A DNA stretch of 64,000 nucleotides from Flavihumibacter solisilvae. Its GTDB lineage: Bacteria; Bacteroidota; Bacteroidia; Chitinophagales; Chitinophagaceae. The notes beneath the pieces were generated by a model that worked only from the letters and a program-made list of their open reading frames with translations, was not told the origin of the DNA and did no database searches. The position numbers and the translations under genes are program-made. This document shows, piece after piece, positions 1-64,000 of this stretch. Every line of letters starts with the position of its first letter. Position 1 is the stretch's first letter. The stretch is from contig NZ_JSVC01000010.1 of assembly GCF_000814475.1 (NCBI RefSeq), forward strand, positions 62,001 through 126,000. Reading direction: 5' to 3'.

Positions 1-1854
1 ACCCAGCTGCTCTGTCTCACCTTCTGCAATCTTTCTCAGGATCCTTCTCATGATCTTGCCACTACGGGTCTTTGGCAACCCGGTAACGAACTGGATCTTA
101 TCCGGTTTTGCAATGGGACCAATAATGCGGCTAACGGTCTGCGTTATATCCTGCCTGCTCAGATTATCATCGCCATGTGATCCCTGGTAGATCACGTAAG
201 CATAGATGCCCTGGCCTTTAATATCGTGAGGGTATCCCACCACAGCGCTTTCCACCACACCGGCATGCATGTTGATCGCATTTTCAACTTCCGCGGTACC
301 AATCCGGTGACCGCTGACATTGAGTACATCATCCACGCGCCCGGTTATGCGATACATACCCTGTTCGTCGCGGTGACAACCATCGCCGGTGAAATACATA
401 TTCTCGTAGGTAGCGAAGTAATTCGTCCGGCACCTCTCGTGATCACCATAGGTGGTGCGGATGATAGATGGCCACGGGAAGCGGATGCAGAGGTTTCCGC
501 TCACGTCATTCCCTTCAATCTCCTCTCCTTTTTCATCTACCAGCACCGGTTGAACGCCGGGCATCGGAAGCGTGGCATAAGTAGGTTTCGCTGGCGTTAT
601 TCCGGCGAGGTTGCTGATCATGACACCACCGGTTTCCGTCTGCCACCAGGTATCCACTATCGGGCATTTTTTCTTACCGACATGTTCATCGTACCAATGC
701 CAGGCTTCTTCATTGATGGGTTCGCCAACCGTTCCCAGTACTTTCAGCGAGGACAGGTCCTTGCCTTTCAGTGGTTCCAGTCCGAAGCCCATCAGCGAAC
801 GGATCGCGGTTGGTGCTGTATATATTACGTTCACTTTATGCTTCTCCACAATATCCCAGAACCTTCCCGCATCCGGCCAGGTGGGGATGCCTTCGAACAT
901 GAGCGAGGTTGCGCCGGCGCTAAGCGGTCCATATACAATATAGCTGTGTCCGGTGATCCAGCCGATATCTGCCGTACAGAAATGAATGTCGCCCGGTTGA
1001 TACTGGAACACATTTACGAATGTGTAATTGGTGTACACCATGTAGCCTGCACTGGTATGCACCACACCTTTCGGTTTGCCGGTGGATCCGGAAGTATATA
1101 AGATGAACAATGGATCTTCTGCATCCATTTCCTCTGCCGGGTAATCAGGATGACCCATGGTCTCCACTTTCTTGATCTCATCTTCCCACCACACATCACG
1201 GCCTTTGATCATGGAAACCGGCGTGCGCGTACGGGTCAATACAATCACCCTTTTTACAAACTTGCATTGAACGAGCGCATCGTCGATCACATTTTTAAGC
1301 GGGATCTCCTTGTTGCCGCGAAAAGCACCGTCGCAGGTAATGACAAATTCTGCGTTGGCATCAATGATCCTGTCAGCAATGCTTTGTGCACTGAAGCCAC
1401 CAAAGATCACGCTGTGGATGGCACCAACCCTTGCACAAGCAAGCACTGCGATAGCGAGTTCAGGCACCATGCCCATATAGATACAAACCCTGTCACCTTT
1501 CCGGATGCCATTGTTTTTAAGCACGTTGGCAAACTGGATCACTTTATTATGCAGTTCGCGGTAAGTGAGCACGCGATGATGCTCTTCAGGATCATTGGGC
1601 TCCCAGATAATTGCAGGGCGATTGCCGAATGAACCGAGGTGTCGGTCAAGGCAGTTCTCGGTGATGTTGAGTTTGCCGCCCTTGAACCATTCAATTTTCG
1701 GTTCACGGAAATTCCAATCCAACACTTTATCCCACCGTTTACGCCAGTAAAAATGTCCGGCAATACCTGCCCAGAAACCTTCGGGATCGTCAACACTTTT
1801 TTTATACGCTGCTTTGTACTCGTCAAATGACCTGATCTGATACGGGAATGACAT
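1..1854 (-). CDS. acs: Acetyl-CoA synthetase, 3' end cut by window edge
   Basis: AMP-forming ligase making acetyl-CoA from acetate, ATP and CoA in the cytoplasm. The frame is open from the ATG at 1854 to base 1, giving 618 codons; the family is about 650 residues, so only some 30 C-terminal residues lie outside. Visible hallmarks are the phosphate-binding loop YTSGSTGKPKG (about residue 253), the adenylate motif TWWQTETGG, the hinge region TGRVDDVLNVSGHR and the catalytic/acetylation lysine in RSGKIMRR (about residue 600). The first residues MSFPYQIRSFDEYKAAY support this start. It diverges, with a 43-bp gap, from an MHS-family permease that could import a carboxylate substrate (inference). 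Confidence 0.96.
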   Translation of the reverse strand, partial: MSFPYQIRSFDEYKAAYKKSVDDPEGFWAGIAGHFYWRKRWDKVLDWNFREPKIEWFKGGKLNITENCLDRHLGSFGNRPAIIWEPNDPEEHHRVLTYRELHNKVIQFANVLKNNGIRKGDRVCIYMGMVPELAIAVLACARVGAIHSVIFGGFSAQSIADRIIDANAEFVITCDGAFRGNKEIPLKNVIDDALVQCKFVKRVIVLTRTRTPVSMIKGRDVWWEDEIKKVETMGHPDYPAEEMDAEDPLFILYTSGSTGKPKGVVHTSAGYMVYTNYTFVNVFQYQPGDIHFCTADIGWITGHSYIVYGPLSAGATSLMFEGIPTWPDAGRFWDIVEKHKVNVIYTAPTAIRSLMGFGLEPLKGKDLSSLKVLGTVGEPINEEAWHWYDEHVGKKKCPIVDTWWQTETGGVMISNLAGITPAKPTYATLPMPGVQPVLVDEKGEEIEGNDVSGNLCIRFPWPSIIRTTYGDHERCRTNYFATYENMYFTGDGCHRDEQGMYRITGRVDDVLNVSGHRIGTAEVENAINMHAGVVESAVVGYPHDIKGQGIYAYVIYQGSHGDDNLSRQDITQTVSRIIGPIAKPDKIQFVTGLPKTRSGKIMRRILRKIAEGETEQLG

Positions 1855-1897
1855 ATGGCATTTTTAGGAGTTGCTAATTTAGTATGTTTATGTAAAT

Positions 1898-3364
1898 ATG
1901 AACAACTCTACTGCTAAAACAGGAATATGGCGCGTGATCGGCGCCTCTTCCGCCGGCACCCTGATTGAATGGTATGACTTCTACATCTTCGGCAGCCTGG
2001 CAACCGTAATAGCAAGCCAGTTCTTCCCTTCATCCAATCCCACAGCGGCATTGCTGAGCACACTCGCAACATTTGCAGCGGGTTTTATCGTAAGGCCATT
2101 CGGCGCACTTGTTTTCGGCCGGCTTGGAGACATTATCGGGAGAAAATATACTTTCCTGCTTACACTGGTGCTGATGGGCGGATCAACTTTTGCGATCGGG
2201 CTGGTTCCGGGATATGAACGAATCGGGTTTGCTGCACCAATCATTGTTCTCATATTACGTTTATTACAGGGGCTCGCACTTGGTGGTGAATATGGAGGCG
2301 CCGCAACATATGTTGCGGAACATGCACCTGCGAACCGGCGCGGATATTTCACTTCATGGATCCAGACCACAGCCACGCTTGGCCTTTTTCTTTCACTTGG
2401 TGTGATATTGCTCACAAGGCATATGCTGGACAGCGACCAGCAGGAATCAATAAGAAAGTTTAATGACTGGGGATGGCGGATCCCTTTCCTTATATCTATC
2501 CTGCTTGTGCTTGTATCGATTTATATCCGGCTTAAAATGAGTGAGTCGCCGATGTTCATGAAACTGAAGTCGGAAGGAAAAACTTCGACCAACCCGATCA
2601 AAGAAAGTTTTGGCAGGAAAGAGAATCTTAAGATGGTGTTGCTCGCACTCTTTGGCGCAACCATGGGCCAGGGTGTTGTGTGGTATACAGGGCAATTCTA
2701 TGCGCAATCATTTATTGAAAATGTATGCAGGGTCAACTTTGACCAGAGCAGGACGATCTTAATCTGGGCAATTGTATTTGCCACACCTTTCTTCGTGGTG
2801 TTCGGCAGTTTAAGTGACCGCATCGGGCGAAAGTGGATCATGATCACCGGCATGTTGCTGGCTGTGCTGTTTTACCGGCCGATCTATAAACAGTTCCTTG
2901 AACTCACCAATGTACCGGCGCTTGAAAAAACGATGACCGCATCAGTGACGGAGCAAAAACAAGGTTATGCGATCAAACACTTCTCCAACGGTTTCAGTTA
3001 CCGGGAGAACGAGACGGATTCAACAAAGTATACGGAGAAGAGACTTGATACTGCAACCTATTGGAAGTTTGTTTTGCTTGTATTTATCCAGGTCATATTC
3101 GTAACGATGGTTTACGGACCGATTGCGGCATTCCTTGTAGAATTGTTTCCCACAAGGATCCGGTATACGAGTATGTCACTTCCATATCATATCGGCAATG
3201 GGGTTTTCGGCGGGCTGACGCCATTTATCGCCACTTTGCTGACGACAGTATATACCGGAGATAAACTGACAGGACTATGGTACCCGCTGATCATTGCAGC
3301 CATCTGCATGGTGATCGGGGCTGTTTACCTCAGTGCCAAAACCGATCCTAACGTAAACGATTAA
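1898..3364 (+). CDS. MFS transporter of the MHS (metabolite:H+ symporter) type
   Basis: Twelve-helix inner-membrane proton symporter. The loop 2-3 signature GRLGDIIGRK is at 74-83 and its echo SLSDRIGRK at 304-312; RLLQGLALGGEYGGA (121-135) and ELFPTRIRYTSMSLPYHIGN (415-434) are typical of the ProP/ShiA/KgtP-like branch. At 488 residues it is longer than most relatives (about 430-450) because a hydrophilic segment of some 60 residues (326-388) is inserted between C-terminal helices. Substrate cannot be read from sequence; divergence from acs makes acetate or another short carboxylate plausible, but proline, betaine or 2-oxoglutarate are equally possible. The small membrane gene 9 nt downstream is probably co-transcribed. 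Confidence 0.85.
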   Translation: MNNSTAKTGIWRVIGASSAGTLIEWYDFYIFGSLATVIASQFFPSSNPTAALLSTLATFAAGFIVRPFGALVFGRLGDIIGRKYTFLLTLVLMGGSTFAIGLVPGYERIGFAAPIIVLILRLLQGLALGGEYGGAATYVAEHAPANRRGYFTSWIQTTATLGLFLSLGVILLTRHMLDSDQQESIRKFNDWGWRIPFLISILLVLVSIYIRLKMSESPMFMKLKSEGKTSTNPIKESFGRKENLKMVLLALFGATMGQGVVWYTGQFYAQSFIENVCRVNFDQSRTILIWAIVFATPFFVVFGSLSDRIGRKWIMITGMLLAVLFYRPIYKQFLELTNVPALEKTMTASVTEQKQGYAIKHFSNGFSYRENETDSTKYTEKRLDTATYWKFVLLVFIQVIFVTMVYGPIAAFLVELFPTRIRYTSMSLPYHIGNGVFGGLTPFIATLLTTVYTGDKLTGLWYPLIIAAICMVIGAVYLSAKTDPNVND

Positions 3365-3373
3365 ACGCAGGCC

Positions 3374-3592
3374 ATGAATACAATTAAACGATACCTTGGA
3401 ATTGCCTGGATCTTACTCGGTCCCCTGTCTGCCGCATACCTGGTCAAAACAGCCATAGTGGAAATTTCCGCAAAACCGGAAACGAATACGATCATCCAAT
3501 GGCTGGTGATCACGGGCGTGTTTCTTCCCATTGCCGCAGGGATGGTTTTATTCGGTTACTATGCTTTCCGGGGAGAATACGACAACAATTAA
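3374..3592 (+). CDS. Small two-helix membrane protein next to MHS permease
   Basis: A 72-residue protein with two hydrophobic segments (about 8-27 and 42-64) and a short charged tail ending EYDNN. It starts 9 nt after the permease stop, so it is almost certainly in the same transcript. I recall small proteins of this kind beside MHS-type carriers in other Bacteroidota, which would fit an accessory subunit, but no function can be read from the sequence. The size, the tight spacing and a composition like its neighbours support a real gene. Confidence 0.7.
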   Translation: MNTIKRYLGIAWILLGPLSAAYLVKTAIVEISAKPETNTIIQWLVITGVFLPIAAGMVLFGYYAFRGEYDNN

Positions 3593-3651
3593 CCTGAATT
3601 TATTAACTGTTAAATGACTTAACATTTTCCTTATTTCTGGTGGATGTTAGA

Positions 3652-3659
3652 TAAATTTG
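3652..3659 (+). promoter_or_regulatory. Bacteroidota-type -7 box TAAATTTG
   Basis: Exact match to TAnnTTTG. It lies 7 nt before the ATG at 3667, so a start site at the usual distance would fall at or just before that codon. No clear -33 TTG is found about 19 nt upstream. Confidence 0.45.
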
Positions 3660-3666
3660 CATCCCG

Positions 3667-4017
3667 ATGAATAATCAGGTGACAAGATATTGCCCCTCCT
3701 TATACCGCTTCAGGTGGCTGGCTACCTGTATGGCGGTATTTTTCATGGTGGCACTTACAAGTACACTTGTCTCCCTCCCATTTGCTTCCCGGCAGAACAG
3801 GACTGTCATTCTCAATACTGTTGAGGAGGAAGCCGGTAGCACAACCAATACATTTAATGAAGAGCATAAGAGTGGTAAATCGCTACATGGCCACTTCTTT
3901 GATTTTGATTCATTCATGCAGCTGAACAGGGTGGCGGTAAAGTATGACGTACCACGCTCTGTGAATATTCTGTCCTCAAGTCACTCCCGCAGGATCATCC
4001 AGCCTCCCGAATGCTGA
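3667..4017 (+). CDS. Hypothetical single-span protein upstream of the SulP gene
   Basis: A 116-residue protein of unknown function. It has a basic N-terminus, one hydrophobic segment (about 18-40: CMAVFFMVALTSTLVSLP) and a hydrophilic C-terminal part, which suggests a signal anchor with an exported tail. There are two cysteines besides the N-terminal one at 9 and no recognisable motif. A -7 box sits 7 nt before this ATG; the in-frame ATG at 3730 (residue 22) is the alternative start and would leave a plain signal peptide. It precedes the SulP gene by 95 nt on the same strand, so a role with the bicarbonate module is possible but unproven. Confidence 0.5.
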   Translation: MNNQVTRYCPSLYRFRWLATCMAVFFMVALTSTLVSLPFASRQNRTVILNTVEEEAGSTTNTFNEEHKSGKSLHGHFFDFDSFMQLNRVAVKYDVPRSVNILSSSHSRRIIQPPEC

Positions 4018-4112
4018 TCCGCTTTTCGCTTTTTTTCACTTACTGACTACTTCCATTGACACTGCCGTACCCGCAGGAATGGACAGATTATTTTATTCCA
4101 TAAACATATTGT

Positions 4113-5690
4113 ATGACTACACGTCAACAAAAGCTGTTTGGCAGCCTTAGTGCTGACATCCCATCTTCTATTGTAGTATTCCTTGTAGCGTTACCCCTTT
4201 GCCTTGGTATCGCTCTCGGATCTGGTGCGCCGCTGTTTTCCGGGCTGATTGCCGGGATAGCCGGTGGCATCGTTGTCGGTTTGCTCAGCGGATCACAGCT
4301 GAGTGTAGCAGGACCAGCGGCAGGGCTTACCGCCATTGTTGCTACGGCAATCGGAAACCTCCCCACATTTGAAGCTTTCCTGCTTTCCGTAGTGATTGCA
4401 GGTATTTTCCAGGTCATCCTTGGGATCCTGAAAGCGGGAATCCTTGGTGACTATGTTCCGGGAAATGTGATCAAGGGCATGCTTGCCGCGATCGGGCTTA
4501 TCCTTATTCTAAAGCAGTTACCGCACCTGGTCGGGTTTGATGCCGACTTCGAAGGTGATGAGTCATTCAGGCAGACCGACGGTGGTAATACTTTTACCGG
4601 CATCGCAAGTGCCCTGAATTATTTTGTGCCGCTGGCAGCGGTGATAGGGCTCCTTTCCCTTGGCGTCCAGATCTTCTGGGAAAAAACGGTTGCCAAAAAA
4701 GGCGGTATTTTCCGCCTGATCCCGGCGCCACTAGTAGTGGTGCTGTTGGCAGTGGGAATCAATCAGTGGGCTATAGCCCAGTTTCCCGGATGGGCGCTTC
4801 CGGCACATGCCATGGTAAGCATCCCGGTGGCAACTTCGGTAGAAGGGTTCGTTTCATTTTTCACGTTCCCTGATTTTACCCAGCTCGCCAATCCAATAGT
4901 CTGGAAAGTAGCTGCAACACTCGCCATTGTTGCGAGCCTGGAAACACTGCTGAATATTGAAGCGGCAGATGAGCTCGATCCTTACCAACGCGTAACCCCG
5001 ACGAACCGCGAGCTCAGGGCACAGGGTATCGGTAACCTGGTTTCAGGATTGTTGGGTGGTTTGCCGGTGACATCGGTGATCGTGCGGACTTCCGCCAACG
5101 TGAATGCAGGTGCGAAATCGAAAATGTCAACCGTTTTCCATGGTATGCTGCTCCTGCTTTGTGTGGCGTTTATCCCAAAGCTGTTGAATATGATCCCGCT
5201 ACCTGCACTTGCTGCAGTGCTAATTTATACAGGTTTCAAGCTTGCCAAGCCGGCAATATTCAAGCAATTCTATCAAAAGGGATTTGACCAGTTCGTGCCA
5301 TTTGTGGTTACGATCGTTGCGATCCTGTTTACAGATCTCCTGGTAGGGATCATGATTGGATGCCTGGTGGGCCTGTTTTTTGTAATGCGCAGCAATTTCA
5401 GGACCTCGGTTTTTGTGGTGAACGATGAAAACAGGTACCTGTTCAGGCTCCGGAAGGATGTTTCCTACCTGAACAAGCCAATTATCAAGAGAAAACTGGA
5501 ACACGTTCCAGATAATGCCTATGTACTTATTGATGCGACCCGGGCAGATTTTATAGATCGTGATGTGGTGGAGGTGATCGAAGATTTCCTGAAACACGCA
5601 CCTTTGAAGAACATTACGGTTGAGTTGAAAAAGAGTATCAATAAAGAGCAGGGATTTACTAAACCAGAAATTTTAAATTTTACAGCATGA
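4113..5690 (+). CDS. SulP family anion transporter, probable bicarbonate carrier
   Basis: Inner-membrane transporter of 525 residues with the SulP order: about 12-14 hydrophobic segments (residues about 15-430) followed by a short STAS-like C-terminal domain (about 435-525, with VLIDATRADFIDRDVVEVIEDF). The N-terminal motif AGLIAGIAGGIVVGLLSGSQ and the downstream SVAGPAAGLTAIV match the substrate region of SulP proteins. SulP carriers move sulfate, bicarbonate or other anions. Its stop codon overlaps the start of a beta-carbonic anhydrase by 4 nt, which strongly suggests translational coupling and bicarbonate as substrate (inference from context). Confidence 0.9.
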   Translation: MTTRQQKLFGSLSADIPSSIVVFLVALPLCLGIALGSGAPLFSGLIAGIAGGIVVGLLSGSQLSVAGPAAGLTAIVATAIGNLPTFEAFLLSVVIAGIFQVILGILKAGILGDYVPGNVIKGMLAAIGLILILKQLPHLVGFDADFEGDESFRQTDGGNTFTGIASALNYFVPLAAVIGLLSLGVQIFWEKTVAKKGGIFRLIPAPLVVVLLAVGINQWAIAQFPGWALPAHAMVSIPVATSVEGFVSFFTFPDFTQLANPIVWKVAATLAIVASLETLLNIEAADELDPYQRVTPTNRELRAQGIGNLVSGLLGGLPVTSVIVRTSANVNAGAKSKMSTVFHGMLLLLCVAFIPKLLNMIPLPALAAVLIYTGFKLAKPAIFKQFYQKGFDQFVPFVVTIVAILFTDLLVGIMIGCLVGLFFVMRSNFRTSVFVVNDENRYLFRLRKDVSYLNKPIIKRKLEHVPDNAYVLIDATRADFIDRDVVEVIEDFLKHAPLKNITVELKKSINKEQGFTKPEILNFTA

Positions 5691-6322
5691 TGACTGCATA
5701 CGATAAACTATTATTAGAGAATAAGGCCTGGGCAGCAGAACAGGTATCCACAGATCCCAACTTTTTCAAGAGACTATCTGGAATCCAAAAACCGGACTTC
5801 CTGTGGATCGGCTGCAGTGACAGCCGGGTGCCGGCAAATGAGATAACCGGAACACAGCCAGGCGAGATCTTCGTTCACCGGAACATTGCGAATATGGTTG
5901 TTCATACCGACCTCAACCTGCTGAGTGTGCTGGAATATGCAGTGGTGCACCTGAAGGTGCAGCATGTAATTGTTTGCGGCCACTACGGTTGTGGCGGGGT
6001 GAAAGCTGCGATGACCAAGCACAACTTTGGGCTGATCAATAAATGGCTCAGGAACATCAAGGATGTATACCGCTTTCACCGGGACGAAATTGACAGCATT
6101 GAATCAGAGGAAAAGCGGACCGACAGGCTGGTTGAGCTGAATGTGCAGGAGCAGGTGATGAACCTTGCCAAGACGTCCATTATCCAGAAGGCGTGGAAAG
6201 CGGAAGAGCGTCCGCACCTGCATGGCTGGGTTTACGGGCTCAACGATGGTATTATCAAGCCGGTATTTGAAATGGCCCCGAATACGCATATTGACAACCT
6301 GTATGAATACGATGACATTTAA
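5687..6322 (+). CDS. can: Beta-class carbonic anhydrase
   Basis: Cytoplasmic zinc enzyme interconverting CO2 and bicarbonate, 211 residues, full length for the class. Zinc ligands are visible as C43, H99 and C102 (GCSDSRVPA and CGHYGCGGVKAA), and the D45/R47 dyad is intact. HRNIANMV (64-71) is the conserved active-site segment. The first ATG overlaps the SulP stop (ATGA); a second ATG follows at once, so one residue is uncertain. Together with the SulP carrier it would keep the cytosolic bicarbonate pool filled for carboxylases. Confidence 0.95.
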   Translation: MMTAYDKLLLENKAWAAEQVSTDPNFFKRLSGIQKPDFLWIGCSDSRVPANEITGTQPGEIFVHRNIANMVVHTDLNLLSVLEYAVVHLKVQHVIVCGHYGCGGVKAAMTKHNFGLINKWLRNIKDVYRFHRDEIDSIESEEKRTDRLVELNVQEQVMNLAKTSIIQKAWKAEERPHLHGWVYGLNDGIIKPVFEMAPNTHIDNLYEYDDI

Positions 6323-6327
6323 TTCAG

Positions 6328-6335
6328 TAGGTTTG
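6328..6335 (+). promoter_or_regulatory. -7 box TAGGTTTG directly before gldA
   Basis: Exact TAnnTTTG match in the 17-nt gap after the carbonic anhydrase gene, with only 4 nt (ccgg) before the gldA ATG. If used, the mRNA would be leaderless or nearly so. No TTG at -33. Confidence 0.4.
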
Positions 6336-6339
6336 CCGG

Positions 6340-7254
6340 ATGTCGATTTCCGTTGAGTCAATACTAAAGAAATACGGCGAACAGACGGCCGTGAATAATA
6401 TATCCTTTACAGTTGGTAAGGGCGAGGTAGTTGGTTTTCTGGGACCGAATGGTGCCGGAAAATCGACAACCATGAAAATGCTGACCGGGTACCTGGTTCC
6501 GGACGGCGGAAAGGCATACGTGTGTGGAATTGACGTGCAGTCGGATCCGCTTGCGGTCAAGGGCAAAACCGGCTACCTGCCGGAGTCCAACCCCTTGTAT
6601 TATGACATGTTTGTGCGGGAGTACCTGGGTTTTATTGGTTCCATACACAAGATAGCCCACCTGGAACAGCGGATCGAAGAAGTGATTTCACGGGTTGGCT
6701 TAACACCCGAAAGCAATAAGAAGATCGGCCAGCTTTCGAAGGGCTATAAACAGCGTGTAGGCCTGGCCGCCGCGCTGATACATGACCCAGAAGTTCTGAT
6801 CCTGGATGAACCTACTACCGGGCTGGATCCCAACCAGATCCTGGAGATCAGGGAAGTGATCAGGGAGCTGGGACGGGAAAAAACGGTGCTTTTTTCTTCA
6901 CACATCCTGCAGGAAGTGGAAGCGGTATGCGACAGGGTTATCATCATCAATAAGGGAAGTGTTATTGCTGACAGCAGCCTGTCGGCCATCCGCACTTCAA
7001 CAGGCGGAGAAGTGATCAGGGTCCATTTCAGCGAGTCCATTGAAGCCCAATGGATTGAGCGGGCAGTGACAAGTCTCCAAAGGCTCGAAAGGATCTCTGC
7101 CCAGGAATGGAACCTGGCAGCCGGTGATATTACGGAAGCCAAGCGGCAGATCCTGGAAATGGCTGTAACCAGGAGCCTGAACATCATTTCCCTGCAAACT
7201 GCACAGAATAGCCTGGAGGATGTTTTCCGGGAGCTGACGGGCAACGGGAACTGA
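6340..7254 (+). CDS. gldA: ABC transporter ATPase, gliding-motility GldA type
   Basis: Cytoplasmic ATPase of an ABC complex; in flavobacteria GldA works with the membrane proteins GldF and GldG in gliding. Residues 1-230 form the nucleotide-binding domain: Walker A GPNGAGKST 35-43, signature LSKGYKQRV 132-140, Walker B VLILDEP 152-158 and switch histidine H188. The Q-loop position reads PESNPLY, with glutamate in place of glutamine, as I recall for GldA proteins. The C-terminal 70 residues match the extension of this subfamily. gldF and gldG are not in the window, so the assignment rests on sequence alone; a generic DrrA/NatA-like ATPase is the alternative. Confidence 0.75.
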   Translation: MSISVESILKKYGEQTAVNNISFTVGKGEVVGFLGPNGAGKSTTMKMLTGYLVPDGGKAYVCGIDVQSDPLAVKGKTGYLPESNPLYYDMFVREYLGFIGSIHKIAHLEQRIEEVISRVGLTPESNKKIGQLSKGYKQRVGLAAALIHDPEVLILDEPTTGLDPNQILEIREVIRELGREKTVLFSSHILQEVEAVCDRVIIINKGSVIADSSLSAIRTSTGGEVIRVHFSESIEAQWIERAVTSLQRLERISAQEWNLAAGDITEAKRQILEMAVTRSLNIISLQTAQNSLEDVFRELTGNGN

Positions 7255-7274
7255 CAAAGCTCGCTGCTCTTTCC

Positions 7275-7282
7275 TACCTTTG
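7275..7282 (+). promoter_or_regulatory. -7 box TACCTTTG before the korA-like gene
   Basis: Exact TAnnTTTG match located 21 nt after the gldA stop and 4 nt before the ATG at 7287, giving a near-leaderless arrangement. No good -33 element. Confidence 0.45.
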
Positions 7283-7286
7283 CAGC

Positions 7287-9143
7287 ATGATCCGAAAAGA
7301 AGAACTCCTTCCCGAAGTAGTGATAAAGTTCGCCGGCGACAGCGGTGATGGCATGCAGCTGACCGGGACACAGTTTACCAATAATACGGCTTTGCTGGGC
7401 ATTGACCTGGCTACTTTCCCTGATTTTCCAGCTGAAATCCGTGCACCACAGGGCACCATTCCCGGTGTAAGCGGTTACCAGCTGAGGTTTTCCAGTGACC
7501 GGATCTTTACCCCGGGTGATGAATGCGATGTGTTGGTAGCCATGAATGCCGCTGCGCTCAAAACCAACCTGAAATCACTGCGCAAGGGTGGAAAGATCAT
7601 TGTCAATACCGATGGCTTCGATGCAAAAAACCTGCGTCTTGCCAATTACCCGGATAATGTGAACCCGATCGAAGACGACAGTCTCACCAATTATGAGGTC
7701 ATCCGCATGGATGTGACCAAGATGACCCGTGAGGCACTGAAGGAATTCACCCTGGGAACCAAAGAAAAAGACCGGGCTAAAAACATGTTTGTGCTGGGTT
7801 TCCTGTACTGGATGTATAACCGCGACATGGAAAGCAGTATTCATTTCCTTACAGAAAAATTCGGCAAGAAGCCCGAGCTGCTCAACAGTAACATCAAGGC
7901 ACTGCAGGCTGGTTACAATTACGGGGATACCACGGAAACATTTACGACGAGATACAAAGTTGAGAAAGCCAGGATGGAGCCAGGCCAGTACCGCAGTATA
8001 ATGGGAAACCAGGCACTGGCGTATGGACTGATCGCAGCTTCACAGAAGAGCGACCTTCCGCTGTTCCTTGGCACTTACCCTATTACACCAGCGTCAGACA
8101 TTCTGCATGAGCTAAGCCGGCATAAGAGTTTTGGAATCAGGACCTTCCAGGCAGAAGATGAGATTGCCGGGATCTCTGCGGCAATCGGTGCAGCCTATGG
8201 CGGAAGCCTCGGGGTCACCACCACATCCGGCCCGGGTATGGCGCTGAAAACCGAAGCAATGGGTCTTGCCGTTATGCTTGAGATCCCGCTGCTGATCATT
8301 AACATCCAGCGCGGTGGCCCGTCAACGGGACTGCCCACTAAAACAGAACAAAGTGACCTTTTGCAGGCATATTATGGAAGGAACGGTGAGTGCCCCATGC
8401 CCGTGATCTCTGCTTCCACACCAAGTGATTGTTTTAATGCGGTATATGAAGCGGTGCGGATAGCGGTTCAGCATATGACACCGGTAATTTTCCTGAGTGA
8501 CGGTTATATTGCCAACGGTGCCGAACCATGGAAATTTCCCACAAGTGCCGACCTGCCCCCGATCGAAGTCAACTTTAAGACTGAACTGGGACATGGTGAA
8601 GATAAATTCCAGCCATACCTGAGAGATGAAAAGCTGGTTCGTCCATGGGCCGTTCCGGGAACACCAGGCCTCGAGCACCGGGTGGGTGGACTTGAAAAGC
8701 AAAATATTACCGGGAACATCAGCTATGATCCCGATAACCACCAGCTGATGGTTAAGATCCGGCAGGAAAAGGTTGATAAGATCGCAGAATATATCCCTGA
8801 GCAGAAACTCGACAGCGGACCGGAAAAGGGCCAGCTGCTGGTTTTGGGATGGGGCTCTACCTATGGCGCAATCAAAAGTGCTGTCTCCGAATTGCAATCG
8901 CAGGGTTATGCTGTAAGTCATGCACACCTCAGGCACCTCAGGCCCTTCCCGCGTAACCTGGGTGAGATCCTGAAGAATTTTGATCATGTACTGATCCCGG
9001 AGATCAACAATGGCCAGTTGGTGAAAATTGTGCGGGAACAATTCCTGGTTGATGCAAAAAGCTTCAATAAGATCATGGGAATTCCCATCACGAAAACGGA
9101 GCTGGTGCTGAAAATAAAAGAGATGCTGGGTGGGATGAACTAA
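7287..9143 (+). CDS. korA: 2-oxoacid:acceptor oxidoreductase, fused gamma-alpha subunit
   Basis: Subunit of a ferredoxin-linked 2-oxoacid oxidoreductase (2-oxoglutarate or a related 2-oxoacid). At 618 residues it fuses the gamma domain (about 1-190; KFAGDSGDGMQLTG at the start) with the alpha pyrimidine-binding part (about 235-618; YPITPASDILHELS, FQAEDEIAGISAAIGAAYGG, TTTSGPGMALKTEAMGLA). Known enzymes need a separate thiamine-diphosphate beta subunit, usually encoded immediately downstream. Here the next gene is convergent and unrelated, and no beta subunit lies anywhere in the window, so the partner must be elsewhere or lost. The symbol follows the family name; substrate is not proven. Confidence 0.88.
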   Translation: MIRKEELLPEVVIKFAGDSGDGMQLTGTQFTNNTALLGIDLATFPDFPAEIRAPQGTIPGVSGYQLRFSSDRIFTPGDECDVLVAMNAAALKTNLKSLRKGGKIIVNTDGFDAKNLRLANYPDNVNPIEDDSLTNYEVIRMDVTKMTREALKEFTLGTKEKDRAKNMFVLGFLYWMYNRDMESSIHFLTEKFGKKPELLNSNIKALQAGYNYGDTTETFTTRYKVEKARMEPGQYRSIMGNQALAYGLIAASQKSDLPLFLGTYPITPASDILHELSRHKSFGIRTFQAEDEIAGISAAIGAAYGGSLGVTTTSGPGMALKTEAMGLAVMLEIPLLIINIQRGGPSTGLPTKTEQSDLLQAYYGRNGECPMPVISASTPSDCFNAVYEAVRIAVQHMTPVIFLSDGYIANGAEPWKFPTSADLPPIEVNFKTELGHGEDKFQPYLRDEKLVRPWAVPGTPGLEHRVGGLEKQNITGNISYDPDNHQLMVKIRQEKVDKIAEYIPEQKLDSGPEKGQLLVLGWGSTYGAIKSAVSELQSQGYAVSHAHLRHLRPFPRNLGEILKNFDHVLIPEINNGQLVKIVREQFLVDAKSFNKIMGIPITKTELVLKIKEMLGGMN

Positions 9144-9148
9144 TGTGT

Positions 9149-11374
9149 TCAGTTGCTGCTCACCAGGCGTGACGATAATTTTTCCAGTTCAATACTGATC
9201 TTGTTGATATACTCAAACTGATCAGCAAGAGTTTTAAGTTCAGATAACTTACGGCGGGTGGCAGTTTCAAGACTACCCGCTGCTAGTTCCCTGAGCCGTT
9301 GTTGCAATAACTGTTTAAGTTCCTCCCTGATTACAAAGTTTTCCTCGTCGTTTAAAATTGCATTTGCATCTTTACTTCCCTCAAGTAACCTGGCTGCATT
9401 TTCCAGGTGACCCAGTGATGCTTTAATGATCGGCTTGAATTTGTCGGAAGCATATTCTTCAGCCAGCCTCCTGTAAGAGGATAAGGTAGCGGTGTGTGAA
9501 ATGATCATATGGCAGGCTACTACCATCTGGTGAATGACCTGGCTTTTCTTCTGTTGTCTTCGCGGTTCGTTGAGCATCCGCTGAAAGGCGTCAGATAAGT
9601 TGGCAAGTTGTACAAACGCTTCTTTCCGGTGAAGTTTATAATCGAGGTTATTCAGGGGCTCCGCGATAAAAGGCTTCGAAATAAAACTGAAATATTTCGC
9701 CTGTGCTTCGATCGCGTTTTGCAGGAGCTCCTGGATCTGTTCATGTTCCCATCTTGGCGGAATGGCGAAAGTGGCAATGAAGGCAATCATTGACCCGGCA
9801 AAAGTATCGATCAGCCTGTCCCGTAATACTTCCGTGAAATCACCGGGTTTCAGGAAGTGGAAAGCGATAAGGACATAGACGGTCATGGCGACAACTGCCA
9901 CCATGTACTTTACCCGGAGCATGCTGTATGCTATGACCATCCCGATGATCATCAATCCGACAAGCGCCCGGTCGTCCCGGATCACCCAGAGGATGAGCGC
10001 ACCGACCACGGCCCCGGTAAATGTACCGGTAAGCCTTTCGATATTCCTTTGTTTCGTGAGACTATATGCAGGTTTAAGGATCACTATGATGGTGAGCAGG
10101 ATCCAGTAGCCGTGACCAAACGGAAGGATCTTTGATAAAAAATAACCTGCGACCAGTGAAAGGCTGACCCTGACGGAATGCCGGAAGATATTTGAGTTGA
10201 TGCTGAGGTTGTTTGCCAGCAGTTTCAGGTTGAATTCGGAAGGAGATACGAAACGCGAATAGTCTTCCCTTGATGAAGTGTCCGTTCCTATCTTTTTATC
10301 AAAACTGGTGTACCGGTGAAGCGCCTCGATGCGCCTGTAAAGGTCTTTCAGGCTGTCAAGGATGTGCCGGAGACTGATAAAGCCTTCGATATTACTGTCA
10401 TCCATAGACGAAGCCCTTACTTCGAGGAACCTGTTTTCAAGCGCTTTCAGTTCGCCCTCCAGTGCGGGATTGAGACGGGAACGCCTGCCTTCCTGTAATG
10501 CAAGCCCGGTTTCTTCAGCTTCAGTCGCAATTTTCAGGATAAATTCACGGAACGCAGGTAAGAGGGCGCTTTTATCCAGCATTTCGTGGAGGTGGCGATA
10601 GTCCTGCTGCGAAGTCATGATCCTTTCAAAAAGGTCCACACTGTCGAGGAAGATCATCATCAGGATCCGGCTCGTATGCGTTGATTCCCGGACGATGTCC
10701 CTTGTCTTGAACATCATTTCCCTGACAAGGTTTTGTTTGTTGTGAACCTGCACCTGCTGATCGAGCAAGGTCTTATAAGTCTGTTCGTAATCTACCGTAC
10801 TGTTATAAAAATCGGCGCGGGTTCGCAGGTAGGAAGCAGTCGAGATCAATGCATCCCCCAAAGCCTGCTGGAGTAATTTATACGGTCTCAACCTGTAAAG
10901 GGCCATACTAATAGCAAGGTAAAAGATCCCGCCGCCGCTTACCAGCAATGCATTCCGGAGAACCTGGAAACTGTCGTACCGTTCATCGATGCTCAGGATC
11001 ATCACCAGCAGTCCCGCCCCACCAACAGAATTTGCCCGGGTTCCATACACGCCGATGAAAGAACAGGCAAATCCCATTACGCCGATAAAGACAGCGAGCA
11101 GCCAGGGATAAGCAATGCTGAAACCAGTGAGCAGGGAGGCAAGAAAAATGAGGAGGATGGCAGCAACCATTCCATTGATCCGATGATGAATAGGGCCGGT
11201 ATTATCAGTAAGCGCCACGCACATGGCACCGAGCCCGAGTGCTATTCCTGCCTGCAGGTGACCCAGCCATGATGCCGTCAGCACAGGAATCATTACGCCT
11301 GCTGTTGTGCGGGTACCTTCCGATACATAATAACTGCTGCTGTACTTCTTATATTCCCTGATGTAATCGATCAT
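9149..11374 (-). CDS. FUSC-family integral membrane protein (YccS/YhfK-like)
   Basis: A 741-residue inner-membrane protein with two blocks of hydrophobic helices (about 20-165 and 395-525), each followed by a long helical cytoplasmic region, the duplicated layout of the fusaric-acid-resistance/aromatic-acid-exporter-like superfamily (AaeB, YccS). The second block carries FGHGYWILLTIIVILKPAYS, typical of FUSC repeats. Transport of aromatic or other organic acids is the family role, with the substrate unknown here. It begins 7 nt after the HD-PycTM gene on the same strand, so the two are very likely one transcript; it converges with the korA-like gene over a 5-nt gap. Confidence 0.8.
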   Translation of the reverse strand: MIDYIREYKKYSSSYYVSEGTRTTAGVMIPVLTASWLGHLQAGIALGLGAMCVALTDNTGPIHHRINGMVAAILLIFLASLLTGFSIAYPWLLAVFIGVMGFACSFIGVYGTRANSVGGAGLLVMILSIDERYDSFQVLRNALLVSGGGIFYLAISMALYRLRPYKLLQQALGDALISTASYLRTRADFYNSTVDYEQTYKTLLDQQVQVHNKQNLVREMMFKTRDIVRESTHTSRILMMIFLDSVDLFERIMTSQQDYRHLHEMLDKSALLPAFREFILKIATEAEETGLALQEGRRSRLNPALEGELKALENRFLEVRASSMDDSNIEGFISLRHILDSLKDLYRRIEALHRYTSFDKKIGTDTSSREDYSRFVSPSEFNLKLLANNLSINSNIFRHSVRVSLSLVAGYFLSKILPFGHGYWILLTIIVILKPAYSLTKQRNIERLTGTFTGAVVGALILWVIRDDRALVGLMIIGMVIAYSMLRVKYMVAVVAMTVYVLIAFHFLKPGDFTEVLRDRLIDTFAGSMIAFIATFAIPPRWEHEQIQELLQNAIEAQAKYFSFISKPFIAEPLNNLDYKLHRKEAFVQLANLSDAFQRMLNEPRRQQKKSQVIHQMVVACHMIISHTATLSSYRRLAEEYASDKFKPIIKASLGHLENAARLLEGSKDANAILNDEENFVIREELKQLLQQRLRELAAGSLETATRRKLSELKTLADQFEYINKISIELEKLSSRLVSSN

Positions 11375-11381
11375 GCGCCTT

Positions 11382-12629
11382 TTACTTCATACCCATAAAG
11401 CTTGCGATGCCAAAAGAAATGACTGCTATAATCAGGCCGAACATAAAAATATTATAGGACAGCCTGAGGAAATGGTATTTGCGGGCAAGCACTTTTCCGA
11501 GGTAATAAATATCCTTGATCATACTGCCATAGAGATACTCCCTGTCATTCATCATTTCCTTCATGCCCCATTCATAGTCGTTGAGATTCATTTTAAAGAA
11601 GTTGCCGAAGAAAAGGAGATTGACTTTTTTCTCCCTGATATCCTCTTCTGTAAATACACCCTTTGTTACATTGGGCCTGGTGGCCATGATGGCAAAGACA
11701 ACTGCGAGCAGGCAAACGCAGGAAAGGATGATTGTGGGAATGATGAATTGCGGGTAATACTGAAGTTTACCGATCAGCACTGACACCAGGATGGAAAGTA
11801 CGATGGTATTTACGGAGATCATGATATTTGCCTTACTGTCGGCCATCTGGCTAAGGCTGACATGGTTATCGCTCATAATGCGGAACATGGTGGCGATACC
11901 TCTTTCCGTACGGTTGAGTTTGTCTTTTTCCCGCTTTGCTTTTTCTTTCAGGTGAATGGGCTGTTCGACTTCGGGCAGCGGTTCGGATTCTTCAATTTCG
12001 GGTTCGTGTTTTTCAATAATTTCTTCACGGTTGCCCTTATCTTTTTCCATCAGTTCTTTCAGGTGCCTGTCCTGGACAGGCTGCAGGTGCTCCCGGCCAA
12101 AGGAGGTGAAAAAATGATGTTGCTGAAGAAAGCGGATGTTCAATTTCCGCCAGGTCTTTTTACTGATATCTTTTCCGAAAGCTACATTCAGTTCTTTCCG
12201 CAGCAATTTATTTTCTTTTTCGAACTGGTCAGAACCCAGGTGATAAAGGTCTGAGTCGCACAGGATCTCTTCAATAATGGTGTTGGGAGATTGTGGCATC
12301 CGGGTAGCCATGATACAACCCTTAACACTGCTGATGAGAGATTCGTCAACATGCCTTGCTTTCAGAAACTCACCTGCGATCTGGACACTTACACTCTCAT
12401 GGCCTTCATATTGACGGCTATAACCGGTATCATGAAACCAGGCAGCCAGCAACAAGGCAGTATGTTCCTGTTCGCTCAACGAATAATTCGCTGCGATAGT
12501 TCCGGCAGCAGCTACGACTGCGAGTGTGTGGTGCAGATCATGAAAATGATAAGCAGCAGGCACCTGCTCGGAAAATAACTGCGTAACATACTGTTCGGCT
12601 GATGTTATCAGTGAGTCATTAGTTGGCAT
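11382..12629 (-). CDS. HD phosphohydrolase fused to PycTM-type membrane effector domain
   Basis: A 415-residue two-domain protein. Residues 20-190 are an HD-type metal phosphohydrolase: HDLHH 30-34, FHD 65-67, H77 and D125/D127 are the candidate metal ligands. A charged linker (190-245, rich in E and K) leads to a membrane domain with three hydrophobic helices (about 268-287, 294-314, 393-412). SLSQMADSKANIMISVNTIV (258-277) is the hallmark segment of the Pfam PycTM domain, found in effectors of Pycsar cyclic-pyrimidine anti-phage systems. No cyclase gene is within reach. The HD part may degrade or sense the nucleotide that gates the membrane part (inference). It is followed, 7 nt on, by a FUSC membrane gene. 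Confidence 0.82.
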   Translation of the reverse strand: MPTNDSLITSAEQYVTQLFSEQVPAAYHFHDLHHTLAVVAAAGTIAANYSLSEQEHTALLLAAWFHDTGYSRQYEGHESVSVQIAGEFLKARHVDESLISSVKGCIMATRMPQSPNTIIEEILCDSDLYHLGSDQFEKENKLLRKELNVAFGKDISKKTWRKLNIRFLQQHHFFTSFGREHLQPVQDRHLKELMEKDKGNREEIIEKHEPEIEESEPLPEVEQPIHLKEKAKREKDKLNRTERGIATMFRIMSDNHVSLSQMADSKANIMISVNTIVLSILVSVLIGKLQYYPQFIIPTIILSCVCLLAVVFAIMATRPNVTKGVFTEEDIREKKVNLLFFGNFFKMNLNDYEWGMKEMMNDREYLYGSMIKDIYYLGKVLARKYHFLRLSYNIFMFGLIIAVISFGIASFMGMK

Positions 12630-12739
12630 CCCACCTGTTTATGAATCTAAATTAACTCATATTGGGACATTCACCACAGTTCATATTTTTCCCGCATATA
12701 TACAATTCAAATTGGTTGTCAATAGTTAACTTGCAGTGT

Positions 12740-13573
12740 ATGAGGTATTCAGTTCTGTTCACCCTCATGGCGGTGATCGCAACAACGTTCGAAAGCTGTG
12801 ACAGAATGGTTTCCTTGTCGTTCGATCCCGGCATACCTGGTTACACTCAGAGTCCCGACAGAACCATACTTCTTAAAAAAGCCCTGCGGGAAATATCGGG
12901 AATTCATGACCTGAATGAAACTGAACTGCTGGGAATAAACGATGAGGACGGCACCCTGTTTTTCATTAATAAAGTAACCGGCAGGTTCCGTGAGCAGACA
13001 TTCGGAAAGCAAGGCGATTATGAAGACCTGGCCATTACTCCCTATGGGTATTATATACTCGCCAGCAACGGTGACCTTCATCATGTGGACAGGAGCAGCG
13101 GAAAAGAGACTGCAGTTTACAGCCGGTCATTTCCGAAGTTCGTAGAGTTTGAGAGTCTTTGCTATGATGAAAAACATGACCAGTTGCTGCTCATCTGTAA
13201 GTCCTGTGGCCCGAATGATCCTTACATCAATGCATGGCGGTTTGATCCGAAAACGAACAGCTTTGATCCGAATCCGGTGTTCTCTATTCCGTGGACAGAA
13301 ATAAGAAAAAAAGGAAAGGATGACACAATTGAATGTCTTCCTTCTGCTGCGGCCATTCATCCCGTAACAGGCAGGTTGTTCATTATTGCTTCGATGGGAA
13401 AGGTAATGCTGCAGAGCACTGTTAGTGGCGAACTTGAAGCAGTCTATGGCATTAACCCGGATATTTTCCAGCAACCGGAAGGCTTGTGTTTCGCACCCGA
13501 TGGTGATATGTACATCACCAATGAAGGCAGGCAGTCCAAGGCAAGTTTACTATACTATCCATATAAGAGATAA
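12740..13573 (+). CDS. Lipoprotein with SdiA-regulated (YjiK-like) beta-propeller fold
   Basis: A 277-residue predicted lipoprotein. The frame is open further upstream, but the ATG at 12740 gives a clean signal (MRYSVLFTLMAVIATTFESC) with a candidate lipidated cysteine at 20. The rest shows propeller-like blades: LNETELLGINDEDGTLFFIN, QGDYEDLAIT, FPKFVEFESLCYDE, PEGLCFAPDGDMYITNEG. These resemble the SdiA-regulated/YjiK family, whose molecular role is unknown. The stop codon touches the ATG of the next gene, a phosphoesterase-barrel fusion, so the two are co-expressed. A TAACTTGC sequence 8 nt before the ATG may be a variant -7 box. Confidence 0.72.
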   Translation: MRYSVLFTLMAVIATTFESCDRMVSLSFDPGIPGYTQSPDRTILLKKALREISGIHDLNETELLGINDEDGTLFFINKVTGRFREQTFGKQGDYEDLAITPYGYYILASNGDLHHVDRSSGKETAVYSRSFPKFVEFESLCYDEKHDQLLLICKSCGPNDPYINAWRFDPKTNSFDPNPVFSIPWTEIRKKGKDDTIECLPSAAAIHPVTGRLFIIASMGKVMLQSTVSGELEAVYGINPDIFQQPEGLCFAPDGDMYITNEGRQSKASLLYYPYKR

Positions 13574-16500
13574 ATGAAAACCTACCGCGGGATATTTTAC
13601 CTACTGGCTGTTCTGCTGGCAGGAGAGCGTGCCGGTGCACAAAGTGATTCCATAAAATCAAGGATCATACTGGTTGGCGATGCCGGTGAGCTGACTAAAG
13701 GCAAGCATCCAGTGATGGAAGCTGTTTCCAAACTTAACCAGGGTGGAAAAGGAGTGGCGGTCGACCGCACCACGTTGTTTTTCCTTGGCGACAATATTTA
13801 CCCGGTTGGTCTGCCCGACCCGGGCACATCGAATTACCAGAAAAAATATGAGCTGCTGCAACTGCAATGGCAGAAAGGGAAGCTGGCGGCGGGCAACCTG
13901 GTCTTTATACCGGGTAACCACGACTGGGCCAAGGGCCGGCCATCTGGTTGGCGGCAGGTCACAAGGCAGGCAATTGTTGTGAACAGCAATCCCGACAGCA
14001 GCATCAGGTTCCTTCCAGAGTATGGCTGCCCGGGCCCTGAAGAAGTGGCATTAAGCAGCGATGTAACAGCCGTTATAGTAGATAGCCAATGGTGGTTGCA
14101 GCAGGATGGACGTCCGGGTGAAAGCAGCGATTGCGATTGCAAATCAGAAGAGGAGTTGTTGCTGAGGCTGAAAGACATCGTTTACCGCAACCGGAATAAA
14201 CTATTGTTGTTCATTACCCACCATCCATTTTTATCGGAAGGAATTCACGGCGGTTACTTTACGTTTAAGCAGCACATCTTTCCACTGACAGATGTTAAGC
14301 CGGGATTGTTTGTTCCACTACCGGTTATCGGTTCGCTTTATCCCATTGTCAGGGGTGGATTCGGAAATATCCAGGACCTCAAACATCCACGTTATAAAAG
14401 CCTGATAAACGGAATTGATTCAATACTTGATGATCATCCGTATTGTATCAGGATAGCCGGCCATGAACATGGGTTACAACACCTGGAGAAAAATGGCCAT
14501 CACTATATCGTGAGCGGATCGGGTGCAAAGGTCACCAGGCTTCATAATGGTCCATACACTAAATTTCAGCAGGAAAGCCTGGGGTATGCGACATTGGATG
14601 TACTTGTCAATGGATCAGTTGAGTTGAAATACCTTGGCGTGAACAGTGATAATGGAAATAAGGAACTTTACTCAACGGTTTTGCCCAGGTTCCAGCCAGT
14701 TGCAGATGCAGGCGCCGTTGAAAAACGGCCGGACTTTCCCGATTCAGTAACCGCAATTGCGGCTTCCCGGTATAAAGCGGGCTCCTTCAAGAAATGGTTG
14801 CTTGGAAGCAACTACCGGCCGGAATGGACAACGCCGGTGAGGGTTCCTGTCCTTGACATTACGAATTACCTGGGTGGGTTAACACCAACCCGAAGAGGCG
14901 GTGGACTGCAATCCCGTTCACTGCGATTTGAAGACAAATCCGGAAAAGAATATGTGATACGCAGCATTGAAAAATTTCCTGACAAAACCCTGCCGGAAGA
15001 ATTGCGGGAGACTTTTGTAAAAGATGCTGTGGTAGATGGCATCAGTGCTTCTTATCCTTATGCCGCGCTATCTGTACCCGCTATGGCTGATGCGGCAGGT
15101 GTTCCTCATATGACGCCCAGGTTGGTATTCCTGCCTGACGATCCGGCGCTGGCACAGTACCGCCCTGATTTCGCAAATGCTTTATACCTGTTCGAACCAC
15201 GTGACCCCGACAGTGTTGCAAAAAGTACAAGCACGATTAAACTGGCAGAGAACCTGCAGAAAGACAACGACAACCAGGTTGACCAGAAAGCGGTGCTCAG
15301 GGCAAGATTACTGGACATGTTCATGATGGACTTTGACCGACATGAAGACCAATGGCGATGGGGCAACATTTCAACTAAGGAGGGAAAGAGCTACTACCCG
15401 ATCCCGCGCGACCGTGACCAGGCTTTCTTCATGAGTGAAGGAGTATTACCCTCGGTGATCCGCAAACCCTGGATCCTGCCGAAGTTCCAGGGCTTCAGGC
15501 CGAAGGCCATCAATATCAACACATTTAATTTCAACGCGCGTTATTTTGACCGGATGTTCTTGACCGAACCGGATGAAGACGATTGGAAAAAAGCGATTGC
15601 CGTTTTTGTTCCGACGATGACCGATTCTGTAATTGCAACCGCCTTGAATCAACAACCTTCAGCTATTCGCAATCAACATGCTGTGTCTATAGTGGAAACG
15701 CTGAAAAAAAGAAGGGCGACACTTCCTGATGAGGCCCTTCAGTATTATCGGTTCCTGTCAAAGACGGTTGATATACCGGGTTCGGATAAGCGGGAATGGT
15801 TCGACCTGGAATGGAGGGATGACGGCAGTCTTGCAGTGAAGGTTTATAAAATAAACCGTTCCGGGAAGCGGTCCGACAAATTGTACGACAGGATCTTTGA
15901 TCCCTCATTAACCCGCGAGCTCAGGTTATACGGCATGAATGGGGATGATGTTTTCAACCTGCACGGGAATGCAAAACGCAGCCCGCTGATACGCATCATC
16001 GGTGGTGTCGGAAAAGACACATTAACTGCGGACCAGAAGGGAGTATCCGCCGGAAAAATAAAGTGGTATGACCTGGCGACAGAGCAGAATGTGAAGACCG
16101 GTGAAGGGAAATTCAGGAAAAAGTTCTCTGACGACCCTGCTGTGAACAGTTATGAGCGCCGCAGTTTCAAGTACAATATCACTGCCCCACTCCTTTCTGT
16201 TGCATACAACCCGGATGACGGTGTATTTCTTGGTGCGGGTGTGGTGTCGACAAGACATCGTTTCAGGAAAGATCCATTTCACATCAAACAGCAATTCACC
16301 GCGAACTATGCCATTGCTACAGGCGCATATAATTTCCGTTACCAGCTGGATGTAACGGAGCTGGTACCTTTGCCAATCGGGAACCTGAAAAATCTTGATC
16401 TCCGGTTCATTGCTAATCTAAAGGCACCGAACTATACCCAGAACTTCTTTGGCTTCGGTAATGAAACTGAATTCCCGAATGAAGGCGACAAGAAGATCTC

Positions 16501-17257
16501 TTACTACCGCGCGAGGTTCAGTCTTGCCGAAATGGGCGCATTGGTGAGGGCGAAGCCGGTCAACAATTTGTCGATATTGACAGGGCCGTTATTTCAACAC
16601 TTCTGGATTGACAAGGATGATGAAAAGAACGAAGAGAAATTTATAACCGATCCAGCCAGCGGTATCAACCAGGAGACGCTGTACGAACCAAAAACTTATT
16701 TTGGCTGGCAATTACAGGCAGTTGTAGATAACAGGAACAGTGTGATCATGCCATCACGCGGTTTTTATTGGAATACATTCTCAAGGTGGGTGGAAGGCAT
16801 TTCTGATCATGCATATGCGTTCAAGCAGGCGCAGACAGACCTTTCCTTCTATACGAGTTTCAGCGCGAGGGCGAATGTAGTGGTTGCTGTAAGGGTCGGT
16901 GGTGGCGTGAACAGCGGGAGCTATGAATTCTTCCAGGCACAATACCTGGGTGTATCTGACAACCTGCGGGGCTTCCGCAAATACCGGTTTGCGGGCAAGC
17001 AAATGGTATTCAATAATATCGACCTGCGGTTGAAACTTGGGGAAATCAAAGGTTATATACTCCCGGCAACTGCCGGCCTCGTATTCTTCAATGATATAGG
17101 CCGGGTATGGATCCCCGGGGAAAAATCAGGACTCTGGCACGATGGCTTTGGAGGTGGAATATGGATGGCTCCTGCAGGCAAATATGTTTTCACGGCCTGT
17201 TATTCACATAGCAGCGATGGAGGATTCCCATTTATCTCTCTTGGATTTCAATTTTAG
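13574..17257 (+). CDS. Phosphoesterase / kinase-like / outer-membrane barrel fusion
   Basis: A 1227-residue exported protein with a signal peptide ending near residue 22 (AGAQ). Residues 28-330 are a calcineurin-type metallophosphoesterase with all metal motifs: GDAG 35-38, GDN 72-74, GNHD 114-117, THH 215-217, GHEHG 296-300. Residues about 430-700 contain LRFEDKSGKEYVIRSIEK, DMFMMDFDRHEDQWRWGN (581-598) and YPIPRDRDQAFF (608-619), resembling the catalytic and metal-binding loops of HipA/Fam20-type kinase folds (inference). Residues about 860-1227 look like a BamA/D15 beta-barrel ending in aromatic FISLGFQF. The enzyme parts would thus be held at the outer membrane. Start follows the previous stop directly. 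Confidence 0.82.
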   Translation: MKTYRGIFYLLAVLLAGERAGAQSDSIKSRIILVGDAGELTKGKHPVMEAVSKLNQGGKGVAVDRTTLFFLGDNIYPVGLPDPGTSNYQKKYELLQLQWQKGKLAAGNLVFIPGNHDWAKGRPSGWRQVTRQAIVVNSNPDSSIRFLPEYGCPGPEEVALSSDVTAVIVDSQWWLQQDGRPGESSDCDCKSEEELLLRLKDIVYRNRNKLLLFITHHPFLSEGIHGGYFTFKQHIFPLTDVKPGLFVPLPVIGSLYPIVRGGFGNIQDLKHPRYKSLINGIDSILDDHPYCIRIAGHEHGLQHLEKNGHHYIVSGSGAKVTRLHNGPYTKFQQESLGYATLDVLVNGSVELKYLGVNSDNGNKELYSTVLPRFQPVADAGAVEKRPDFPDSVTAIAASRYKAGSFKKWLLGSNYRPEWTTPVRVPVLDITNYLGGLTPTRRGGGLQSRSLRFEDKSGKEYVIRSIEKFPDKTLPEELRETFVKDAVVDGISASYPYAALSVPAMADAAGVPHMTPRLVFLPDDPALAQYRPDFANALYLFEPRDPDSVAKSTSTIKLAENLQKDNDNQVDQKAVLRARLLDMFMMDFDRHEDQWRWGNISTKEGKSYYPIPRDRDQAFFMSEGVLPSVIRKPWILPKFQGFRPKAININTFNFNARYFDRMFLTEPDEDDWKKAIAVFVPTMTDSVIATALNQQPSAIRNQHAVSIVETLKKRRATLPDEALQYYRFLSKTVDIPGSDKREWFDLEWRDDGSLAVKVYKINRSGKRSDKLYDRIFDPSLTRELRLYGMNGDDVFNLHGNAKRSPLIRIIGGVGKDTLTADQKGVSAGKIKWYDLATEQNVKTGEGKFRKKFSDDPAVNSYERRSFKYNITAPLLSVAYNPDDGVFLGAGVVSTRHRFRKDPFHIKQQFTANYAIATGAYNFRYQLDVTELVPLPIGNLKNLDLRFIANLKAPNYTQNFFGFGNETEFPNEGDKKISYYRARFSLAEMGALVRAKPVNNLSILTGPLFQHFWIDKDDEKNEEKFITDPASGINQETLYEPKTYFGWQLQAVVDNRNSVIMPSRGFYWNTFSRWVEGISDHAYAFKQAQTDLSFYTSFSARANVVVAVRVGGGVNSGSYEFFQAQYLGVSDNLRGFRKYRFAGKQMVFNNIDLRLKLGEIKGYILPATAGLVFFNDIGRVWIPGEKSGLWHDGFGGGIWMAPAGKYVFTACYSHSSDGGFPFISLGFQF

Positions 17258-17270
17258 GTCGAACTGCCGA

Positions 17271-19646
17271 TTATTTGGCTTCGATGATCTGCGGCTTGAT
17301 TTTGGGCTCCTGTTTTTCAGAAGCGACTTCCATGTTTATGCCTACACGGAGTGCTTTCAGCCCGATGACACCCTGCAATTCTTCAAGCTCCAGTTGCTCA
17401 AGGTCGTGCAGCAGGAGCTTTTGGTTCTGAAGGAATTCTATGTAATCGAGATATTCCGCAGCCTCTTTCGATTGTGAGAACACAATTGCCAGTTTGCCCG
17501 GCTGGGTAAGCCGCTCATGCGATCCTTTCACGTGCACTTTATCGATCCGTTTTTTTATGATCTCATAACGGATGTTGTAGGCCCCATCCACATCGAACTT
17601 TCTTTCGGCAGTCCGGAAGCTGATGGAGATCGGTATACTGTGCGCAAGGATCAACTGGGTTGTCTGCAGGCGTGTGGAGAGACGGCCCTGGAGTTGCTGC
17701 ACCATATGGGCTGCTTTAGCCAGTGTGGTCAGCTGCCACATTTTAAGATTTTTCAGGTAGAAGGTATCGAAAGGCTTGTCAGGGCTGATGGATTGCCCTA
17801 TATACATATTGAAGTCAACACCGTCGGTTACAAATCTTTCGAAGTAGTGAGGATAGATGCGTTGAGCCACTTCCTGTTCCTGGTCGATGAACCTGGCGAG
17901 TTCCTGGTTGATGAGCATGATGCTTTCTTCGAAATCGTGGCGGTGGTCGACCCGTAACCGGATACGCGAATCGATATGATTGAAGTATTCATCGATTTCC
18001 CTCGACACTGAGGGCACAACGATGCGAAGGTGTTCGAACAATTCAATCACTTCATTTTTGAGGAAGTTATCGATCATTATTTCGTCACCGGAAAACAGGA
18101 TGTTCGATACGTTGAACAGGTATTTGTCGATACGGTATGCAACTTCCTGCAGGAGTGGCATCGTTGTCTGCTGCTGTGCGCTGCGAATGATCTCACCTGC
18201 ATTGGTCAGCTGGTCTAACAGGTCGAGCTGAATGGCGTTATTCCTTTCAATAGATGAATTCCGGATGTCAATGGCGCCATATAACGGAAATACATGATCG
18301 AAGAAAATCGGATCGATCTTGGCTTTAATACCCTGCTTTTTATTAACCAGGTATTGCATTGCCGCTTCGGTGAATTTCCATTCTACCGAAGACTGTACGG
18401 CCGTGAAATGACGTTTGATCACTTTGTCCACTTCGTTGTCCATTGCTTCTGCTGCCTTTTCCAGGGCAAGGATAAAGAGCGGGATAGACGGCATGATCTG
18501 TGTAATGTGCCGGTGTTTCAGCATCCCCGGGGTTTCGTGCGTTGCTGAGAGGATGCCTATCAGCTCGCCATTGCTTTTCAGCGGGAAAAGAATGGCGCTG
18601 TAATTCCATTCAGCGGGTAATTGCCCGAGGAAAGGATGCTTCTGAAGTAGTTCGCTGTTGATATTGCTGTAGATAACAGGATCGTTGCTGTCTTTAAATA
18701 GACTGAGCAGCCACTTCAGGAGTTCCTGTTTTACGGCTTTGCTATTTTCAGAGACATCACGGCCTTTGGCCTGGCTATATTGTTCCAGGACGTAATGTCC
18801 ATTGACCTTGAAAAACGGGATGATACCCATTTTCACATTGGGCATTCCGATCAGGGTCTGCATTTCCTGTTCCAGTTGGGTGAAAAGTCCTGAATCGTCA
18901 AAGGAGTGATTATCCAGGAGAATGTTCTTGATATTACTGATCACCTCACGCTGTGTTACATCTTTGATCCTTACGATGGTGATGCCTTCGAACCTGAAGC
19001 GGTCCAATGGCAGAAGTTCGCGCAGGCTGTCGATCTTCATCACATCACTGAGACTGCAACAGGCATTGAGGTTATTGATGTGTGGAAGGGCATCGAGGGC
19101 AAAAACATCAATAAAGGTTGGATCCATGTCGATTTCGTAATAATTAACCAGGCCGGAAACCGGGTTCTTTATTCCTATAATACTGGTAACGTTTCCATCG
19201 ACTTTCTGGCCATAAAATTTTGCGAGGATAAGTTTGTATGCAGTGGAACACTTATCATCAGAAAGCTGCTGTTCAACCACCTGTTCGGGAAGGTAGTTCA
19301 GCTCGCCATTCTGGTCCAGGAATTTCTGCCGGAAAAGACTGCTTGAATAAATCACTTTATAACTGAACGGAACGCCGACCGCGTACAGATCTTCCTCATC
19401 GGAAAAGGTGACAGGAAAGAGAGTGGTCATGAGCATTTCGACCCATTCTGCGTTGTCGTCGAGAACGCTGGGGTCATCAATCGGTTCCAGCAATTCAGGA
19501 TGGTTGCGGATCCGGTCCAGCAAATTCTGGTATAGTTTTCTTGTACCGGGCCGGCCCTCCGATGCGCTTTTTTTCCATGCTTCGATCAAAGGGGTAAAAG
19601 AAAGCCTGCTGTTCAATACGCCTCCCCCGGACAGATTTCGTTCCAT
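17271..19646 (-). CDS. Large cytoplasmic GAF-like protein of unknown function
   Basis: A 791-residue protein from the ATG at 19646. The frame extends to 19742, but a perfect -7 box (19683-19690) and the terminator of the next gene occupy that part, so the longer start is unlikely. No membrane segment or signal remains. The middle (about 290-420) has a GAF-like stretch, YSAILFPLKSNGELIGILSA, and the region after it is helical and charged. C-terminal residues include KVHVKGSHERLTQPGKLAIV. I recall such proteins being labelled GAF-domain in Chitinophagaceae, with no known role. No output domain such as a kinase or cyclase is visible. It converges with the barrel fusion gene. Confidence 0.65.
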   Translation of the reverse strand: MERNLSGGGVLNSRLSFTPLIEAWKKSASEGRPGTRKLYQNLLDRIRNHPELLEPIDDPSVLDDNAEWVEMLMTTLFPVTFSDEEDLYAVGVPFSYKVIYSSSLFRQKFLDQNGELNYLPEQVVEQQLSDDKCSTAYKLILAKFYGQKVDGNVTSIIGIKNPVSGLVNYYEIDMDPTFIDVFALDALPHINNLNACCSLSDVMKIDSLRELLPLDRFRFEGITIVRIKDVTQREVISNIKNILLDNHSFDDSGLFTQLEQEMQTLIGMPNVKMGIIPFFKVNGHYVLEQYSQAKGRDVSENSKAVKQELLKWLLSLFKDSNDPVIYSNINSELLQKHPFLGQLPAEWNYSAILFPLKSNGELIGILSATHETPGMLKHRHITQIMPSIPLFILALEKAAEAMDNEVDKVIKRHFTAVQSSVEWKFTEAAMQYLVNKKQGIKAKIDPIFFDHVFPLYGAIDIRNSSIERNNAIQLDLLDQLTNAGEIIRSAQQQTTMPLLQEVAYRIDKYLFNVSNILFSGDEIMIDNFLKNEVIELFEHLRIVVPSVSREIDEYFNHIDSRIRLRVDHRHDFEESIMLINQELARFIDQEQEVAQRIYPHYFERFVTDGVDFNMYIGQSISPDKPFDTFYLKNLKMWQLTTLAKAAHMVQQLQGRLSTRLQTTQLILAHSIPISISFRTAERKFDVDGAYNIRYEIIKKRIDKVHVKGSHERLTQPGKLAIVFSQSKEAAEYLDYIEFLQNQKLLLHDLEQLELEELQGVIGLKALRVGINMEVASEKQEPKIKPQIIEAK

Positions 19647-19682
19647 GATATAGTTATTTTCTGCAGCTTCAGCGGCAATAAA

Positions 19683-19690
19683 CAAAGGTA
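19683..19690 (-). promoter_or_regulatory. -7 box TACCTTTG of the GAF-like gene
   Basis: Exact TAnnTTTG on the minus strand, 36 nt before the ATG at 19646. It decides between two possible starts: the longer frame would begin upstream of its own promoter. Confidence 0.5.
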
Positions 19691-19747
19691 AGAAGAGCTT
19701 GGTAATTCCACAGATAAACAGGTGAAAGATGGATTGGTTCAAAAAGC

Positions 19748-19786
19748 AATAGGTCAGCAGGTGAATGTCTCACCAACTGACCTATT
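19748..19786 (-). terminator. Rho-independent terminator of the L,D-transpeptidase gene
   Basis: Stem of 10 bp (AATAGGTCAG with CTGACCTATT), a 2-nt internal loop, then 5 bp (GGTGA with TCACC) closed by a 5-nt loop. On the minus strand it is followed by GCTTTTTG, and it lies 27 nt beyond the transpeptidase stop. Confidence 0.8.
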
Positions 19787-19812
19787 GATCTATAGACTTT
19801 TGTGTAGAGTTA

Positions 19813-21051
19813 TTAGCTTCCGGTAATATTTTGGTTAGCGGTTGGCAGATAAGTGTCGTCGTACATCCACATCAGGAGGGGTTTGTCGCTGTTGTCGATC
19901 AAGTTACTAAGCGACTCGAGCACCTTGGGAGATACTGATGGACAACCTTCACTCTGGCGGATCGGGAAATTGGTTTCCATGTCAGGAATGCTACCCATGG
20001 CATGGAGTACAATTGCCCGCTGATGAGCCCTGCTGTTCGTCGCATCCAGGCCATACAGGCGGTACGACAGGCCGAAGTCCCCGTCATAAGGTTTACCGAC
20101 CTTATACATTCCAAGTGAGGTGCAATTGCTACCCGCACTGTTTGAATAGTCCTTATCCAGGTTGAGCTTAAGCTTACCACGACCCTGGGCAACCAGGGCA
20201 CTTTTTATAATCTTCATGGTGCTGAGGTCAACGACAAAAAATCTTTTGCGGTTGGATTTGACACTCATATCAGCCAGGATCGCATAATCGGTATTGTAAC
20301 CGTTCTTTTTAGCGACTTTAGCGATCTGCTGCGCTTTACGGGTCAGTTCGGCCATATTTACCAGGGAATTTCCTGTTTCTTCAGAAAATCCATCCCAGGT
20401 GGGCGGAATGTACTTGTAAAGACTTGATTTAACCTTTGTCTTTCCCCTGAAAGAATAAGAAGATTCGTGTTTAGCGACAGTTACGGCTTCTTCACGTAGA
20501 GGTGCCATCACATCTTCTTCGTCGAGCGTCCTGGTGTTGGAAGTAACCACTGCATACTCCGCGTCATTGTAATTAACGACTGAACGGCGCGAGCGGGGGC
20601 TTTTGTTGACGTGCGTACCGGAATTGTCATCCAGGCGACCCTGGTAAGATGAATTTTCATCGGATTCCAGGCTTGCAAGGGCCTCAGCGTCTTCAGAAAG
20701 TGCTTCGGAAAGTGATTTGTCAACCACAATACGCTCTTTGCGGGAAGGCTTTTTGGTTTTCTTCGCTACATCCCCACTTGATGAGGACTTGATGTTAAGC
20801 TGCTTTTCAATCTTTTCAGCTTTCTTGTGACTGGCGTCAGCAAGTTTGTTAACTATTGCGATTTTGGCGGGGGTTTTTACCTCCAGCCCTGGGATATTGG
20901 ATTTTTCATAGTTCATCAATCCTTGAGACTTCATAAGATCCTGCCGGGATTGTTCGGTCGGATCAGAAGAAAACAGAACGTAGGGATTAAAGTAGGCAAC
21001 AAGCAGCAAGACGCCACCAATGCCAGCAGCTACGCATAGCTTTGTTTTCAT
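19813..21051 (-). CDS. Murein L,D-transpeptidase catalytic-domain protein (YkuD_2 type)
   Basis: A 412-residue envelope protein with an N-terminal membrane anchor (about 5-27). Residues 60-200 are low-complexity, rich in S, E, D, R and K, probably a flexible spacer. The C-terminal 190 residues are a YkuD_2-type domain: FFVVDLSTMKIIKSALVAQG, GSNCTSLGMYKVG, AIVLHAMGS and the catalytic motif SEGCPSVSP (about 370, nucleophile cysteine with upstream histidine). Such enzymes form or trim 3-3 peptidoglycan crosslinks or attach proteins to the wall; which of these applies is not evident. A strong terminator follows, so it forms its own unit. Confidence 0.85.
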   Translation of the reverse strand: MKTKLCVAAGIGGVLLLVAYFNPYVLFSSDPTEQSRQDLMKSQGLMNYEKSNIPGLEVKTPAKIAIVNKLADASHKKAEKIEKQLNIKSSSSGDVAKKTKKPSRKERIVVDKSLSEALSEDAEALASLESDENSSYQGRLDDNSGTHVNKSPRSRRSVVNYNDAEYAVVTSNTRTLDEEDVMAPLREEAVTVAKHESSYSFRGKTKVKSSLYKYIPPTWDGFSEETGNSLVNMAELTRKAQQIAKVAKKNGYNTDYAILADMSVKSNRKRFFVVDLSTMKIIKSALVAQGRGKLKLNLDKDYSNSAGSNCTSLGMYKVGKPYDGDFGLSYRLYGLDATNSRAHQRAIVLHAMGSIPDMETNFPIRQSEGCPSVSPKVLESLSNLIDNSDKPLLMWMYDDTYLPTANQNITGS

Positions 21052-21283
21052 AGATTAGACGTTTTCGTTTTAATAGAATGCGGATCGGGCTTCAACTAAA
21101 ACGAAAATTATACCCTTTTATGCAGGGCACATAGGTAAAAACACATGAAAATACCCCATAGTAGAAATACTAACGGCATAGTTTGTGTGATAATCAATGA
21201 TTTACGAAATAACCTTTCGATGATTGGGCGGAATTATTCGACGGAAAATTTTAATTTTTTGTAGCTGCAGACAGCCAAACTAC

Positions 21284-21955
21284 CTATTTACCCTGAGTGG
21301 TTTTGCCTGGTTGTTTTGCCATCAGGTGGGAGTAATATTTACAAACATCTTTGAGTCCGCAGGCTGGGCAGCGGGGGGATCTTGCGATGCAGACGTAACG
21401 TCCATGGAGGATAAGCCAATGGTGGGCAATATGGACCAGGTCGACAGGCAGGTGCTTAACCAGCTGTTTTTCAGCCGCTAATGGTGTCTTTGCGTTGTGG
21501 GTGAGTCCAATTCTCTGTGCAACCCTGAAGACGTGGGTGTCGACGGCCATATTGGGTTGCTGGTCAACAACGGAAGTGATGACGTTGGCGGTTTTCCTGC
21601 CAACACCCGGGAGCTGAACAAGTTCGTCGACCGTCAGGGGGATTTCTCCGCCGAATCTTTCCACGAGCATTTTACCGAGCCCGGCGAGATGCCTGGCTTT
21701 ATTATTTGGATAGGAGATGCTTTTGATCAGGGGAAGGATTTCTTCCGGCGTAGCTTCTGCGAGTGCAAATGCATCCGGGTACCTGTCAAACAACGCGGGA
21801 GTAGTGAGGTTTACTCTTTTATCGGTACACTGGGCTGAAAGCACAACAGCCACCAACAGCTGATACGGGTTGTCATATAACAATTCCGTCTCAGCGTCGG
21901 GGGCATGTTGTTGGAAATACTCAATTACTTTCCGGTACCGTTCCTTTGTGGTCAT
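21284..21955 (-). CDS. nth: Endonuclease III, DNA glycosylase/AP lyase
   Basis: Base-excision repair enzyme removing oxidised pyrimidines, 223 residues, normal length. The helix-hairpin-helix LPGVGRKTA carries the Schiff-base lysine, AVDTHVFRV carries the catalytic aspartate, and the four cysteines of the [4Fe-4S] loop are present with spacing C-x6-C-x2-C-x5-C (CIARSPRCPACGLKDVC). Its start overlaps the stop of a 78-residue gene by 4 nt, so they are translationally coupled. Confidence 0.97.
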   Translation of the reverse strand: MTTKERYRKVIEYFQQHAPDAETELLYDNPYQLLVAVVLSAQCTDKRVNLTTPALFDRYPDAFALAEATPEEILPLIKSISYPNNKARHLAGLGKMLVERFGGEIPLTVDELVQLPGVGRKTANVITSVVDQQPNMAVDTHVFRVAQRIGLTHNAKTPLAAEKQLVKHLPVDLVHIAHHWLILHGRYVCIARSPRCPACGLKDVCKYYSHLMAKQPGKTTQGK

Positions 21956-22188
21956 GCACCGGTCTCCACTGCTTCTCTCGCATAGTTCAGTACATTCAGT
22001 ACTACTTCCATACGCGGAGTTTCAAGGGGCAATTGTAATTCTTTTGTAGAGTCCTGAAGGATAGCAAGTTGTTCCCTGAGTTCCCAATCCTGGGTTAATG
22101 CGGCTTCAATTGCTGCATTTTGTTCAGGGGAAGTTTCTTTGTACAAATACAGAAGCAAATCTTCCGGTGTAAAGATTGACATAAGCAA
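21952..22188 (-). CDS. Small conserved-looking protein coupled to nth
   Basis: A 78-residue acidic, helical protein. It begins MLMSIFTPEDLLLYLYKE, so the start may be the second ATG at 22182. The pattern (short N-terminal helix, then LTQDWELREQLAILQDS) recalls the cytoplasmic N-terminal part of anti-sigma factors, but there are no zinc-binding histidines or cysteines and no membrane helix, so I assign no function. Four-nt overlap with nth indicates one operon. Confidence 0.55.
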   Translation of the reverse strand: MLMSIFTPEDLLLYLYKETSPEQNAAIEAALTQDWELREQLAILQDSTKELQLPLETPRMEVVLNVLNYAREAVETGA

Positions 22189-22292
22189 ACCATTTATTGT
22201 CCAGTAATAATCCCGGGGTCCAGTCCGGGGTTTCGTCCAGGTATAAAAACGTGATCTGTTGAGTTATATTGCCTTAACCTAAAAAATAAATT

Positions 22293-22604
22293 TTACTCAG
22301 TTACCTTATCCTCAATGATGAACAGGTCTTCATTGTCCCTTTTCATCCTGTAACGCTCCCTGGCGTATTTTTCGAGGAGGTCGGGATCTGTCTGTAGTTT
22401 AGCCAGTTCAGCGCGGGTTTGGTCGATCTGTTGCTGGTAATATTCCTTACTTTCTTCCAGCTTGTTCAACTCAGATTTATAGCGGAAATGCGTCGTGATG
22501 ACGTCCCGGTCATCGAAAAATACCATCCACACGGAGAAAACAACCAACGACAGCAGGTATTTGTTCCGTATTACCGGTAAAATTTTTGAAAAAACCGTCC
22601 GCAT
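22293..22604 (-). CDS. Septum formation initiator, FtsB/DivIC family
   Basis: A 103-residue bitopic cell-division protein: short cytoplasmic N-terminus, one membrane helix (about 16-30, YLLSLVVFSVWMVFF), then a coiled coil (about 40-75: SELNKLEESKEYYQQQIDQ) and the conserved C-terminal block DLLEKYARERYRMKRDNEDL. FtsB/DivIC proteins bind FtsL and FtsQ and help activate septal wall synthesis. The frame is open to 22670, but those codons lie in a hairpin, so the ATG at 22604 is preferred. Downstream of eno in the same direction; eno-divIC order is common in bacteria. Confidence 0.85.
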   Translation of the reverse strand: MRTVFSKILPVIRNKYLLSLVVFSVWMVFFDDRDVITTHFRYKSELNKLEESKEYYQQQIDQTRAELAKLQTDPDLLEKYARERYRMKRDNEDLFIIEDKVTE

Positions 22605-22638
22605 GGTACTTTTTGAGAGTCCGGGAAGTGTTGAAGCC

Positions 22639-22672
22639 TGATGCCGGCACCCGGTTTTGGGTTCCGGCATCA
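22639..22672 (-). terminator. Strong hairpin between eno and divIC
   Basis: A 14-bp stem with one mismatch (TGATGCCGGCACCC with GGGTTCCGGCATCA) and a 6-nt loop, 20 nt after the eno stop. The minus strand has no T-run after it, so it may partly terminate or stabilise the eno mRNA 3' end rather than act as a full terminator. Confidence 0.5.
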
Positions 22673-22691
22673 GTCATCTATTTCCGATTAA

Positions 22692-23987
<1,296 letters not shown>

Positions 23988-24066
23988 TTAGCTTGTTTAG
24001 TTTGGTGATGAATGGATACACAGCAAGCGGAAGCAAAGGTAATAGAAAGTGAAATAGGTCGCCCAC

Positions 24067-26988
24067 TCACTTCTTCACTTTAATAGAACCGTAGATCACT
24101 TCCTGCACTTTAGGTCTCACACTCATCTTGAGGAACCTGTTCATATCACCGTTATTGTTGACCCGGTTACTGAGAAAAATATACGTGAGATTATAAGTGG
24201 GGTCGATCCAGATGCAGGTGCCTGTGAAGCCGGTATGGCCATAGGTTTCCCTTGAGACGGAAAGGGAAGGATACGGTTCACTGCGCACGGCATTATCCTT
24301 TTCGGGTTTGTCGAAGCCAAGTCCACGCCTGCTGACATCGCTGCTATAAGCGGTGAACTGGTTGATGATTGCAGCGCTCAGCAGTCTTTTGCCATTAATG
24401 GTGCCCTTGTTCAGCAGCATCTGTGAAAGCACTGCAAGCTCATACGCATTGCTGAACAGTCCTGCATGTCCGGCAACACCGCCAAACATGGCAGCTCCCG
24501 GATCATGTACATCCCCCTGTATCAGTTGCTTCCTGAAAGTTGTCTCCTGTTCGGTTGGGGCAATAAAGTTTTTTGGAAACCTTGCACGTGGAGTGAAGCC
24601 TGTATGATTAAGCATCAGGGGCTCGTAAAAATTTTCGCGGGCAAACACATCGATAGGTTTGCCTGAGATCGCTTCTACGATCTTTCCCAGGAAAATGAAG
24701 TCATTATCACTGTATATGTATTTGCCGCGCATTCCGAGTTCGCTTTGCAGGATCCTTTTGTAAAGCGTGTCGGTCCAGTCTTTACGCATAAACATATTGT
24801 CGGCTACACGGACATTAAATACTGAATCCGGTTTATACGCATATACTGATCCGTTCGGAGAGCCGTCCTGAGGATCGATGGTTTCCCTGTAAAAAGGGAT
24901 AAAAGCCTTCAAGCCGGCCTGGTGAAGGAGAATATCGCGGATAATCAGCCCTGACTTATCGGTACCGATTGTCCAGGGAAGATAATCACCAAGGGTACGG
25001 GAAATATCGAGCTTTCCGTCGTCCACCAGCTTCATAACGCTGAGCGTAGTCGCCATCACTTTCGTTACTGAAGCGAGGTCGTAAAGAGTTTCGCAATGCA
25101 CTGCCGCGGAATCTGTGTAGGCATAGTTACCGAAAGCTTTTTCGTAGGCGATTTTGCCATCGCGGACAACCATTACCACGCATCCCGGAATTGCTTTCTG
25201 GGCAATGGCATCGGTGCAGATGGAATCAATTTTCAACAGCTTGTTGTAATCGAGGCCGACATTAGCTGCCCAGGTTTCGGGCAGGATCCTATGTTCAACG
25301 ATCCCTGACCCGTAGCGGAAAGCATCGCAGGTGGTTACAGGGAGCTTTCCCTTTGCAGGAAATTTCCCGTTAAGCAGGTCGGCTGCGGCTTCCTGGGTAA
25401 CAGGGTCATCTTCATAAGCAGCGAGCACCACGCTGTTATCACAGGAGTTCCTGGTTGCATACGGGTTTCCAAAATAGAAAGTCACCTGGCGGTATTGTTT
25501 TTCGACCTGGCTATTCAGGTAAACAGCCGCAGCACTGATTCCAAAATTCCGGGCCGGAACGCGGTTATAATTATGAAACCCCGTGATGATGATGTCATAA
25601 CGGTTACGCATAAGTGTCAGCAGCGCGTCGGCCTGTGTGCTGTCGAGACTGTAGTCAAAGTTGTACACATGAGCATTGTAGTCGTCCCGCATCCTGTCTG
25701 CAAACTGGCTGTCTTTTTTGCCACCCATGGCTATATAGGCAACGCGTTGACTGGTGCCGGCTGTCAACGGTAAAATATTTCCCGAGTTGCGAAGCAGTGT
25801 TATCGCCTCTTCCGCAACCCTTCTCCTCATTGCGGGAACGTCTTTATTGAGATCGGCGGTCAGATTATGAAAATCAACCGGCTCCCAGTTTGCCAGGCCG
25901 TACTGGTATTTCGCATGTAATACTTTTTTCACTTTCTGGTCGAGATCTGCCCATTTGAGTTTCTTACGCTTCAGTGCTTTTTTAACCTGTTCAATGCCGC
26001 CGGGAATGTCGCCGGGAAGACATAACATATCATTACCTGCGATAAGAGATTGTGCGCTGGCTTCGCCGTCGGGGAAAAATTTGGCGACGCCCTGCATTTC
26101 CAGTGCGTCGGTAAAGCTCAGTCCCTTGTAGCCCAATTCCTTGCGGAGTAAGCCGTTTACATTTTTCTTAGAAAGGGATGTGGCGAGGTTTTTTGTTTTG
26201 TCGATGGAAGGAATTGCGAGGTGAGCGATCATAACGCTTCCGACACCTGCGTTAAACAGTTCGCGGAAAGGATAAAGCTCGAGCGAATCCAGTTCGTCCC
26301 GGGACTTATTGATCACGGGCAGGTCGTAGTGAGAATCGACCGCCACATCACCATGGCCCGGGAAATGTTTCGCGCAGGCCATCACTCCATGATCCTGCAT
26401 TCCTTTCATATACTGCAGGCCGTATTGTGCTACTTTGAATTTGTCTTCGCCGAATGACCGGTCATTGATCACTGGGTTATCGGGATTGTTATTGATATCT
26501 ACTACGGGAGCATAATTAACCTGGATGCCTATGCGCCTGCATTGATCCGCCACAATCTTCCCGTAATCATACATGAGTTGCGCGTCCTGCATGGCACCAA
26601 GCATCATCTGCCTGGGTAAGGACTGTACACTGTCGAACCTCATTCCAAGTCCCCACTCACCATCAACCGTTACGAGAATTGGTGTCTTCGCCATTTTTTG
26701 TAAAGCGTTTACTCTTTGTGCCTGCTGGATCGGTCCGCCCTGGAAGAGGCAGATGCCCCCGACATTGTATCGCTTTACAACATCGTTGACGAGACTGTCA
26801 TAAAATACAGGCTGACCGTTCCTGATCGAAGACATTCTAACGACCATCAACTGCGCAATTTTTTCGTCTTCAGAAAGCGTACTGAAAACGCTGTCTACCC
26901 ACTGCTGCGCTGATAATTTGCTTTTCTTCTGGGCAAATGAGCTCCCACACAGAATGAGACCTGCTGCCACTAACCATCCTTTTTTCAT
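24067..26988 (-). CDS. GH3 beta-N-acetylhexosaminidase fused to serine beta-lactamase-like domain
   Basis: A 973-residue exported enzyme (signal peptide MKKGWLVAAGLILCGSSFAQ). Residues 25-370 are a NagZ-type family 3 glycosidase with the loop KHFPGHGDVAVDSHYDLP (about 208) that supplies the His-Asp general acid. Residues 375-590 are the second GH3 domain. Residues about 600-973 are a class C beta-lactamase/DD-peptidase-like domain with SVTK (about 640), YSDND (about 759) and HTG (about 918), so its SxxK, YxN and HTG motifs are intact. Both halves fit cell-wall turnover: sugar removal plus peptide hydrolysis or beta-lactam reaction. Such fusions are known in Bacteroidota. Confidence 0.9.
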   Translation of the reverse strand: MKKGWLVAAGLILCGSSFAQKKSKLSAQQWVDSVFSTLSEDEKIAQLMVVRMSSIRNGQPVFYDSLVNDVVKRYNVGGICLFQGGPIQQAQRVNALQKMAKTPILVTVDGEWGLGMRFDSVQSLPRQMMLGAMQDAQLMYDYGKIVADQCRRIGIQVNYAPVVDINNNPDNPVINDRSFGEDKFKVAQYGLQYMKGMQDHGVMACAKHFPGHGDVAVDSHYDLPVINKSRDELDSLELYPFRELFNAGVGSVMIAHLAIPSIDKTKNLATSLSKKNVNGLLRKELGYKGLSFTDALEMQGVAKFFPDGEASAQSLIAGNDMLCLPGDIPGGIEQVKKALKRKKLKWADLDQKVKKVLHAKYQYGLANWEPVDFHNLTADLNKDVPAMRRRVAEEAITLLRNSGNILPLTAGTSQRVAYIAMGGKKDSQFADRMRDDYNAHVYNFDYSLDSTQADALLTLMRNRYDIIITGFHNYNRVPARNFGISAAAVYLNSQVEKQYRQVTFYFGNPYATRNSCDNSVVLAAYEDDPVTQEAAADLLNGKFPAKGKLPVTTCDAFRYGSGIVEHRILPETWAANVGLDYNKLLKIDSICTDAIAQKAIPGCVVMVVRDGKIAYEKAFGNYAYTDSAAVHCETLYDLASVTKVMATTLSVMKLVDDGKLDISRTLGDYLPWTIGTDKSGLIIRDILLHQAGLKAFIPFYRETIDPQDGSPNGSVYAYKPDSVFNVRVADNMFMRKDWTDTLYKRILQSELGMRGKYIYSDNDFIFLGKIVEAISGKPIDVFARENFYEPLMLNHTGFTPRARFPKNFIAPTEQETTFRKQLIQGDVHDPGAAMFGGVAGHAGLFSNAYELAVLSQMLLNKGTINGKRLLSAAIINQFTAYSSDVSRRGLGFDKPEKDNAVRSEPYPSLSVSRETYGHTGFTGTCIWIDPTYNLTYIFLSNRVNNNGDMNRFLKMSVRPKVQEVIYGSIKVKK

Positions 26989-27184
26989 ATGATTGCTTGC
27001 AAAATGCTAAGGGGTAAAGATATTAAAAAGGAAAAATTAAAAATTAAAATTGGAAAAGGCAGCGAACGATAAATTCAGTACAGATGCGGGTTTGTAAGGG
27101 CTGAGAGAAGAAGAAGTTACATATTACAAGTATTGCCCGCAAAAAGGTGAACGCGAACTGGCGACTGTTCGAAGAGGGAAATGT

Positions 27185-29065
27185 TTATTTTTCGAATAAC
27201 CTATTTAAATAGTCGCGGTTGAATTCTATGAAGGTAGGTTTACCTGTGGCTGTCACATTTGGTTGTGCGCAGGAAAGCAGGTCGCGGGCCAACTGGCGCA
27301 TTTCGGCCTGGGTAAGTTGTGTGCCGGTGCGGATGGCATGTTGTGAGGCGAGAGAACGGATCAGTTTTTCGCGCTTTGAAAATTTTACGTCGCTGCTGAA
27401 GTGTTTGTACTGATCGAGTAATTGCTCAATAGCGGCACGTTCATTACCCTGGAGAATATCAGCCGGTGTACCCTGGATAACAAAACTGTTCTGACCGAAT
27501 GGCTCTATATGGTAACCAAGCAGGGCCATATCGGAAAGCATTTCAAGCAGCATGGCAGCATCTGCCGGTGAAAGATCAATAGTTACGGGGAACAGACTTC
27601 GCTGTGTGGCCATGGGTTTGCCGACGAGGGCAGCGGCATATCGTTCATACAATACCCTTTCATGCGCGAGTTGTTGCTGGATCAGGATATAACCCTGCTG
27701 AACAGGGGCAATGATATACTGCAGCTGGATCTGCAGGAAGTCGCAGACTTCGGGCAGCTGCCATTTCTTTTTAGGCGGTTCCCAATCGAAAGATGATGCC
27801 TGTTCATATTCGAAACTGCCTTCATTTTTTCCACCTGATGATGAGGCTTCAATAAATGTTTCCCAACTCTTCAATGCGCCGGAGGGCGAATCTGTTTTGT
27901 TTCCCGCAGGATCCGGTTTGCTTTTTTCAATAAAGTGGGCCTGGTGCTGACGGGTAAACGCCTGGTACAGCCCTGAACTGCTCGCGGCAGATTGCTGCTC
28001 CTGGGTGAATGGTTTGGAAACCGCATCAAGCTTCTGGATTCCTTCATCGATATCGAACTCAAGTGTTGGCGTGATACTGAATTGGGCCAGGGCATGCTTT
28101 ACAGCGGCCTGGACAAATGCATACACTATCTTTTCATCTTCAAATTTGATCTCCTGCTTTGTCGGGTGCACATTCACATCAATCTGTTCGGGATTGAGAT
28201 CTATAAACAGCACGTATGCGGGAAAACTGTCGCCGGGAATGAGATCCTGGTAGGCCTGCATCACCGCATGATTCAGGTAGGCACTCCGGATGAACCTGTT
28301 ATTCACAAAAAAATACTGGTCGCCGCGAGTCTTTTTCGCTGATTCCGGCTTGCCGACAAAGCCCTGGATATTCAGGTAGTCGGTCTGTTCCTGGACACTT
28401 ACCAGCCTGGAATTATAGTGACTTCCAAGCAACTGCACTAATCTTTGTTTAAGCGAACCGCGATCGAGGTGGAATACCTGCTGGCCGTTATGGGTAAGGG
28501 AAAAAAACAGCTGCGGAAAAGCCATTGCCACGCGGATGAATTCATCGATGACATGGCGCATTTCTGCGGCGTTGCTTTTCAGGAAATTCCGGCGTGCGGG
28601 TACGTTGAAGAAGAGATTCTTCATGGAAATGCTGGTGCCTGGTGCCGCTGCGCAGGGCTCCTGGCGCACCACTGCACTGTTCTCAATCTCGATATATGTG
28701 CCGAGCTCATCTGAGTGGCGCCGGGTGCGTAGTTCGACCTGCGATACCGCAGCAACGGAAGCGAGCGCCTCGCCCCTGAAACCCATCGTGTTGATATGGA
28801 ACAGGTCTTCTATCTGCCTGATCTTGCTGGTAGCATGACGCTCAAAACACAGGCGGGCATCTGTTTCATTCATGCCCTTGCCGTTATCAATAACCTGGAT
28901 AAGTGCTTTACCGGCATCGTTAACGATCAGCCTGATCTCTGTTGCACCAGCATCAACGGCATTTTCCAGCAATTCCTTTACTGCACTAGCCGGTCGCTGT
29001 ATCACTTCCCCTGCCGCGATCTGGTTGGCAATATGATCGGGCAACAATTGTATATTATCAGGCAA
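27185..29065 (-). CDS. mutL: DNA mismatch repair protein MutL, TTG start
   Basis: Mismatch-repair ATPase of 626 residues. The N-terminal GHKL domain is intact: NQIAAGEVIQRPASAVKELL, DNGKGM, ATSKI and GFRGEAL. The conserved beginning LPDNIQLLPDHIANQIAAGE places the start on a TTG codon, with no ATG or GTG nearby upstream. In the C-terminal domain the metal motif DQHAxxE of nuclease-active MutL reads QQQLAHE (about 458-464), and the usual GRP segment near the end reads TGKPT, so nicking activity is doubtful. A perfect -7 box lies 22 nt upstream, inside the gap after dacB. Confidence 0.95.
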   Translation of the reverse strand: MPDNIQLLPDHIANQIAAGEVIQRPASAVKELLENAVDAGATEIRLIVNDAGKALIQVIDNGKGMNETDARLCFERHATSKIRQIEDLFHINTMGFRGEALASVAAVSQVELRTRRHSDELGTYIEIENSAVVRQEPCAAAPGTSISMKNLFFNVPARRNFLKSNAAEMRHVIDEFIRVAMAFPQLFFSLTHNGQQVFHLDRGSLKQRLVQLLGSHYNSRLVSVQEQTDYLNIQGFVGKPESAKKTRGDQYFFVNNRFIRSAYLNHAVMQAYQDLIPGDSFPAYVLFIDLNPEQIDVNVHPTKQEIKFEDEKIVYAFVQAAVKHALAQFSITPTLEFDIDEGIQKLDAVSKPFTQEQQSAASSSGLYQAFTRQHQAHFIEKSKPDPAGNKTDSPSGALKSWETFIEASSSGGKNEGSFEYEQASSFDWEPPKKKWQLPEVCDFLQIQLQYIIAPVQQGYILIQQQLAHERVLYERYAAALVGKPMATQRSLFPVTIDLSPADAAMLLEMLSDMALLGYHIEPFGQNSFVIQGTPADILQGNERAAIEQLLDQYKHFSSDVKFSKREKLIRSLASQHAIRTGTQLTQAEMRQLARDLLSCAQPNVTATGKPTFIEFNRDYLNRLFEK

Positions 29066-29087
29066 TTGGTATCTCTTCTTTAGGCAG

Positions 29088-29095
29088 CAAAGGTA
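29088..29095 (-). promoter_or_regulatory. -7 box TACCTTTG of mutL
   Basis: Exact TAnnTTTG on the minus strand in the 38-nt dacB-mutL gap, 22 nt before the TTG start. It suggests mutL has its own promoter besides read-through from dacB. Confidence 0.5.
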
Positions 29096-29103
29096 GGGAA
29101 AGA

Positions 29104-30444
29104 CTATTCACTGTGAACCTTCTTCAGAAAGGCTTCGACGCTGCGACGCACCAATGTTGCGCTGGTATTGTGATTATTTACCTGCACGGAAAATATCAGG
29201 TGTTTTCCGCTTTTGGTTGTCAAGTACCCACTTAGGGCTACATGACCACTGAGCGTTCCTGTTTTAGCATGAATATCACCATTCATTTCTTTGTAATATC
29301 CCGCAAGCGTTCCTTCATTTGCACCGGCAAGAATGGAATCGATCCTGTTCCTGCCGAATTCCTGTTCCATCCGTAGCAGCAACCAGACAAAATCATTAGG
29401 TGTGAACTGGTTATACCTGCTCAGTCCGCTGCCGTCCACCCATTTCGGCTGCTGTGGAATACCTTTCAGGTCGGATCGCAGCAGGGTGTCAATTATTTCT
29501 TCTGTGTTCATTGCCCCGAGAAGATGCTGCGAGGTCATGAGAAGGCATTGTTCGGCAAAAAGGTTGTCGCTGCGGTGCATCATCAGCCGGAGCACCTGGT
29601 CCAGTGGCTGTGAATAACGCACGGAAGTGCAGGCGGGGATTTTTTCAGAAGGAACATATGTTACTGACCTGCCAATTGTATCACGCAGAAGGTCAAGGGC
29701 CGACAGCAGGCCATTGGTTACGAACGGCACTTCGATGGAGCGGATCAATTCCTTTCCTTCCGTAACATTAAAAATATTGTCATAACGCTCGCGGACAACT
29801 GTAAAATTTGTGCCTTTAACGGGATTGAAACGCAGCTTCCAGGACACTTCAGGCTCAGAGTATACAAATGCCTCATCCACCATTTTTCCATCGGGATTTT
29901 CAGCTTTTTCAACTACCTGGGTCCATTTGATCACGTTGCCATACACAGGCAATGAACTCCTTTCCGCCATGTAGTTGCTGTTGTAATCGTCCCACGACCA
30001 GCCATACCCGAGTTCTTTCTCGTGCCAGTTGCCGTTGCTGATCACCAGTTCCTTCCCGGATTTTTTCAGCCATTCGATTACGGGTTGCTGTTTGAAGTCG
30101 GGATGCAGGAGGGTGGGATCACCGGCCGGCTGCAGGTAAATACTATCGGCGGTTTCGCGATAGCGGAGCGACGGTAGTGAATCACCGAGGTGGCGGAGCG
30201 CTGCATACATGCTGAACAGCTTGACATTGCTCGCCGGAACAAAATACTTTTCGGACTGGTATTCATACACGCTGCGGCGGGCATCGGCATCGTAAATGCT
30301 GATCCCGATATGTGCCTCCCTGAGTCCTTCTTTATTCAGCAGGAGGTTCCTTGCTTCCTTTCCAATCTGCTTAGCGGGTGAGCAGGATGCCAGGCCGGCA
30401 ACGGCACCGGCTACCAGGAGTCCCGTCAAATAAGATGATCGCAT
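29104..30444 (-). CDS. dacB: D-alanyl-D-alanine carboxypeptidase/endopeptidase, PBP4 type
   Basis: Penicillin-binding protein of peptidase family S13, 446 residues, cleaving the terminal D-Ala or crosslinks of peptidoglycan in the periplasm. Active-site motifs are SNVK 72-75, SDN (about 293) and KTG (about 394, in DIHAKTGTLSG). The N-terminus MRSSYLTGLLVAGAVAGLASC carries a lipobox-like end at C21, so it is probably a lipoprotein. mutL follows on the same strand after 38 nt. Confidence 0.92.
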   Translation of the reverse strand: MRSSYLTGLLVAGAVAGLASCSPAKQIGKEARNLLLNKEGLREAHIGISIYDADARRSVYEYQSEKYFVPASNVKLFSMYAALRHLGDSLPSLRYRETADSIYLQPAGDPTLLHPDFKQQPVIEWLKKSGKELVISNGNWHEKELGYGWSWDDYNSNYMAERSSLPVYGNVIKWTQVVEKAENPDGKMVDEAFVYSEPEVSWKLRFNPVKGTNFTVVRERYDNIFNVTEGKELIRSIEVPFVTNGLLSALDLLRDTIGRSVTYVPSEKIPACTSVRYSQPLDQVLRLMMHRSDNLFAEQCLLMTSQHLLGAMNTEEIIDTLLRSDLKGIPQQPKWVDGSGLSRYNQFTPNDFVWLLLRMEQEFGRNRIDSILAGANEGTLAGYYKEMNGDIHAKTGTLSGHVALSGYLTTKSGKHLIFSVQVNNHNTSATLVRRSVEAFLKKVHSE

Positions 30445-30482
30445 TTTTCAAATGTAGGTTCACAAATTCACATTCCCGCATT

Positions 30483-31622
30483 TCAGGCGCTTCTCTCCTG
30501 CGCCCGCAGCCAACGCTCGGGAATATCATTATTGCTGGCAATTACATAGTCTTTATAAGAGCAGGCGATAAAGCGTTGGTCGGGCAGTTGCATCCACCAG
30601 CGGCCGGTCTTCTTGCTCTGGAGGAATACTGTTTCAACTTCGGCAAAGGCCGTATTGTACTCGTAAAAAGCTTCTCTTTCCCTGATGGCGGCTTCGCGCC
30701 TGCCTTTGCTGATGCCGTCGATAAAGTACCAGATCATCTGGCTGACCTGTTTTGCCGTGAGCTGCTGGTGATCGTTAGCCGGCTGGTAGCCGTAAATGCC
30801 GAAGCTGTTGACGGTGGGGCTCATTCCTGCATACCGGGCAAGCACGCAGGCTTCCTCGCCATTGAGACCGTTCGGCGATACAGCAGAGCCGGGCGCGTAC
30901 GCATGGGCGATAGCGGACAGGTCGAAGCTGACCATACGGCAATTGCGGATCACAGGTTCCATTTCGTCAATCTGTTCCTTGATCTGTCCCACGCGGAAAC
31001 AATCGAACCTGAGCTTATCCATGTTCTCGAGCATATATGGATGAACATAATAGCTTTGGAAGGCAAGGTGGCTGTAATGGCGCATGAAATTGGGTTCACC
31101 GGTCAGCAGTTCCATCAGGAAATGTTCTGCCTGCGGCAGTGCATCCATATCCAGGTCAATACGTGCATCAATGCATGCAGCTTCTATCAGTTGCTGCCTG
31201 CCGGCATAAGAATGATATTGTGAAAGCGTGAGGTCGTGTCCACCCCCGATAATCAAAACAATTTTGCCTGCCTCTGTCAGTTCAGTGATGACAATCTTAA
31301 GGGCAGCATAGGAATCGCTCAGAGATGCGCCGGGTTTGATGTTGCCGATATCCGCAATTTTCACGTCAGGATGCCAGTAAAAGGTTTTCAGGAATTCTTT
31401 GCGGATGAGGTCAGGTGCCGCTGAAAAGGGGCGACCCATACCGATGCCCCGCTCCTCGCCGCAGCCTACGATCACAAGATCGGATTCAGTAAGGTCCGGA
31501 AACTCATCTTCAAATACAGTAATATGTTTTCCCATCTGGCCTGCCCGGTAACCTTCGTCACCATTCAATACGGAAAGCGAAACGGGCACTAAATAATCGG
31601 TTAAATGCTGCAGGTCACTCAT
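30483..31622 (-). CDS. Arginase-fold protein (formimidoylglutamase-like) with altered metal site
   Basis: A 379-residue member of the ureohydrolase superfamily. The fold landmarks are present: VGCGEERGIGMGR (52-64), IIGGGHDLTLSQY (124-136), ACIDARIDLD and VSFDLSAIAHAYAPGS. Compared with arginases, H129, D152, D156 and D234 remain, but the DAHxD histidine is R154 and the second aspartate of DxD is S236, so the two-manganese site looks incomplete. A different metal use, a different reaction or a non-enzymatic role is possible. No histidine-degradation genes are nearby. Start set at ATG 31622; the longer ATG at 31697 overlaps the psd start and promoter. Confidence 0.75.
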   Translation of the reverse strand: MSDLQHLTDYLVPVSLSVLNGDEGYRAGQMGKHITVFEDEFPDLTESDLVIVGCGEERGIGMGRPFSAAPDLIRKEFLKTFYWHPDVKIADIGNIKPGASLSDSYAALKIVITELTEAGKIVLIIGGGHDLTLSQYHSYAGRQQLIEAACIDARIDLDMDALPQAEHFLMELLTGEPNFMRHYSHLAFQSYYVHPYMLENMDKLRFDCFRVGQIKEQIDEMEPVIRNCRMVSFDLSAIAHAYAPGSAVSPNGLNGEEACVLARYAGMSPTVNSFGIYGYQPANDHQQLTAKQVSQMIWYFIDGISKGRREAAIREREAFYEYNTAFAEVETVFLQSKKTGRWWMQLPDQRFIACSYKDYVIASNNDIPERWLRAQERSA

Positions 31623-31638
31623 GGCTGCAAGATAATAA

Positions 31639-31668
31639 TTGGACAATTTTTGCTTATGCCTAATTTTG
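31639..31668 (+). promoter_or_regulatory. Promoter of psd: TTG-19 nt-TAATTTTG
   Basis: A -33 TTG (31639-31641), a 19-nt spacer and an exact -7 box (31661-31668), the full Bacteroidota housekeeping pattern, 17 nt before the psd ATG. Confidence 0.7.
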
Positions 31669-31685
31669 TCGTTCAACCAATTGAC

Positions 31686-32342
31686 ATGACCATTCACAAA
31701 GAAGGATTTAAATCTATTGCCATTGCTACGCTGATATTCGCTTTTCTTAATATTCTTTCCTTTTTCTTTATCAGCGCATCTGCACCGATTGTCAGCTGGA
31801 TCATCCTGGTAGTTACCCTTGGCCTGTTGCTGTTCATCATATCATTTTTCCGGATCCCGAACAGGCAAATGACTTTTGGCGACAGCCAGGTTATTTGTCC
31901 GGCCGACGGCAAAGTTGTTGTTATAGAAGAAATCACAGACGAGGAATATTTTAATGGAAAGAGGCTGCAGGTCAGCATTTTCATGAGTCCCGCCAACGTT
32001 CACGTAAACCGCAATCCCGTTTCAGGAGAAGTTGTTTACAGCAAATACCATAAAGGAAAATACCTGGTGGCCTGGCATCCCAAATCCAGCACTGAAAATG
32101 AGCGGCACAGTGTTGTTATCAGGCAGAAAAATACCGAGATCCTGGTAAAGCAGATTGCGGGCGCGCTAGCTAAACGGATTATCAATTACCTGAAGCCCGG
32201 AATGCAGGTAAAACAAAATGAAGAACTGGGATTCATCAAATTCGGCAGCCGGGTTGATGTATTACTTCCGGTAGGAACGCAGGTGAACGTGCAGATCGGC
32301 CAGATGGTAAAAGGCGGCCAGACAGTGCTGGCCGTATTGTAA
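31686..32342 (+). CDS. psd: Phosphatidylserine decarboxylase family protein
   Basis: Makes phosphatidylethanolamine from phosphatidylserine at the inner membrane. The 218-residue form starts at ATG 31686; the frame is open 81 nt further up, but that part contains the promoter. Two hydrophobic helices (about 9-30 and 34-55) precede the catalytic part, with DGKVVVIEE, FMSPANVHVNRNPVSGEV and the processing site FGSR: G187-S188 is where the chain should cleave itself to create the pyruvoyl cofactor. The short, archaeal-like form is usual in Bacteroidota. It converges with yjjG over 6 nt. Confidence 0.93.
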   Translation: MTIHKEGFKSIAIATLIFAFLNILSFFFISASAPIVSWIILVVTLGLLLFIISFFRIPNRQMTFGDSQVICPADGKVVVIEEITDEEYFNGKRLQVSIFMSPANVHVNRNPVSGEVVYSKYHKGKYLVAWHPKSSTENERHSVVIRQKNTEILVKQIAGALAKRIINYLKPGMQVKQNEELGFIKFGSRVDVLLPVGTQVNVQIGQMVKGGQTVLAVL

Positions 32343-32348
32343 CCGGGC

Positions 32349-33056
32349 TTATTCAATTTCAAAGAGGGCCTTCAGCTCATTCAGTGAATATACGGTGTAG
32401 GTAGAATCCACACAGGGTGAGTTGTTGATGTGATTCACATATACCTGGTCCATTCCTGCATTTTTTGCGCCGAGGATATCCACTTCAATATTATCCCCGA
32501 TCATGAGGCTGTTATGTGGCTGGGCTCCGGTTAACCGGAACGCATACTCGAAAATTTCGCGTTGGGGTTTAATGCTGTTGCTTCCCTCGGAAGTGATGAC
32601 CTGGCCGAAATATTGCCGGAGCCCTGAATTTTCCAGTTTGCTGTGCTGCGTGGCTTCAAAACCGTTTGTTATCAGGTGGAGCGCAAATCCTTTTGCCTTG
32701 AGATAATCGAGCAATTCAACGGCATGGGGAAAGAGTAATGTCCGTGTCGGCAGAAGTTCGAGAAAGATATCGCTCATTCTTCGTGCGAGTTTCTCGTCGC
32801 CGATCCGGAAGTCGAGCAATGTATGCCACATTCTTTTCCATCTCAGGTCATCGACGCGGATAAAACCTTTCCGGTACCTTTCCCACAATTTGTCGTTGTG
32901 CTGGATATACTGGGTATAAAATTTCTCAAAGTCATTAATGCCCCGATCAGGAAGCGAAAGCTCAGAAAAGAGTTGCTTCAGCGACTGGCGTGCATTTGAA
33001 TCAAAATCCCACAGGGTATGATCAAGGTCGAAAAATAAATATTGATATTTTTTCAT
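32349..33056 (-). CDS. yjjG: YjjG-family HAD nucleotidase
   Basis: Haloacid-dehalogenase hydrolase of 235 residues. Motif I FFDLDHTLWDF (nucleophile D10, acid D12), motif II ITNG, motif III lysine in SIKPQREIF and motif IV IGDNIEVDILGAKNAG are all present. YjjG enzymes dephosphorylate non-canonical pyrimidine and other nucleoside monophosphates, cleaning the nucleotide pool. An exact -7 box lies 12 nt before the start. Confidence 0.9.
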   Translation of the reverse strand: MKKYQYLFFDLDHTLWDFDSNARQSLKQLFSELSLPDRGINDFEKFYTQYIQHNDKLWERYRKGFIRVDDLRWKRMWHTLLDFRIGDEKLARRMSDIFLELLPTRTLLFPHAVELLDYLKAKGFALHLITNGFEATQHSKLENSGLRQYFGQVITSEGSNSIKPQREIFEYAFRLTGAQPHNSLMIGDNIEVDILGAKNAGMDQVYVNHINNSPCVDSTYTVYSLNELKALFEIE

Positions 33057-33068
33057 AAATCAGACCTG

Positions 33069-33076
33069 CAAAGTTA
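33069..33076 (-). promoter_or_regulatory. -7 box TAACTTTG of yjjG
   Basis: Exact TAnnTTTG on the minus strand, 12 nt before the yjjG ATG; no clear TTG at -33. Confidence 0.45.
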
Positions 33077-33142
33077 TTGCAACAACGGAAACCTTGTACT
33101 ATATTGCCCCCCGATCCTAAACCCTAAAAAATCTACATCCGT

Positions 33143-34066
33143 ATGCAAAAGCCCCTAATGACAGGGTGTGCCCTGTTGTTTTCGCTGATGTCTATCGCAG
33201 ATCCCCTCGACGACAGTCTCCGGCTTACAGCTTCAGAAGAAGCACAGGTCATCAACCAATTAAATCTCAGGCTTGATTCAGCGGATAAAAAACTAAAATT
33301 CCGCAGCGGTTCCTTTTCGCTTGCCGATGGAAGGATACGACTCCAGGTTCCGGATGATTTACGTTTTATCAATGGCGGACAAAGCAGGTTCGTGTTGGAA
33401 CAGCTCTGGGGCAACTCACCGGATTCATCTGTGATCGGGATGATCGTGAACAGGAAGTTCAGTGTGAACAGGTCTGCCAATGATTTCAGTTTTGTGATAG
33501 GATACAATGAGATCGGTCACGTACCGGATGCAGATGTTTCGAAAATTGATTTCCCTTCATTGCTCAGCCAGCTGCAGGAACATATGGAAGCCGCCAATGA
33601 CAACAGGAAAAAATTTGGCTACAATACAATGAAGGTAACCGGCTGGGCAGGAGAACCCACATACGATGCCAAACAAAACATGCTGACCTGGGCAACCGAA
33701 ATCAGTGTGTCGGGCACGGAGGAAAGAATCCTGAATTATGAAGTGCGCCTGCTTGGCAGAAGCGGGGTTATCACAATCAGTGCGGTAGCCACGATGGACC
33801 AGCTTGCAACGGTAAAAGAACTATTACCCCGCATCGTTGAAGAAATTCAGTTTGAAAGTGGTTTTGCTTACAGTGATTTTAAACCGGAAAGAGAAACTGA
33901 AGGCACTTGGAAACTGGAAGATCTTGTAACCGGCAAGGAACCAGAAAACGCAGGCAAGACCATGAGCACATCACGGAAGGTCTTGTTTTCCCTTGGCGGA
34001 CTTGCGCTGGCGGCAGGGTTTGCATTTAGCATTTCTAAAAGAAAAGGCAGATCAATGCAAGCGTAA
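33143..34066 (+). CDS. DUF2167 exported membrane-anchored protein
   Basis: A 307-residue protein with an N-terminal signal (about 1-19), a periplasmic DUF2167-like body (FRSGSFSLADGRIRLQVPDD, GMIVNRKF, IGYNEIGHVPDADVSKIDF, TMKVTGWAGEPTYD) and one C-terminal membrane helix (about 280-300) followed by KRKGRS, so it faces the periplasm. The family has no established function. A weak TTG-20 nt-TATATTGC promoter lies upstream. Two further genes follow closely on the same strand (SDR, BatD). Confidence 0.8.
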   Translation: MQKPLMTGCALLFSLMSIADPLDDSLRLTASEEAQVINQLNLRLDSADKKLKFRSGSFSLADGRIRLQVPDDLRFINGGQSRFVLEQLWGNSPDSSVIGMIVNRKFSVNRSANDFSFVIGYNEIGHVPDADVSKIDFPSLLSQLQEHMEAANDNRKKFGYNTMKVTGWAGEPTYDAKQNMLTWATEISVSGTEERILNYEVRLLGRSGVITISAVATMDQLATVKELLPRIVEEIQFESGFAYSDFKPERETEGTWKLEDLVTGKEPENAGKTMSTSRKVLFSLGGLALAAGFAFSISKRKGRSMQA

Positions 34067-34084
34067 GATGGCTTACATTTACGC

Positions 34085-34783
34085 ATGAATATTGTGATCA
34101 CTGGCGCCAGTAAGGGTATCGGGAAAGCTTTAGCTGAACAATATGCTGCTGGCGGTCATACGCTTTTCCTGTGCAGCAGGGGAGAAACTGGATTGTATTC
34201 CGCAATGGAATCCTTGCTGCGGCAATTTCCCCAGGCCACTATAAAAGGAAGACCTGCAGATGTTTCCGACCGTGCATCTGCGGAGGAATTTGTATCATGG
34301 GTACTTGAATCCGCAGTGCCGGACATACTTATAAACAATGCCGGGAATTTCATTCCCGGAAGCATCTATAACGAAGCTGAAGGTGTCCTGGAACAGATGA
34401 TGCTTTCCAACCTGTATAGTGCTTATCATGTTACCAGGGCTTTTCTTCCGGCCATGATGGAAAAGCGTTCGGGTTATATTTTCAACATGTGTTCCATCGC
34501 TTCCATTAAAGCTTATAGTAACGGTGGCGCTTACAGTATCAGCAAACATGCCTTACTGGGATTCAGCAGGAACCTGCGGGAAGAATTAAAGCCATATAAC
34601 ATCAAGGTTTCTGCTGTGATGCCGGGTGCGGCATACACTGCATCATGGGAAGGTGCGGGAGTTGATCCGGCGCGGTTAATGGAAGCGGCTGATATAGCTG
34701 TGATGATCGAAGCAGCGAGCAGGCTGTCGCCCCAGGCCTGCGTCGAGGATATTATAATGAGACCTCAACTCGGAGATCTCTGA
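34085..34783 (+). CDS. Short-chain dehydrogenase/reductase
   Basis: Classical SDR of 232 residues. The cofactor loop TGASKGIG (7-14), NNAG, the catalytic serine in MCSIAS, and YSISK (tyrosine and lysine of the active site) are intact. Basic residues after the second strand (CSRGE) favour NADPH. Substrate unknown. It sits between the DUF2167 gene (18-nt gap) and batD (19-nt gap), so the three may be one operon. Confidence 0.88.
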   Translation: MNIVITGASKGIGKALAEQYAAGGHTLFLCSRGETGLYSAMESLLRQFPQATIKGRPADVSDRASAEEFVSWVLESAVPDILINNAGNFIPGSIYNEAEGVLEQMMLSNLYSAYHVTRAFLPAMMEKRSGYIFNMCSIASIKAYSNGGAYSISKHALLGFSRNLREELKPYNIKVSAVMPGAAYTASWEGAGVDPARLMEAADIAVMIEAASRLSPQACVEDIIMRPQLGDL

Positions 34784-34802
34784 AACTGTTGAACTGCAGC
34801 AT

Positions 34803-36626
34803 ATGAAATGGAGGAGTTTCATACTGGCCATTTTTCTTTTCGCCCTGCCATTCGCAGGATGGTCGCAGCCTGCATTTTCGACAGTTGCCGATGAGCTGAC
34901 AATAAGCAGGAACGGCATTCTCCAGGTACAATACATCATTGAAAATGCGGACAAGATCGAAAAGTTCAAGGAACCAGTATTCACTGATTTCAAGATCATG
35001 CACGGCCCGGTTGAGACATCGGGCATGTCGCTTGTCAACGGCCAGCTAACGCAATATAAAGCGATGACTTATGTGCTGCAGCCATTGCATACGGGCAAAC
35101 TGACGGTACCTGGTGCAACGGCATGGATCGATGGCCAGAAGATGCAGTCGAACAAATTGATCATCGAGGTAGATGACAGCAATGTACCTGCTCCAAATCC
35201 TTTCCCGATGAATCCGGGCATCTCATCTTTCCGTGAACAGCCTGAGGAAGATTATATCCTCGGCCCAAACGACAAACCGGTCGAAAAAATCAAAAAGAAC
35301 CTGCTGGTAAAGCTTGAGCTGGATAAGACATCAGCTTATATCGGCGAACCGATAATGGCGACGTATAAATTGTATACACGTCTCCGTTCTGAGTCGCGGG
35401 TGATAAAGCGGCCGAGCATGAATGGATTCAGTGTATATGACATGATTGACCCGGATGGCGCCGGTCCTGTTGCGGAAGCGATCAATGGCAAAATGTACCA
35501 GGTGCACATTATCCGCAAAACGCAGTTGTTCCCACTGCAGGAAGGCGATTTTGTACTTGAGCCGGTGGAGCTCGAAAATGTAGTGAGGTTCCTGAAACCA
35601 TCTTCTCCCCAGGCTGAACCGTCGAACCGCACTCCGCTGGAAAGAATGTTTGATGACCTGTTGGGAGAACCTACTGGTAACTGGGAGGAATACCGGCTCA
35701 CACTAAGCAGTCAGCCACAGACCATTCATATCAAACCCCTTCCCGCGGGCGCACCTGCAAGCTTTGACGGAGCTGTCGGTAATTTTACCATCAGTGGCAA
35801 ACTGAAGGACAGCACGGTTGCTGCCGAGGACAATGCGGAATACGAGCTTGTGATCGGAGGCAGTGGAAATCTCCCGCTTGTAAATGCTCCTGCATGGAAG
35901 CTTCCGGCTGGAATCGAAGCATTTGACCCGGTTGTTTCGGAAGAATTGAACAAAATGAAATCACCTATGGAGGGTAGGAAGTTTATCCGGTATACTTTCA
36001 CACCCACCAAAGCCGGCAGCTATATTTTACCGCCAATTGAATTCAGCTATTTTGATCCGGCGACAGCAAAATACAAGACCCTGAGTACGGACAGCAATAT
36101 TCTTGCAGTAACAGATGCCATTAAACGAAAGCGTAACATGCTGGCCGGGCCTGAAGAAAAAAGCGGGAATGGAATAATGATGGTCGTTACAGGCGGATTT
36201 GTTGTGCTGGCGACTTCCGTTCTTGCTTTTGTATTTATTACACGAAGAAATAGACGGAAAAAAGCTGCATTACTTAATCAGCAGGCTGAAGGCACCACAG
36301 AAGAGGTTGCTCATGATCTTTTCGCGGCAGCCAAAAATGCCGTGGCGGAAAACGATGTCCATTCCTATTACCGGGAAATTGAAAAAGCCTTATGGCTGGC
36401 CATTGCTGAAAAGCTGAACCTTCCGGGATCATTGCAGCAGAAACCCATGGCTACAAAACTGTTGCTTGAAAAAGGCCTGCAGGCTACTGAAGTGGAGGAA
36501 CTCCACAGGTGCTGGAATGAATGTGAGTGGGCGTTATATGTGCCTGCAACGGAACTGTCGATTGACCATGACCTGCTTCCACGGGCGGAAGAGCTCGTAA
36601 ATAAAATCAATTTATGCCTACGCTAA
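34803..36626 (+). CDS. batD: BatD family protein
   Basis: A 607-residue membrane protein with signal peptide (1-22, ending GWSQ), a long periplasmic part with repeated Ig-like segments starting FSTVADELTISRNGILQVQY, and a membrane helix at about 460-480 followed by a basic stop-transfer segment (RRNRRKK) and a cytoplasmic helical tail. BatD belongs to the Bat operon first linked to aerotolerance in Bacteroides; its biochemical role is unresolved. The usual partners (moxR, batA, batB, batC, batE) are absent here, so this is a stand-alone copy. The last codon and stop lie inside a 23-bp tandem repeat. Confidence 0.88.
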   Translation: MKWRSFILAIFLFALPFAGWSQPAFSTVADELTISRNGILQVQYIIENADKIEKFKEPVFTDFKIMHGPVETSGMSLVNGQLTQYKAMTYVLQPLHTGKLTVPGATAWIDGQKMQSNKLIIEVDDSNVPAPNPFPMNPGISSFREQPEEDYILGPNDKPVEKIKKNLLVKLELDKTSAYIGEPIMATYKLYTRLRSESRVIKRPSMNGFSVYDMIDPDGAGPVAEAINGKMYQVHIIRKTQLFPLQEGDFVLEPVELENVVRFLKPSSPQAEPSNRTPLERMFDDLLGEPTGNWEEYRLTLSSQPQTIHIKPLPAGAPASFDGAVGNFTISGKLKDSTVAAEDNAEYELVIGGSGNLPLVNAPAWKLPAGIEAFDPVVSEELNKMKSPMEGRKFIRYTFTPTKAGSYILPPIEFSYFDPATAKYKTLSTDSNILAVTDAIKRKRNMLAGPEEKSGNGIMMVVTGGFVVLATSVLAFVFITRRNRRKKAALLNQQAEGTTEEVAHDLFAAAKNAVAENDVHSYYREIEKALWLAIAEKLNLPGSLQQKPMATKLLLEKGLQATEVEELHRCWNECEWALYVPATELSIDHDLLPRAEELVNKINLCLR

Positions 36627-36666
36627 AGCTTCAGCATACGAAGCGCTAAAGCTTCGGCCTACGAAG
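36621..36666. repeat. Two tandem copies of a 23-bp repeat
   Basis: Copies at 36621-36643 and 36644-36666 differ at only 2 of 23 positions; each reads cgctaaagcttc-n-gc-n-tacgaag. Copy one supplies the last arginine codon (CGC) and stop (TAA) of batD. The region lies between the convergent batD and response-regulator genes. It looks like a dispersed intergenic repeat unit, possibly structured in RNA. Confidence 0.8.
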
Positions 36667-36676
36667 AGGAAAAATT

Positions 36677-37378
36677 CTATTCACTGTACTTATAACCGAC
36701 GCCCCGTACAGAATGAAAGTATCGGGGGTTCCTGCTGTCGTCTTCGAAATACTTCCTGAAGTTGAGAATGAAATTGTCGATGGTCCGCGTGGTCGGATAT
36801 ACGTTATAGCCCCATACCGTCTGGAGGATCTTTTCGCGGGTCACGACGTCATTCTTATTTTCAAAAAGCAGTTTGAGCAGCATTGCTTCCTTTTTGCTCA
36901 GCTGAATTTTTTCGCCGCTTTTCGTTACAGCTTCCTGGGCCCTGAAATCAACCATATTGCTGCCGAATGAATAGGTGTCACCAATCGTGTCTTTGTCCTG
37001 CAGTTTTTTACTCTTGTCAATCAGTTTCTGGACCCGCAATAATAGTTCTTCGAGGTCAAAAGGTTTTGTCAGGTAGTCGTCAGCGCCTTTTTTCAACCCG
37101 AGTACCCTGTCGGCACTGCTGTTACGCGCGCTGAGTACGAGGATGGGTACATCCATATTCTGAAGCCTGATGCTTTCCATTGCTGTCAGGCCGTCCATTT
37201 CCGGAAGCATTACGTCGAGAATGATCAGGTCGAAGTACTCATTCTGAACTGCTTTTACTGCACTAATGCCGTCGAAGGCGGAACTAACTTCATACCCTTC
37301 CAGCTCGAGATTAAGTTTCAGTGAATCGTGAAGGTTCTCTTCATCCTCCACCAATAATATTGATAATGGGTTTGCCAT
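36677..37378 (-). CDS. OmpR-family response regulator
   Basis: A 233-residue DNA-binding regulator. The receiver domain (about 6-120) has acidic pocket E11-D12, phosphorylation site D55 in ILDVMLPEMDG and the lysine in YLTKPFD. The C-terminal winged helix (about 140-233) ends with TRTIDNFILNFRKYFEDD and SVRGVGYKY. It resembles Bacteroides RprY. Its ATG overlaps the kinase stop by 1 nt, so it is co-translated with its partner. Confidence 0.93.
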   Translation of the reverse strand: MANPLSILLVEDEENLHDSLKLNLELEGYEVSSAFDGISAVKAVQNEYFDLIILDVMLPEMDGLTAMESIRLQNMDVPILVLSARNSSADRVLGLKKGADDYLTKPFDLEELLLRVQKLIDKSKKLQDKDTIGDTYSFGSNMVDFRAQEAVTKSGEKIQLSKKEAMLLKLLFENKNDVVTREKILQTVWGYNVYPTTRTIDNFILNFRKYFEDDSRNPRYFHSVRGVGYKYSE

Positions 37379-38361
37379 CAGTTATTTCGGAATTGAATAG
37401 TAAAGATACTTCCTGACGGATGATGATCACTTACAGAAATCGTTCCCCGGTGATCCGTGACAATCTTTTTGCAGAGGTACAGTCCCAGCCCGGTTCCTTT
37501 TGTTTTCCTTACTTCTTCGTTGCCGATCCTGTAGAACCGCCTGAAGATCTTATTCTTTTCATCGTCGGGGATTCCCGGTCCTTCGTCTGTTACTTCCAGC
37601 ACTATCCCATTGGTATTGTTTGCCAGCCTGAGTTGGATGGCCGATTCCCTGGGAGAGTATTTGATTGCATTGTCGACCAGGTTGCTCATCATGATCTCGA
37701 TGAGAAGCGGATCACCCCGAAAACTGATCGCCGGTTCTATGCTCCATTCGAAATTGCGGCCGGGAAAGCGTTGCTGGAAGTCCACCATCATCTTATCTGC
37801 GATCGCCGACAGATCGAGATCTTCCTGTATAAGCTTATAGCCTCCCCCTTCGAGTTGTGAAGAGATGAGGATATTGTTTGTAAGAGAGTTCAACCGGTTA
37901 ATTTCCTGCAGCGTCATCTGGATCAATTTCTGCTGCTTCTGTTCATCCAGGCGGTGCTTCTGCAGGGTTTCAAGATTCAGCTTTCCAACAGCAATCGGTG
38001 TTTTGAGTTCGTGGGTGATCGCCATCATAAAATTCTGTTGCTGGAGGGCGACCCTGAATTGCCGACGGACTGCCCTGAAAACGAAAACGGCACCAACCAG
38101 GATTATCAGCAGGAAGGTGGCGCCTTCGCCCTGGTACTGCAGTTTTTTCCGCCGGGCTTCATCATTGATCTTTTCACTTTTCCGGAGATAAGAGGGATCG
38201 TCAGCAACCAGCTCCATCAGCTTATAATTAGCCATCTGCTCGTTTTGCTGCTGCAACCTGATGTACCAGAAAAAAAGCGCGGCAATGATATACATCAACA
38301 GGAACCAGTAAAGTGCCGTTGCAATAGCCAGCTTCTGTCTTGGTAAAAATCTGAACAACAT
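37378..38361 (-). CDS. Membrane sensor histidine kinase
   Basis: A 327-residue kinase with two membrane helices (about 11-33 and 80-97) enclosing a short periplasmic loop of about 45 residues, then HisKA with H117 in AITHELKTPIAVGK and a HATPase domain with DEGPGIPDDEK, FRRFYR and GTGLGLYLCKKI. It resembles RprX-type kinases. It lies 1 nt after gldH and 1 nt overlapping its regulator, suggesting that gldH, kinase and regulator form one unit. Confidence 0.92.
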   Translation of the reverse strand: MLFRFLPRQKLAIATALYWFLLMYIIAALFFWYIRLQQQNEQMANYKLMELVADDPSYLRKSEKINDEARRKKLQYQGEGATFLLIILVGAVFVFRAVRRQFRVALQQQNFMMAITHELKTPIAVGKLNLETLQKHRLDEQKQQKLIQMTLQEINRLNSLTNNILISSQLEGGGYKLIQEDLDLSAIADKMMVDFQQRFPGRNFEWSIEPAISFRGDPLLIEIMMSNLVDNAIKYSPRESAIQLRLANNTNGIVLEVTDEGPGIPDDEKNKIFRRFYRIGNEEVRKTKGTGLGLYLCKKIVTDHRGTISVSDHHPSGSIFTIQFRNN

Positions 38362-38362
38362 A

Positions 38363-38842
38363 TCAGTTGGTGTCTCTTTCCACCCTTATTCCAACATTCA
38401 GGACATTATCGAGCGGGTCATCGCGCATGATCTGTTCGAGCCTGAACCGGTATGTGCCGGCCTTTAGCTGAACGGGTGCCTGTGAAATCCGGATCCTGTG
38501 TTCATAGATATCATCCATTCCTGCACCCAGCCAGCCCTTTTCATTGCTGGCCAGTTGAAGGTCGAGAGCCTGCGGTTTTGTTGTGGAATCGCCCGGAGCC
38601 ATCGTATATACATTAACCCAGAGATTATTATAACGATAGGCATCGTTGTGTCGCAATGAAACAAAAATATTATACCGGGAAAGGGTATCCGTTATTACAA
38701 AACTGAATTCCGGCCTGTCGGATGACTGCCAGCGATGATCCTTGAAAGAGGTATTCTTTTCGAAGACATCCACTTTCCGGCATGCACCGGTGAAAAAGGA
38801 CAATGCGAGCAGGGAGAGCAGAACAATGTTACGCAGTTTCAT
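38363..38842 (-). CDS. gldH: Gliding motility lipoprotein GldH
   Basis: A 159-residue lipoprotein. The ATG at 38842 gives the signal MKLRNIVLLSLLALSFFTGAC with lipidation at C21; the longer frame from 38869 overlaps yicC and contains the -7 box. The body has the GldH pattern: VFEKNTSFKDHRWQSSDRPE, SLRHNDAYRYNNLWVNV, and DDIYEHRIRIS. GldH is required for gliding in Flavobacterium johnsoniae, but it is widely conserved in Bacteroidota and its molecular role is unknown. Confidence 0.85.
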   Translation of the reverse strand: MKLRNIVLLSLLALSFFTGACRKVDVFEKNTSFKDHRWQSSDRPEFSFVITDTLSRYNIFVSLRHNDAYRYNNLWVNVYTMAPGDSTTKPQALDLQLASNEKGWLGAGMDDIYEHRIRISQAPVQLKAGTYRFRLEQIMRDDPLDNVLNVGIRVERDTN

Positions 38843-38847
38843 AGCAG

Positions 38848-38855
38848 CAAAAATA
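38848..38855 (-). promoter_or_regulatory. -7 box TATTTTTG of gldH
   Basis: Exact TAnnTTTG on the minus strand, 5 nt before the gldH ATG and partly overlapping the end of the yicC region. Near-leaderless arrangement. Confidence 0.4.
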
Positions 38856-38858
38856 TAC

Positions 38859-39734
38859 TTATAAAACATTCAGCACCTGCTCCTTGGCTTTTTCAAGTTC
38901 ATCCTTCATAATTACTACCGACTTCTGGATCGTAGAATCATATGCCTTGGCGCCGGTGGTATTGATCTCCCGTCCTATTTCCTGGAGCAGGAAGGATAGT
39001 TTCTTCCCGATTTCCGCATCGTTTCCTTTCAGCATTGACCGGAAATAGTCGCAGTGATTGCTGAGACGCACCTGTTCTTCGCTGATGTCTATTTTTTCGA
39101 TGTAAAAGATGATTTCCTGCTCAAGACGGTTCTTGTCATAATTTTCGCCACCTACATTTTCTTCCAGGAGTTTTACGAGTCCTTCGCGGATCTTCACTTT
39201 TCGCAGGGGTTCCAGCTCGGCGATTGTATCCTGTTGCTTTTCAATATTGGTGATCCTTTTAAGCAGGTCTTCTTCAAGCACCCTGCCTTCTTCCAGGCGA
39301 TGAACATTAAGGTCATCAATGGCTTCATCTATGATTGCCCGGAACTCTATCCATTCCTCGTCGGTCAAAGTATCGGAAGTTGGTGTAATCACTTCCGGAA
39401 GTTTGAGGATGTTTCCCAGGATCTGGGTGGAATCGAGTCCAAGTTCCTTGCTGAGTTCCGCCAATGGCTGATAGTACGCTTTGGCAAGAGAGATATTAAT
39501 GGATACCGGCTTGGCGCTGCCGGTTTGTTTTAGGCTGATGGTGCAGTCGATCGTTCCTCTTTGCAGTTTCTCTGACAACCTTTTCCTTATATCAAATTCA
39601 AAGGGCTTTAAAAATGCCGGCATTTTAAGCGAGCATTCGAATTGTTTTCCGTTCAGCGACTTGATATCGACCAGGAAGGTCTTATCGCCTACGTTTTTCT
39701 CTGCTCTTCCAAAACCGGTCATAGATTTCAGCAT
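38859..39734 (-). CDS. yicC: YicC/YloC family endoribonuclease
   Basis: A 291-residue protein with the family start MLKSMTGFGRAEK and the conserved C-terminal block RLEQEIIFYIEKIDISEEQVRL ... KLSFLLQEIGREINTTG. Members are stress-related endoribonucleases acting on small or messenger RNAs in other bacteria. It precedes gldH by 16 nt in the same direction. Confidence 0.92.
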   Translation of the reverse strand: MLKSMTGFGRAEKNVGDKTFLVDIKSLNGKQFECSLKMPAFLKPFEFDIRKRLSEKLQRGTIDCTISLKQTGSAKPVSINISLAKAYYQPLAELSKELGLDSTQILGNILKLPEVITPTSDTLTDEEWIEFRAIIDEAIDDLNVHRLEEGRVLEEDLLKRITNIEKQQDTIAELEPLRKVKIREGLVKLLEENVGGENYDKNRLEQEIIFYIEKIDISEEQVRLSNHCDYFRSMLKGNDAEIGKKLSFLLQEIGREINTTGAKAYDSTIQKSVVIMKDELEKAKEQVLNVL

Positions 39735-39770
39735 GTAATAAATGTTTATGCGGCAAGGTAATGAATAAGG

Positions 39771-40355
39771 CTAAAGCCATGACAATAATTCCTGTTTCGA
39801 AAACTGGCGTAATTCGCCCGGTTGCCAGCCCGTTATATCCAGTTTACCGATGCTCATCCTGATCAGCCGAAGAGTGGGGAATCCCGTAGCCGCTGTCATT
39901 TTTCTTACCTGCCTGTTCTTTCCTTCCTTAAGTGTAAGTTTTATCCAGGAAGTGGGAATGTTTTTCCTGAACCGGATCGGTGGATATCGATCAGGTACTT
40001 CGGGAGGGGCTTCGAGGAGTTGTACCCGTGCCGGCCTGGTTTTGTAAGATTTGCCATCCACATTGATGATTACCCCTTTTTCCAACCGGGCAACGGCATC
40101 ATTGGTAATCTGTCCATCGACCTGGACGAGGTATGAACGTTCATGTGCATTTGATGGATGAAGGATGGCTGCGTTGATAGTTGGATCGTTAGTGAGAATC
40201 AAAAGACCTTCGCTGTCATAATCAAGCCGGCCAACAGGATACACGTCAGACGGCACTTGTATGCAATCTTTCAATGTTCGTTTATTTATTTCCGGGCTGA
40301 ATTGTGATAATACTTCATAAGGTTTATATAGTGCGAAGTATTTAAACATGGGCAT
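39771..40355 (-). CDS. RsuA/RluE-type pseudouridine synthase
   Basis: A 194-residue rRNA pseudouridine synthase with the catalytic motif YPVGRLDYDSEGLLIL (39-54; catalytic D45), ERSYLVQV and the C-terminal NRQVRKMTAATGFPTLRL. It lacks an N-terminal S4 domain, as in RluE, which modifies 23S rRNA; the exact site here is not known. Start may be the second ATG at 40349. An intrinsic-terminator-like hairpin with six Ts ends 2 nt before the first ATG. Confidence 0.88.
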   Translation of the reverse strand: MPMFKYFALYKPYEVLSQFSPEINKRTLKDCIQVPSDVYPVGRLDYDSEGLLILTNDPTINAAILHPSNAHERSYLVQVDGQITNDAVARLEKGVIINVDGKSYKTRPARVQLLEAPPEVPDRYPPIRFRKNIPTSWIKLTLKEGKNRQVRKMTAATGFPTLRLIRMSIGKLDITGWQPGELRQFSKQELLSWL

Positions 40356-40356
40356 G

Positions 40357-40384
40357 AAAAAAGCCTGGGAGTAAACCAGGCTTT
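40357..40384 (-). terminator. Hairpin plus T6 abutting the pseudouridine synthase start
   Basis: A 9-bp perfect stem (40360-40368 with 40376-40384, loop 7 nt). On the minus strand it is followed by six Ts (complement of 40357-40362), ending 1 nt before the start codon. It could be an attenuator of the gene or the end of a short minus-strand RNA from the 145-bp intergenic region; on the plus strand it has no gene to terminate. Confidence 0.55.
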
Positions 40385-40507
40385 GTTATTTGGATGGGTT
40401 AGTAAGTACGGGAACAAAATTTCCCTACACAATATTAAAAATAATTTTTCCTAACGAAAAAAATATTTACAGATTTTTTATTCACATTTTTTATTGCGTT
40501 GTGGAAA

Positions 40508-40515
40508 TACCTTTG
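40508..40515 (+). promoter_or_regulatory. -7 box TACCTTTG of the lpxD-like gene
   Basis: Exact TAnnTTTG, 15 nt before the ATG at 40531. It excludes the upstream in-frame codons (open to 40390) as the true N-terminus. Confidence 0.5.
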
Positions 40516-40530
40516 TGCAAATTTGAAATC

Positions 40531-41490
40531 ATGCGATTCCCCTCACCTGTTTCTTTGACCTGGATGGCAGAACTCATCAATGCCGAACTAATTGGAAATA
40601 CATCCGGAATGGCAACCGGCATCAATGAAATTCACCGGGTAGAGGAAGGAGATCTTGCATTTGTAGATCATCCGAAGTATTATGAGAAATGCCTTCAGTC
40701 TGCAGCTTCGTTTATCATCATCAACAACCGGGACGTTACAATCCCCGAGGGAAAAGCGTTACTGGTTGTAGATAATCCATTTCAGTCATATACTACCATC
40801 GTCAATCATTTCAGGCCGTTTGTTCCTGCTACCACTTCTATCAGCGAATCTGCCGTGATCGGCGACGATAGTTATATTGCGCCCAATGTGTTTATTGGTC
40901 ACCACGTAAGGATTGGAAGGAATTGCCGGATCCATCCAAACGTTACCATTCTTGATCATTGTATTATCGGGGACAATGTCATCATCCAGTCGGGAACGGT
41001 GATTGGTTCAGACGCTTTTTATTACAACACAAAAAAGGACCGCGAATCATGGTATAAGAGAATGCTCAGCTGTGGTGCAGTTCGTATTGAGGATGATGTT
41101 GAGATTGGTGCGGGATGTACCATCGACAGAGGTGTAACCAGTGAAACGATCATTGGAAGCGGAACCCGGATCGACAACCTGGTACATATAGGACATGATA
41201 CCGTTATCGGAAAGAATTGCCTTTTTGCCGCACAGGTAGGGATAGCCGGGGCTACGGTTATTGAAGATGGCGTAATACTATGGGGACAGGTCGGAGTGAG
41301 CAAAACGCTTACCGTCGGAAAAAACGCGGTGCTTCTTGCGCAGTCGGGAGTAAAATCTTCCCTTGAAGGCGGCAAGATCTACTTCGGCTCTCCGGCAGAA
41401 GAAGCATCACAAAAGAAACGGGAACTTGTCTGGATCAAAAGGATCCCCGAGATCTGGCAAAAACTCAAATCCGATCAGTCAGGCAGGTAA
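40531..41490 (+). CDS. lpxD: LpxD-like UDP-acylglucosamine N-acyltransferase
   Basis: A 319-residue left-handed beta-helix acyltransferase of lipid A synthesis. The N-terminal domain (MRFPSPVSLTWMAELINAEL to about 105) is LpxD-type uridine-binding-like; about 110-290 are hexapeptide repeats (IGDDSYIAPNVFIGHHVRIG, IGDNVIIQSGTVIGSDAFYY), with the candidate catalytic histidine in LVHIGHDTVIG. The C-terminal helix ends at 41490, overlapping the convergent next gene by 16 nt. Bacteroidota often carry more than one LpxD-like gene, so this may be a paralogue rather than the main enzyme. Confidence 0.82.
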   Translation: MRFPSPVSLTWMAELINAELIGNTSGMATGINEIHRVEEGDLAFVDHPKYYEKCLQSAASFIIINNRDVTIPEGKALLVVDNPFQSYTTIVNHFRPFVPATTSISESAVIGDDSYIAPNVFIGHHVRIGRNCRIHPNVTILDHCIIGDNVIIQSGTVIGSDAFYYNTKKDRESWYKRMLSCGAVRIEDDVEIGAGCTIDRGVTSETIIGSGTRIDNLVHIGHDTVIGKNCLFAAQVGIAGATVIEDGVILWGQVGVSKTLTVGKNAVLLAQSGVKSSLEGGKIYFGSPAEEASQKKRELVWIKRIPEIWQKLKSDQSGR

Positions 41491-42548
41491 TCATAAGGAA
41501 CTGCTTCAGCCATCCGCTCATAACTCCAGTAACCGGTGTTCACGAGGCTGGCCTGTTCATACCAGTAACCGTTTTGTTCAATTACGAAGCCATCTGTAAT
41601 ATCAAGTATGGAAAGCTGAACCCTGATATGTGCAGGTAATTTGTGAAAGGTTACGAACTGCTTGTCGGGCATTTCGTTGCGGTAAACAATCCGGAATTTG
41701 CCGGTCAATGCAATTTCAACCACACTGCTGTCAGAAATATAATAACTGCTGTCGTAGTAATTTTGAACGGGTGTGGCTTCGAAATTTTTTGCATCTGAAT
41801 TCACTTTTTCAAGTGCAAATCCCTGTTGCTGGATCGTGCTATCGTACCATGCCCGCATAAAATGAAGTTTGCTGCCACGGTATGCCTTCCGCCTGTTTTC
41901 CGCCCACAGCTTTTCCTGTTCCGGAGTGCCACTCATTTGTTCAAAGAAAGGATACCCGGAGAAGGTACTGATGCCGGGACCATATTCAAAACTGAGAGAG
42001 TCCAGCTGGTAGCGAATCTTATAACCCAGCGCGTTATTAACAATCTGCAGATCTTCGCGTGCCAGTACTTTCAGCCTGTTGCGTTTTTTGCTGTAAAAAA
42101 AGCGCAATGCTTCCGGGTTTGCCAGTGTGCACTGTTTTGCATTTGCTGTTGAACCGAAAAACTGTTCGCGGAAAAAGTCGCCATACTTTGCCAGGCCATC
42201 GGGCACTTCATTACTTCCTACCACCGCAACTGCTTCCATGCTTTTATCCTTCGCTTTCATTTCAATCTGGAGCGGTTCGGTTGTTTGGGTGGTAATGCGC
42301 TGTTCGGCGGATTGGTAACCTGTGTATGAAACGACCAGGTCATATCCACCCCTGGGAAGTTTTATAGTGAATTCACCATCTGCATTAGTGATCACCCCAA
42401 AGGTTGTATTCTGGCAGAATACAGATGCGCCGCTCAATGGTTGTTTACTTACAGAATCAGTTACTTTACCGGTAACCGTAAATTGCTCCTGTGAAAACGC
42501 CAGGCCTGACAGGCAAATTGTGATAAAGAGTGCGATCAGTTTTTGCAT
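41475..42548 (-). CDS. Exported protein with carboxypeptidase-regulatory-like domain
   Basis: A 357-residue secreted protein from ATG 42548 (signal MQKLIALFITICLSGLAFS; the frame opens 3 codons earlier on TTG). Residues 22-105 form a CarboxypepD_reg-like domain (VTGKVTDSVSKQPLSGASVF, TNADGEFTIKLPRGGYDLVV, SYTGYQSAEQRI) as at the N-terminus of SusC-type receptors, but no plug or barrel follows. The remaining 250 residues, with NAKQCTLANPEALRFFYSKK, are of unknown function. It may sit at the outer membrane or in the periplasm. Convergent overlap of 16 nt with lpxD. Confidence 0.78.
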   Translation of the reverse strand: MQKLIALFITICLSGLAFSQEQFTVTGKVTDSVSKQPLSGASVFCQNTTFGVITNADGEFTIKLPRGGYDLVVSYTGYQSAEQRITTQTTEPLQIEMKAKDKSMEAVAVVGSNEVPDGLAKYGDFFREQFFGSTANAKQCTLANPEALRFFYSKKRNRLKVLAREDLQIVNNALGYKIRYQLDSLSFEYGPGISTFSGYPFFEQMSGTPEQEKLWAENRRKAYRGSKLHFMRAWYDSTIQQQGFALEKVNSDAKNFEATPVQNYYDSSYYISDSSVVEIALTGKFRIVYRNEMPDKQFVTFHKLPAHIRVQLSILDITDGFVIEQNGYWYEQASLVNTGYWSYERMAEAVPYDYLPD

Positions 42549-42620
42549 AAGGATCAAATTAAAAGTAGAAACGTCGGTTTACCCGCGACGAGTATATATA
42601 CCGAACAAAAAAAAGGCCAT

Positions 42621-43643
42621 TTATCGGGAATACTGCTGTAAATACTGCTCGCAGCTGCGGGTAATGGCAAATTCCAGCGGTGTATAACTAAAATCTTTTA
42701 CCGCAGTCAGCAGTTTAGTGTTGTCAAACATCGTCCTGCTGTGTGCAACTTTTGCGCTTTCGCTGCTCAGCAAAGGTTTTTTCCCGGTGAAGTATGATTT
42801 GAGTTTTTCAATCCGCCATGCAAGCTGTCCCATCAACGGAGTTGCCTCACGATATGGAGGTCTCTTACCAAACCCGTTTGCAATGCTGGTAAGGAGCTGG
42901 TGAAAGGTCCAGTTATCACCGTTGACAATAAAACGTTCCATATTGATATCACTGGCGAGCAACTGCACTGCTGCCCTGGCAACATCTTCTACATACACAA
43001 AACCATTTACCCCGTTTGTATACCAGGGGAATTCTTCATAGACATTCCGGAAGATGGCACAGCTGCTGTTGTGCCAGTTACCATAACCGAGAATAGTACT
43101 TGGATTAATGATTGCCCCGCTCAATCCTTCCGCCATTCCCCGCCACATTTCCATCTCCGCTTTATGTTTCGAAATTGCGTAATGGGTATTGATTCGGTTG
43201 TCCTTCCATGTTTTGCTTTCATCCACTGTTTCACCTTTTTCCGTTCTGCCAAGCGCTGCCACGGAGCTCACATGGATCACGCGGGAGATTCCCATTTCAA
43301 TTGCCGTATTCACCACATTTGCTGTTCCCTGAACATTGGTCGAGTACATCAGTTGCCTGTCCGCCGGATGGAAAGAAACGATTGCTGCTGCATGTATGAC
43401 CGCATCGGTATTCTGCATGGCATCTTCAAGTGAACCAAGATCCAGCACATCGCCCTCGAGCCAGGTGACCTGGCTGAGGATTGATGGTTCAATAAAAAAA
43501 GGTGAGGTGCTCCCTGATCTTCGCAAGGCAGTTACACGGTATCCCCCCATAATAAGTTGCCGGATAATATAGGCGCCGAGAAAACCGGTGCCTCCTGTTA
43601 CCAGTACATTCAGTTTTTCGGAAGGGTAGTTTTGTGTCGTCAT
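42621..43643 (-). CDS. NAD-dependent epimerase/dehydratase (extended SDR)
   Basis: A 340-residue extended SDR with cofactor loop TGGTGFLG (16-23), HAAAIVSFHPAD and the active-site pair in YAISKHKAE (tyrosine and lysine) after SSVAALG. It resembles dihydroflavonol reductase-like and 3-beta-hydroxysteroid dehydrogenase-like proteins of bacteria, whose substrates are mostly unknown. It begins 2 nt after a 3-hydroxyacyl-CoA dehydrogenase, so both are co-transcribed and may share a metabolic route (inference). Confidence 0.87.
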   Translation of the reverse strand: MTTQNYPSEKLNVLVTGGTGFLGAYIIRQLIMGGYRVTALRRSGSTSPFFIEPSILSQVTWLEGDVLDLGSLEDAMQNTDAVIHAAAIVSFHPADRQLMYSTNVQGTANVVNTAIEMGISRVIHVSSVAALGRTEKGETVDESKTWKDNRINTHYAISKHKAEMEMWRGMAEGLSGAIINPSTILGYGNWHNSSCAIFRNVYEEFPWYTNGVNGFVYVEDVARAAVQLLASDINMERFIVNGDNWTFHQLLTSIANGFGKRPPYREATPLMGQLAWRIEKLKSYFTGKKPLLSSESAKVAHSRTMFDNTKLLTAVKDFSYTPLEFAITRSCEQYLQQYSR

Positions 43644-43645
43644 GG

Positions 43646-44485
43646 TCAGTAAGTATAATAACCGGCACCGGACTTCCGTCCAAGCATTCCTTCGGTCACT
43701 TTCTCTTTTTGAATTTCCGAAGGCCTAAGTCTTTCCGGTTTACCGAGCTGCTCATATACGCTGCAACTTACGGCATAGTTAACATCATTCCCGATCATAT
43801 CCATCAGCCCAAACGGGCCCAGTTTAAATCCTGCTGATTCCATCAGCTGGTCAATTACACTGTAAGGAACACCTTCTTCCGCAAGGCGCAGAGCTTCGAT
43901 GTAATATGGGCGTGCGACGCGGTTAACAATAAAGCCCGGTGAGTCCTGGCAGAGCACGGGGGTTTTGCCCATGTCCCTGGAGAGTGTCATCAATGCCTGC
44001 ACGACCTCTTCACTGGTATATCCGGTCTTTACTACTTCAACAAGCTTCATAATAGTAGCAGGATTGAAGAAATGAAGGCCGGCGACCCGCGAAGGGTCAG
44101 GATGCTGGCGGGCTATTGTTGTAATTGACAGCGATGAGGTATTGCTGGCAAAAATTGTTTCGTCACCATTGATGTCGGCGAGATTCCTGAACAATTCAGT
44201 TTTGACTTCGATCTTTTCGACAACCGCTTCGATAACCAGGTCGGCCTTGCAACGGGCCAGGCTGTTCTCGAACCGCAGTTTTTCGAGGATTGATTTTCGG
44301 GCGGCCGAGGAGATCTTCTGCTTGTCGGCGAGCAACTGCAGGTTCTTTTCGATCTGTTCGATCGATTGCTGCAACATGGAAAGGCTCAGATCATAGAGAA
44401 TCACGTCAAACCCATGCTGGGCAGCTGCCTGGGCAATTCCGGTGCCCATGGTTCCGGCACCGCATACACAGATGGACTTGATCAT
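43646..44485 (-). CDS. 3-hydroxyacyl-CoA (3-hydroxybutyryl-CoA) dehydrogenase
   Basis: A 279-residue NAD enzyme oxidising 3-hydroxyacyl-CoA to 3-ketoacyl-CoA. N-terminal Rossmann loop CGAGTMGTGIAQ (8-19), catalytic histidine in VAGLHFFNPATIMKLVEVV with glutamate nearby, ASNTSSLSIT, and the C-terminal dimer domain (RPYYIEALRLAEEGV, LMDMIGND). Length is that of single-function enzymes such as Hbd/PaaH. It lies between pheS (35-nt gap) and the SDR. Confidence 0.92.
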   Translation of the reverse strand: MIKSICVCGAGTMGTGIAQAAAQHGFDVILYDLSLSMLQQSIEQIEKNLQLLADKQKISSAARKSILEKLRFENSLARCKADLVIEAVVEKIEVKTELFRNLADINGDETIFASNTSSLSITTIARQHPDPSRVAGLHFFNPATIMKLVEVVKTGYTSEEVVQALMTLSRDMGKTPVLCQDSPGFIVNRVARPYYIEALRLAEEGVPYSVIDQLMESAGFKLGPFGLMDMIGNDVNYAVSCSVYEQLGKPERLRPSEIQKEKVTEGMLGRKSGAGYYTY

Positions 44486-44520
44486 ATGATTATTTTTTCA
44501 GAAGCTTTTCAGCAGCCTTA

Positions 44521-45549
44521 TCAGAGACTCGCGGTGAATTGTTCGAGGAACCGGACGTCATTTTCACTGAACAGCCGGAGGTCATTGATCTGGTATTTCA
44601 GCATGGTGATCCTTTCGATACCCATCCCGAAGGCATAGCCGGTGTATTTGTTGCTGTCGATGCCACAGTTTTCAAGCACCTGTGGGTGCACCATACCGCA
44701 ACCAAGGATCTCTACCCAACCCGTGTGCTTACATACATTGCAACCCTTGCCATTACAGATCAGGCAGCTGATATCCATTTCAGCGCTGGGTTCGGTGAAC
44801 GGAAAGTAAGAAGGACGGAATCGGATCTTTACATCGCGGCCGAACAATTCCTGTACAAAGAAATACAGGGTCTGTTTAAGATCAGCAAATGAAACGTGCT
44901 CGTCGATATAAAGTCCTTCAACCTGGTGAAAGAAGCAGTGTGCGCGGGCAGAGATCGTCTCATTGCGGTACACCCTACCGGGATTGACTATCCGAATCGG
45001 CAGTTTGCCTTTTTCCATTTCGCGGATCTGCACATTACTCGTATGGGTGCGAAGCAGCCAGTCGGGACTGCGATGAAGGTAAAAGGTATCCTGCATGTCG
45101 CGCGCAGGGTGGTTTTCGGGAAGATTGAGCGCAGTGAAATTGTGCCAATCGTCTTCGATCTCCGGTCCTTCCGCAACAGAGAAACCCAGTCTCCTGAAAA
45201 TAGAGAGGATCTCATTTCTCACAAGGCTGATGGGATGCCGGGAACCCACATTCAAAGGATCGCCGGGAAGTGTAAGGTCGACTGATCCGGCCTGCTCTTC
45301 CGTGCTGGTGAGTCCCGCTTTCCACTGTTCGTATTTTGCTTCAGCAAATTGTTTGAAGTCGTTGAGGATGGCGCCAAATTCTTTTTTTCTTTCCGCCGGA
45401 ACATTCTTCATCTCACCGAACAAAGCCTTAACAATACCCTTGGTTCCAAGGAAACGGATGCGATAAGTTTCCAGTGTTTCCGCACCATTTGGCTGGATGG
45501 ACGAAATTTCCTGCCTGTATCCTTCAATTTGCTGTAACAGATTTTCCAT
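44521..45549 (-). CDS. pheS: Phenylalanine-tRNA ligase alpha subunit
   Basis: Catalytic subunit charging tRNA-Phe, 342 residues. Visible: N-terminal coiled coil (about 1-85), class II motif 2 around RNETISARAHCFFHQVEGLYID, FRPSYFPFTEPSAEMD, and motif 3 in GYAFGMGIERITMLKY. A Cys-rich insertion CLICNGKGCNVCKHTGWVE follows, as in many bacterial PheS. pheT is not adjacent, which is common in Bacteroidota. A perfect -7 box lies 4 nt before the ATG. Confidence 0.97.
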   Translation of the reverse strand: MENLLQQIEGYRQEISSIQPNGAETLETYRIRFLGTKGIVKALFGEMKNVPAERKKEFGAILNDFKQFAEAKYEQWKAGLTSTEEQAGSVDLTLPGDPLNVGSRHPISLVRNEILSIFRRLGFSVAEGPEIEDDWHNFTALNLPENHPARDMQDTFYLHRSPDWLLRTHTSNVQIREMEKGKLPIRIVNPGRVYRNETISARAHCFFHQVEGLYIDEHVSFADLKQTLYFFVQELFGRDVKIRFRPSYFPFTEPSAEMDISCLICNGKGCNVCKHTGWVEILGCGMVHPQVLENCGIDSNKYTGYAFGMGIERITMLKYQINDLRLFSENDVRFLEQFTASL

Positions 45550-45553
45550 GGGG

Positions 45554-45561
45554 CAAAGATA
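45554..45561 (-). promoter_or_regulatory. -7 box TATCTTTG of pheS
   Basis: Exact TAnnTTTG on the minus strand, 4 nt (cccc) before the pheS ATG and 24 nt after the cdsA stop. Confidence 0.45.
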
Positions 45562-45585
45562 ATGGAAGTAAAAGTTCTTATATCC

Positions 45586-46443
45586 TTAGGTGGCGGCCAT
45601 TACATACAGCCATACAAACGGTGTCGCAAACAGCAGGGAGTCGAACCTGTCGAGGAATCCGCCGTGACCCGGCATAATATGACCGCTGTCTTTAACCCCG
45701 GCAAGGCGTTTCATTTTACTCTCAAGGATATCGCCGAATGTTCCCGCCACAGAAGAGATTGCCGCAATTATTGCCGCCTGTTGTGGGGAGAAGCCGGTGA
45801 AATGAGCAAGCAATGCCATTGCGCCGACTGCCAGGATAATGCCTCCGAGTGTACCCTCCCAGGTTTTTTTGGGAGAGATCTTCGTCAGTGGTGTTTTGCC
45901 GATTGCTGAACCCACGAGATAGGCCATGGTATCATTGATCCAGATCGAAAAGATAATGGCCAAAGGAAGATAGAAGCCGTTGTCGTGACGCATGCGAAGT
46001 GATATCAGCAGACCCCAGCTCAAAGAAATATATACGAGTCCCAATCCTGAGTACAGGATATTTTTCAATTCAATGCTTCTTGAAAAAAGCAGTTCCATAA
46101 TCGGGAGAACGAAAAGGAATAAAAGGCCAAGCCACCAGCCCATTGCATGCAGAGAAAATTCTCCGCCGGTGAAATTTCCGGTGCGTGCCGCTCCGCCGGT
46201 GAAATAAAGCAGGAAACACCAACCGGCGATCATGACGCCGTACCGGTGAAATGGCGTGATGCCGGAATACGAGGGTACAAACCGGGAGACGAGTCGCTGG
46301 TACTCGATCCAGCAGCCGAAATGAATTACAGAGAAGAGGATGAGAAATGACCACTGATTCCACAGGAGGCCGATGCACATTACCGCCACAAATATCAGGG
46401 CGGTTGTGGCCCTTGTCCAGAATGTTTTCCAGTTAAATGCCAT
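45586..46443 (-). CDS. cdsA: Phosphatidate cytidylyltransferase
   Basis: Inner-membrane enzyme making CDP-diacylglycerol from phosphatidate and CTP, 285 residues with about seven hydrophobic helices. The family signature is complete near the C-terminus: SKMKRLAGVKDSGHIMPGHG followed by GFLDRFDSL. It begins 3 nt after the CPBP-protease gene, so they share a transcript; its product also feeds the phosphatidylserine route ending at psd in this window. Confidence 0.95.
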   Translation of the reverse strand: MAFNWKTFWTRATTALIFVAVMCIGLLWNQWSFLILFSVIHFGCWIEYQRLVSRFVPSYSGITPFHRYGVMIAGWCFLLYFTGGAARTGNFTGGEFSLHAMGWWLGLLFLFVLPIMELLFSRSIELKNILYSGLGLVYISLSWGLLISLRMRHDNGFYLPLAIIFSIWINDTMAYLVGSAIGKTPLTKISPKKTWEGTLGGIILAVGAMALLAHFTGFSPQQAAIIAAISSVAGTFGDILESKMKRLAGVKDSGHIMPGHGGFLDRFDSLLFATPFVWLYVMAAT

Positions 46444-46446
46444 GCC

Positions 46447-47412
46447 TTAGCTATTGGTTAAATCTTCGTCTTTATCTTCCCTTGATGGGAGAATAAGTTC
46501 ATCATCAGTATCATAGATCTCACCATAATGTGTATGCGAAATCCTGCGCATGTACCATACAAGTCCTGCAATTGCCACAATGCTGAAGATGATCAGTACC
46601 GGCTGCATTGCGGGTTCTTTATCAATATATGAGCTATCCCTGTACACATAGATCACCTGCAGTGCATTGTTTACGAAATGCGCGATGATGGAAGGCCAGA
46701 TGCTACCGCTGTACCAGTAAATTGCGCCAAGCAGGATGCCCAGCAACGCACGGGGAAAGAAACCCAGGAATTGTCCATGAAACGCGGAAAACAACAATGC
46801 CGTGATCACGATGCCGAGCCATGGCCGATGGGTAATCTGGATGAACAGCCGCTGAAGTACACCCCTGAAAAAGAGTTCTTCGCAAATTGCGGGAAGCAGG
46901 GCAATCAGGACGAGCATTCCCGCCAGGTCTGCCAGGCTGTGCATTTCCAGCATCGCCTTCAGCAATCGGGATGCACTTTCTTCTGCTGCCCTCATACTCG
47001 TTTCGGCGGACTTGAGCCAGGAAGGGAATTGCAGGTCCTGGTTCAGGTGATTCAGCCAGGAGGCTGCAGGGAAAGCGATGATCATTAATATCAGTCCGAG
47101 CCAAAGGAACCTGGTGGGAACCGGTTTCTTCAGTCCCATATAATTAAAAGGCCGCTGATCGCTCAGGTAGGAAAACAAAAGTGCCGGAACCAGGAAAATG
47201 ATAACGGATAATAGTCCCTGCAACAATTTTAACGCTGACAGTACACCAGGTTCTTCGAAGGACAACTGCTGCAATTGTTCCACACTTAAACCATAAACCT
47301 TTGATACTCCAAAGAATGCGATGAGTCCGAGTGACAGGTAAATGCCGAATGTCAGGCTTCCGAATATGACCAATTGTAACCATGCCGGCTTGAACTTCAG
47401 GTAGGTATTCAT
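46447..47412 (-). CDS. CPBP-family intramembrane glutamic protease
   Basis: A 321-residue membrane protein with about eight helices. The Abi/CPBP catalytic motifs are intact: E178-E179 and R183 (EELFFRG), H212 in FSAFHGQ and H245/N248 in IIAHFVNNA. Bacterial members process membrane or secreted peptides; the substrate here is unknown. The C-terminal tail is acidic. Operon with cdsA (3-nt gap). Confidence 0.9.
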   Translation of the reverse strand: MNTYLKFKPAWLQLVIFGSLTFGIYLSLGLIAFFGVSKVYGLSVEQLQQLSFEEPGVLSALKLLQGLLSVIIFLVPALLFSYLSDQRPFNYMGLKKPVPTRFLWLGLILMIIAFPAASWLNHLNQDLQFPSWLKSAETSMRAAEESASRLLKAMLEMHSLADLAGMLVLIALLPAICEELFFRGVLQRLFIQITHRPWLGIVITALLFSAFHGQFLGFFPRALLGILLGAIYWYSGSIWPSIIAHFVNNALQVIYVYRDSSYIDKEPAMQPVLIIFSIVAIAGLVWYMRRISHTHYGEIYDTDDELILPSREDKDEDLTNS

Positions 47413-47461
47413 ACTAAACAGGCTGTTTCTGCTGCTGCAAGATGCATTAAATATTGGTTCC

Positions 47462-47469
47462 TATCTTTG
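47462..47469 (+). promoter_or_regulatory. -7 box TATCTTTG of dusB
   Basis: Exact TAnnTTTG, 30 nt before the TTG start of dusB in the 87-nt gap from the divergent protease gene. Confidence 0.5.
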
Positions 47470-47499
47470 CATTTTTATTGAAAATTAAATAATTGATTA

Positions 47500-48534
47500 T
47501 TGGTCAAGATTGGTCCCATAGAGCTTTCCGACTTCCCATTGCTGCTCGCGCCCATGGAAGATGTCAGCGATCCGCCTTTCCGGGCTGTATGTAAAGACAA
47601 CGGCGCGGACATGATGTATACAGAGTTCATCAGCAGTGAAGGATTGATCCGGGATGCTATGAAAAGCAGGCAGAAACTGGACATCTTTGATTATGAACGC
47701 CCTATTGGCATCCAGATCTTCGGTGGCGATGAAGAGGCTATGGCCCTGAGTGCGCAGATCGTAGACGCGGTGAATCCTGACCTGCTGGACATCAATTTCG
47801 GGTGCCCGGTAAAAAAGGTGGTGACCAAAGGTGCCGGGGCTGCCGTGCTTAAAGATATTGACCTGATGGTGCGGCTGACAGCAGCCTGTGTACGGTCGAC
47901 CAGGCTACCTGTAACGGTTAAAACGCGGCTCGGATGGGATACAGATTCCATCAATATCAGCGAGGTGGCGGAAAGACTCCAGGATACGGGGATCAAAGCG
48001 CTTTCCATCCACGGCCGTACGCGAAGCCAGCTTTATAAAGGCAATGCTGACTGGACGCATATCGCCAGGGTGAAAGAAAACCCGCGCATTAAGATCCCGA
48101 TCTTTGGAAACGGTGATATTGATTCACCTGAGAAGGCGCTGGAATACAAGAATCGCTACGGCATTGACGGCATTATGATCGGCAGGGCTGCTATAGGCTA
48201 CCCCTGGATATTCAATGAGGTCAAGCACTTTATGGCAACGGGTGAGCATTTACCGCCGCCTGATGTAGGCCAGCGCGTAGAGGTGATCCGGAAACACCTT
48301 CACAAAAGCATCGAATGGAAAGGCCTTGTTCCGGGCATCAACGAAATGCGGCGACATTATAACAACTACCTCAAAGGTTTACCTAATATCAAGGAATTCC
48401 GGCTAAAGCTGGTTACCCTGCGTTCAGTGGAAGAAATTGACGAAGTGCTCGACCAGATCAACACAGCATATACCGGCTTTACATTCGAAAGAAGGAAAAT
48501 AGATATGGACAGCATGGCATACAGTTGCGGCTAA
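47500..48534 (+). CDS. dusB: tRNA-dihydrouridine synthase, TTG start
   Basis: FMN enzyme reducing uridine to dihydrouridine in tRNA, 344 residues. LLLAPMEDVSDPPFR (14-28) binds the cofactor, C102 in NFGCPVKKVV is the catalytic acid, and IHGRTRSQLYKG and IGRAAIGYPWIF follow. The conserved beginning MVKIGPIEL maps to a TTG codon at 47500: an in-frame stop lies two codons upstream (TGA at 47494) and the next ATG is inside the cofactor loop, so TTG is the only credible start. DusB rather than DusA/C is favoured by the motif set. Confidence 0.93.
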   Translation: MVKIGPIELSDFPLLLAPMEDVSDPPFRAVCKDNGADMMYTEFISSEGLIRDAMKSRQKLDIFDYERPIGIQIFGGDEEAMALSAQIVDAVNPDLLDINFGCPVKKVVTKGAGAAVLKDIDLMVRLTAACVRSTRLPVTVKTRLGWDTDSINISEVAERLQDTGIKALSIHGRTRSQLYKGNADWTHIARVKENPRIKIPIFGNGDIDSPEKALEYKNRYGIDGIMIGRAAIGYPWIFNEVKHFMATGEHLPPPDVGQRVEVIRKHLHKSIEWKGLVPGINEMRRHYNNYLKGLPNIKEFRLKLVTLRSVEEIDEVLDQINTAYTGFTFERRKIDMDSMAYSCG

Positions 48535-48536
48535 AC

Positions 48537-49148
48537 TCAGCTTTCAATTGCCTTGATAACCATCGGGTCAAGGGGTTCGACTACAGTATCGAAGAAGTGG
48601 GTCAGCGTGCCGTCTTCACTCAAAAGGTATTTCGAAAAATTCCATCTTGGCTGGTTCTCACACCACCCATTTTTTTGGGGGTCGGACAACCAGGTGAATA
48701 CAGGGTTTTGTCCTTCGCCGCGGGTAACTTTTGATTTTTTTGCAAGTGGAAAATCAACACCGTAATTGATCCTGCAGAACTGCGCGATCGATTCATCAGA
48801 TCCTTTTTCCTGTTCCTTGAAATCGTTCGATGGAAACCCGATTATGGTAAGCCTTTCGCGATATGCTGCTGATAATTTCTGCAGTCCATCATATTGTGCA
48901 GTATAACCACAATCCGATGCTGTATTTACGACGAGCAGTTTCTTCCCTTTAAAATTCTCCAGGGGAATTTTCGATCCATCATTGAGCTGGATGTGCAGGT
49001 TATAAACCGGGGTTGCAGGCTTTCGGTTATTCACGTTTGACTGCGACCTTTTTTCAGAGCTCACAAGTTTTCCTGCCAATGAAACAACCGGATAAATAAG
49101 TTTCAGGATGCGTTGCCGGAGTGTTGGTGGATGTAAGACGGGTTCCAT
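48537..49148 (-). CDS. Glutathione peroxidase family protein
   Basis: Thiol peroxidase of 203 residues with the GPx core: NTASDCGYTAQYDGLQ (peroxidatic C80), FPSNDFKEQE (Q113) and W169-N170 in WNFSKYL, giving the usual catalytic tetrad with cysteine, not selenocysteine. The first 45 residues are an extension not found in short GPx proteins, with a hydrophobic stretch (about 15-30) that may anchor or export it. Bacterial members generally use thioredoxin. It follows the aldehyde dehydrogenase gene by 1 nt, so the two are coupled, and it converges with dusB. Confidence 0.9.
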   Translation of the reverse strand: MEPVLHPPTLRQRILKLIYPVVSLAGKLVSSEKRSQSNVNNRKPATPVYNLHIQLNDGSKIPLENFKGKKLLVVNTASDCGYTAQYDGLQKLSAAYRERLTIIGFPSNDFKEQEKGSDESIAQFCRINYGVDFPLAKKSKVTRGEGQNPVFTWLSDPQKNGWCENQPRWNFSKYLLSEDGTLTHFFDTVVEPLDPMVIKAIES

Positions 49149-49149
49149 G

Positions 49150-50568
49150 TTACCTGATAATCTTTTTGAAGAGATTCAGCTTGCCTTTGAACGGAGGATA
49201 TTTTATGGCCGGGTCAAACCAGGCAGGGGTCTTCATCACTGCTTTGCTATGCGAAAAACAATCGAATGATTTATTTCCATGGTATGCACCGATGCCGCTG
49301 TTTCCCCTGCCACCGAAAGGCAGGTGCGGGTTGGTAGCATGCCAGCTGGCATTATTGACGCACGCCCCGCCAGATGGAACCGCTGAGATCCAGGCTTGTT
49401 CTTTTTCTTTCGATTGCGTGAATACATAAAAAGCCAGGGGATCGGGGTTTGCCTGTATAGTGGATAATGCCTCATCCATATTGTCATAAGAAATGACGGG
49501 CAGGATGGGTCCGAAAATCTCATCTTTCATGATGGGACTGTCATGATCAACGCCTTCGATAAGCGTCGGTGCAATATATTTTTCATCGCGGTTTGTTTGT
49601 CCGCCGAAAAGAATATTTCCCTGCGACAAGTATGATTGCAAACGCTGAAATTGCCTGTCGTTGATTATTCTTCCATAGTTATAACTATTTGATGCGTCTT
49701 CCGTGTAGAAGCTGAGAATTGCCGACTTCAATGCATCGACCAGTTTGTCTTTGACGGAACTGTGCACCAGCAGATAATCCGGAGCAATGCACATTTGCCC
49801 GGCATTGGAAAACTTGGTGACCGCGATGCGTTTTGCCGCGACGGTAATATTGGCATCTGCTTCCACGACCACAGGACTTTTGCCACCAAGTTCAAGTGTT
49901 ACCGGCACAAGTTTCGAGGCGGCCAGTTCGTAAATAATTTTGCCGACTGCAGTTCCACCAGTAAAGAAAACATGGTCGAAGCGGAAGCTCTTCATCATTC
50001 CGGGAATCACTTCTGCGCCTTCGCCCCCGACATACAACACTTCACTTTCGTCAAATGCCTCACTGATCATTTCTCTCATTACGGCCGCTGTTGCAGGTGC
50101 ATGTTCACTGGGTTTCAAGACGACGGAATTCCCCGCAGCAAGTGCACCGGCGAGTGGAGAAATCAATAACTGGAAAGGATAGTTCCAGGGCGCCACAATC
50201 AATACCACACCAAGCGGTTCCTTATGAATATGACTCACCGAGGGAAGATTCAGCAGGTTGGTGCCAACTCTTTTTGGTCGCATCCACGACTTCAGGTGTT
50301 TCAGGATGTGATTGATTTCGGCAATTACGAAACCCGTTTCGGTTACCCACGCTTCTTCAGGGCTTTTGTGCAGGTCAGCATAAAGCGCCTGTTGCAGTTC
50401 ATTTTCATATTTGAGCACTAAGTCCCGGAGACGTTGTAATCGTTGTTTCCTGTCCTCATACGACCTGTTTTTGCCGGACTGGAAAACTGAACGCATTGCA
50501 GACAGCTGGTTGGCCAAGCCCGCGTGGATCCCGTTTTCATTGTGTATGGCAGCAGAAGATGTGAGCAT
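49150..50568 (-). CDS. Aldehyde dehydrogenase family protein
   Basis: A 472-residue NAD(P)-dependent aldehyde dehydrogenase of the class 3/fatty-aldehyde-like group: VAPWNYPF, LKPSEHAPATA, FTGGTAVGKII, LELGGKSPVVVE (general-base glutamate) and GQMCIAPDYLL (catalytic cysteine). The frame opens 7 codons earlier on TTG, but ATG 50568 fits better. The C-terminal hydrophobic KLNLFKKIIR may touch membranes. Next to a glutathione peroxidase it suits removal of lipid-derived aldehydes (inference). Confidence 0.92.
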   Translation of the reverse strand: MLTSSAAIHNENGIHAGLANQLSAMRSVFQSGKNRSYEDRKQRLQRLRDLVLKYENELQQALYADLHKSPEEAWVTETGFVIAEINHILKHLKSWMRPKRVGTNLLNLPSVSHIHKEPLGVVLIVAPWNYPFQLLISPLAGALAAGNSVVLKPSEHAPATAAVMREMISEAFDESEVLYVGGEGAEVIPGMMKSFRFDHVFFTGGTAVGKIIYELAASKLVPVTLELGGKSPVVVEADANITVAAKRIAVTKFSNAGQMCIAPDYLLVHSSVKDKLVDALKSAILSFYTEDASNSYNYGRIINDRQFQRLQSYLSQGNILFGGQTNRDEKYIAPTLIEGVDHDSPIMKDEIFGPILPVISYDNMDEALSTIQANPDPLAFYVFTQSKEKEQAWISAVPSGGACVNNASWHATNPHLPFGGRGNSGIGAYHGNKSFDCFSHSKAVMKTPAWFDPAIKYPPFKGKLNLFKKIIR

Positions 50569-50616
50569 AGCCTGGTTTAGAGTATACAAGGTAAGGAATG
50601 ATTATTTTCGCTGGCG

Positions 50617-51054
50617 ATGAATGATGAATTTTATATGCAGCATGCGCTGCGGGAGGCGGAAAAGGCTTATGCCAATGGCGAAGTGCCAGTTGGCGCAATT
50701 GTGGTTATCCGGGACCGGATCATTGCACGCGGACATAACCAGGTCGAAAAGCTTAACGATCCGACAGCCCATGCGGAGATCATCGCGCTTACCTCGGCAT
50801 TCAATTACCTGGGGGCAAAGTACCTGCCTGATGCCACCTTGTATGTAACAGTTGAGCCCTGCCTCATGTGTACCGGGGCAATGTACTGGAGCAAACTGGG
50901 AAGGATCGTTTGGGGTACCGATGATGAAAAGAATGGCCATGCCCGGATCACGGGAGCGAACTGGCCGTTTCACCCAAAGACTATCGTGGAAAAGGGAATC
51001 CTGGCTGATGACTGCGCCGCATTAATGAAAGCTTTTTTCAGGGAAAGACGATGA
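50617..51054 (+). CDS. tadA: tRNA-specific adenosine deaminase
   Basis: Zinc enzyme converting adenosine 34 of tRNA-Arg to inosine, 145 residues. Zinc-binding H52 and catalytic E54 (AHAEI), and P81-C82-x2-C85 (EPCLMC). MYWSKLGRIVWGTDDEKNGH is TadA-like. The start MNDEFYMQHALREAEKA has two close ATGs; the first is taken. Divergent from aldehyde dehydrogenase with a 48-nt gap. Confidence 0.93.
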   Translation: MNDEFYMQHALREAEKAYANGEVPVGAIVVIRDRIIARGHNQVEKLNDPTAHAEIIALTSAFNYLGAKYLPDATLYVTVEPCLMCTGAMYWSKLGRIVWGTDDEKNGHARITGANWPFHPKTIVEKGILADDCAALMKAFFRERR

Positions 51055-51137
51055 GGGAGTGAATGTGCGAACATTAACAAACCGTTATTAATCCCCGGTG
51101 CACTTTCGTGGTCTAGGGTTGGTAAACATCAGACCAA

Positions 51138-51512
51138 ATGAAAAGAATCATACTAATAGCATTACCACTTTTGTTCCTGCTGGCGTCATGCCGGAGGGAG
51201 GACGTAAGGCCGGGCGAACAGATCGATGAATCATACTGGCTAAACCAGGAGCGGGGCGTTGTTGCCTACAGCGACTATACTTGTGACTATTTTATCATTG
51301 AAACATTTAACGGGTTTACAGTAATGAGAAGCTGGGGAGGTTTTACTCCCTTGCGGGGATCCGTACTCTATGGCAGCTTCAGCCGGATTGGAAACCGGAC
51401 ATTTTACAACAGGTCTGAGGGTTACCTGGTACAGGGAGACGTCCGGGATTACTGGTTGTCGTATTACGAAGCAATTGACCAGATGGACTGGTATTGTTCC
51501 GATGGATATTAG
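51138..51512 (+). CDS. Small lipoprotein of unknown function
   Basis: A 124-residue lipoprotein with a clear signal and lipobox, MKRIILIALPLLFLLASC (C18), then RREDVRPGEQID. The remainder is rich in aromatic residues (Y, W, F), with VMRSWGGFTPLRGSVLYGSF suggesting a small beta fold. No family recognised. It has its own strong terminator downstream. Confidence 0.72.
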   Translation: MKRIILIALPLLFLLASCRREDVRPGEQIDESYWLNQERGVVAYSDYTCDYFIIETFNGFTVMRSWGGFTPLRGSVLYGSFSRIGNRTFYNRSEGYLVQGDVRDYWLSYYEAIDQMDWYCSDGY

Positions 51513-51537
51513 AAATTGAAATGTAAAAACCCAAAAT

Positions 51538-51572
51538 AAAAATGGTTGCCCGGGTAAGGCAACCATTTTTTT
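51538..51572. terminator. Bidirectional rho-independent terminator
   Basis: Perfect 13-bp stem (51538-51550 with 51558-51570), 7-nt loop CGGGTAA, with a T-run on the plus strand and an A-run (Ts on the minus strand) on the other side. It serves the small lipoprotein gene (plus) and the SusD gene (minus, stop at 51594). Confidence 0.9.
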
Positions 51573-51593
51573 ATCATTCACCAATCTGATTGA

Positions 51594-53003
51594 TTACTGA
51601 TCCCACCAGAGTCGCGATGTAACATCGTCAACCTGGGGTGTATTGGCGCCATTGCGGCTGGTTTCAACTGAGGGGTACACCAGTCTCCTGACGAAGGCTG
51701 ATGTCACTGCGCCCACCGGCATTTTGAAATCGGTATAGTCATAGTCAATACGACGGGCATCATTCCATGTTTCCGGGCTTAAGAACAATGCTTTATATTT
51801 TTCTTCCATGATCCGCTGGAGGGTAAGTCCAGCTTCCCCGACTGCAACCACAGCGCTGGCCAGGTAGGCATCCCGATCTGCGGCGCTTACGCCTAAACGG
51901 TCGAAGTTTGCAGCAATACCTGCGAGGTACGCGTTGTATGCCCTTGTAAGGTCATTGGCCCTGAATGCGGCTTCTGCTTCAATAAATTTCACTTCTTCAT
52001 AAGTAATGATCTGGATCGGGGAATTGTCACCGGAATAATAGCCACCGATCTTCAGGTAACTTTCTTCTTTGTTTGTACCAGTTCCTACGCGACCCTGCCC
52101 GTTTCGTGTTCCCCTGTAGTCACCGAATTGTGTAAGCGAGGCTATTTTGTCGATTCTCTTATCAGTTATGCCAAAAGTGGTACCGTCCATAGCATCAACC
52201 GAGTGTTCCGACAACCATCCACCAAGCAGGTTGCTGGCATTATCGAGAGCTGTCTGGGCCCAGGGGTTGCGGGTGCTGAATGTGGTAATTGCAGCATCAT
52301 CGGAAATGGAAGCATAAGAGGCTTCTACTTCACTGAGTATGGCAGCTGAAGAATATTGCGCTGTTTTGCTCAACCTGTTCATCATGCGTGCCTTTAATGC
52401 ATGTGCAGTCTTTACCCATTTTTCAACATTCCCCTTATGGATAAGATCAGAATTATCAGTGGGCAGATTAATGGTTGATCCTTCTTTTTGCAACAGGGTT
52501 ATTCCTTCATCAAGGTAATTCATGACATCCTGGTAGATCGCCTGTGCATCATCATATTCGGGCCTGATAAATTCACCTGTGAATGCCTGTTCAAAAGGCG
52601 CAGATCCCCATAAGTCATGCAACTGGATAAGGTCCATGGCCTGCAGCACCCTTGCCGCACCCTGGTATTGCGTGGCGCCTCTTTCCCCGCTGAATTTGTA
52701 GAGGTCATAAGCATCACTCAGGTTGTCATATAAGTTCGACCAGGTGTTGCTTGCATCGATGGGTTCATAGATGTCAGTTGCCGATCCCTCTGTAGATGAA
52801 GCAAGGTATTGCACATAATACGAGGTTGTGTTTGAAACACGATACACATTCAATGCTGCATCGTAGGTAACGTTGGCCAATAACCCGTTTAAAGGCGGTG
52901 TTGTCGCCTGGTTTGGATTGGTGTTTATGTCAAGATATTTCTTGCATGATGACAAGCCAAGCACAACTCCTGTCACCAGCATCACTTTATTTAGACTTTT
53001 CAT
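51594..53003 (-). CDS. SusD/RagB-like outer-membrane lipoprotein (SusD-like_2)
   Basis: A 469-residue surface nutrient-binding lipoprotein: signal MKSLNKVMLVTGVVLGLSSC (C20), then KKYLDINTNPNQATTPPLNG, the start typical of the SusD-like_2 branch, and tetratricopeptide-like helices (VKTAHALKARMMNRLSKT; EVKFIEAEAAFRANDLTRAY; IMEEKYKALFLSPETWNDAR). It caps the SusC channel encoded 11 nt upstream in the same direction. The ligand is unknown; no glycosidase or protease gene accompanies the pair. Confidence 0.93.
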   Translation of the reverse strand: MKSLNKVMLVTGVVLGLSSCKKYLDINTNPNQATTPPLNGLLANVTYDAALNVYRVSNTTSYYVQYLASSTEGSATDIYEPIDASNTWSNLYDNLSDAYDLYKFSGERGATQYQGAARVLQAMDLIQLHDLWGSAPFEQAFTGEFIRPEYDDAQAIYQDVMNYLDEGITLLQKEGSTINLPTDNSDLIHKGNVEKWVKTAHALKARMMNRLSKTAQYSSAAILSEVEASYASISDDAAITTFSTRNPWAQTALDNASNLLGGWLSEHSVDAMDGTTFGITDKRIDKIASLTQFGDYRGTRNGQGRVGTGTNKEESYLKIGGYYSGDNSPIQIITYEEVKFIEAEAAFRANDLTRAYNAYLAGIAANFDRLGVSAADRDAYLASAVVAVGEAGLTLQRIMEEKYKALFLSPETWNDARRIDYDYTDFKMPVGAVTSAFVRRLVYPSVETSRNGANTPQVDDVTSRLWWDQ

Positions 53004-53014
53004 AATTTCTCAGA

Positions 53015-56000
53015 TTAAAAGTTGAGATTCAATGTGACCAGATAACTACGTGTGGCGGGATAGGTAAATCCGCTGAATCCATCCTGGTTGCTGGCAGCAT
53101 TAAAACTGGAGCTTTCAGGATCGAAGCCATTGTAGTTGGTAATTATCCAAAGGTTGTTGCCTGTAAGGGAGATTGATGCGCCCTGCACGAAAGACTTTTT
53201 CAACAAGGCTTTAGTGAAATTATATGTCAGGCTAACGTTCCTCAATCGTACCCACGAAGCATCCTGTACGAAGTTTTCGGCGATGCCCCTGTAAACGTTG
53301 CGATAATAACCACCTGTTGTGCCATATTGGCGACCGTCAGGTCCTTGTCCCTGGCCAAGCCAAACCAATTGTGTATTAGGTTGACCATCGGCAGTAACAC
53401 CTTTAAATACCATTGACTCTTCCCTGTTCAGTGTATATGAGGCTATTCCAAATGCTGCCATGAAATTGTCCAACTGGTTAAAGCGGTCCATGCCCTGCTG
53501 CGTATCAAACAGGAATGAAAGGTTGAAATTTTTATAGGTCAGGCTATTACTGATTCCACCAATCCATTTTGGCTGTGAGTTTCCGAGGAGGCGTTGTGTA
53601 AGGTCGCGCTCAGGAAATCCAGCGTTATTTCCAGTTGTGAGGATAACCAGCGGCAGATCAGTTGCTACATGCACGCCGTCGTCTGTTTTATCATCATAAT
53701 ATCTCCTGTATGATGTTCCGTAAAGATTTCCCACGGCAAATCCGGGCACATACTTTTGCGTAACGGAAGATCCTGAATAGCCGAACTGGCTACCCATTAC
53801 GATCTCTTCCAGTCCATCGCGCAGTGAAATAACTTTATTCCTGTTGCGTGAATAGTTTACACTCACGTCCCAGCGGAAATCCCTTGTCTGTACCGGGTTT
53901 GCTGTCAGTCCGAGTTCAATCCCTTTGTTCTCCAGTTCGCCGGAGTTGAGGATAAACTCAGTGTATCCTGTAGCAGGTGAAACAGAAACAGGAATCACCT
54001 GGTCGGTGCTATTAAGTTTGTACCAGGTAAACTCAAGTCCAAGCCTGTTATTCAGGAAACGCAGGTCTGTACCGATCTCCAATGTTTTGGTTTTTTCCGG
54101 CACGAGGTTGATATCACCGCGAGAATCAGACCTGGTCCACAACACCTGCCCGTTGTTCTGCAACACTGATGTACCATAATACGAGTTGGTACGATACGGC
54201 GTGGTGCCTTTACCAATTTCAGATAATGAGGCCCGGACTTTTCCGAATGTCATCCAGGAAGGCATGGTGAACATGTCGCTGAATACATAAGAGAGACTTA
54301 CAGACGGATAGAAGAAACTATTTTTCCCATGTTGCAGGGTAGACGTCCATTCGTTACGGGCTGTTACAGTTAAGAAGAGGAAGTTGTCATAGCTCAAGGT
54401 GGCATCGCCGAAAACACTCACCAATCTTGATTGAGATAAGTACTCGGAGTTTGTCCTGTTCTTGGTATTGTTCAGTGTCAGCAGGTTGGGAATATCCAGC
54501 TCCTGTCCGTCGGCAACGAGTGAATGACTTTTATAATCCTGCACATCGTGACCAGCACGAATAACAGTAGAAAACTTACTGGTCCAGTCATTGCTTGCAG
54601 TGAGGATCAGGTTGGAGTTGATAATCCTGTTGCCGATGCGCTGTTCATTTACAAAACCAAGCCCGTTATCTTCATACGGCACTTCCCCTTCAACCCCGAT
54701 CGGGCCGGGAGCCGTATACCTCCTGAAATCGCTGTAGTAATCGATACCAAGACGATAGTCCACATTCAACCATTTTATCGGTTTGTAGCTAAGCAGGCCA
54801 TTTGCAATAATCCGGTTAACATTATCGCGTAGTTTATTAGTTGCAGTACCATAAATCGGGTTGTTGTTACCGCCATGACTGATCATGGTGCCATCAGGAT
54901 TCATGTAATCCTTCACATTCCACCGGGGAGACCAGTATGTAAGACTTTCATTATACCGGTCTGCATTTGCCCTGTAACCACCTGAGTTGATATAGTTTAT
55001 TGTGGGGCTGAATTGCAGTTTATCACTGAATTTAAATTTCCCATTCAGTCTCACACTGATATTCTTATAATCAGTATTTGGAATAGTGCCTTCCTGCTTA
55101 AAGTAGGAGATGCTGGATGAAAGCAAAGCAGCTTCTGTTCCACCGGACATATTCACACTTGCGCGAAACTGGTTGCCCTGCTGGTAACCCTGTTTATAGT
55201 GGTGGTAAATACGGTCAGGGTGTGTAGGATCAATTGCTTTGGCAGCTTCTGTTGTAGAACCCCATGAAGGCCAGAAGCTTTCCGGATCATAAACGCCACC
55301 TGTTCCCTGGGAGTAGGTCCTTTGCACGTCAGGGAACATATTCACTTCATCAATTCCATAGGAAGTAGTGAAGCCGACGCGCATTTTACCTGCTTTGGCT
55401 GATTTGGTAGTAATCACAACCACACCGTTCGAACCCAGTGATCCATACAGCGCAGTAGCGGCGCCACCCTTGAGAACGGACATCGTTTCAATATCATCAG
55501 GATTGATATCGGCAATCCTGTTTGACATTCCCCTGAGTTCTGACTGGTTACTGCTGCTCACAGATGTGGAGTTGTCGATAACGATACCATCAATCACAAA
55601 AAGCGGTTGGTTATTTGCGGTGGGATCGAGGGAATTGATACCACGGATGATGATCCTTGCTCCCTGGCCTGGTGCACCGCCACCGCTGTTAATCTGAACG
55701 CCTGCAAGTTTACCCTGCATTGCGTTGATAACGTTTGGCTGACGTGCGTTAACAAGTGACTCCCCTTTTACTTCCTGGGCGGAGTAACCAAGGGCACGCT
55801 TTTCCTTCTTCACGCCGAAAGCGGTCACGATCACTTCTTCCATATTATCGCCTTCAGCCAAAGTGACATTGAAGACCGAATTGCTGCCTACGCGTATTTC
55901 CTGTTGCCGGAAACCTGTTGATGAAATTACAAGGGTGGAGTTGGTGCCAGGTACTGAAATACTGAAGTTCCCGTTGGCATCGGTACTTGTTCCCCTCGGA

Positions 56001-56146
56001 CTTCCTTTAAGCAACACGGAAGCAGAGGGAACCGGCTCTCCTTTCGAATTGGCCACCCGGCCGGTCACCTGCCGGTCCTGGGATAAACCTACCAGTGGTA
56101 TGCACATTGATGCAAAGAGGCATACCATGAGCAGTAGTTTTCTCAT
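53015..56146 (-). CDS. SusC/RagA-type TonB-linked outer-membrane receptor
   Basis: A 1043-residue receptor with signal peptide (ending near 23), a CarboxypepD_reg-like domain (about 26-110, VTGRVANSKGEPVPSASVLL), a plug domain (about 120-240, with ARIIIRGINSLDPTANNQPL and VLKGGAATALYGSLGSNGVV) and a 22-strand-type barrel ending in LVTLNLNF. The motif MEEVIVTAFGVKKEKRALGY is classic SusC. Import would be energised by TonB-ExbBD elsewhere. No sigma/anti-sigma pair is adjacent. Confidence 0.95.
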   Translation of the reverse strand: MRKLLLMVCLFASMCIPLVGLSQDRQVTGRVANSKGEPVPSASVLLKGSPRGTSTDANGNFSISVPGTNSTLVISSTGFRQQEIRVGSNSVFNVTLAEGDNMEEVIVTAFGVKKEKRALGYSAQEVKGESLVNARQPNVINAMQGKLAGVQINSGGGAPGQGARIIIRGINSLDPTANNQPLFVIDGIVIDNSTSVSSSNQSELRGMSNRIADINPDDIETMSVLKGGAATALYGSLGSNGVVVITTKSAKAGKMRVGFTTSYGIDEVNMFPDVQRTYSQGTGGVYDPESFWPSWGSTTEAAKAIDPTHPDRIYHHYKQGYQQGNQFRASVNMSGGTEAALLSSSISYFKQEGTIPNTDYKNISVRLNGKFKFSDKLQFSPTINYINSGGYRANADRYNESLTYWSPRWNVKDYMNPDGTMISHGGNNNPIYGTATNKLRDNVNRIIANGLLSYKPIKWLNVDYRLGIDYYSDFRRYTAPGPIGVEGEVPYEDNGLGFVNEQRIGNRIINSNLILTASNDWTSKFSTVIRAGHDVQDYKSHSLVADGQELDIPNLLTLNNTKNRTNSEYLSQSRLVSVFGDATLSYDNFLFLTVTARNEWTSTLQHGKNSFFYPSVSLSYVFSDMFTMPSWMTFGKVRASLSEIGKGTTPYRTNSYYGTSVLQNNGQVLWTRSDSRGDINLVPEKTKTLEIGTDLRFLNNRLGLEFTWYKLNSTDQVIPVSVSPATGYTEFILNSGELENKGIELGLTANPVQTRDFRWDVSVNYSRNRNKVISLRDGLEEIVMGSQFGYSGSSVTQKYVPGFAVGNLYGTSYRRYYDDKTDDGVHVATDLPLVILTTGNNAGFPERDLTQRLLGNSQPKWIGGISNSLTYKNFNLSFLFDTQQGMDRFNQLDNFMAAFGIASYTLNREESMVFKGVTADGQPNTQLVWLGQGQGPDGRQYGTTGGYYRNVYRGIAENFVQDASWVRLRNVSLTYNFTKALLKKSFVQGASISLTGNNLWIITNYNGFDPESSSFNAASNQDGFSGFTYPATRSYLVTLNLNF

Positions 56147-56270
56147 GATCTTGATTTAAGTAGTTAGAATTAGTTGATTACGAAATATACTGCATTAATC
56201 CGGCAGATTCACGCATTCTTTGCAAGTTTCTGCAACATTTTTATGAGTTGCGGGTTAGTATGATGAATTT

Positions 56271-56300
56271 TTGCGCAATGAGGCAATGCCGTTAAATTTG
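56271..56300 (+). promoter_or_regulatory. Promoter of superoxide dismutase: TTG-19 nt-TAAATTTG
   Basis: TTG at 56271-56273, 19-nt spacer, exact -7 box at 56293-56300; 54 nt before the ATG. This is the best-formed promoter in the window along with that of psd. Confidence 0.7.
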
Positions 56301-56354
56301 CTACTCCTTCGCAATTGACCGTTTATTTTTTGAACCAATATAAATTCTGTTCTT

Positions 56355-56963
56355 ATGGCATTCACACTTCCCGCGCTTCCATATGCTCCTGATGCACTGG
56401 AACCGCATTTTGACACATTGACAATGCAGATCCATCATGGAAAGCACCATCAGGCGTATGTTGACAATCTGAATAAAGCGATAGCAGGCACACCGAATGA
56501 AAATAAGTCCATCGAAGAGCTACTGGCATCTGCTGGAACTATTTCTCCGGCGGTAAGGAACAACGGTGGCGGTCATTGGAACCACACTTTTTTCTGGGAA
56601 AGCCTTGCAGCTAATGCTGGAGGCCAGCCTGGCGGAGCATTGGGCGATGCCATCAAAAGCACATTCGGATCCTTTGATGCATTTAAGGAGAAATTTGCCA
56701 ATGCAGGTATGACAAGGTTTGGCAGCGGCTGGGCGTGGCTGTTAGTAAAGGATGGTAAGCTTGAAGTTAGTTCAACGCCGAACCAGGACAACCCGCTGAT
56801 GGATGTGGCAGAAGTGAAAGGGACACCGGTTTTGGGTGTGGATGTATGGGAACATGCCTATTACCTGAAATACCAGAACCGCAGGGCTGAGTATCTTGCT
56901 GCATTCTGGAACGTTATCGATTGGAAGAAGATCGAAGACAGGTTCTCAAAAGTTTCGAAATAA
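56355..56963 (+). CDS. Superoxide dismutase (Mn/Fe family)
   Basis: A 202-residue cytoplasmic enzyme disproportionating superoxide. Metal ligands are visible as H27 ([12 protein letters not shown]), the histidine of [11 protein letters not shown], and D and H of [20 protein letters not shown] and [11 protein letters not shown] resemble the manganese-type second sphere (glycine plus C-terminal glutamine), so Mn or cambialistic use is more likely than strict Fe (inference). It has its own promoter and terminator. Confidence 0.96.
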
Positions 56964-56983
56964 TCTGCAAGCATTATCTTTAT

Positions 56984-57015
56984 ACGATCCCGCCGACCCG
57001 CGGGATCGTTGTTTT
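56984..57015 (+). terminator. Rho-independent terminator of superoxide dismutase
   Basis: Perfect 10-bp stem (ACGATCCCGC with GCGGGATCGT), 6-nt loop, followed by TGTTTT; 21 nt after the stop codon. Confidence 0.85.
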
Positions 57016-57026
57016 AAAACTATACC

Positions 57027-57617
57027 ATGAAAAAGATCCTGATCGCAGCTGCAGCCGTTGCAGCATTTGCTGCCTGTTCCACTCCGCCTCAAAAAAAGGT
57101 AGTTGTCATGTCGAGTGGAAAAATGGTGGTAACCGGTGACGCCATTAAACTGGAACCGGGAACGCAGCACAACGAAGAAACTATTACTGTGAACGGTGAT
57201 AAGATCACGGTGAACAGTCCATCCGGTGCAAAAGAATACCCGGTTACTGAACCTGGCAGTTGGTTGCTGAATCTCAAGAACGATACCCTGATCGGAAGTT
57301 ATCAGTCATTTGGCGAGGCCGGATCACGCGAAGGCCGGATTTCGCAGGAGCAGATGCAGGAAAGAATGGATAGCCTGAGCCAGCTTATGACCGGCAGCAA
57401 TGTAAGTGCAGCAAAAAGGAATTATTTTCTTGCACCCGGCGACTTCAAGAAAATCACTTCCGCAGAGAATGCAATAATTGTGGGACCGTTTAAAGGCATG
57501 CCTGCTTCACTTGAGCCGGACAAGAACGGGCAGGTTCCGGAAGTTTACAAGTTCATCACCAATAAGGATGCGAGGGAGACACTGAGTAGAATAGAGAAGA
57601 TGTTGAAAGAGGGATGA
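57027..57617 (+). CDS. Lipoprotein of unknown function
   Basis: A 196-residue lipoprotein with signal MKKILIAAAAVAAFAAC (C17) and a beta-rich first half (VVVMSSGKMVVTGDAIKLEP, ITVNGDKITVNSPSGAKEYP). The central SQEQMQERMDSLSQLM is helical, and the end (ETLSRIEKMLKEG) charged. I recognise no family. The end converges with yidD across 1 nt. Confidence 0.72.
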   Translation: MKKILIAAAAVAAFAACSTPPQKKVVVMSSGKMVVTGDAIKLEPGTQHNEETITVNGDKITVNSPSGAKEYPVTEPGSWLLNLKNDTLIGSYQSFGEAGSREGRISQEQMQERMDSLSQLMTGSNVSAAKRNYFLAPGDFKKITSAENAIIVGPFKGMPASLEPDKNGQVPEVYKFITNKDARETLSRIEKMLKEG

Positions 57618-57618
57618 T

Positions 57619-57849
57619 CTACGGCACCGGATCATGCCCGCTTCCGCCCCAGGGATGGCAGCGGCTGATGCGACGGATAGTAAGCCAGAGCCCTTTGAAC
57701 AATCCATGTTTTTTTAGTGCTTCGAGCCCGTATTGCGAGCAGGATGGTGTGAACCTGCATTTCGGACCAATCAGTGGTGAGATGGTCCACTGGTAAATTC
57801 TTATCAGGGCAATAAAGGGAGAGATCAATATGGTTTTAAGCCAATTCAT
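57619..57849 (-). CDS. yidD: Membrane protein insertion efficiency factor YidD
   Basis: A 76-residue protein from ATG 57849: [20 protein letters not shown], then [20 protein letters not shown] with the three family cysteines, and [14 protein letters not shown]. YidD is an amphipathic inner-membrane-associated protein aiding YidC-mediated insertion. The longer frame to 57909 lies inside rnpA and is rejected. Start overlaps the rnpA stop by 4 nt (ATGA), matching the usual rpmH-rnpA-yidD order. Confidence 0.93.
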
Positions 57850-58253
57850 GCTGTGCCGGAAATCTGCTTTTGAACACGGGTAAGGGCATTTGCAATTGCA
57901 ACCTGGCATTCTTCAAACCGGGGAAGAGATTTGCCGGTAAAAACAAAAAAGAGATCCAGGTTCTTATCATTCGTGCTCATGGCCTGAGCAAGTGCGTGTT
58001 TCTGCAAACGGTAGGCTTCCCTTGTCAGTCTTTTAATACGGTTACGATCCACTGCTTTTTTAAAGTAACGTTTACCAACACCCACACCAAACAGGGTCTT
58101 TGGAAAATTGGCTGCTGCAGGAACTGCGGGCAGTTCATTTAACCGGAAGTAAACCCGGTACGGAAAAACAGAAATGCTTTTCCCGGTCCGAAAAATTTCA
58201 TCAATCGCACTGCGGTGCCTGAGCCTTTCCTGTTTGCCTAATGAGTTGCTGAT
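57846..58253 (-). CDS. rnpA: Ribonuclease P protein component, non-canonical start
   Basis: Protein subunit of RNase P, maturing tRNA 5' ends. The basic signature [19 protein letters not shown] is clear. The first ATG/GTG/TTG start would be GTG 58085 (79 residues), which drops a conserved N-terminus encoded upstream in the same frame: [20 protein letters not shown], then [12 protein letters not shown]. The frame is open back to a TAA near 58265 and contains no ATG, GTG or TTG; the best-placed candidate is ATC at 58253, giving 135 residues, the normal size. Coordinates use that codon. Either a rare start or an assembly error is implied. Confidence 0.8.
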
Positions 58254-58282
58254 AAAAGCCGATTAATTGGAATGTAAATAAA

Positions 58283-58290
58283 CAAAATTA
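58283..58290 (-). promoter_or_regulatory. -7 box TAATTTTG upstream of rnpA
   Basis: Exact TAnnTTTG on the minus strand, 29 nt before the proposed rnpA start. It overlaps the end of the rpmH terminator stem and its T-run, so one sequence may end rpmH and start rnpA. Confidence 0.45.
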
Positions 58291-58323
58291 GCTCCGTTCC
58301 GGTAATCCCGTTACGGAGCTAAT
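58287..58323 (-). terminator. Terminator hairpin after rpmH
   Basis: Perfect 11-bp stem (ATTAGCTCCGT with ACGGAGCTAAT), 15-nt loop, followed on the minus strand by TTTTGTTTATTT; 35 nt after the rpmH stop. Confidence 0.75.
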
Positions 58324-58357
58324 CAGCTATATCTAAGTCCCGCTTCTGCGGAATCAG

Positions 58358-58513
58358 TTACTTGAGTTTGCTTTCAGAAGAAACAGTCAGTTTCTTACGG
58401 CCCTTCGCGCGACGGCTTGCCAGAACTTTACGGCCATTAGCAGTTTGCATGCGCTTGCGAAAACCGTGAACGGTTTTACGACGACGACGGTGTGGTTGAA
58501 ATGTTCTTTTCAT
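58358..58513 (-). CDS. rpmH: Ribosomal protein bL34
   Basis: A 51-residue ribosomal protein: [20 protein letters not shown], then [20 protein letters not shown], the canonical L34 sequence, with a short C-terminal extension [11 protein letters not shown]. The ATG at 58513 is taken; the frame runs open upstream to 58576 but the extra residues are not L34-like. Upstream of rnpA, as in most bacteria. Confidence 0.97.
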
Positions 58514-58638
58514 TTTACAGTTTTTTACTAACCAAAAAAATATCCGCCTGTGGAGAGCCAGGCTTCTGATTTCCAATCACATCGGGCCACCATACCCAAC
58601 TGTGTCGTGAAAGGGACGGCAAAGGTAGGATTATTTTT

Positions 58639-59475
58639 TTATAATTCCACCTGTTCAGCATTAACCGGGGCGCCAAAGAATTTGGTTGCCTGCCGTTCGA
58701 AGTTGCCCGGATCGTCGGTAGTACAAAAGCGGCGTTTCCCCGTTGCGGAAAGCCTTCCCTGGATTTCGGGGTGGCGCTGGAGGTATTCCTGTAAGCTTGC
58801 TGCCACAATTTCGCCCTGCGACAGCACTTCAACCCCGGCCGGAAGATGCTTTCGGATCTTTTCCGCCAGCAGCGGGTAGTGGGTACAGGCCAGCAGCACA
58901 GTGTCGATCTTTTCGTCACTCGACAGGAGTTCGCGGATATTTTTTTCAATAAAATAATCTGCTCCCGCCTGGTCGTGTTCGCCATTTTCCACGAGGGGAA
59001 CCCACATCGGGCAGGCTTCCTGGTAAACTTCCACTTCAGGAAAGAACTTTTCAATCTCGATCCTGTATGACCCGGATGCGACGGTTCCGGCCGTAGCCAG
59101 GATCCCCACTTTATTGGTCCGGGAATAGTTTCCAATAACTTCTGTAGTGGGCCGGATCACGCCAAGCACCCGCCTGTCGGGTGCCAGTGTGGGAAGGTCA
59201 TTCTGCTGAATGGAGCGGAGAGCCTTGGCTGAAGCAGTGTTACATGCCAGCACTACAAGCGGGCATCCTTGTGCGAAAAACCACTTTACTGCTTCAAGCG
59301 TATACCGGTAAACTGTTTCAAAGCTTCGCGTACCATATGGTGAACGGGCATTGTCGCCGAGATACAGGTAATCGTATCCTGGTAATTCGCGGACGATCTC
59401 CTTCATTACGGTCAGTCCGCCGTAACCGGAATCAAACACGCCGATAGGCGCATAGTCATTTTTACTGTTGGACAT
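58639..59475 (-). CDS. murI: Glutamate racemase
   Basis: Makes D-glutamate for peptidoglycan, 278 residues. IGVFDSGYGGLTVMKEI near the start, the first catalytic cysteine in VVLACNTASAKAL and the second in LLACTHYPLL are all present. Start at ATG 59475 (MSNSKNDYAPIG); the frame opens to 59529, but those codons form the terminator hairpin of the upstream ompH gene. Confidence 0.95.
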   Translation of the reverse strand: MSNSKNDYAPIGVFDSGYGGLTVMKEIVRELPGYDYLYLGDNARSPYGTRSFETVYRYTLEAVKWFFAQGCPLVVLACNTASAKALRSIQQNDLPTLAPDRRVLGVIRPTTEVIGNYSRTNKVGILATAGTVASGSYRIEIEKFFPEVEVYQEACPMWVPLVENGEHDQAGADYFIEKNIRELLSSDEKIDTVLLACTHYPLLAEKIRKHLPAGVEVLSQGEIVAASLQEYLQRHPEIQGRLSATGKRRFCTTDDPGNFERQATKFFGAPVNAEQVEL

Positions 59476-59501
59476 AACTGCTGGCTGGTATAAATATAAC
59501 A

Positions 59502-59526
59502 AACGCCGGGATGCTATCCCGGCGTT
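59502..59526 (-). terminator. Rho-independent terminator after the ompH genes
   Basis: Perfect 11-bp GC-rich stem (AACGCCGGGAT with ATCCCGGCGTT), 3-nt loop, then TGTTATATTT on the minus strand; 24 nt after the ompH stop. Ends the bamA-ompH-ompH unit. Confidence 0.8.
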
Positions 59527-59550
59527 CATACAGAGCCTATGAAAAGTATT

Positions 59551-60057
59551 TTACTTAAGTCCGAGTTTCTTCTTAACCAGGGGAAGCAGATCGTCTGCCG
59601 GGGGAGAAACGATCATGTACTCTTTAGGAAACACATGAGTGTAACCGCTTTCTTTTGCAACTGCAGTAACTGCGTCCATTGCTTTCTTCTGGATAGGACC
59701 GCTAAGATCTTCCTGCTTCTTTTGCAGTTCCTGCTGGATACGCTGCTCTTCACCCTGCAGTTCCTGCAGTTTCTTCTGAAGGTCCTGACGCTTTACTGAT
59801 TTAACAGCTTCGGTCATTTTGGAAGAGTCTGTATTGAATTTCTGAATTGCTTCGTTAAGTGCATTTTCTTTGTCCTGTGCACTTTGAATCAGTGCATCTC
59901 TGAACTGGGAAAGGACTGAGTCTGCTTTCTTAGCCTCGGGCATAGAAGCCACGATTTCATTAAAGCTGATATAACCAATTTTGGTCTGTGCCTTCACTGT
60001 GCTGCTAACCATCACCAGCGCCATCGCTACCATGAGGAATGATAAAACTTTTTTCAT
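59551..60057 (-). CDS. OmpH/Skp-family periplasmic chaperone, copy 2
   Basis: A 168-residue exported protein: signal MKKVLSFLMVAMALVMVSSTVKA, then KIGYISFNEIVASMPEAKKA, a long charged coiled coil (about 45-125) and a short C-terminal beta region. Skp-like trimers hold unfolded outer-membrane proteins for BamA. It follows a second ompH gene and bamA; the 68-nt gap between the two ompH genes has no clear promoter. Confidence 0.9.
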   Translation of the reverse strand: MKKVLSFLMVAMALVMVSSTVKAQTKIGYISFNEIVASMPEAKKADSVLSQFRDALIQSAQDKENALNEAIQKFNTDSSKMTEAVKSVKRQDLQKKLQELQGEEQRIQQELQKKQEDLSGPIQKKAMDAVTAVAKESGYTHVFPKEYMIVSPPADDLLPLVKKKLGLK

Positions 60058-60125
60058 GCGATTTTTTGTTACTTAAAAGTTGTTTTAGTTTGGTTTTTAG
60101 TTGTCTTTAAAAAACGCTTTAAATC

Positions 60126-60644
60126 TTATTTAACACCCAATTCCCTCAACACGTCTTCACTCTTGTCAAGCTTGGGGTCGGCAAATATAACAGTAATTCC
60201 TTCACTTTTATCCAAAATAAAGTCATACATCTTGGCCACCGCAATTTTTTGAATTGCCGTATAAACCTTATCCTGTATGGGTTTCACGAGTTCCTGTCTT
60301 TTCTTGAACAGGTCACCTTCGAAGCCAAAGCGTTTCCTCTGAAGCTCACGAACTTCCTTCTCTCTTACAAAAATTTCATCCTCCCGTTTTTTCCGAAGTT
60401 CGTCACTCAGCATAACCTGTTCAGCTTCATAGTCTTTATACATTTTATCGAGAGCTGCCTGCTTTGCGTCGATCTCTTTCTGCCATTGCTCACTGAATTT
60501 GTCAAGGTTTGCCTGGGCATCCCTGTATTCCGGCATTTTGTCCAGGATGAATTTGGTATCGACTACGGCATACCGCTGGGCCTGAACAGCCATTGCTGTT
60601 GCTATAAAAAAACAGAGCGTAATTGCTAATCTTTTCATGAGCAT
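60126..60644 (-). CDS. OmpH/Skp-family periplasmic chaperone, copy 1
   Basis: A 172-residue exported protein with signal KRLAITLCFFIATAMAVQAQ, RYAVVDTKFILDKMPEYRDA and a long coiled coil (about 45-120; KQAALDKMYKDYEAEQVMLS). The start may be the second ATG at 60638. It shares only the family pattern with copy 2 and is less acidic, so the two are old paralogues rather than a recent duplication. It lies 23 nt after bamA. Confidence 0.9.
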   Translation of the reverse strand: MLMKRLAITLCFFIATAMAVQAQRYAVVDTKFILDKMPEYRDAQANLDKFSEQWQKEIDAKQAALDKMYKDYEAEQVMLSDELRKKREDEIFVREKEVRELQRKRFGFEGDLFKKRQELVKPIQDKVYTAIQKIAVAKMYDFILDKSEGITVIFADPKLDKSEDVLRELGVK

Positions 60645-60667
60645 GTATTTGATTTAATTTGAATGCG

Positions 60668-63394
60668 TTATTCAGGTTCGAAACCTAACATGAAGGTGAA
60701 CCTCGCGGCATCACGAAGCTTACTGTTAGGAGTGATCCTGTCGAATCCTACACCATAGTCAAACCCGAGCAGACCGAACATCGGCAGGAAGAAGCGCATA
60801 CCCACACCTGCGCTTCGACGGAGGCGGAACGGGTTATAGTCCTGGTAATTGTACCAGCCGTTTGCCGCTTCGAAAAATGCGAGACCGAAGATCGTACTGT
60901 TCGGATTGGTGCTGAACGGATAGCGCAATTCAACTGTGTACTTATTAAATATTGTAAAGAATTGGCTTGCGGATGATTTGTCCGGGTTGATGGTCGGATC
61001 TGAATTATCATATACCGGGTAACCCCTGTGTGCGATGATGTCATAACCCAGCAATCCGAAGTTGTTGGTGAGACCGGCATCACCCACCTGGAATCTTTCA
61101 AACGGTGAGTAATCGAGCTTCGCGTTATATCTTCCCATGAAGCCATATTTAGCAGCGGCTTTCAACACGAACTGGCGGCTGCGGTCTGCGCCCATTGGCC
61201 GCCCGATAGGAACATACCATTCCCCTGTGAATCGCCATTTATGGAACTCAGGTAATTCGTACGGGTTTTCCGACTTCACCCTGTCAGGATCGATGAGTGA
61301 ATATGGTGGTGTTGCCTGTACGCTGGCAACAAAGTTTGAACCGCTTCTCGGGAAGATAGGCTGGTCGATGGAAGACCTGCTCAGTGCAAGCTTCAGGCTG
61401 ACGTTATGTGCCGTGGTGTTGTCAAGGCCCGGGAACAGGTTGGGATAATTTCTCAGTTTATACTGGGTGAAATTCAATGAATACACCAAAGTAAAATAGT
61501 CATCAGGCCATCTCAGCTGTTTACCCAATGCGATCGACAGACCCAATGTACGCAGGTAAGAAGTATCTCCGGCTTTTCGGCTATACGCACCTGTTCTGGG
61601 GTCATAGGTATTTGCGAACCGCGTACTGTAAAAACTTACAGTGAATGAGTTCCTGCGTTTACCGCCGAGCCAGGGCTCCGTAAAGGAGAAGTTATAGGAA
61701 CGGAACTGCCGGCCGTTACTCTGAACGCGGAGACTGAGTTTTTGTCCGTCACCGGTAGGGAGCGGGTCCCAGGTTTCCTTATTGAAAATATTCCTGATGG
61801 AAAAGTTGTTGAAAGTCACACCCAGGGTTCCGGTCAGACCAATGCCACCACCCCAACCGGCAGATAATTCCAGCTGGTCGTTTGATTTCTCTTCAAGTTT
61901 GTAGTTGATATCTACGGTACCATCGTCGGGGTTTGGAACCGGGTTGATGTCAATCTTTTCCTGGTTGAAGTAACCGAGGTTGGCAATTTCACGGTTTGAA
62001 CGGATCAGGTCGGTCCGCGAAAATTTTTGTCCGGGTACTGTGCGCAGTTCCCTGCGGATCACATATTCTTTTGTTTTGTCGTTTCCGGAAATGTTGACAT
62101 TCTTTATGGTAGCCTGCGGGCCTTCACGCATCCTGATCTCGAAATCAATGGTATCGTTATATACGGCAGTTTCTACCGGGTCAACCTGGAAGAACAGGTA
62201 ACCGTCATCCATATAAAGGCCGCTGATATCGCCGCCTTCAGGAGTAAGTTGTTTACCGAGTTTTGTGTTCAGTGTTTCCAGGTTATAGATGTCGCCTTTC
62301 TTAATTCCAAGCAGCACATTTAATATGGAGTCGCTGTACTTGGTATTACCTCTCCAGGTGATGTTACCAAAATAGTAACGGCGACCCTCATCCACTTTGA
62401 GGTCAATATTAAGGTTGCCTTTTTTAGTATAGTATTGGGTATCGGCAATAATTCCTGCATCGCGGTATCCGAGTGAGTTATAATACTCAAGGACCTTCTC
62501 CTTATCTTCTTCGTATTTGGTCTGGTTATATTTTGCAGAGCTGAATAATTTGAAGCGGAAATAAGGGTCAAGGTAATCTCTTGTTTTCGTAACAGAGAGG
62601 AATCCCCAGTCATTAACGTATTCGTTGAAAGTTTGTCTTTTATGTGTACCGAACGAACTGGAGTCAGTTGTGGGGTAAAGCGTGATCCTTGTAGTTTCCT
62701 TTGTACCCTTCAGCTTTTTCTTCAGTTTAACTTCGCTGACATTTTCATTGCCATAAAAACTAACATCGTTGATCCTTACTTTTCCTCCCTTGCTGATTAC
62801 AAAAGTGAGGTGCTGAGTATTTACAAATGCGGGATCAGCTTTTTCTTCGATGTCAACCTTTGCTCCCCTGAAACCTTTTTCCACATAATACTTCACGATG
62901 TTTTCGACGGCCGTGCGTTTCATGTTCTCGGTGATCACCCTTCCTTTCACGAGACCTGTTTTTCCTTCGAGGTCATCAGCCTCTGATTTTTTTACACCTT
63001 TGAAAGTAAAGCCTGAGAGACTGGGTCTTTCTGCCACAAATATTTCGATGTATACATTTTTGCCTTCAACTTTTGTGAAGTAAATCTGAACATCAGAAAA
63101 TAAATTTTGTTTCCATAAGTTTTGTATCGCTTTGGACAGGTTATCACCTCCTGGAATAATGACCTTATCACCAACAGTGAGGCCGGAAATTGAAAGGAGC
63201 AGTGCCTGGTCCCTGTATTTTGTTCCACTAACCTGGATGCCTGCAATTGTATATTCTGAAGGAGTCTTGGCATTAACCATAGCCTCCAGCTCAGGGTCGA
63301 TTGCAGTAGGACGAGTGGTGTCAGGTTGTTGTGCCTGTGCATGAAAACCGATCATCATAAGCAGAACGGCAACAACGGAAAATCTTCTGTACAT
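60668..63394 (-). CDS. bamA: Outer-membrane protein assembly factor BamA
   Basis: Essential 908-residue outer-membrane insertase: signal peptide (ending near AQAQ, 22), POTRA domains over about 45-480 (IAGIQVSGTKYRDQALLLSI; RINDVSFYGNENVSEVKLKK; YYFGNITWRGNTKYSDSILN; ATIKNVNISGNDKTKEYVIR) and a barrel from about 515 (LELSAGWGGGIGLTGTLGVT) to the C-terminal FTFMLGFEPE. The VRGY-like lid segment appears as LLGYDIIAHRGYPVYDN. uppS is upstream and ompH genes downstream, the standard envelope-assembly order. Confidence 0.96.
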   Translation of the reverse strand: MYRRFSVVAVLLMMIGFHAQAQQPDTTRPTAIDPELEAMVNAKTPSEYTIAGIQVSGTKYRDQALLLSISGLTVGDKVIIPGGDNLSKAIQNLWKQNLFSDVQIYFTKVEGKNVYIEIFVAERPSLSGFTFKGVKKSEADDLEGKTGLVKGRVITENMKRTAVENIVKYYVEKGFRGAKVDIEEKADPAFVNTQHLTFVISKGGKVRINDVSFYGNENVSEVKLKKKLKGTKETTRITLYPTTDSSSFGTHKRQTFNEYVNDWGFLSVTKTRDYLDPYFRFKLFSSAKYNQTKYEEDKEKVLEYYNSLGYRDAGIIADTQYYTKKGNLNIDLKVDEGRRYYFGNITWRGNTKYSDSILNVLLGIKKGDIYNLETLNTKLGKQLTPEGGDISGLYMDDGYLFFQVDPVETAVYNDTIDFEIRMREGPQATIKNVNISGNDKTKEYVIRRELRTVPGQKFSRTDLIRSNREIANLGYFNQEKIDINPVPNPDDGTVDINYKLEEKSNDQLELSAGWGGGIGLTGTLGVTFNNFSIRNIFNKETWDPLPTGDGQKLSLRVQSNGRQFRSYNFSFTEPWLGGKRRNSFTVSFYSTRFANTYDPRTGAYSRKAGDTSYLRTLGLSIALGKQLRWPDDYFTLVYSLNFTQYKLRNYPNLFPGLDNTTAHNVSLKLALSRSSIDQPIFPRSGSNFVASVQATPPYSLIDPDRVKSENPYELPEFHKWRFTGEWYVPIGRPMGADRSRQFVLKAAAKYGFMGRYNAKLDYSPFERFQVGDAGLTNNFGLLGYDIIAHRGYPVYDNSDPTINPDKSSASQFFTIFNKYTVELRYPFSTNPNSTIFGLAFFEAANGWYNYQDYNPFRLRRSAGVGMRFFLPMFGLLGFDYGVGFDRITPNSKLRDAARFTFMLGFEPE

Positions 63395-63447
63395 CCAGTG
63401 GGTTTTATAAAGTAGGCAAATTAAGGGTGATAGTTTAAAAAGCTTTG

Positions 63448-64000
63448 TTAAAGGGACGTCTCCTGGACCTGTTCACTGGTCTTTCCAAAACGCCTTTCAC
63501 GCAGCTGAAAATCCACGATGGCTTCATACAGATTTTCTTTCCGAAAGTCTGGCCAGCGTACATTGGTGAAGTATAGTTCGGCATATGCCAGCTGATATAG
63601 AAGGAAATTACTGATCCGGTACTCACCACTGGTTCTGATCATCAGTTCCGGATCCGGGAATTCACTTGTGCAGAGGTATTGAGCCAAAGTATCCTGGGTA
63701 ATTGAGGCGGGTTCCATCTTGCCGGCTTTCACGTCGGCGGCAATATTTTTTACTGCTTCTACCAATTCCCACCTGCTGCTGTAACTGAGTGCCATCACCA
63801 GGTTCAACCCGGTGTTCTGCGATGTCATTTCGTATGCTTCTTTCAGTTCGAGTCGTGCAGATTCCGGAAGCATTTTGGTATCGCCGATTACATGCAGCCT
63901 GATATTGTTGCGGTTAAGGGTTTCGACTTCTTTACGGATGGTGTCTACAAGCAGTTCCATCAGTCCCGTGACTTCATATGCAGGCCTGTCCCAGTTTTCG
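63448..64000 (-). CDS. uppS: Isoprenyl transferase (undecaprenyl diphosphate synthase), 5' end cut
   Basis: C-terminal 184 residues of a cis-prenyltransferase building the C55 lipid carrier for the cell wall. The frame continues past the window edge: residues ENWDRPAYEVTGLMELLVDT are the conserved SxENWxRPxxEV region. Downstream ALSYSSRWELVEAVKNIA, DPELMIRTSGEYRISNFLLYQ and YFTNVRWPDF are typical. The N-terminal catalytic aspartate lies outside. bamA follows after 53 nt. Confidence 0.95.
   Translation of the reverse strand, partial: ENWDRPAYEVTGLMELLVDTIRKEVETLNRNNIRLHVIGDTKMLPESARLELKEAYEMTSQNTGLNLVMALSYSSRWELVEAVKNIAADVKAGKMEPASITQDTLAQYLCTSEFPDPELMIRTSGEYRISNFLLYQLAYAELYFTNVRWPDFRKENLYEAIVDFQLRERRFGKTSEQVQETSL

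Follow-up and report, generated by a model that had tools for sequence, protein, structure and literature searches.

The window, as we call the whole stretch of 64,000 nucleotides of Flavihumibacter solisilvae DNA that was analysed, carries on its minus strand a gene whose product joins an N-terminal HD domain to a C-terminal PycTM membrane domain (HD-PycTM). The gene, its parts and its neighbours are, by position in the window:

11382..12629, minus strand: HD-PycTM fusion gene, 415 aa, ATG start (Pfam and PADLOC)
12060..12629, minus strand: HD domain, residues 1-190 (Pfam HD; 91/91 relatives; nearest solved sequences)
11904..12059, minus strand: charged, variable linker, residues 191-242 (identity 0.16 and zero invariant residues in 91 relatives)
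11385..11903, minus strand: PycTM domain, residues 243-415 (three hydrophobic segments; NLLFFGNF motif at 337-344)
9149..11374, minus strand: FUSC/YccS-type membrane protein (Pfam FUSC-like, 3.2e-47)
12662..13573, plus strand: SdiA-regulated/phytase-like protein, divergent neighbour (homologue in 31/52 HD-PycTM loci)
13574..17257, plus strand: calcineurin-type phosphoesterase fused to an Omp85 barrel (homologue in 38/52 HD-PycTM loci)
17271..19742, minus strand: protein of ~820 aa without significant Pfam match in the window copy (homologue in 20/52 HD-PycTM loci)

Pfam searches placed both domains in one chain above their gathering scores, which bears out the initial annotation. PycTM (PF18967) was matched at residues 289-398 (E 9.1e-38, 129.4 bits versus a gathering score of 27.2), inside the segment 245-415 for which such a match had been expected, and HD (PF01966) at residues 33-129 (E 1.2e-5, 26.1 bits versus 22). 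The PADLOC PycTM models matched the protein as well (best 1.7e-16, residues 260-407). All the motifs originally named are present: HDLHH (30-34), FHD (65-67) and DSD (125-127) in the HD part and the PycTM hallmark SQMADSKANIMISVNTIV at residues 260-277, the PycTM part also holding three hydrophobic segments with centres near 275-282, 300-313 and 395-406. The claim that no cyclase lies nearby holds too: the genome has one PycTM gene and six matches to the class III cyclase profile PF00211, located on contigs C45 (two), C56, C5, C26 and C39, and the search of the genome with this profile found none on C2, the contig of the window. The FUSC/YccS-type gene starts 7 bp downstream of HD-PycTM on the same strand and the two are possibly co-transcribed; FUSC was set aside as a functional partner because it is the next gene in 8/56 fused loci.

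Conservation was assessed in 91 full-length relatives (the window protein included, frames of at least 380 aa, two known duplicates dropped). Identical in 91/91 were H30, H34, H66, D67, H77, E78, D125, D127 and E146 of the HD part, so that every relative has the H..HD..D metal ligands of the HD superfamily, and, among others, A263, D264, K266, N337, F340-F344, D373 and K384 of the PycTM part. In this set, picked for matching the window protein, the mean fraction of residues identical to it was 0.40 for HD, 0.16 for the linker and 0.60 for PycTM, with 9, 0 and 23 invariant residues, respectively. Both halves are thus constrained and the linker is free of constraint, a pattern that agrees with a presumptive active metal enzyme joined to a functional membrane domain.

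The kinship of the HD part emerged from family-level comparisons. PF01966 was matched by 27/28 relatives at E up to 0.1, and, although the window sequence alone matched none of the solved proteins at E up to 1, a profile of 28 relatives found 2pq7 (2.5e-7), Escherichia coli YedJ (3gw7, 4.6e-7) and BH2835 (3dto, 1e-5) as the nearest solved sequences, the latter two making the similarity to YpgQ-like HD hydrolases. These YedJ/BH2835/YpgQ-like hydrolases share the H..HD..D ligand pattern with HD-PycTM, but they are stand-alone proteins whereas HD-PycTM is joined to a membrane domain, and 3dto has GHDWYHI where HD-PycTM has [YF]H[NDST]..H[TVS]. The latter motif resembles YHNxxH, which we take to be the signature of class I phosphodiesterases. 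Like HD-PycTM, the class I cyclic nucleotide phosphodiesterases (PDE4/PDE8, PF00233) belong to the HD superfamily, and PDE8A (0.48) and PDE4D (0.71-0.93) matched the first helices of HD-PycTM weakly and without significance. With the PDEase_I profile PF00233 and a limit of E 0.1, the window protein gave no match and 5/28 relatives gave sub-threshold ones (best 0.028); the HD protein of locus L184 matched it at 5.1e-4, below cut-off. Precedents for the substrate go both ways by analogy: YpgQ itself is described as an NTP pyrophosphohydrolase (PMC8177086), whereas PMC8431786 reports cAMP/cGMP phosphodiesterase activity for a YpgQ-like protein of plants, for which 3DTO served as the modelling template.

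PF18967 was found in 47/98 genomes sampled from the family of the window and in 154/392 sampled Bacteroidota genomes. The 154 split into 94 with HD-PycTM (called by a frame length of 390-468 aa, with HD confirmed by our own profile in 48 of them), 41 with stand-alone PycTM, 5 with cyclase-fused PycTM, whose cyclase-containing frames were set apart from the fused class, and 14 unassigned, all weak matches (best E 3.6e-15). Named relatives in genome contigs number 37, from Bacteroidota and Ignavibacteria, and two of them (L072, 5983-6600; L073, 4556-5260) hold HD without PycTM in the locus. Of 72,556 plasmid records 2 held a relative, while none of the 50,697 phage records did, and zero relatives were found among 48 pattern matches in viral contigs, none of these collections being weighted to Bacteroidota. 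The broad spread through the phylum and the near-absence from plasmids and phages make this the pattern of a chromosomal gene. A separate observation concerns locus L155 (6140-7354), which encodes a 404-aa PycTM protein of fused-class size without HD match, the N-terminal ~280 aa matching neither HD nor any Pfam family at E up to 0.001.

The chromosomal surroundings are conserved as well. Neighbours were counted in 52 HD-PycTM loci and in 31 other core PycTM loci, the latter taking in cyclase fusions and the HD-adjacent L112 and L113, and both counts leaving out the HD-only L072 and L073 and L177, L182 and L183, second loci of genomes that were already represented. In addition to the three neighbours listed above with their counts, PPK1 was present in 13/52 and a SixA-like phosphatase in 8/52 HD-PycTM loci. 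At least one of these five (phosphoesterase-Omp85, SdiA-like, ~820-aa, PPK1, SixA) accompanied 44/52 HD-PycTM loci and 15/31 other core loci, compared with 1/11 control loci with cyclases but without PycTM (L184, SixA) and 0/6 divergent Pycsar-like loci. The four-gene block of the window recurs in two loci from another class of the phylum (L115, L116). HD, PycTM, SixA and PPK1 lie consecutively on one strand in L110 and are divergently arranged in L176 and L177, and L151 has an HD-PycTM-PPK1 arrangement. As to the neighbouring products, the phosphoesterase-Omp85 protein of the window matched Omp85 at 2.6e-13 and Metallophos at 7.8e-4, just under cut-off; the Pfam matches of the SdiA-like protein are sub-threshold in the window copy, its homologue in L106 reaching 6.5e-9 for SdiA-regulated; and the homologue of the ~820-aa protein in L115 contains a GAF domain. 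The phosphoesterase-Omp85 gene, with homologues also in 15/31 other core loci, was the commonest neighbour of core PycTM among the loci examined.

Core PycTM is repeatedly paired with cyclases and with candidate hydrolases. HD and PycTM occur as separate adjoining genes in both orders: HD first and overlapping in L110, L140, L071 and L141, which could be frameshifted fusions, and PycTM first in L112 and L113, which, with the gene order reversed, cannot be. Class III cyclases are fused to PycTM in L158 and L160 (Pfam) and L159 (own profile), and in the genomes G212 and G416 a single frame likewise matches both cyclase and PycTM. In seven loci (L107, L109, L111, L112, L113, L137, L139) core PycTM is immediately preceded by a TolB-TPR-type class III cyclase, 36-114 bp away on the same strand, L112 and L113 thereby forming cyclase-PycTM-HD trios. 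Beside HD-PycTM itself, the survey of relatives suggested by the initial annotation found linked cyclases to be uncommon, yet they do occur: a class III cyclase of another type adjoins the gene in L035 (11 bp downstream), L141 (62 bp upstream) and L161 (convergent, overlapping), and the TolB-type cyclase is rarely near HD-PycTM, in 2/52 loci. The distance to this cyclase is ~5.5 kb in L177 and 13 kb in L176. HD was found in 2/22 PycTM-bearing genomes without HD fusion and in 1/3 genomes without PycTM; L184 (5812-8999), from a genome without PycTM match, combines HD alone with SixA and a TolB-type cyclase. Straight after stand-alone PycTM, four loci have an MBL-fold gene (L105, 8424-9248; L114, 8471-9343; L117, 7105-7929; L118, 2652-3539), followed in L114 by a receiver-cyclase. 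The MBL-fold protein Apyc1 is a known cNMP phosphodiesterase (PMC9117128), and the MBL-fold proteins beside PycTM are candidate signal-destroying enzymes. Together, the pairings seen in the relatives suggest nucleotide signalling of an everyday kind and not phage defence.

The F. solisilvae genome has its own homologue of the TolB-type cyclase (P0006, locus L172). Linked or fused to core PycTM elsewhere, this class III TolB/TPR cyclase is here a separate gene, unlinked to HD-PycTM and to its conserved neighbours. Both the PycTM-linked cyclases and the F. solisilvae homologue carry a QYYGDG motif. A prediction of the base used by the linked cyclases failed, since by our own position mapping QYYGDG fits neither the UTP- nor the CTP-specifying residues reported for PycC (PMC11224242).

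At the level of whole genomes, full-length homologues of the TolB-type cyclase were present in 40/392, and 37 of these 40 also have PycTM, compared with 154/392 overall (Fisher 1.6e-13, ancestry ignored). This count uses a cut of 336 bits with the query spanned from 1/2 to 299/302, which was placed after a gap had been seen in the match list and leaves out weaker full-length matches, those in the PycTM genomes G215 and G476 among them. The association extends beyond family f24, in which the two genes frequently adjoin: 13/14 TolB-type cyclase genomes outside it have PycTM. Within family f17 co-occurrence was 7/7 versus 2/18, among genomes listed with PycTM or class III cyclase, those with neither being uncounted, and in family f35 it was 2/3 versus 3/11 and not significant (p 0.51). 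The converse association fails, as 117/154 PycTM genomes are without the TolB-type cyclase, among them the HD-PycTM genome G008 of the same genus as the window at the cut used.

Class III cyclases in general (PF00211) were present in 57/94 fused genomes versus 105/238 PycTM-negative genomes. The link between PycTM, HD and cyclase is supported by the fusions, the trios and the co-occurrence. Were the signal always a class III product, every HD-PycTM genome would be expected to hold such a cyclase, but 37/94 fused genomes have no PF00211 match. These 37 contained no class I adenylate cyclase (0/37), a SMODS nucleotidyltransferase (CD-NTase) in 4 and a DAC domain in 14; by union, 20/37 have none of the four synthase families. 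The DAC count weakens cyclic di-AMP as a universal ligand (PMC9259658 serves as background on c-di-AMP in Bacteroidetes). No single known cyclic-nucleotide synthase thus accompanies HD-PycTM, and the 37 genomes weaken a simple cyclic-mononucleotide reading. No other finding speaks as strongly against such a reading as this synthase gap: the synthase-less genomes either use another signal, or have a synthase of a family beyond those searched, or have one that the searches missed.

On balance we favour, at about even chances, a reading in which HD-PycTM is a core chromosomal signalling protein of Bacteroidota that senses a nucleotide and, through the HD domain fused to it, removes it again. The C-terminal PycTM would act as inner-membrane receptor and output unit, perhaps as a channel, a pore or a regulator, for a small nucleotide that the N-terminal, YedJ/YpgQ-like and metal-dependent HD domain would hydrolyse, such that receptor and off-switch would reside in a single polypeptide. 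The signal itself would come from elsewhere in the cell, with the cyclase presumably acting in trans, and in a subset of genomes including that of F. solisilvae the maker is likely the class III cyclase that carries TolB-like and TPR parts. What stands of the earlier interpretation is the HD-PycTM fusion, the cyclase-free locus and the proposal of a core signalling protein, which fits a gene that is widespread, chromosomal, set in a conserved neighbourhood and apart from the recognised Pycsar loci of the sample; a defence reading is not supported, as the comparison with Pycsar below shows. The core-signalling reading is well supported as to context and moderately supported as to mechanism.

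The ligand could instead be a linear nucleotide, for instance (p)ppGpp or an NTP-derived alarmone, connected to polyphosphate metabolism, and the cyclase pairing a lineage-specific add-on. The 20 of 37 class III-less fused genomes that also have none of the three other synthase families agree with this account, as do the NTP-cleaving activity of YpgQ, a member of the group likened to BH2835 (3DTO) (PMC8177086, PMC8431786), and the recurrence of PPK1 (13/52) and SixA-like phosphatase (8/52), with the arrangements in L110, L176, L177 and L151. Because core PycTM is repeatedly fused or adjacent to cyclases and co-occurs with the TolB-type cyclase, we regard the account as rather unlikely in this form.

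A match to PycTM is easily read as phage defence, and the PycTM effector of Pycsar indeed belongs, far above cut-off, to the same Pfam family as HD-PycTM and has a similar membrane-domain plan; in the alignment, the FFG and K-[FY] positions of HD-PycTM recur in most divergent Pycsar-like PycTM rows. HD-PycTM differs from Pycsar PycTM in that it is fused to HD, has no adjacent PycC, keeps a conserved chromosomal neighbourhood and falls in a separate tree group. The recognised Pycsar loci of the sample are L122 and L128, whose cyclases score against PycC at 3.7e-120 and 1.1e-91 in PADLOC, and the L126 cyclase scores 6.8e-25; the core cyclases of L112, L158 and L006, by contrast, reach at best 21-34 bits against PycC. 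PADLOC found no PycC among the window proteins covered, 44 of the 50 ORFs of at least 170 aa; its matches there beyond PycTM/2TM were single components (mad3 at 1.6e-32, REase_II, mad8, AriA, two PDC-M43B models, PDC-M60B, HEC-01A and PD-T4-6), which we read as generic enzymes. Neither the plasmid, phage, viral-contig and neighbourhood data nor these single components place the gene in a mobile or defence-island context.

The tree of PycTM domains points in the same direction. This quick maximum-likelihood tree of 148 domains (SH-aLRT only) leaves out duplicates and keeps a single one of the L141 frames, of which there are two, and the row of L035 is a wrong short piece (45% filled) whose place means nothing. 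One group of 108 rows (support 97) is nearly all HD-fused, with four HD-adjacent and four stand-alone rows; another of 26 (support 98) contains the stand-alone and cyclase-linked core forms, including the HD-adjacent L112 and L113; and the three cyclase-PycTM fusions group together (support 98). Outside both larger groups lie L124, L155-L157, L152, L121, L131 and L133. The Pycsar-like rows L122, L123 and L125-L128 stand apart from the core on long branches with support of 83, under the starred level, and HD-PycTM does not group with the PycTM of the recognised Pycsar loci. Being unrooted, with long branches, the tree does not decide whether defence forms descend from core forms or the reverse. 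The absence of PycC, the separate tree group and the context speak against membership of the HD-PycTM locus in Pycsar.

This leaves the idea of a solitary Pycsar effector, in which PycTM kills or arrests the cell on cCMP or cUMP from a distant cyclase and HD resets it. The PADLOC PycTM match at 1.7e-16, the shared FFG and K-[FY] positions and the six class III cyclase matches in the genome would fit, but the idea has to contend with the low PycC scores of core cyclases relative to those of L122 and L128, the separation of the divergent rows from the core in the tree (support 83), conserved neighbours in 0/6 Pycsar-like versus 44/52 HD-PycTM loci, the near-absence from plasmids, phages and viral contigs (in collections not weighted to Bacteroidota) and the lack of PycC among the 44 window proteins; we judge it improbable. 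We give least credence to the view that HD is a nucleotide house-cleaning enzyme on a membrane anchor and PycTM has no receptor role: the two are separable (L112, L113), HD stands alone in L072, L073 and L184 and most tested PycTM genomes without HD fusion have no HD, but PycTM is the more conserved half (0.60 and 23 invariant residues versus 0.40 and 9 for HD), which an inert anchor would not be, and the two are kept as neighbours in both gene orders.

Should the receptor-hydrolase reading be true, a nucleotide signalling pathway outside defence would operate across the phylum, and an origin of the defence effector in a housekeeping receptor would become testable. We tentatively extend it to a broader and doubtful scenario in which PycTM is an ancient housekeeping receptor of Bacteroidota, with a class III cyclase as maker and HD or MBL hydrolases as breaker, whether fused to it, beside it or scattered in the genome, that was later recruited by Pycsar, the synthase-less genomes reading an undescribed signal. 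The cyclase-PycTM fusions and cyclase-PycTM-HD trios offer compact maker, reader and breaker constructs for joint assay. In the openly licensed literature we found nothing on PycTM with an HD domain, on DUF5706 or on a fused Pycsar phosphohydrolase. For annotation, since most high-scoring 'Pycsar effector protein' Pfam matches in the sampled Bacteroidota are HD-fused or other core chromosomal forms, a PycTM match alone would over-call defence in this phylum, the one surveyed. Among the divergent forms, locus L126 (5950-7999) has its PycTM beside a receiver-cyclase and another receiver-like gene, an arrangement that suggests two-component control.
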